20,177 nucleotides of DNA. It comes from a virus. Where the stretch lies: positions 1-20,177 of IMG/VR virus record IMGVR_UViG_3300020437_000294; one strand, 5' to 3'. Below the pieces are notes generated by a model. That model had not been told where the DNA came from. It ran no database searches and was given only the letters and a program-made list of their open reading frames with translations. Position numbers and translations under genes: made by a program. Below are positions 1 to 20,177 of this stretch, piece after piece. How positions within the stretch are numbered: the first letter of the stretch is position 1; every line of letters starts with the position of its first letter.

Positions 1-33
1 TATGTAAAAGCCAACGCAGAAAAATTTAAGTAG
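1..33 (+). CDS. Possible 3' end of a convergent plus-strand gene (partial)
   Basis: Frame 1 of the plus strand is open from the window edge to a TAG at 31-33 and would encode the last ten residues YVKANAEKFK. The peptide is too short to identify. The support is indirect: its stop codon lies in one arm of an inverted repeat (30-86) whose other arm holds the stop codon of the minus-strand 166-aa gene, as expected for two convergent genes sharing a terminator. The minus strand of 1-78 offers no credible gene. It could equally be noncoding sequence that happens to be open. Confidence 0.3.
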   Translation, partial: YVKANAEKFK

Positions 34-86
34 CTAGTTTAGACACCACATAAGTTACCCAGTACAGGTATGTGAACTCTAGCTAC
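30..86. terminator. Candidate bidirectional terminator (large inverted repeat)
   Basis: The arms GTAGCTAG (30-37) and CTAGCTAC (79-86) are perfect 8-base complements. Inside them a second pair, CACATA (47-52) and TATGTG (69-74), can extend the fold across an internal loop. On the minus strand the outer stem is followed by TTAAATTTTT; on the plus strand it is followed by CTTTATTATTAT. Both arms contain a TAG, each serving as a stop codon for the gene entering from its own side. The loop is larger than in a textbook intrinsic terminator, so the function is inferred. Confidence 0.45.
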
Positions 87-579
87 CTTTATTATTATCC
101 ATCTTTTCTTTCACATTTGCGACTTCTTTTTTAAGAATTTTAGTAAATATTTTTTTAAATGTTTTCTTGATAAAACCTAATACTGATTGCATAGCAATCC
201 CCCCTACCACGCTTGCTACTGATGCAGTACCCGCAGCGATCACAGAAGATGCAATGACTTCTGGTGCAGGTATTGGCATTTCCCCGAAAAATGGTAGATT
301 AAACGTAGCTACAGGTTCTTCAGTTGATAAAGTTTCTTTGGGTACTAGCTGGTTCTGCGGTATTGTTTCTGGTGTTAGCTGTAACTCTTCCTCCTTTGCA
401 GATGTTGTTTCTTCTTCAGAAGAAGATCCCTGACCTCCCAGACCCGACTCAACTTGTTCCAGAGAAGGTAAAAGAATTGGATCTAGATAAGGTTCCTCTG
501 CCACAGGTGGATGGAATATTGTATTAGGTGGGTTAAGAATATAGTTTGTGTCAGGTAAATATATTTCTGGTATATCCAC
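79..579 (-). CDS. Pro-rich, single-hydrophobic-segment protein, probably tail- or membrane-associated
   Basis: A 166-aa protein of unknown function. The first ~45 residues are rich in Pro, Ile and Leu with no clear fold, followed by an acidic Ser/Glu stretch (about 50-66) and a Pro-containing linker. A hydrophobic Ala/Gly/Val segment at about 108-137 could cross a membrane, and the C-terminus is strongly basic (KKTFKKIFTKILKKE). From memory, proteins with this same plan occur beside fibre genes in marine cyanophages and related phages, but their role is not settled. It sits where T7 has its holin, so a lysis or membrane role is an alternative to a tail role. The start is GTG (577-579), directly after and in frame with the TAA of the preceding fibre gene. 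No Shine-Dalgarno is visible, so translation probably depends on coupling. Confidence 0.8.
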   Translation of the reverse strand: MDIPEIYLPDTNYILNPPNTIFHPPVAEEPYLDPILLPSLEQVESGLGGQGSSSEEETTSAKEEELQLTPETIPQNQLVPKETLSTEEPVATFNLPFFGEMPIPAPEVIASSVIAAGTASVASVVGGIAMQSVLGFIKKTFKKIFTKILKKEVANVKEKMDNNKGS

Positions 580-2580
580 TTAGGTGTAAGAACCATGATA
601 AGTTCCGGCTGTTGTACCGTTTGTCCATGAGTTGCCGTTATTACTCCAAATGGCTTTTCCAGCACTTCCAAAACCCCCACCTTGTCCGGGGCCAAAGTTA
701 GTATTATACGTAGCATTACCACCATCATTACCAGAGGTACCATTATTACCAAGGGTACCACCATTACCGCCAGTACCACCAACACCACCTATATTGTAAG
801 AACCATTTTGTCCAGAAGCACCATTAGTCTGATTTTGGTTGTAACCTTGGCCTTGACCACCATCACCACCACGGCCACCGTGATAGTAAGCAAGTTGCTG
901 TCCTGTTCGACCGGCACCGCCGCCGCCGCCGCCACCTCCTCCGCCAGAAATCTGACCGCCTGAAAGGTTGTTTATTGTTGCGTTTGCACTATCTACTTGT
1001 ATTCCGTGACCACCATTTTCACCACCTTGACCATTTTGAGGGTTAGTTTGGTATTGTTGACTACCTAAACCACCATCACCGCCTAAACCACCTCTTCCTA
1101 TTACGGTTCCTGATACATTTAGTGTTAGTGTACCACCCATACCAGAAGAAATTAATATAGCTGAACCTCCAGCATTAGTTCCTCCAACTGTAACTCCGCT
1201 TGGAACGTTGTATATTTTTGATATATTAGCACTCCAATTTGAACCAAATACACTTGATAAAACTATATTTGTAGAATTATTAGTTGCATTAAATGTTGGT
1301 ACAATGTCTACTTTACCTTCTATATAGGCAATACTACCAGAAATAAAGAATATAGTACAAAAACCTCTAGCTGGTATAGTATTATTTCCAGTAGGGTAAG
1401 AAGGATCATTAGTATTATATATAGTTAGACCTGATCCTGTAAAAAGATTTTTAAAGCTTGCACTATTATTAACAAGAATTACTCTATCACCAGCAGAAAA
1501 AACATTATTTGGTATGGTAATGTCTCCAGATAAATTTATAGCTTTGCCAGCATCAGTAGCTACTAAAGTATAAGCATTACTTTGATTGTTTATAGATGTT
1601 GTAGCAGCAGGTAAATTAGTTAAATTAGAGCCATCACCATATAAAGTATCTGCATAAATATTTTGCCAACGTACAGCATTAGTTCCTAAATCATATGTAC
1701 TGTCAGCAACAGGAATTATATTACCGCCAGATTTATGTGTACCTTGATAACCACCAAATTCCCAAACTTGACCTATGCTACTACCGCCACCAAAGGCACC
1801 TGTAACTTCTAGATAACCAAGATTAGTTAAACGTAAATACGGTTGAACTCCAGTGCCTAAAGTGAATTGGAGTGATCCAAATATTTGTACAGCTTGATTA
1901 GAACCACTTCTACCAAAAACAGTACTAGTAGGATTAACAGTAAAAGTTGAATCTGTACCATCAAGAGCTACTTTAAATTGACCTGTGCCAGCATCAATTA
2001 TTTCAGCACTAGAATTTCCTTCTGTTATAGAGTCAGTAGCTAGACCTGAAATTTTACTTGCATCTATAGCTGCATTAGATGCAATCTTATCGTTGGTAAT
2101 TGCACCATCTAAAATTTTATCTGTAGTTACCGCGTCATCTGCAATTTTTATGGTCGTAACTGCATCAGTAGCAAGTTTACCTTCTGTTATACTTCCATCT
2201 GTTACAGAGCCAGAAATTTTAAACTGACCAGCCATATTAATGTGGCTACTGCATTGGTAATACAAAAGGTCAGGAGCATCATGCGGTACTGTAAATACTA
2301 TTTCTGTACCACCTGCACCACCATTATTTGTTACCCCTGTGCTGTATTGATCGTTAGTGCCACCATTAGCAATACTGGTTTTTATATAGAAAGGGTGTTG
2401 TCCACTAGCATTTCTATTTTCAAAGATATAAGTATGACCTCTATTGAGATATAGCGTAGGGTCATTTACTGCACCTGTAAGACCTTTACCTGTGAATGTA
2501 TAGTGATTTGTGCCACTAGCACCTAAAACATAACGTAAGGTATCTTCTATTAGTCTTGATGTAACTTGTGTTAAAGGCAT
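580..2580 (-). CDS. Second tail fibre / adhesin with cupredoxin-like N-domain and Gly-rich tip
   Basis: A 666-aa mosaic fibre. Residues ~24-123 form a cupredoxin-like domain with His62 (in QHPFYI), Cys110, His113 and Met116, the spacing of a type-1 copper site. Residues ~126-190 carry about ten-residue ADDAVTTDKI-type repeats, as in the fibre gene before it. Residues ~286-323 contain the DLGTNAVRWQNIYA motif common in fibre shafts. A small beta domain (~335-425) follows. Residues ~495-640 are dominated by GG-X-GG motifs, including ten consecutive glycines at 546-555, then a short aromatic tail ending HGSYT. The Gly-rich end resembles the polyglycine-helix adhesins at the tips of some T4-like long fibres (phage S16 gp38), so I infer that it contacts the receptor. 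The start lies 11 nt after the previous gene; no clear Shine-Dalgarno is seen. It lacks a T7 gp17 N-domain, so it probably attaches through another protein. Confidence 0.85.
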   Translation of the reverse strand: MPLTQVTSRLIEDTLRYVLGASGTNHYTFTGKGLTGAVNDPTLYLNRGHTYIFENRNASGQHPFYIKTSIANGGTNDQYSTGVTNNGGAGGTEIVFTVPHDAPDLLYYQCSSHINMAGQFKISGSVTDGSITEGKLATDAVTTIKIADDAVTTDKILDGAITNDKIASNAAIDASKISGLATDSITEGNSSAEIIDAGTGQFKVALDGTDSTFTVNPTSTVFGRSGSNQAVQIFGSLQFTLGTGVQPYLRLTNLGYLEVTGAFGGGSSIGQVWEFGGYQGTHKSGGNIIPVADSTYDLGTNAVRWQNIYADTLYGDGSNLTNLPAATTSINNQSNAYTLVATDAGKAINLSGDITIPNNVFSAGDRVILVNNSASFKNLFTGSGLTIYNTNDPSYPTGNNTIPARGFCTIFFISGSIAYIEGKVDIVPTFNATNNSTNIVLSSVFGSNWSANISKIYNVPSGVTVGGTNAGGSAILISSGMGGTLTLNVSGTVIGRGGLGGDGGLGSQQYQTNPQNGQGGENGGHGIQVDSANATINNLSGGQISGGGGGGGGGGAGRTGQQLAYYHGGRGGDGGQGQGYNQNQTNGASGQNGSYNIGGVGGTGGNGGTLGNNGTSGNDGGNATYNTNFGPGQGGGFGSAGKAIWSNNGNSWTNGTTAGTYHGSYT
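661..1098 (-). repeat. Glycine-rich repeat domain of fibre 2
   Basis: Residues ~495-640 of the fibre consist largely of GG-X-GG and G-N-G motifs, with a (GGX)n codon run near 916-950 that is locally much more GC-rich than the rest of the window. The pattern fits a packed polyglycine type II helix bundle. Confidence 0.7.
2212..2511 (-). other. Cupredoxin-like domain (within fibre 2)
   Basis: Residues ~24-123. Visible signatures are NDPTLYLNRGHTYIF, then HPF (His62), and a C-terminal strand ending YYQCSSHINMAG with Cys110, His113 and Met116. Known type-1 copper proteins use His, Cys, His and Met in this order with a short Cys-to-Met loop. Whether copper is bound is not shown by the sequence. 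Confidence 0.65.
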
Positions 2581-2591
2581 AGTAAACTAAC

Positions 2592-5234
2592 TTATGTTTT
2601 CATTATATAGCAGAGTGCATAGTAGGGAGGTAATGTGTCGACTGTCGCACTACCAGAACCACTAAAACTGTGTGTGTGATTACCTAAACCAAAGCTAGTA
2701 GCAAGTGGAAAACCAGCCATACCAGTAGCACTTGGGGTTCCAGTATTACCAGAAACACTTACGGTAATAGAATCAGTTGTAGCACCACCTGTAGCTCCTA
2801 CAGCATAAGAGTTACCAGCACCTACTACAAATCTATTTCGTAAATCAGGTGTGCTATTAGTACCATCACATAGAACAAACCCAGAAGGTATAGCGTTAGC
2901 TGCCCCTGACCAAAGTATTATCATGCCACTTACAAATGCTTGTGGTATTGTTATTGTTTCAAATGTAGGATCTGCTCCGTTGTTTGCTCTTAAAAACTTG
3001 CCATCATTACTTGATGTGCCATGTTCTAGTTTAGCTAAAGATATAGAGTCATCTGCAAGTTTAGATCCAGCTATATTTGCTGTTGCTGTAATGTGACTAT
3101 TATCAATTTCTGCTGCTATCTTTGTACCTGTAACTGCATCATCTGCAATCTTAGCTGTTGATATAGCATTATTAGCTATATTAGCATTTTCAACTGCGTT
3201 ATCAGCAATTAAAGAATTAGTTATTGCATCTGCTGCAATGCTTGTAGTGCCAACTGCATTATTTGCTATTTTAGAGTTAGTCACGGCTCCAGCCGCTATC
3301 TTAGTTTCCGTAACTGCATTGTTACTTAGTGCAGTATTATCAACTGCTCCAGCAGAAAGTTTTGTACTATCAACTGCATCATCAGCAATCTTTGCCGTAG
3401 TAACTTCACCTGCACCTATTTTTGCTTGTGTAACTGCATTATTTGCTATTCTGGCTGTAGTCACAGCATCTACCGCAATTTTTGATTCTATTACTGCTGA
3501 GTTTTGTAATATAGCAGAGTTTACTGTGTTATTACTTGGAGTTCCAATATTAACAGTAGAACCCATTACTACTGCGTGATAGCTTGCACCAGTAGCAGGG
3601 GCAGCAGCTAATTTAACCGTACTTCCATCTAAAGCAAAACCTTCTGTAGGTGTAGATGTACCAGCATTAGGTTTCTGAACTACACCCTCTATTATTAATA
3701 AAACTTGTTGTGCATTTGTAGGTGCATCACTAAGAGTAAAATTTTGTGTACTGCCATCAAATGCAGGGCTAAGTGTAGATATAAAGAAGTTACCTATACT
3801 TTGTACTTCTTCCCAAGCAGAGCTTGTACCGTTATACACAAGCATTTTACCTGTGCCTGTGTTAAAGAATAAATCTCCATTATCTAAGCTGGTCGTAGGG
3901 TTGCTAGATCCAACTCTATATCTTTCTGAAAAGTCGTTAATATCTCCACTTAAACTTACAAGATCATCTTCTCTTAAAGTTGCTTTGTGGTATGTATAGT
4001 TTTGACCTGCACCTGTAGAAACAACAAGAAATCTTACACCAGCAGTAACAGAAGTTCCACGAAAGTTTGTAGCAATACCAGATATATTTACTGTTGTACC
4101 ATCAAGGGTTGCTCCACTAGCTGTACCAGTACTGCTAACTGCCATACCACCTGCATCTGCAATACTTATTACAACACCTGATGCTGGTTGTGTATTAGGA
4201 AAAGAGCTTTCATTCGCTATTGCTTCTAAGCCACCAATAGGTGCTAACTGTGCAGCTACATAATCTACGATTGCACCACTTGTAGGAAATTTAGTATCGT
4301 CATCAGTTATAGTGGTTGCTTTTTGCATACCATCTATTTGATTAAGGTCTGCTATATCAGCAGTTAAAGCTGTACTGTCAGCTAATTTAGTAGCTGTAGC
4401 TGATTGCATACCAGCAAGAATAACTAACTCTGCATCTGCTATTTCAGAAGTTGTAACTGAGTTTTGTGCAAGATGACTAGAATCAAGAGGACTACCTGCT
4501 ATAAGACTTTTTATTTCTGTTACTGTTTGATCTGCGGTAGCACCTGCTTCTATTCCATTTAACTTGCTGTGGTCAGCATCAGTAAATACGTTGCTATCAC
4601 TTGCTGCTTCTACTGCTGCTCTTATTTCAGCATTTGTTTGATCGCCAGTTGCACCTGCTTCTATACCATCAAGTTTTGAATGGTCTGCATCTGTAAAGAC
4701 ATTACTATCATTTGCACTATCTACAAGTGTTCTTATTTCTGACGCTGTTTGATCTTGTGTTGCATTGTCTTCAATACCATTTAACTTGCTATGATCTGCA
4801 TCAGTAAAAACATTACTATCAGTAGCAGCTTCTACTAATGTTCTTATCTCTGCTGCGGTTTGATCTCCTGTAGCTCCTTCTTCAATGCCACCTAATTTAT
4901 CTGTAATCTCTTGTTGAGCAAATAATATTTGGTCACTATTATTATCAAGGTCTGTTTCTGTTAAAACACTACCATCAGCAAAGTCTACTTTCTTTGCACT
5001 TATATCTGTATCTCTTTGAAATCTAATATTGTTTGTACCAGAAGGAGGTATGTTACCAGAAGTAAAAGTAACTGATGAACCACTAATATTGTAGTGTGTG
5101 CCTAGTGTTTTAAGAACACCACCAACTGTAACATCAACTTCTGTATTCTCTAAGAAAGAAAAAGATATAGCAAAAGTGGCTGTACTACCATTTCCGTTAT
5201 GGGTTTGTGACGTAGATGTGGTATTAGTAGCCAT
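2592..5234 (-). CDS. T7 gp17-like tail fibre with tail-collar C-terminus
   Basis: An 880-aa fibre. Residues ~1-113 match the T7 gp17 N-terminal tail-attachment domain: FAISFSFLENTEVDV, FQRDTDI, and the VDFADGSVLTETDLD segment before a helix. This is the part that docks to the nozzle in T7. Residues 113-248 hold a 37-residue repeat (KLxGIExxATxDQT), nearly four copies. A second tract of about ten-residue DAVTTAKIADD-type repeats runs over ~567-738. The C-terminal ~115 residues are a phage tail-collar domain (GFVLCDGTNSTPDLRNRFVVGAG, then GNHTHS and PPYYALCYIMKT). The HTH within it recalls the metal-binding His pair of T4 gp12-type fibres. It is far longer than T7 gp17 (553 aa). AAGAGG at 5244-5249, nine bases before the ATG, is a good ribosome binding site lying in the end of the upstream gene. 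Confidence 0.92.
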   Translation of the reverse strand: MATNTTSTSQTHNGNGSTATFAISFSFLENTEVDVTVGGVLKTLGTHYNISGSSVTFTSGNIPPSGTNNIRFQRDTDISAKKVDFADGSVLTETDLDNNSDQILFAQQEITDKLGGIEEGATGDQTAAEIRTLVEAATDSNVFTDADHSKLNGIEDNATQDQTASEIRTLVDSANDSNVFTDADHSKLDGIEAGATGDQTNAEIRAAVEAASDSNVFTDADHSKLNGIEAGATADQTVTEIKSLIAGSPLDSSHLAQNSVTTSEIADAELVILAGMQSATATKLADSTALTADIADLNQIDGMQKATTITDDDTKFPTSGAIVDYVAAQLAPIGGLEAIANESSFPNTQPASGVVISIADAGGMAVSSTGTASGATLDGTTVNISGIATNFRGTSVTAGVRFLVVSTGAGQNYTYHKATLREDDLVSLSGDINDFSERYRVGSSNPTTSLDNGDLFFNTGTGKMLVYNGTSSAWEEVQSIGNFFISTLSPAFDGSTQNFTLSDAPTNAQQVLLIIEGVVQKPNAGTSTPTEGFALDGSTVKLAAAPATGASYHAVVMGSTVNIGTPSNNTVNSAILQNSAVIESKIAVDAVTTARIANNAVTQAKIGAGEVTTAKIADDAVDSTKLSAGAVDNTALSNNAVTETKIAAGAVTNSKIANNAVGTTSIAADAITNSLIADNAVENANIANNAISTAKIADDAVTGTKIAAEIDNSHITATANIAGSKLADDSISLAKLEHGTSSNDGKFLRANNGADPTFETITIPQAFVSGMIILWSGAANAIPSGFVLCDGTNSTPDLRNRFVVGAGNSYAVGATGGATTDSITVSVSGNTGTPSATGMAGFPLATSFGLGNHTHSFSGSGSATVDTLPPYYALCYIMKT
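3020..3535 (-). repeat. About 30-bp (10-aa) degenerate repeats in fibre 1
   Basis: About 16 imperfect units of the type (D/N)AV(T)xxKIA(D/N) in tandem, encoding roughly residues 567-738. On the plus strand the unit reads like actgcatcatctgcaatctt. Similar units occur in fibre 2 (about 2020-2200). Confidence 0.8.
4491..4898 (-). repeat. 111-bp (37-aa) tandem repeat in fibre 1, ~3.7 copies
   Basis: Units start at residues 113, 150, 187 and 224, each 37 residues apart. All contain KL(G/N/D)GIE..AT.DQT..EI, and the first three also contain DSNVFTDADHS. The last unit degenerates after about residue 248. Such KLxGIExGA units are typical of fibre shafts. Confidence 0.9.
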
Positions 5235-5237
5235 AAT

Positions 5238-8200
5238 TTAAAACCTCTTTAGGTTAAGTGTATCTAAGATTTCTTCCATTTCTTCATTATACTTGTTTTG
5301 TTGATCTAGTTTTACGTTTATCCTAGCTTCTAATTCTTCTTCTGAAAAGTTTGCTTTGATATATTTTTCAATACCTGCGTTTATAAAATCTTGATTTATT
5401 CCATTCATAACTTTAAATATTCTATTTGCTGCAATCTGTCCTTCTTCTGAACTTAAGCCATATGTTTCTATTTGTTGTTTATTTGCTTCATAACTATATT
5501 GGTCTTTTACTCTAAATCCATCTTCTACTCTTTCAAGTTCACCTTTAATATATGCTTTTAAAGCATCTGCATTGTTATAACTTTTACCGCCAATACTTAA
5601 AACAGTTGTATTAACATATTTTTTTAAGTTGTTATATTGTATTGTGTTTAATTTTATTGGTTTAAATAACTTACTACTAAAGTTAGAATTTCTAACAAAG
5701 TTTTTTACTTTACTACCCCTAATAATATTAGGTGGCTCTGGTAATAATCTACCTATCGTATAACTTGCTTCATGTAATAAATTATTTTTACTTTTTGAAT
5801 GTTTTGCATTTGTAAATACATTGAATCCTCTTCTACTAGGATATGTAACTACATCATTAGTAATATGTTCTACTTGAAATGGTAAGTCTCCACCTACATT
5901 AGAAGGCACGTTTGCTTTCATTTGTTGTAGTAGTCCATGTAAATATTGCAAAGCACCATTAACTTCGTTATAGTCTTGATCCGATAAACCTAACTTATCT
6001 TCACTTGTAAGGTATCTTAAATTTTTTATATTTCTTGTTAAATCAGAAAAATCACCTGAGTATGTTTTAGTATCCATTTTGGCAAATAATCTTATAAGTC
6101 TTTTATTTTTAACAGTACCTAATTTTATTTCTTTACCAAGAACTTCTATTGCATATTTTGTTAAACCTTCTGATCCTTCTTTTCTGAGTTGTTGTGCTTT
6201 CTGCTCATCTATACCTAATACTTGTGCAGTAACATCTGCTGGCAAACGAAGTATATCTTCCCATAAACTACTATAAGGAGTTACAGAAGATTCAAATAAC
6301 CTACCTAAATAGGCTATATTTCTTTGTCTTTCATAACTTATAGTATCGTCTGGATCAACTCCACCTGCACCTACTTCTGGTAAGGCAGTAAACATATCCA
6401 TTGTTTCATTGAATTGTTGAACATAACTTTTATTTGTAATGACACGACCTATAAAACCTGCCCAACCAATAGTATATTCATCATATATTCTGTCTAATTT
6501 CTTAGTAAAGAATGGAGACATCTCTTGAAAATCAACCCAAGCTTTCACAAAAGATAAAACTGGATCTGGCAAATCTTCATAAGAAACATAGTTATATTTT
6601 GGTTTTCCATCTTCATCAAATAATATTTCACCATCTTCGTCATACATTAAATAAGCTCTAGAGTATGGCAGCCACTTACTTCTTAATAATGAAAGATGTT
6701 TAGCAGCACCTTCTTTTGTTTTCCAACTAGGACCACCACCAGTTAAAAATGTTTTTGGTATCTTATCTTCACTATCATATTCACTTGAACTCATAAATTC
6801 ATTTGCTGGTTGATATATGTCCTTATAAGCCATAAATGCTAAAATAGTAGCAAAAGCATTACCCATGTAAATTTGACCTCTTGTATTGGTTCTTACTTGA
6901 GGATCAGGACTTCTAAGGTCTGCTGCTATTTCTGGTAAAAGAAAAGCATTTAAAAAATTGTAATTTTTTTTACCACCAAATCTTGCAGGTGTATTTATTA
7001 CAGGAATATACCTCATTATGTCTTTAATCATATTTGTAGGTGTTCTTGTAAATTTAAAGAATGTTCTCATTGGTGGGTATTGTATTGCTAAATTATTTAT
7101 TTCTTCTGCAAACAAACCAAGTGGATCTGTAACATCATCACTACGACCACCTCTTATTTGTTGTGTATATGTAATCTCTTTACCAAAGTTTTTAGCTCTT
7201 TGAAATATTTTTGCAAGAACAGGATCAGCAATAAACTCTCTTGGACCTATACCTTTTTTAAAAAATGTATCTCCTTCTAGTGGTTTTAATCTGCCTAGTT
7301 CTCCCTCCTGTCCTTTTAAAATATAAGCTATAACCCCATCAAGACTACCTTTCACATAATCATCTAAGTCTTGTCCTTTCAAACCTTTCTTCAAAGCTTC
7401 CATAGTTGCATGATAAGCAGTAGAACCAAGAATATTTGGTGTCTGTATAAGAGCATCATTAGATGTCATTAACCTACTAGGCAATCTTATAATTTTACCT
7501 GTTGAGTTTATAGCTGTTCTTAGTGGGAAGAAAGGACTTTCAGATGAAATAACAAATCTTTGACCAGTTTCAATTTTAGAATTACCAACATTTATAAAGT
7601 TATCTTCCATATCCCATGATCTTTTCCATACCTTTAATCCAAAATCAAAGTTATACATCATGGCAAATAAGTGTCTAGTAGCTGCTTCTACTCCTTCTTT
7701 TCTTATTAAACCCTTACCATTTGCAACGTCTAAAGTACCACTAAAGTTTTTCATGTTACCTAAAAATGTTTGCACAATACCAGAATATAAATTGACTCTT
7801 TGAGAAGGTAGACCAGATAAGACTCCATTAATTCCTACCTCGTTAATTATTCTTGAGGTTTGGTTAGCAAGTTTTAAAGTCTTACCAAAAGCATCTGCGT
7901 TATAAAGTTTTACCATGTTTTCTATACTTCCACCTGCTTCTTTCATATCTTGTGCAACTTTTATAACTTGCGAGTAATCTCCTGTTTCATGTCCTTCTTT
8001 TATTTTTGCAAGCAAATTTTCTTGGAAATCTTGACTTTGTTCTATTAACTTTGTAAGAGCAGGTGATACGTCACGATTTTGTGCTGTTAAGTTTTTCTTT
8101 TCTAAAGGACTTAGTTTCATTACTTCAGCAGGTGTCATACCTTCTATGCCTTCTACTGGTTTAATTTTAAAAGCTTGCAAAGCTCTACCTAATCTTGTGC

Positions 8201-10199
8201 CTAAAGGAATACCATAACCTAACCAATCATCTACTAATTTTTCAGCATTAATAATTTCTGCACCTGCTTTATCTATAGCAGCTTGACTTTTTTTAGTTTT
8301 CTTACCAGCATTTTTTTTAATTATATCTATAAAATTTTGAGTGGCGTTTCCAACTCTATCTGTAGCTATTTGCAAACCTTGTTGGTTAATAACAACTTCT
8401 TCATCATCAGGTAATCTATTTTGTAGTAATGCTTTTTTTCTTGTGTACTCTTGAAAAAATTTTAAATTCTTTTTATCTATACCTATCTTGCCTTTACTAT
8501 CTACCATTTTACCTAATGCACCTTCTTGCGTTTCAAACTGACTTTTCCTTTCAGCACCTTTAAATCCTCCTTCATCTTTCTTCTTTCTTACTTTGGCAGT
8601 TATTAAATCTTTTTTACCTTTCTGCATATCTTTAATGCGATTCATTTTCTGTGGATTTAATTGTGTATTACCTAAATCCAAGTCAGGTTGACTATCTAGT
8701 TTGTTTAGTGGTGTTTGTATTTTATTTGCAAAGTCTTGTAGTATTTTTACTTCTAAATTTAAACCACTTGTATTTGAAACCGAAGCACTAGCACTACCTG
8801 TCTGTTCTTTTACTAATGATTTTATTTTTGCGTGTACTTTGTCTCCATGTAATCTAACTTCTTTTTCTGTAAAGCCTTGATCTAAAAATACTTTTAGCAT
8901 CTTTCCATCATTCTGTGCTTTTACTTTTCTTCCATTTCTTAAAGACCAAGACATCTTATCGAAGTCAGATTGGAATTGTATATTGGCAGACCCATAACGA
9001 GGTTTAGTTCTTTTATATGCTTCTGGTGCTATAAAAGTAAGATCTTGTGTAACCTCTGTTTGAACTGCTGGTTTTTTTTGTTCTCCAAAATCTATATCTG
9101 ATTGTAAAACTTTTCCTTTTTTAGTTACTGTTAACTGACTAGGATCAAATTTTACTGATTGAAATGCACCTTTTTTACTTTTAAAAGAAACAGTAAATTT
9201 ACCAGTAGACTCATCAAAACCAACAACAGTTCCTATGTTTCCTCTATCTGCTGCTTTTACTCTGCTGCCTAAAGGAATACTATCTTCATTTATATTTGTT
9301 GTTTGTTGTTTTTGGCTGCTGATTTCTTGATCTAATTTATCAGTATCTACTCCTTCTTCTTTTAGTTTTTGTTTTTGTTTTTTTGATACTGTATCTATAT
9401 TCTTTACTGCATCATTAATAGTTTTGTTATCTTGTTTAGTTAATATTGCATCTGCTTCTGCTGGTGTTTTACCTTTAATTTTGTTAAAAATACCGCTTAA
9501 ACCTTCTAATGAACCTTTAAAACCAGCACCAAAAGCACCACCAAAACCTAGACTTAATAAATATTCATCACGAGTTACATCATCTCCTAATAAATCTCTA
9601 AGGAAAGTTTCACCCACACCAAAGCCAGCACCAAAAGCACCACTCTTTGCAACACCTTTAAGACCTTTTGCTGTTGTGCCAGCAGGTATTATTTGTACAA
9701 GACCAGCAGCTACAGCTTCCGCTTGACTTATTTTTTTTACACCCCTAGCTTTTTGTGCTGCGATATTTGCATAGTAACCTACAGCAAATTGACCCCCACC
9801 ATAAGCTGCAATACCTAAAGGACCAAGAGCTAACAAAGGTGCAAAAGCTAAATCAGCACCTATACCAGCACCTATTTCTATACCTAAACCTTTTGTTAAG
9901 CCTGACAGGTTTTGTTGTGGTTTTTCTTCTGTTAGATCGGTAAATATATTATTAGTAAAATCAAAATCTTGTGAAGCAAAATCAAAAGTTTCTTCATCAA
10001 ATAAAGTATTATTCACATAATCATCAAACTTAGATTCTGTTTTAAAAACATTAGTAAAAGAAGAATTAATTACTTGATTTTCAAGGTCTTTTAGTTCTGT
10101 ATTAGATGGTTGTTGATTAAGGCTATCAACAATGTTTGAGTCTGTTTTTTCTTCTTCTTTATTATCAAGAAGGCTTTTAACAATATTTGAATCTGTCAT
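5238..10199 (-). CDS. gp16-like internal virion protein D (ejected channel protein)
   Basis: At 1653 aa this is larger than T7 gp16 (1318 aa) but occupies its position, between a gp15-like gene and the fibre. In T7, gp16 is ejected with gp14 and gp15 to form the envelope-spanning DNA channel. The N-terminus has a near-duplication of TDSNIVxSL (residues 2 and 19). Residues ~100-240 are Gly/Ala-rich and hydrophobic (for example LAFAPLLALGPLGIAAYGG), fit for membrane insertion. Residues ~306-362 look like a small SH3/KOW-type beta barrel (GSRVKAADRGNIGTVVGFD). Next comes a PRYGSANIQFQSDFDK module (~400-465), a motif I recall from large phage polyvalent proteins. A PPMRTFFKFTRTPTNMI segment near 1040 is typical, from memory, of marine phage homologues. 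No transglycosylase motif is seen at the N-terminus, unlike T7. Start ATG follows the upstream stop by one base. Confidence 0.88.
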   Translation of the reverse strand: MTDSNIVKSLLDNKEEEKTDSNIVDSLNQQPSNTELKDLENQVINSSFTNVFKTESKFDDYVNNTLFDEETFDFASQDFDFTNNIFTDLTEEKPQQNLSGLTKGLGIEIGAGIGADLAFAPLLALGPLGIAAYGGGQFAVGYYANIAAQKARGVKKISQAEAVAAGLVQIIPAGTTAKGLKGVAKSGAFGAGFGVGETFLRDLLGDDVTRDEYLLSLGFGGAFGAGFKGSLEGLSGIFNKIKGKTPAEADAILTKQDNKTINDAVKNIDTVSKKQKQKLKEEGVDTDKLDQEISSQKQQTTNINEDSIPLGSRVKAADRGNIGTVVGFDESTGKFTVSFKSKKGAFQSVKFDPSQLTVTKKGKVLQSDIDFGEQKKPAVQTEVTQDLTFIAPEAYKRTKPRYGSANIQFQSDFDKMSWSLRNGRKVKAQNDGKMLKVFLDQGFTEKEVRLHGDKVHAKIKSLVKEQTGSASASVSNTSGLNLEVKILQDFANKIQTPLNKLDSQPDLDLGNTQLNPQKMNRIKDMQKGKKDLITAKVRKKKDEGGFKGAERKSQFETQEGALGKMVDSKGKIGIDKKNLKFFQEYTRKKALLQNRLPDDEEVVINQQGLQIATDRVGNATQNFIDIIKKNAGKKTKKSQAAIDKAGAEIINAEKLVDDWLGYGIPLGTRLGRALQAFKIKPVEGIEGMTPAEVMKLSPLEKKNLTAQNRDVSPALTKLIEQSQDFQENLLAKIKEGHETGDYSQVIKVAQDMKEAGGSIENMVKLYNADAFGKTLKLANQTSRIINEVGINGVLSGLPSQRVNLYSGIVQTFLGNMKNFSGTLDVANGKGLIRKEGVEAATRHLFAMMYNFDFGLKVWKRSWDMEDNFINVGNSKIETGQRFVISSESPFFPLRTAINSTGKIIRLPSRLMTSNDALIQTPNILGSTAYHATMEALKKGLKGQDLDDYVKGSLDGVIAYILKGQEGELGRLKPLEGDTFFKKGIGPREFIADPVLAKIFQRAKNFGKEITYTQQIRGGRSDDVTDPLGLFAEEINNLAIQYPPMRTFFKFTRTPTNMIKDIMRYIPVINTPARFGGKKNYNFLNAFLLPEIAADLRSPDPQVRTNTRGQIYMGNAFATILAFMAYKDIYQPANEFMSSSEYDSEDKIPKTFLTGGGPSWKTKEGAAKHLSLLRSKWLPYSRAYLMYDEDGEILFDEDGKPKYNYVSYEDLPDPVLSFVKAWVDFQEMSPFFTKKLDRIYDEYTIGWAGFIGRVITNKSYVQQFNETMDMFTALPEVGAGGVDPDDTISYERQRNIAYLGRLFESSVTPYSSLWEDILRLPADVTAQVLGIDEQKAQQLRKEGSEGLTKYAIEVLGKEIKLGTVKNKRLIRLFAKMDTKTYSGDFSDLTRNIKNLRYLTSEDKLGLSDQDYNEVNGALQYLHGLLQQMKANVPSNVGGDLPFQVEHITNDVVTYPSRRGFNVFTNAKHSKSKNNLLHEASYTIGRLLPEPPNIIRGSKVKNFVRNSNFSSKLFKPIKLNTIQYNNLKKYVNTTVLSIGGKSYNNADALKAYIKGELERVEDGFRVKDQYSYEANKQQIETYGLSSEEGQIAANRIFKVMNGINQDFINAGIEKYIKANFSEEELEARINVKLDQQNKYNEEMEEILDTLNLKRF
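9114..9284 (-). other. Possible SH3/KOW-like beta domain inside gp16-like protein
   Basis: Residues ~306-362 alternate hydrophobic and polar residues with turns at ADRGN, DESTG and SKKG, the look of a five-strand barrel seen in KOW/SH3-like domains. It is flanked by charged linkers, so it is likely a separate module. The fold is inferred. Confidence 0.4.
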
Positions 10200-10200
10200 G

Positions 10201-12918
10201 TTAGTTCTTTAAAAACTGTTTATAAGAATTATTTTTGTATGCACTCCAAGCATTAAGCCCTTGCTCATCATATAGTCGCTTGGCTGCAATTACATTAATA
10301 ATAGGGTCGTATAACTCTTCTTCAGATTCAATATCAAATACATTTAATAATCTGTCTCTATCATCTTTCATATTTAGTTGTAACAAGCCTATAGAAAATT
10401 CATTTTCTTTTTTTGGATCAGTTCCAGATTTGACAGTATCAATCATTGGATCACCTGCTGACTCTGCCATTGCCACAGCAGCCATAATTTTTGCAATGTT
10501 TGGTTCAAAACCTACAGCTAATAGCATTTCTTCTATTTTAGGTTGAGGTATTACTTTTGTCTTGTCTGTATCTTTTAAAATATCGTCTAATGCTTTTATC
10601 TGATTATTTTTTACTTCTTTCATATTTATCCTTTCAACCATTGGTACAATTAATTCGTCACCTACTCTTATCAAATCTGCGTTAGTTATATTGTTTGCTT
10701 CCATAAACGCTTTTAAAGGCACATTAAATTCTTCTGCTAACTGACTTAAAGTATCTCCCTGTTCAACTTCAACTGTAGTAGGTGAGTCACCACTAAAAGC
10801 ACTAGCTTCTAAATCATCACTTAGTAATTTTTCATTTCTTGTCTCTGTTTGATTGTCTTCAAAAGTTGCATTATAAAAATCAACATTAAAATTTTCAAAT
10901 GATTTTATTTTTAAATTTTGACGTAACGATTCACCAGCAGGTGTAACTGAACCATTAATAGATACAACTGTAGTAGTTGGTCCTACTTGTAATTCATTAG
11001 TATTAACTTCACTAAATAACTTTGTATTTGTATCGTAAGTTAAAACTTTTTGTTCTTGTATATTTACTGTCTTGCCATCATCTTGATTATCTTTATTATT
11101 TTCTTCTTCTACTTCTACAAATTCTTGTGATAAATCTAAAGCTGGATCATAAAAATTATAAGAACCAAACCTTCTTGAATTTTTTATTTTTCTTAAATTA
11201 CCTAAATACCAATTTCTAACTGTTGTTGTCTTACCATCTTTATCTATTTGAGCATCAAGTCCTCCATTTTCTTTTACTAATTTTTTTAATTCTGTATTCA
11301 AATCTTGCATTTTATCTACGTCATCAGCATCTTTATAACTAACTACACCTGATGCTAAATTTACTTTTCCAATAGTTCTTTGACCATACTTTATTAACTC
11401 TTTCATTGCTGGAAATCTTTGTTCTAAAGTTTTACCTTCTGTTTTACTTAAATAAGTTTTTAATTTAGTATATTTTTCTCTGTCTGCTTTAGAAGCATTT
11501 GGTCCTAAAGCTTGCATGACATCTGTTAGTTGTATTAAGGCTTGACTTTGCGTTACTGTACCTGCATCATATTCCGTTTCTAATTCAAAAAAGAAATCAT
11601 CAACACTAAAGTTTCTAAGATCATATTGTTTATATAAAAATTCAATTTGCTCTGGGTATTTCTCAGCTAGTGCATCTAATGTATTCCCTATATTTTTGAA
11701 ATAATTTAGTGCTTCTTTACCATCTTTAAATTGAGTACGAGAAAAATCTAGATTATTTAAAGTATCAGATATAGTATTTTGATCGCTTATCTTATTGTAA
11801 TCGTTCTGTTTTTTCTTTATATCTTCTTTTTTGTCATATACATCTGTTAGTAGAGTTTCAATTTTATCTTCACCATCTGCTATATAAAAACTACTTAAAG
11901 GCTGTTGTATTACATTTCCATTTTTTAATATTGTTTTTGGTCCTACTTTTAAATTACCTATCCAGTTAATATATTCTTCTACTTCTTCATAAGCAATATC
12001 CATATCAAGATTATTGCTTTCATAATAATCAAGAATTTTTAATACATTTGTTTTTACTTGTCCTATCATTTTTGAAGGCGATACTGCGGTAGCAAGACCT
12101 CTGTTAACCATAGAATCTACATTATCTTGTAATTCTTCTAAAGCTAAAAATTCTCCCTGCGAAAGACCATTATTTTTTATTCTGTCTTTTTCTGTATAGT
12201 TATCATCTATTAAATTTAATTCTATATTGTCGTTATAGTTATCTATGCTAAACCAAGAATTTAAAACTGAATCGTTAAACAATATACTAGCTTGTTTAAT
12301 TTTTGACTCTGCTAACTTTGTTTCTTGGTCGTTAAATACTTTTTGTATTGCAAGATTTTGTTTTGGTAATATATGTTCTTTTATTAAACTAGCTCTTATA
12401 CCTCTTGTATTAGCTAGTTGTGAGCTTTGAAATTCAGTAAGTGCTTTATCAAAAGCTTCAGAGTTTACATCAAATTGAGATAAAGGTTGTTGTATGGTTG
12501 TACCATTTGGTAAATCAACATCTACAACATATTCATCAAAAAACTTTTTTGTTTTTGCTTCTTGTCCATTGGCTATATTAATTGCTAATTGTTTTTCTAT
12601 TCCATATTGCATAAATCTATTTGTCCCAAGAAAATGTCTAAAAGTTTTTTTATCAGTATTTGCTTCTACTTCTTTTCTTATTTCTATAAGTTCTTTAGGT
12701 GATGCACCTGCCACTTTTAACATTCCTTCTTCTATATCTCTTTTTCTATTTTCTGCTGTTTTAACTTGTATAAATTTTTGCAATGTAGGATTAACAACTT
12801 CTAAGATTGCTGCTAAATCTGCCATACTACTTTTTCGTGTAGCAAGAACAGGTTGCACAAAAGTATTAACTGGTCTTCTAAAACTTTCGCCTGATGTACT
12901 TTGAAAACTTGATGACAT
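10201..12918 (-). CDS. gp15-like internal virion protein with LysM and lytic transglycosylase domains
   Basis: A 905-aa protein in the T7 gp15 position (T7 gp15 is 747 aa). Residues 1 to ~700 are mostly helical, charged and without a recognisable domain, as expected for the ejectosome tube. Residues ~713-757 are a LysM peptidoglycan-binding domain (VEVEQGDTLSQLAEEFNVPL, then VGDELIVP). Residues ~790-905 form a lysozyme/SLT-like domain: AAVAMAESAGDP supplies the likely catalytic Glu819, followed by FSIGLLQLN, corresponding to the G-L-[ML]-Q motif, and AAKRLYDEQGLNAWSAY near the end. In T7 the wall-cutting domain is on gp16, so the activity has moved between neighbouring ejection proteins. The start is four bases after the gp14-like stop. 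Confidence 0.9.
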   Translation of the reverse strand: MSSSFQSTSGESFRRPVNTFVQPVLATRKSSMADLAAILEVVNPTLQKFIQVKTAENRKRDIEEGMLKVAGASPKELIEIRKEVEANTDKKTFRHFLGTNRFMQYGIEKQLAINIANGQEAKTKKFFDEYVVDVDLPNGTTIQQPLSQFDVNSEAFDKALTEFQSSQLANTRGIRASLIKEHILPKQNLAIQKVFNDQETKLAESKIKQASILFNDSVLNSWFSIDNYNDNIELNLIDDNYTEKDRIKNNGLSQGEFLALEELQDNVDSMVNRGLATAVSPSKMIGQVKTNVLKILDYYESNNLDMDIAYEEVEEYINWIGNLKVGPKTILKNGNVIQQPLSSFYIADGEDKIETLLTDVYDKKEDIKKKQNDYNKISDQNTISDTLNNLDFSRTQFKDGKEALNYFKNIGNTLDALAEKYPEQIEFLYKQYDLRNFSVDDFFFELETEYDAGTVTQSQALIQLTDVMQALGPNASKADREKYTKLKTYLSKTEGKTLEQRFPAMKELIKYGQRTIGKVNLASGVVSYKDADDVDKMQDLNTELKKLVKENGGLDAQIDKDGKTTTVRNWYLGNLRKIKNSRRFGSYNFYDPALDLSQEFVEVEEENNKDNQDDGKTVNIQEQKVLTYDTNTKLFSEVNTNELQVGPTTTVVSINGSVTPAGESLRQNLKIKSFENFNVDFYNATFEDNQTETRNEKLLSDDLEASAFSGDSPTTVEVEQGDTLSQLAEEFNVPLKAFMEANNITNADLIRVGDELIVPMVERINMKEVKNNQIKALDDILKDTDKTKVIPQPKIEEMLLAVGFEPNIAKIMAAVAMAESAGDPMIDTVKSGTDPKKENEFSIGLLQLNMKDDRDRLLNVFDIESEEELYDPIINVIAAKRLYDEQGLNAWSAYKNNSYKQFLKN

Positions 12919-12922
12919 AATT

Positions 12923-13459
12923 TTATCTATTAAAAATGTTATCTTCTAAAGAAAGTTCAGTACCAAAAGCACTTGAAGCAGCACCTAAAAGAATTGAACC
13001 TGTTGTAGGTATTGCATTGTAAGCTTCAATAGTATTACTTCTTAATCTATTTCTAATGCCTTGATATTCTGCTTCAGTTTCTTTTACATTAAATAAATAT
13101 TGTCTGTCCATAGATTCCATACTTTGTCTTATTTTTTCATTGTAGTTTGCACCTTGTCTTGCTTGATCCATTACTAATAAATTTGTGGTATTGCCAACTT
13201 GTCCTCTAGATAATAAAGCTTTAGTGGCTTTTAATGTATCAATAGTTTTAGCAAATTTATCTTGTCTAGCAGATACTTTATTTTCTTCTAAACCTTCAGA
13301 CAAACCTAATTGTTTGTTTCTTTTGTTATCTTCAGCAGATTGTGTACCTTCTAATTCTTGTTGATAAGTTTGATTGGCTTTATCTTTTGCAGCACCACGC
13401 ATAGCAAGACCTTGGAAAAGACTTAAACCTCCACTAATAGCTGCTGGTACAGAACACAT
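12923..13459 (-). CDS. gp14-like internal virion protein B
   Basis: A 178-aa, mostly helical protein (T7 gp14 is 196 aa) in the gp14 position. The start, MCSVPAAISGGLSLFQGLAM, is short and hydrophobic, followed by a long Gln/Glu/Lys-rich helical region and a Gly/Ala-rich near-C-terminal segment (GSILLGAASSAFG). That plan matches gp14 homologues, which in T7 form the outer-membrane part of the ejectosome. The ATG directly abuts the upstream TAA, in the same frame, so reinitiation is likely. Identity rests on position and on the N-terminal pattern rather than on a strong motif. Confidence 0.82.
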   Translation of the reverse strand: MCSVPAAISGGLSLFQGLAMRGAAKDKANQTYQQELEGTQSAEDNKRNKQLGLSEGLEENKVSARQDKFAKTIDTLKATKALLSRGQVGNTTNLLVMDQARQGANYNEKIRQSMESMDRQYLFNVKETEAEYQGIRNRLRSNTIEAYNAIPTTGSILLGAASSAFGTELSLEDNIFNR

Positions 13460-13912
13460 TTAAGCAATCCTCAGAAATTCATAAAATGGTTTTTCATGTT
13501 GACCATACTTTTCGTGATACTTTATAAAAACAAAACCGAGAGCTTCTAGCCACTTTATAGCAGCATGATTCTCTGCATATACAAAATTATATAAGACTTT
13601 ATAAGATTTCAACAAATTATCTACCCATTCTCTACCTTTTCTAATAAGTTGTATTTTATATTTTTTATTTTCAAATAATTCATCTGTCATAATACACCAT
13701 ATACAACCATCTTTTATTACTCCACATAATCCCATAGGTTGATCCTTATCACCAGCTATAGTCAATACTTTTTCGCCATACAAATAAGACAAACGCAAAG
13801 CATCTTCTGGATCTTGTCCTGTTTGATATTGACTTTCAAGTCGATCCATCATTCTCATGTTTTGACATACATAGTTAAGATCTGATAGTTTTGTTTTTCT
13901 TAAATATCCCAT
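13460..13912 (-). CDS. gp13-like internal virion protein A, GNAT fold
   Basis: A 150-aa protein (T7 gp13 is 138 aa) between tail tube B and the gp14-like gene. It starts MGYLRKTKLSDLNYVCQNM, and the C-terminal half has the GNAT-type YAENHAAIKWLEALGFVF segment, in which an Asn precedes the last helix and the LGF strand. Phage gp13 proteins share this acetyltransferase-like fold; they are needed for virion assembly or internal core formation, and no acetyl transfer has been assigned that I know of. The visible GNAT pattern alone would allow annotation as an acetyltransferase, but context favours the structural role. Its ATG shares one base with the upstream TAA. Confidence 0.85.
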   Translation of the reverse strand: MGYLRKTKLSDLNYVCQNMRMMDRLESQYQTGQDPEDALRLSYLYGEKVLTIAGDKDQPMGLCGVIKDGCIWCIMTDELFENKKYKIQLIRKGREWVDNLLKSYKVLYNFVYAENHAAIKWLEALGFVFIKYHEKYGQHEKPFYEFLRIA

Positions 13913-16368
13913 TAAACTCTTCTACTCCTCATATGAAATACTCCTTCAAATTCTGCACTAGCTAATAAAGTAGGCAAGAACGTATTGTTCTTTACATCTA
14001 TATCTACTCTATCTGACTTACTCATAATTGGTACTTTAAATGTGCCTGTATCTAAATTAATCTGACCAATCGAAGCAGAAGCAGCACCAAGCAAACGACC
14101 AGTAAATTTATGTAATGATGTATCTCTATTCTCAGGTGTTACTTCTACTTGAAAGAAACCAGAATCTTCATACTTAATATAAAAATGATGTATCTGTAAT
14201 CGACCACTTATAAGTTCAGAAGCACCTCCACCGCCTTGAGTTAATCTTTGTTTACTAAACCTATAGTGCATTTCATAAGGTTCACCAATAATAAATTTAC
14301 TATTTCTAAAATCACCTGTTGCTGTAATTGTAGAAGTAGATCCATCTGATGTATTGGTAGTTGTAAGTGCTTGTCCTGATACAAGAGTTTTGGTATTGCC
14401 TTCAGCATCTACAAACGTACTTGTTTCATTGCTAGCAAGATAACGACCAATAATATTCATGTTGGCTCTTAATCTATAAGGAACTGTAAATGTAGAAATA
14501 CCAGTAGCAGAGTTGTAAGCAACAGATACACCGCTAGTAGCTTCAGTTACTTTATGATCTAAATGATATTCAAATTCTGCATTAGGTTCTCTAAAATTAG
14601 TTTCAAATGGTATTTTTTCTAGGGTTACACCATTAGCTTCTTCTATTACCAATATCAAATCAGTACCAATAAAATCAATATTTAAGATAGATCTATTGCT
14701 ATTTATTGTGTAAGTAAACCAAGCGTTCAATGCTTTACTAAACCCTTCACCATATAGCCATCTGTTTACATATAACTTGTTTGGATTTTCTGTACCAAGC
14801 AAAACAAGAATATCTTGGTTGTTTGATACTGCCATTTTAAAAATGCCACTTGGTATTAGTCTTGGTACATGAATTGTTGTATTTGCAGCATCTTGGATCT
14901 GTTGATTACCTGCAATAATATATTCTCTAATACCTGCAAAAGAACCTTTTTTAGTTAAGAAATAAATAGAAGAACCAGAACCAACAGGCTGTGCTGCTGC
15001 GTTACTTTCAAATTCAGTTTGTACCAGTACGTTAGCTGTTGAAGGTGTAAGGTTATCTGCTGAACTTGATAATACAAATTGCGTTTGTTCAGAAAATAAT
15101 ATAAGTTTTTCTCCCATAGTTACTGCGTGTTTTAATATTGCAACCTTTGTATGAGATGCAGCTACGTCTATTGGTTCAGTATCTAAAACTGATATAACTG
15201 TTTCTGGAAAAAAATTAAAAAATTCTGAAACTGTTGAAAGTATTACATTATCTGCTGCAAGAAATCCAAGTCTGTTTCTAAAGAAAAATACGTTATTAAT
15301 TTTATTACCAATAAAAGAAGGATTTGGTGATGATACTAAATCACCTACAACACGTTCACCCCATTGAGGTAATGTAAAATCAGTTCCAGATATTGTATAT
15401 GTATCTCCATCTACTCTTGCAAATCTAAAATTACCATCAGCTTGACGTATAAGAACGTGTGGCATTGTGTCGTAATTAAATTTAAAAGGTATGCCAGCTT
15501 CTACAGTTTCTTGCCATTGCCCTTCTTCAAAAGCATTGCCATTATTAGTTGCAAATTTAACGTAATAATTATCAAAGGCTGTACCTTCATCACCAACAAT
15601 CTCTACTACATACCCATTAGGCGATACATTAGGAAGATCAGTAAACTGCTGTACTGTATCTTTGATAATAGTCATTTTGGTATTACCCTGAGAGTCGTTA
15701 CCATCTATTGAAAAATTGCTACCATCATTTTTTTTAATATGTATTACAGGACCATTTCTAGCAATCGTAAAACCTGTAAGACCAGAATTTAAACCACCTG
15801 CAAGATCAGAAGCTACAGTATCAGTTGATAAAGGATCATTACCAGTAGTGTCATCTGTAACTGTTACACCATCTACAGTTACAGAATAAGTTGTTTTTGA
15901 TGTTGCTTGTTTTATAAATATAACTGCTTGAGTTATATTGCTAGCACTATTTGATACTGCTGTATCCATTGCAGTTGTAATACTTGTATTAACAACAAAA
16001 GTAAAGTCAGCAATAGTTACTGTTTTCATTACACTTCTAGGGTCTGAAGTGTTTAAATAATTAGTACCATCTGGCTTGTTTACTGTTTTCTCTGTACCAT
16101 CTAATTCAAAAACCTTGACATCACCATTACTAAATATTGCTACATATTGTTCAGTAGCATCTCTATTTATAGTTTGTATATGAACATTACCAAGAGTAGA
16201 GTTACCAACTGTAGCTAAAAATTGTGATCCTGATCTTTTTGAAAGACCAAGAACAGGGTTGCTATCAGCATTGTCTTGTATGTCAGCATGATCTGCTTGC
16301 TTCAAAGCATCAGAAGATTGAGATATACCTCTTAATAATGTAGGTATAGCTCTTGATATAACACCCAT
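13912..16368 (-). CDS. Tail tubular protein B (T7 gp12-like nozzle)
   Basis: An 818-aa protein, close in size to T7 gp12 (794 aa). The N-terminus has the family pattern IPTLLRGISQSSDALK, a segment describing the invariant loop that meets the adaptor, followed by GLSKRSGSQFLATV. Later motifs such as FFFRNRLGFLAADNVILS and SEFFNFFPETV are typical of gp12 beta-propeller nozzles. Six copies form the tail nozzle in T7, bound to the gp11 adaptor and the fibres. It follows the gp11-like gene by two bases and overlaps the gp13-like start by one base, consistent with one late operon. Confidence 0.95.
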   Translation of the reverse strand: MGVISRAIPTLLRGISQSSDALKQADHADIQDNADSNPVLGLSKRSGSQFLATVGNSTLGNVHIQTINRDATEQYVAIFSNGDVKVFELDGTEKTVNKPDGTNYLNTSDPRSVMKTVTIADFTFVVNTSITTAMDTAVSNSASNITQAVIFIKQATSKTTYSVTVDGVTVTDDTTGNDPLSTDTVASDLAGGLNSGLTGFTIARNGPVIHIKKNDGSNFSIDGNDSQGNTKMTIIKDTVQQFTDLPNVSPNGYVVEIVGDEGTAFDNYYVKFATNNGNAFEEGQWQETVEAGIPFKFNYDTMPHVLIRQADGNFRFARVDGDTYTISGTDFTLPQWGERVVGDLVSSPNPSFIGNKINNVFFFRNRLGFLAADNVILSTVSEFFNFFPETVISVLDTEPIDVAASHTKVAILKHAVTMGEKLILFSEQTQFVLSSSADNLTPSTANVLVQTEFESNAAAQPVGSGSSIYFLTKKGSFAGIREYIIAGNQQIQDAANTTIHVPRLIPSGIFKMAVSNNQDILVLLGTENPNKLYVNRWLYGEGFSKALNAWFTYTINSNRSILNIDFIGTDLILVIEEANGVTLEKIPFETNFREPNAEFEYHLDHKVTEATSGVSVAYNSATGISTFTVPYRLRANMNIIGRYLASNETSTFVDAEGNTKTLVSGQALTTTNTSDGSTSTITATGDFRNSKFIIGEPYEMHYRFSKQRLTQGGGGASELISGRLQIHHFYIKYEDSGFFQVEVTPENRDTSLHKFTGRLLGAASASIGQINLDTGTFKVPIMSKSDRVDIDVKNNTFLPTLLASAEFEGVFHMRSRRV

Positions 16369-16370
16369 AA

Positions 16371-16979
16371 TTATCTAATTAAAGCACTAGAAGGATTGTA
16401 AGTATCAAAGATACTGGTAAGAGAGGGGTCACCTCTTAGTATATTGTGATCTCCGTTTGATAAATCAGTTTCCATTAGTATTGCTCTAGCTCTTGCTTCG
16501 TCTTGCTGTGTGTAAGTTCTTAATGCTTGGTCACTTACAATTCTGTCAACAAATTTTCTTGCAGCTTGTATATTTATATAGTGTCTAGCTGGTTCTGGTA
16601 TTTCATCAAATTCTCTAAAATAAACAACAGTACAAATTAAATCTTCATCAAATTCATATTTATTATTTTGTCTGTCATATAATTTTGTGCCACGTTGTAT
16701 AGGATCTATCGTTGGGTGATGATTAACATTAGCATCAATCCTAAGAATGTTTGTTGGCAAATTAATTTGATTTGATCCATCTCGTGTAAAGGTTACATCT
16801 ATTTCTGTATTAAAAGACCAACCCTCTGATTGAATACTTTTATTTGCTTCAAGAAGAGTTGATTGTGCAGTAACGGCATCTGCTGGAAGTAACCCTACAA
16901 GACTATTAATAGGAGCTTCTCCTATTGCAGCCAACATAATGTTGATACATTGAAGTTCGGTGGTTGCAGCTACAGCCAT
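16371..16979 (-). CDS. Tail tubular protein A (T7 gp11-like adaptor)
   Basis: A 202-aa protein, against 196 aa for T7 gp11. Characteristic segments are CINIMLAAIGEAPINSL at the start, then a helix with LLEANKSIQSEGWSFNTE, and a C-terminal helical part around YINIQAARKFVDRIV and DEARARA. In T7, twelve copies link the portal to the gp12 nozzle. GGAG at 16989-16992, nine bases before the ATG, lies in the end of the preceding 57-aa gene and supports the start. Confidence 0.95.
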   Translation of the reverse strand: MAVAATTELQCINIMLAAIGEAPINSLVGLLPADAVTAQSTLLEANKSIQSEGWSFNTEIDVTFTRDGSNQINLPTNILRIDANVNHHPTIDPIQRGTKLYDRQNNKYEFDEDLICTVVYFREFDEIPEPARHYINIQAARKFVDRIVSDQALRTYTQQDEARARAILMETDLSNGDHNILRGDPSLTSIFDTYNPSSALIR

Positions 16980-16982
16980 AAA

Positions 16983-17156
16983 TTAATACTCCATGTTGTA
17001 TGCTTTCTCTCTTTGTTTAGCTCTTATTCTACTAAACTTAGCTTTTTCAGCAAGCGTAGCTTTTCCTGTATCTGCCATTTGCTGATTGTAAGCTTTAATA
17101 AAGTCTTCACCATCAAGAGCCATAATACCTTTTTTCTTTTTACCAAATAATCCCAT
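16983..17156 (-). CDS. Small basic protein, 57 aa, unknown
   Basis: The reading frame runs from ATG at 17156 to TAA at 16983, encoding a protein starting MGLFGKKKKGIMALDGEDF and ending KQREKAYNMEY. It is basic and probably helical in its second half (TLAEKAKFSRIRAKQREKA). The start is preceded by an AGGGGG run (17166-17171), nine bases upstream. It lies three bases before the tail tube A start, whose ribosome binding site it contains, so the two are probably co-translated. No family is recognised; position suggests a minor virion or assembly role. Confidence 0.7.
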   Translation of the reverse strand: MGLFGKKKKGIMALDGEDFIKAYNQQMADTGKATLAEKAKFSRIRAKQREKAYNMEY

Positions 17157-17158
17157 AA

Positions 17159-17239
17159 TTAGTATCCCCCTTTTTTTATTTTAAGTGAGTCTCTCCCACC
17201 TTTTTCTTTTTTCTTTTTTTTGTTTGATGAATGATACAT
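17159..17239 (-). CDS. Possible 26-aa Lys/Gly-rich microprotein
   Basis: A short frame from ATG at 17239 to TAA at 17159: MYHSSN, a five-Lys run, EKGGRDSLKIKKGGY. The start lies four bases after the stop of the 62-aa gene, suggesting reinitiation; no Shine-Dalgarno is seen. Its DSLKIK repeats the end of the upstream protein (ASLKIK), and the DNA word CACTTAAAATAAAA occurs in both places. Without it, about 90 nt here would be noncoding in an otherwise packed genome. Coding status is uncertain. Confidence 0.45.
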   Translation of the reverse strand: MYHSSNKKKKKEKGGRDSLKIKKGGY

Positions 17240-17243
17240 AGGA

Positions 17244-17432
17244 CTATTTTATTTTAAGTGAAGCTTTTTTACGAGCTTGTGCTTGTTGTTGTTTAGCAGT
17301 TTGCATTGCCATTCTGTTTGCTTGTTCTTGCATTTTCTTCTGTTGTTCTTCCATACGTTTTCTTTTTATTTCTTCCATCATTTTTTTCTGTTGTTGCTGT
17401 TGCAACTTTTGATAGCTTGAATCAAAATTCAT
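17244..17432 (-). CDS. Gln/Lys/Met-rich helical small protein, 62 aa
   Basis: The 62-residue product is almost wholly Gln, Lys, Met, Glu, Ala and Arg (QQQQQKKMMEEIKRKRMEEQ, later AKQQQAQARKK). It has no helix breakers after the first ten residues and should form one long basic helix or coiled coil. The ATG lies just after the capsid terminator, without a visible Shine-Dalgarno, so expression is probably low or depends on read-through of the terminator. No family is recognised. Low-complexity coding like this can be spurious, but ORF spacing with its neighbours supports a real gene. Confidence 0.6.
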   Translation of the reverse strand: MNFDSSYQKLQQQQQKKMMEEIKRKRMEEQQKKMQEQANRMAMQTAKQQQAQARKKASLKIK

Positions 17433-17434
17433 AA

Positions 17435-17466
17435 TAAAAAAAGGGTATCTAATAATAAGATACCCT
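17435..17466 (-). terminator. Intrinsic terminator after the capsid gene
   Basis: On the minus strand AGGGTATCT and AGATACCCT form a perfect 9-bp stem (arms 17458-17466 and 17442-17450) with a 7-nt loop, followed at once by a run of seven T (the first is the last stem base). It starts about 11 bases after the capsid stop, the position of T-phi after gene 10 in T7. A leaky terminator here would raise capsid mRNA relative to the tail genes. Confidence 0.9.
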
Positions 17467-17477
17467 ATAAATTGAAA

Positions 17478-18464
17478 TTAAGAAGCAGATAGCTTAATAG
17501 TAGCTGCACATTCTGGTCTTAGGATTCCATGACCAAGAGCATACTTAGCAACCATTAATGTACCTTGATACATAATTCCGTAGTCAGAACCAGAGATCTC
17601 AGTTGTCATATCCATAAGTTTTACTGTACCAACAGCAGACTTGTGGAAGACAAGACCAATAGTTTTACTATCGTCACCTGAGTAAGTGTTGTTCGCACCA
17701 CTTGGGTTAGAAGATACGTTAGTCTGAGGTACGTTGTTAGACATCATAATTGGGATGCCAGCAACTTGTTGTACCTTACCAGAAGCAAACGAACCATTAC
17801 CCTGTGGGTTGAAGTCAACGTCTACAGTTCTTGTAGCAGACTCAGCAAGTTTGTAGTACTCAGCAGGTGGTAATACACAGAAACGATCTGTTGGAGGAAT
17901 GTCTCTTTCATCAAATGTCTGTGCAATGTCATAGATAGCTGCTGCTATCTCATCACCTGTGACGTTTGCTGAAGCTGTATTACCATTAGCAAGTGTTAAT
18001 ACAAGGCCACCATTACCACCACTAAGGTTAGTAGAAGCTCTGGAAGCGTTTGCAATCTGCTTGGCTACGTTCTGGTCATAGGTTCTAGCAAGTGCCTTAC
18101 CTAATTCATCAGCGTAAGTAGCTCTTACGTCATAATGATTCTTGAGTTCATCAATGTTAGCAATGAAACTCTGTGCAATTAGAAGATCATCAATGTTGAT
18201 AATCTTTTCATTTGCCTTGATTTGGTTAGCACCAACAAGAGGAGTTCCTACTGTATGGTATGCAGCAGTAGCAGTTCCTAATACTGGAAACTGTGCTGAC
18301 TTACCACTTGTGATAGTACGAACTGAATGAAGTTGCTCGTTAAAAATGTTATTTCTGGCAAACGCAGTTAGCACCTCTCCGCTAAAAATTTTAAGAAAAA
18401 GTGCGTCAAACGCTGTACCAGTATTATTAACCAAACCAAGACGAGATACTGTGGCGTTAGCCAT
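17478..18464 (-). CDS. Major capsid protein (T7 gp10A-like)
   Basis: A 328-aa protein, close to T7 gp10A (345 aa), in the gene order scaffold-capsid-adaptor. Family-typical features are the N-terminal LFLKIFSGEVLTAFARNNIF helix, the SGKSAQFPVLG strand and the IDDLLIAQSFIANIDELKNHYDVRA segment, all characteristic of the HK97-fold gp10 group. It forms the T=7 shell on the scaffold. Codon use is visibly richer in G and C at third positions than the neighbours, as expected for the most expressed gene. It has the best ribosome binding site in the window (AAGGAG, 7-base spacer) and is followed by a terminator. No slippery site like that giving T7 gp10B is evident near the stop. Confidence 0.96.
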   Translation of the reverse strand: MANATVSRLGLVNNTGTAFDALFLKIFSGEVLTAFARNNIFNEQLHSVRTITSGKSAQFPVLGTATAAYHTVGTPLVGANQIKANEKIINIDDLLIAQSFIANIDELKNHYDVRATYADELGKALARTYDQNVAKQIANASRASTNLSGGNGGLVLTLANGNTASANVTGDEIAAAIYDIAQTFDERDIPPTDRFCVLPPAEYYKLAESATRTVDVDFNPQGNGSFASGKVQQVAGIPIMMSNNVPQTNVSSNPSGANNTYSGDDSKTIGLVFHKSAVGTVKLMDMTTEISGSDYGIMYQGTLMVAKYALGHGILRPECAATIKLSAS

Positions 18465-18577
18465 AGAAAAACTCCTTGATTAATGTTTACAAATTTGAGA
18501 AACTAACTTCGTTTCAATCCTTTCTCTCAAGTGGTATCTGACGCATCAGGCACAAGGATATTTAGATTTCTACTCTG
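18465..18577 (-). promoter_or_regulatory. Capsid leader region, candidate late promoter / 5' UTR
   Basis: This 113-nt gap is the longest noncoding interval of the window and sits where T7 has the phi-10 promoter. It contains a short inverted repeat CTGA-CGCA-TCAG (18538-18549) and a longer-range pair TTGAGA/TCTCAA (18495-18500 and 18525-18530) that could structure the leader. I do not see a match to the T7 promoter consensus, and the phage polymerase specificity is unknown, so a promoter is only inferred. Confidence 0.4.
18472..18477 (-). promoter_or_regulatory. Strong Shine-Dalgarno of the capsid gene
   Basis: AAGGAG lies seven bases before the ATG at 18464. Most other genes here have weaker or no visible sites, which fits high capsid synthesis and fixes the start. 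Confidence 0.9.
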
Positions 18578-18853
18578 TTAAGTTTTTACAGACCCACAAT
18601 TCCACTTGCGTAATGCAAGAGCTTTGCGAGTTAGCTTGCCATCTTTTTTTAATGGTCCTTTTGCCTTAGACATTCTTGCACAAAAAGATTTTCTTCTTGC
18701 TTTCTGTCTAGGAGAAAGACCTGTCTTTTTAGTAACAGGTGGCTCTAGATTTCCACCAGTTTCACGTTTGTATTTTCTTCGACCTTCAGGAGTAAGACCA
18801 CCTGTGGGGTCTTTATCCTTCTTGGTAAAAGATACACCTCGCTTTTTAGACAT
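18578..18853 (-). CDS. Small basic conserved phage protein, 91 aa (DUF6321-like)
   Basis: A highly basic protein with MSKKRGVSFTKKDKDPTGGL at the start, a GLTPEGRRKYKRETGGNLEPP segment, a central SPRQKARRKSFCARM motif and an ALRKWNCGS end. From memory this matches a short family in marine phages and other environmental sequences, listed as DUF6321; I could not check the number. The conserved Cys in FCARM and WNC may bind metal or nucleic acid, which is speculation. It lies just before the capsid leader, 32 bases after the 87-aa gene with which it probably forms a pair. The function is unknown. Confidence 0.78.
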   Translation of the reverse strand: MSKKRGVSFTKKDKDPTGGLTPEGRRKYKRETGGNLEPPVTKKTGLSPRQKARRKSFCARMSKAKGPLKKDGKLTRKALALRKWNCGSVKT

Positions 18854-18885
18854 GAAAAATGTAAGCTACTTAAAATATAACACTA

Positions 18886-19149
18886 TTACGCAAACTTTAA
18901 ACTATCTCTATCTTTTTGTTTTTTTCTTCTATGTTGATAGGTGATATTTTTTGAACTTGTTTTTTCTCTTTTAAACCTAGCCTTCTCTTGGCTACTCATC
19001 TCACTTGTAGTCTTTGGAGTCTCACTACTAACTCTCTTTGATGGTCTGCAAGCAGGGTAAGGTCTACCCTTTTCATTCTTACCTCGGCCACATTTCTTGC
19101 CTGTTTTGACATCAACCCACTTTTCTTTAAACCATCTGTCGAGACTCAT
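18886..19149 (-). CDS. Small basic conserved phage protein, 87 aa (DUF5872-like)
   Basis: The start MSLDRWFKEKWVDVKTGKKC is followed by GRGKNEKGRPYPACRPSKRV, then ELS-type helix SSQEKARFKREK and an ITYQHRRKK tail. This order (W..KWVD..TGK.CGR, YPACRPS.RV, QHRR) is a pattern I recall as a short uncharacterised family (DUF5872) in phages and environmental genomes; the number is unverified. Two Cys and many Arg/Lys suggest nucleic-acid or metal binding, but this is inference. Its ATG overlaps the TGA of the 50-aa gene (ATGA), so translation is coupled. Confidence 0.8.
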   Translation of the reverse strand: MSLDRWFKEKWVDVKTGKKCGRGKNEKGRPYPACRPSKRVSSETPKTTSEMSSQEKARFKREKTSSKNITYQHRRKKQKDRDSLKFA

Positions 19150-19298
19150 TTGCCTACATCTTTTTGTGCTTTGTTGTGTGCAGCTTTGAATGAAGAACCT
19201 TCACGCATAAGCTTCTTCATCATATCCATGTGTTTTTTAGAATGATGCTCTGAATGTTTTTTCAGAGTTCTCATTTGACTAAGACTAAGCTTTGCCAT
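19146..19298 (-). CDS. 50-aa His/Lys/Met-rich helical protein
   Basis: ATG at 19298 to TGA at 19146. The protein starts MAKLSLSQMRTLKKHSEHHS and continues KKHMDMMKKLMREGSSF, then a second helix AAHNKAQKDVGK. It is basic with five His, and the HSxHHSKKHM pattern is one I recall from small marine phage proteins with no assigned function. The start lies 14 bases inside the EF-hand gene, and the stop overlaps the next start by four bases. Tight overlap on both sides argues for a real, co-translated gene. Confidence 0.75.
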   Translation of the reverse strand: MAKLSLSQMRTLKKHSEHHSKKHMDMMKKLMREGSSFKAAHNKAQKDVGK

Positions 19299-19404
19299 TT
19301 TTCTTTTTCTTAAGTCTACGAACTAATAAAAAATCTTCTTTACTGAGTTTACCATCACCAGTTTTATCAAGATTCTTTTTTTGTTTGTCTGTTAATTCTT
19401 TCAT
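19285..19404 (-). CDS. 39-aa single EF-hand protein
   Basis: ATG at 19404 to TAG at 19285. The whole protein is one helix-loop-helix: a lysine-rich helix (ELTDKQKKNL), the loop DKTGDGKLSKED (residues 13-24) and FLLVRRLKKKK. The loop has Asp at 1 and 5, Gly at 6, a hydrophobic residue at 8 and an acidic residue at 12, the EF-hand calcium pattern with Thr at position 3 and Asp instead of Glu at 12. A Phe follows, as in real EF-hands. A lone EF-hand would need to dimerise to bind well, or may only use the fold. GGAGG (19417-19421) precedes the start; the ATG overlaps the TGA of the previous gene. Confidence 0.75.
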   Translation of the reverse strand: MKELTDKQKKNLDKTGDGKLSKEDFLLVRRLKKKKNGKA

Positions 19405-19547
19405 GTTTTAGTGTAACCTCCACCAGCAGCCTTATACTGCCTTACAAGCTGTCCACTTGCATAAGCAGAAGGCCACTTCTTTACAGTACGTTTTACTTTA
19501 GCTTTTATTCTTGCATAAAGTTTTGGATTTGTAGGTTTGTTAGCCAT
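19401..19547 (-). CDS. 48-aa basic WPSAYASG-motif protein
   Basis: ATG at 19547 to TGA at 19401, product starting MANKPTNPKLYARIKAKVKR and containing KKWPSAYASGQLVRQYKAAG, ending GGYTKT. The W/YPSAYAS-x-LV-x-x-YK-x-x-GG motif is one I recall from many small proteins of marine phages and their environmental relatives; the function is unknown. The gene starts eight bases before the scaffold stop and ends in a 4-base ATGA overlap with the EF-hand gene, so it belongs to the same translated block. Confidence 0.75.
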   Translation of the reverse strand: MANKPTNPKLYARIKAKVKRTVKKWPSAYASGQLVRQYKAAGGGYTKT

Positions 19548-20177
19548 TGCCGAATACGTTAGAACCTGCTAAACGTGCTTTTACATTTTCTGTGTATGAT
19601 ACGTCTTTCTCCCAACGAGGATCAGACATAGCAGTTACTACTTCTGCTGTAGATCTAAATGGTGTAGGTCCACCTGTAGATGCACGACCTGAGTAAAGGC
19701 TTGGTTCAATTCCCATAGCGTTATTGTATTGTGAAAAGATACCTTGAACAGCCAGCTTGATAGCAGGTCCATCTCCAATATCAGTTAACTTATTAAATGC
19801 TTGAACTTCTTCAGCAGGTAAATTAGCCATAGCCCAAGTAACCATTTGACCATAACTTTCATCTCCACCAACTGAGTCTTTAATACCTTGTGCATCTACT
19901 TCACCTGCCATACCAGCATTACGAAGACCATCTAAGTAAGTATCAACAATTTGTCTTGAGAAACCAGCTTCATTTAATTTGCTGTAATCATCTTCAGAGA
20001 TCTCATCATTTTCTGCAAAACGATTTGATATATCTTGTGCATCAATACCAACTTCGTCTAACACAGCAGCAAGACCTTCTCCATAAAATTCTTCTGCATT
20101 AAATTCAGAATCGTTAGTTTCTGTTTCTTGCTCTTCTGTCTCTTCTTCTGCAACACCTTCTGGTTCTTCTCTGGTTT
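19540..20177 (-). CDS. Capsid assembly scaffold protein, gp9-like (5' end outside window)
   Basis: At least 211 residues are visible; the frame is open to the window edge, and the true start lies beyond it (T7 gp9 is about 307 aa). An internal GTG at 20064 could be taken as a start, but the upstream frame is open and strongly coding (EEPEGVAEEETEEQETETND), so it is not. The acidic low-complexity part, followed by Asp/Glu-rich helices and a C-terminal basic/hydrophobic tail (YTENVKARLAGSNVFGNG), is typical of T7-type scaffolds. It guides capsid protein into procapsids and then leaves. Position before the capsid gene supports the call. Confidence 0.85.
   Translation of the reverse strand, partial: TREEPEGVAEEETEEQETETNDSEFNAEEFYGEGLAAVLDEVGIDAQDISNRFAENDEISEDDYSKLNEAGFSRQIVDTYLDGLRNAGMAGEVDAQGIKDSVGGDESYGQMVTWAMANLPAEEVQAFNKLTDIGDGPAIKLAVQGIFSQYNNAMGIEPSLYSGRASTGGPTPFRSTAEVVTAMSDPRWEKDVSYTENVKARLAGSNVFGNG

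Follow-up and report, generated by a model that had tools for sequence, protein, structure and literature searches.

A cupredoxin domain with a predicted type-1-like metal site near the N-terminus of a cyanophage tail-fibre protein

Our analysis indicates that residues 27-122 of a 666-aa tail-fibre protein, encoded by the minus-strand ORF 580-2580 of an IMG/VR viral fragment (the window, that is, the whole stretch of 20,177 nucleotides analysed), are a genuine cupredoxin by sequence and fold evidence alike. By all of this evidence, a type-1-like metal site is predicted to be intact in this copy. We consider it probable that this true cupredoxin acts as a fibre joint or anchor which takes up copper and is stabilised by it; metal binding, the identity of the metal and its stabilising role are what we infer. 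The cupredoxin superfamily itself is already known, and the phage proteins concerned have positional names or are annotated as 'hypothetical'; some copies may already be labelled in fold databases. No description of a phage-tail or cyanophage cupredoxin, blue copper protein or plastocyanin was found in open-licence PMC papers, and a type-1-like site, as predicted here, built into a tail-fibre joint seems to be undescribed.

A cupredoxin domain in an apparent second tail fibre

The 666-aa fibre consists of a short N-terminal tag, the cupredoxin domain, repeats of the ITxxKIADDAVT type, a middle region and a Gly-rich C-terminal tip (Table 1). A sequence-only reading had proposed that a plastocyanin-like domain with His62, Cys110, His113 and Met116 opens the fibre, and these four residues are exact in the translation of 2212-2580 on the minus strand. 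The T7 anchor (Phage_T7_tail, PF03906) was not found in this fibre by Pfam and is present in the adjoining ORF 2592-5234. Since the gene directly follows this gp17-type fibre, it looks like a second fibre without a gp17 anchor of its own.

Table 1. Features of the fibre locus, in coordinates of the window
Feature	Position	Strand	Basis
Second tail-fibre/adhesin gene, 666 aa	580..2580	-	ORF; PHROG tail-fibre matches
N-terminal tag, aa 1-26, MPLTQVTSRLIEDTLRYVLGASGT.., kept across relatives	2503..2580	-	comparison of relatives
Cupredoxin domain, aa 27-122	2215..2502	-	family profile, alignment, predicted fold
His62 codon CAC, HPF motif, predicted first equatorial ligand	2395..2397	-	translation, alignment, hhalign
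Cys110 codon TGC, predicted thiolate ligand	2251..2253	-	translation, alignment, profile, hhalign
His113 codon CAC, predicted second equatorial His ligand	2242..2244	-	translation, alignment, profile, hhalign
Met116 codon ATG, predicted axial ligand; Gln in some relatives	2233..2235	-	translation, alignment, census
Repeats of type GSITEGKLATDAVTTIKIADDAVTTDKI, domain-to-tip linker	2020..2214	-	sequence; PHROG matches 117-205
Gly-rich C-terminal tip, aa ~470-666, differs between relatives	580..1170	-	weak similarity to phrog_2056 (host-specificity tail fibre family)
Main tail fibre, N-terminal anchor of the T7 gp17 type (PF03906); immediate upstream neighbour of the cupredoxin fibre	2592..5234	-	Pfam

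The gene order of the window is T7-like (capsid, nozzle, internal proteins and gp17-type fibre, from Pfam and PHROG), and the nearest sequenced relative at the domain, by tblastn against phage records, is Prochlorococcus phage P-SCSP2, with 88.6% identity over aa 1-123. This phage is a member of the MPP-C lineage (PMC9860041), and we therefore place the virus of the window among the T7-like cyanopodoviruses near that lineage. Cysteine is scarce in the virion proteins counted, with four in total across five other virion proteins and two in the 666-aa fibre, which makes the retained cysteine of the fibre noteworthy. Among the other genes of the window, 10201-12918 (minus strand) encodes an internal virion protein that carries LysM and lysozyme-like (SLT_3) domains towards its C-terminal end, and 13460-13912 (minus strand) a 150-aa protein of the 'internal virion protein' family phrog_308 that has weak acetyltransferase matches as well.

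As a single sequence, the domain of the window matched no Pfam family, PF00127 (Copper-bind) included, and phmmer against the PDB gave only chance matches to antibody light chains; because such searches were uninformative, a family profile was needed. When this profile was run against all PDB sequences, type-1 copper proteins led the matches, with a copper nitrite reductase (CuNIR) fusion at E 5e-6, plastocyanin at E 5e-5 and amicyanin at E 1.7e-4. In the printed plastocyanin and amicyanin alignments from HMMER, C, H and M fall on the ligands and the first His is two residues off. The first His comes into register solely in hhalign comparisons with HPL-type bacterial proteins. One of these, L165, passes PF00127 (33.5 bits) and is found by the phage family profile as well; with this protein and three similar PF00127-type bacterial proteins, H62, C110, H113 and M116 are all in register (E 1.6e-11), and the phage loop is two residues shorter between His and Met than in the four bacterial proteins. 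The His-Met spacing of the phage CxxHxxM motif is that of amicyanin, and the first ligand is set in an HPF motif, as in multicopper oxidases, rather than in a PHN motif. The phage domain thus shares with PF00127 (plastocyanin, azurin, amicyanin and pseudoazurin) the cupredoxin fold and four type-1 ligands in register, but it is a tail-fibre module and no soluble electron carrier. The Copper-bind cut-off of 21.2 bits is passed by a phage copy in Pfam, namely the second cupredoxin copy of the P-SSM2 tail spike (23.3 bits).

The predicted structure agrees with this assignment. An AlphaFold2 model of the domain (pLDDT 89.3, pTM 0.81) has eight strands in cupredoxin order. Structure prediction and comparison had been named as a check on the plastocyanin-like reading, and the predicted strand order places the ligands as in cupredoxins: H62 immediately precedes strand 64-67, and the other three, C110, H113 and M116, fall in the loop between the final two strands (105-110 and 117-123). 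Foldseek against the PDB gave 72 matches at E <= 1e-3, starting from E 1.7e-5. The best 50 of these 72 are nearly all cupredoxins or multicopper oxidases, the rest being factor V domains, whose fold is that of cupredoxins too. AcoP, rusticyanin, CueO, a three-domain nitrite reductase, laccases, plastocyanin and a Nitrosopumilus cupredoxin are among the PDB matches. Against solved cupredoxins the model reaches only modest TM-scores of about 0.45-0.55, which makes the fold class secure and the match not a close one.

Two other PDB leads were set aside. An immunoglobulin fold, prompted by the antibody light-chain matches, was dropped because the profile and fold searches both give cupredoxins, and a match to phage orf16 (9eg4) runs via low-complexity KLATDAVT repeats and not via the cupredoxin domain. 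In BFVD, three 'beta-sandwich proteins' of Pithovirus LCPAC and Marseillevirus LCMAC (A0A481Z6J5, A0A481YWX9 and A0A481Z7Q7) resemble the domain model at E about 1e-7.

These structural relatives bear on which metal the site might hold. Zn(II) and Cd(II) can occupy Cys/His sites as well, and copper in seawater is scarce and complexed, so it could be argued that the natural metal is another one, such as zinc, or that any copper is adventitious, with the site being structural and not copper-specific. We find this distinctly unlikely, given that the top solved relatives in both the profile and the Foldseek searches are type-1 copper proteins and that Met is rarely used in zinc sites.

A constant base and exchanged tips across marine phages

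Relatives of the domain are encoded in 338 of 50,697 GenBank phage records (tblastn, E <= 1e-3), all 338 being named Synechococcus, Prochlorococcus, 'cyanophage' or marine virus; Pelagibacter phages join them at looser tblastn thresholds. A scan of IMG/VR with the peptide pattern AP[DSN][TLV]LYYQ, which was derived from the closer alignment set and contains no ligand, yielded at least 589 confirmed relatives. The statement of the sequence-only reading that similar domains occur in other marine phage tail proteins is thereby borne out. The locations of these homologues include the gp9 C-terminus, the proximal subunits of long tail fibres, tail spikes and giant structural proteins; elsewhere, many copies lie within giant proteins, and the domain is not confined to joints.

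Matches to PHROG families point to the same kind of protein. The domain matches PHROG 892 tail fibres and PHROG 677 (E 4e-33 for the latter), which in T4-like cyanophages is the gp9 baseplate wedge-tail fibre connector; PHROG 677 matches in 50 of 50 rows. In T4 itself, gp9 links the baseplate and the long tail fibre. The C-terminal ~105 residues of the PHROG 677 connector (305-410 of 412) are the same domain (E 1e-34). In S-SSM5, too, the domain forms the C-terminal part of a fusion, behind the T4 gp9/10 N-terminal domain. The window protein differs in that this N-terminal domain (T4_gp9_10_N, PF07880) is absent by Pfam and the cupredoxin domain lies at its N-terminus. Tail-fibre proteins of P-SCSP2, P-GSP1, P-SSM2 and S-SCSM1 also carry the domain near the N-terminus, but in the two phages whose tips were compared (P-SCSP2 and P-GSP1) the tips are unrelated or weakly related to that of the window.

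The same division is seen among close relatives. Among the viral contigs nearest the window (L001-L047), conservation is high over the first ~26 residues and over the domain, with 76 to 97 of the 97 domain residues identical, and what lies downstream is mostly unrelated, with collar-type ends, Gly-rich ends and others. Sorting 51 such proteins by C-terminal region gives 30 groups. As receptor-binding fibres are usually built from a constant base with swapped tips, the domain would be on the anchor or joint side and not on the receptor side. We suggest that it forms the conserved base of the second tail fibre, and that a receptor-binding tip may be freely exchanged between phages. The domain is thus most likely a fibre joint or anchor, with the predicted copper-type site most likely stabilising the joint. 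Cryo-EM of P-SCSP1u resolved the fibre N-termini alone (PMC10575957), so that distal modules of this kind would be missed.

The DNA of the fibre forms a mosaic in comparison with the contig L001: the cupredoxin part and the tip are each 96-100% identical, and the joining region (window 1700-2200) is 74-90% identical. A similar dip in identity occurs at 2600-3500 in the gp17-type fibre. This pattern of identity suggests recombination within the fibre genes.

Ligand conservation and joint loss

In an alignment of 22 sequences, some as little as 30% identical to the window, just six columns never vary (H, P, Y, C, H and M), and these are again the sole invariant ones in a set of 50 sequences; the two that are not ligands are P63 and Y108. 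The pattern H-x(35-60)-CxxHxxM arises in 2 of 20,000 shuffles of the 666-aa protein, and the conservation is stronger evidence against chance than this shuffle test. The ligand codons vary synonymously in close relatives (H62, CAC in 25 and CAT in 23; H113, CAC in 18 and CAT in 30; C110, TGC in 44 and TGT in 4); these relatives were picked by a motif filter, so that the codon wobble is informative and the constancy of the residues is not.

For a wider census, relatives were taken from several scans that included ligand-free patterns and ligandless queries, part of them having been recruited by ligand-containing patterns, and a profile with masked ligand columns was used to score the copies (n=106, below 80% identity). 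All four of His, Cys, His and Met are kept in 85 of the 106 non-redundant copies, and Gln replaces Met (HCHQ) in five. Where Cys is present, the first His is found in 91 of 92 copies and so is the second; where Cys is absent, each is found in two of 12. The joint retention of Cys with each His gives a Fisher P of 3e-11, a value that is indicative only, as the copies are related and it overstates their independence. Cys and both His are thus lost nearly all-or-none, as expected of a metal site and unlike residues kept for packing.

The replacement of Met by Gln fits this picture. In stellacyanins, the plant cell-surface phytocyanins, Gln naturally serves as the axial ligand, and five non-redundant phage copies resemble stellacyanin-type cupredoxins at this position, whereas the copy in the window has Met. 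Stellacyanin-like WCHxHTGQGN copies, with Gln for the axial Met and a mid-domain insertion, are found in giant structural proteins (L235, L238, L245, L246 and L249). In addition, L108, L155, L216, L218, L224, L237 and L245 have cupredoxin-like copies in which most or all ligands are gone; some of these copies share their protein with intact ones.

Conservation of the ligands in homologues was therefore confirmed for the majority and fails for a distant minority, in which they are lost, mostly together; none of the ligand-losing copies belongs to the subgroup of the window. The sequence-only reading had held that homologues retaining the fold after losing Cys and His would speak against it. We find such cases solely among distant copies, of which one was modelled: on its own alignment this ligandless copy reached pLDDT 80, and its best Foldseek matches were rusticyanin and amicyanin, both weak (E 6e-3). 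As it is still cupredoxin-like, if weakly, the fold appears to persist without the site, and would need no metal. The plastocyanin-like reading itself gains support from the profile search, the predicted fold, the in-register alignment of the ligands and their covariation.

It would be tempting to conclude from the ligand-free copies, which seem to retain a cupredoxin-like fold, that the domain serves as an attachment fold only, its four residues being kept for packing or folding and the virion domain being metal-free. A constant base with swappable tips requires no metal, and virion assembly takes place in a cytoplasm with very little free copper. We consider this unlikely, if worth weighing, on several grounds. 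Invariance is limited to the ligand positions, one Pro and one Tyr; the ligands are mostly lost jointly, whereas residues that served packing alone should drift singly; and the commonest substitution among copies that keep Cys and both His is that of Met to Gln, itself a known natural axial ligand.

Possible roles of the site and bacterial relatives

Among stabilisation, sensing and attachment, the roles originally put forward for the domain, the analysis narrows towards an attachment fold with a stabilising metal. We suggest that the site would pick up copper after release of the virion, since the copper-poor cytoplasm as the place of assembly implies that copper, if it is the metal, would be loaded elsewhere. 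The metal would most likely staple the ligand loops together, stabilising the module at the junction of the fibre with the remainder of the virion, and would render no service in electron transfer.

A more dynamic role can also be imagined, in which copper loading or redox state changes the posture of the fibre or its receptor binding, so that the phage reads copper or redox conditions at the cell surface. The position of the domain would suit this: it is found at the base of the fibre and on the gp9 connector, the point at which receptor contact is passed on to the baseplate in T4-like phages. Prochlorococcus is, moreover, copper-sensitive. Yet ligandless homologues show that the site is dispensable in other proteins, and we give such a switch only a slim chance. 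A broader conjecture, which we regard as rather unlikely, is that copper is functional in the attachment of marine cyanophages: the type-1 copper held at fibre and connector joints would have to load or change state for fibre stability or as a trigger of infection, and infection of Prochlorococcus and Synechococcus would therefore be sensitive to copper in seawater.

If the site holds copper, metalloprotein tail domains would be present in hundreds of sequenced cyanophages and in very many uncultured ones, and the attachment of viruses of the dominant ocean phototrophs would be tied to a trace metal that is both scarce and toxic. There would also be a measurable pool of virion-bound copper, and fibre joints could be followed by colour and probed by mutation. 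Should no copper be bound, the cupredoxin fold would still be a recurring fibre-joint module that stays constant while tips are swapped.

Homology to plastocyanin and amicyanin could further be read as a sign that an electron-transfer protein was captured from a cell and still docks with a redox partner of the host. This is highly improbable, as the domain sits in a fibre outside the cell and the nearest bacterial relatives found are modules of secreted multidomain proteins (an M64 peptidase with RTX repeats, collagen-like proteins) and not carriers. The bacterial relatives found are a collagen-like protein of Bacteroidetes, a betaproteobacterial repeat protein, a planctomycete protein and an alphaproteobacterial RTX/M64-peptidase protein, all of them secreted or surface multidomain proteins. 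They have the same HPF...YYxC..H..M domain as the phage fibres, but at the cell surface or in secreted form, outside a tail-fibre context. This distribution suggests a modular extracellular domain common to bacteria and phages. In the phylum of the Bacteroidetes match, the domain occurs in 8 of 148 genomes and is thus sparse. In an alphaproteobacterial single-cell genome (L161, 3-3869, plus strand), the cupredoxin domain, an M64 peptidase and RTX repeats are found together in one protein.
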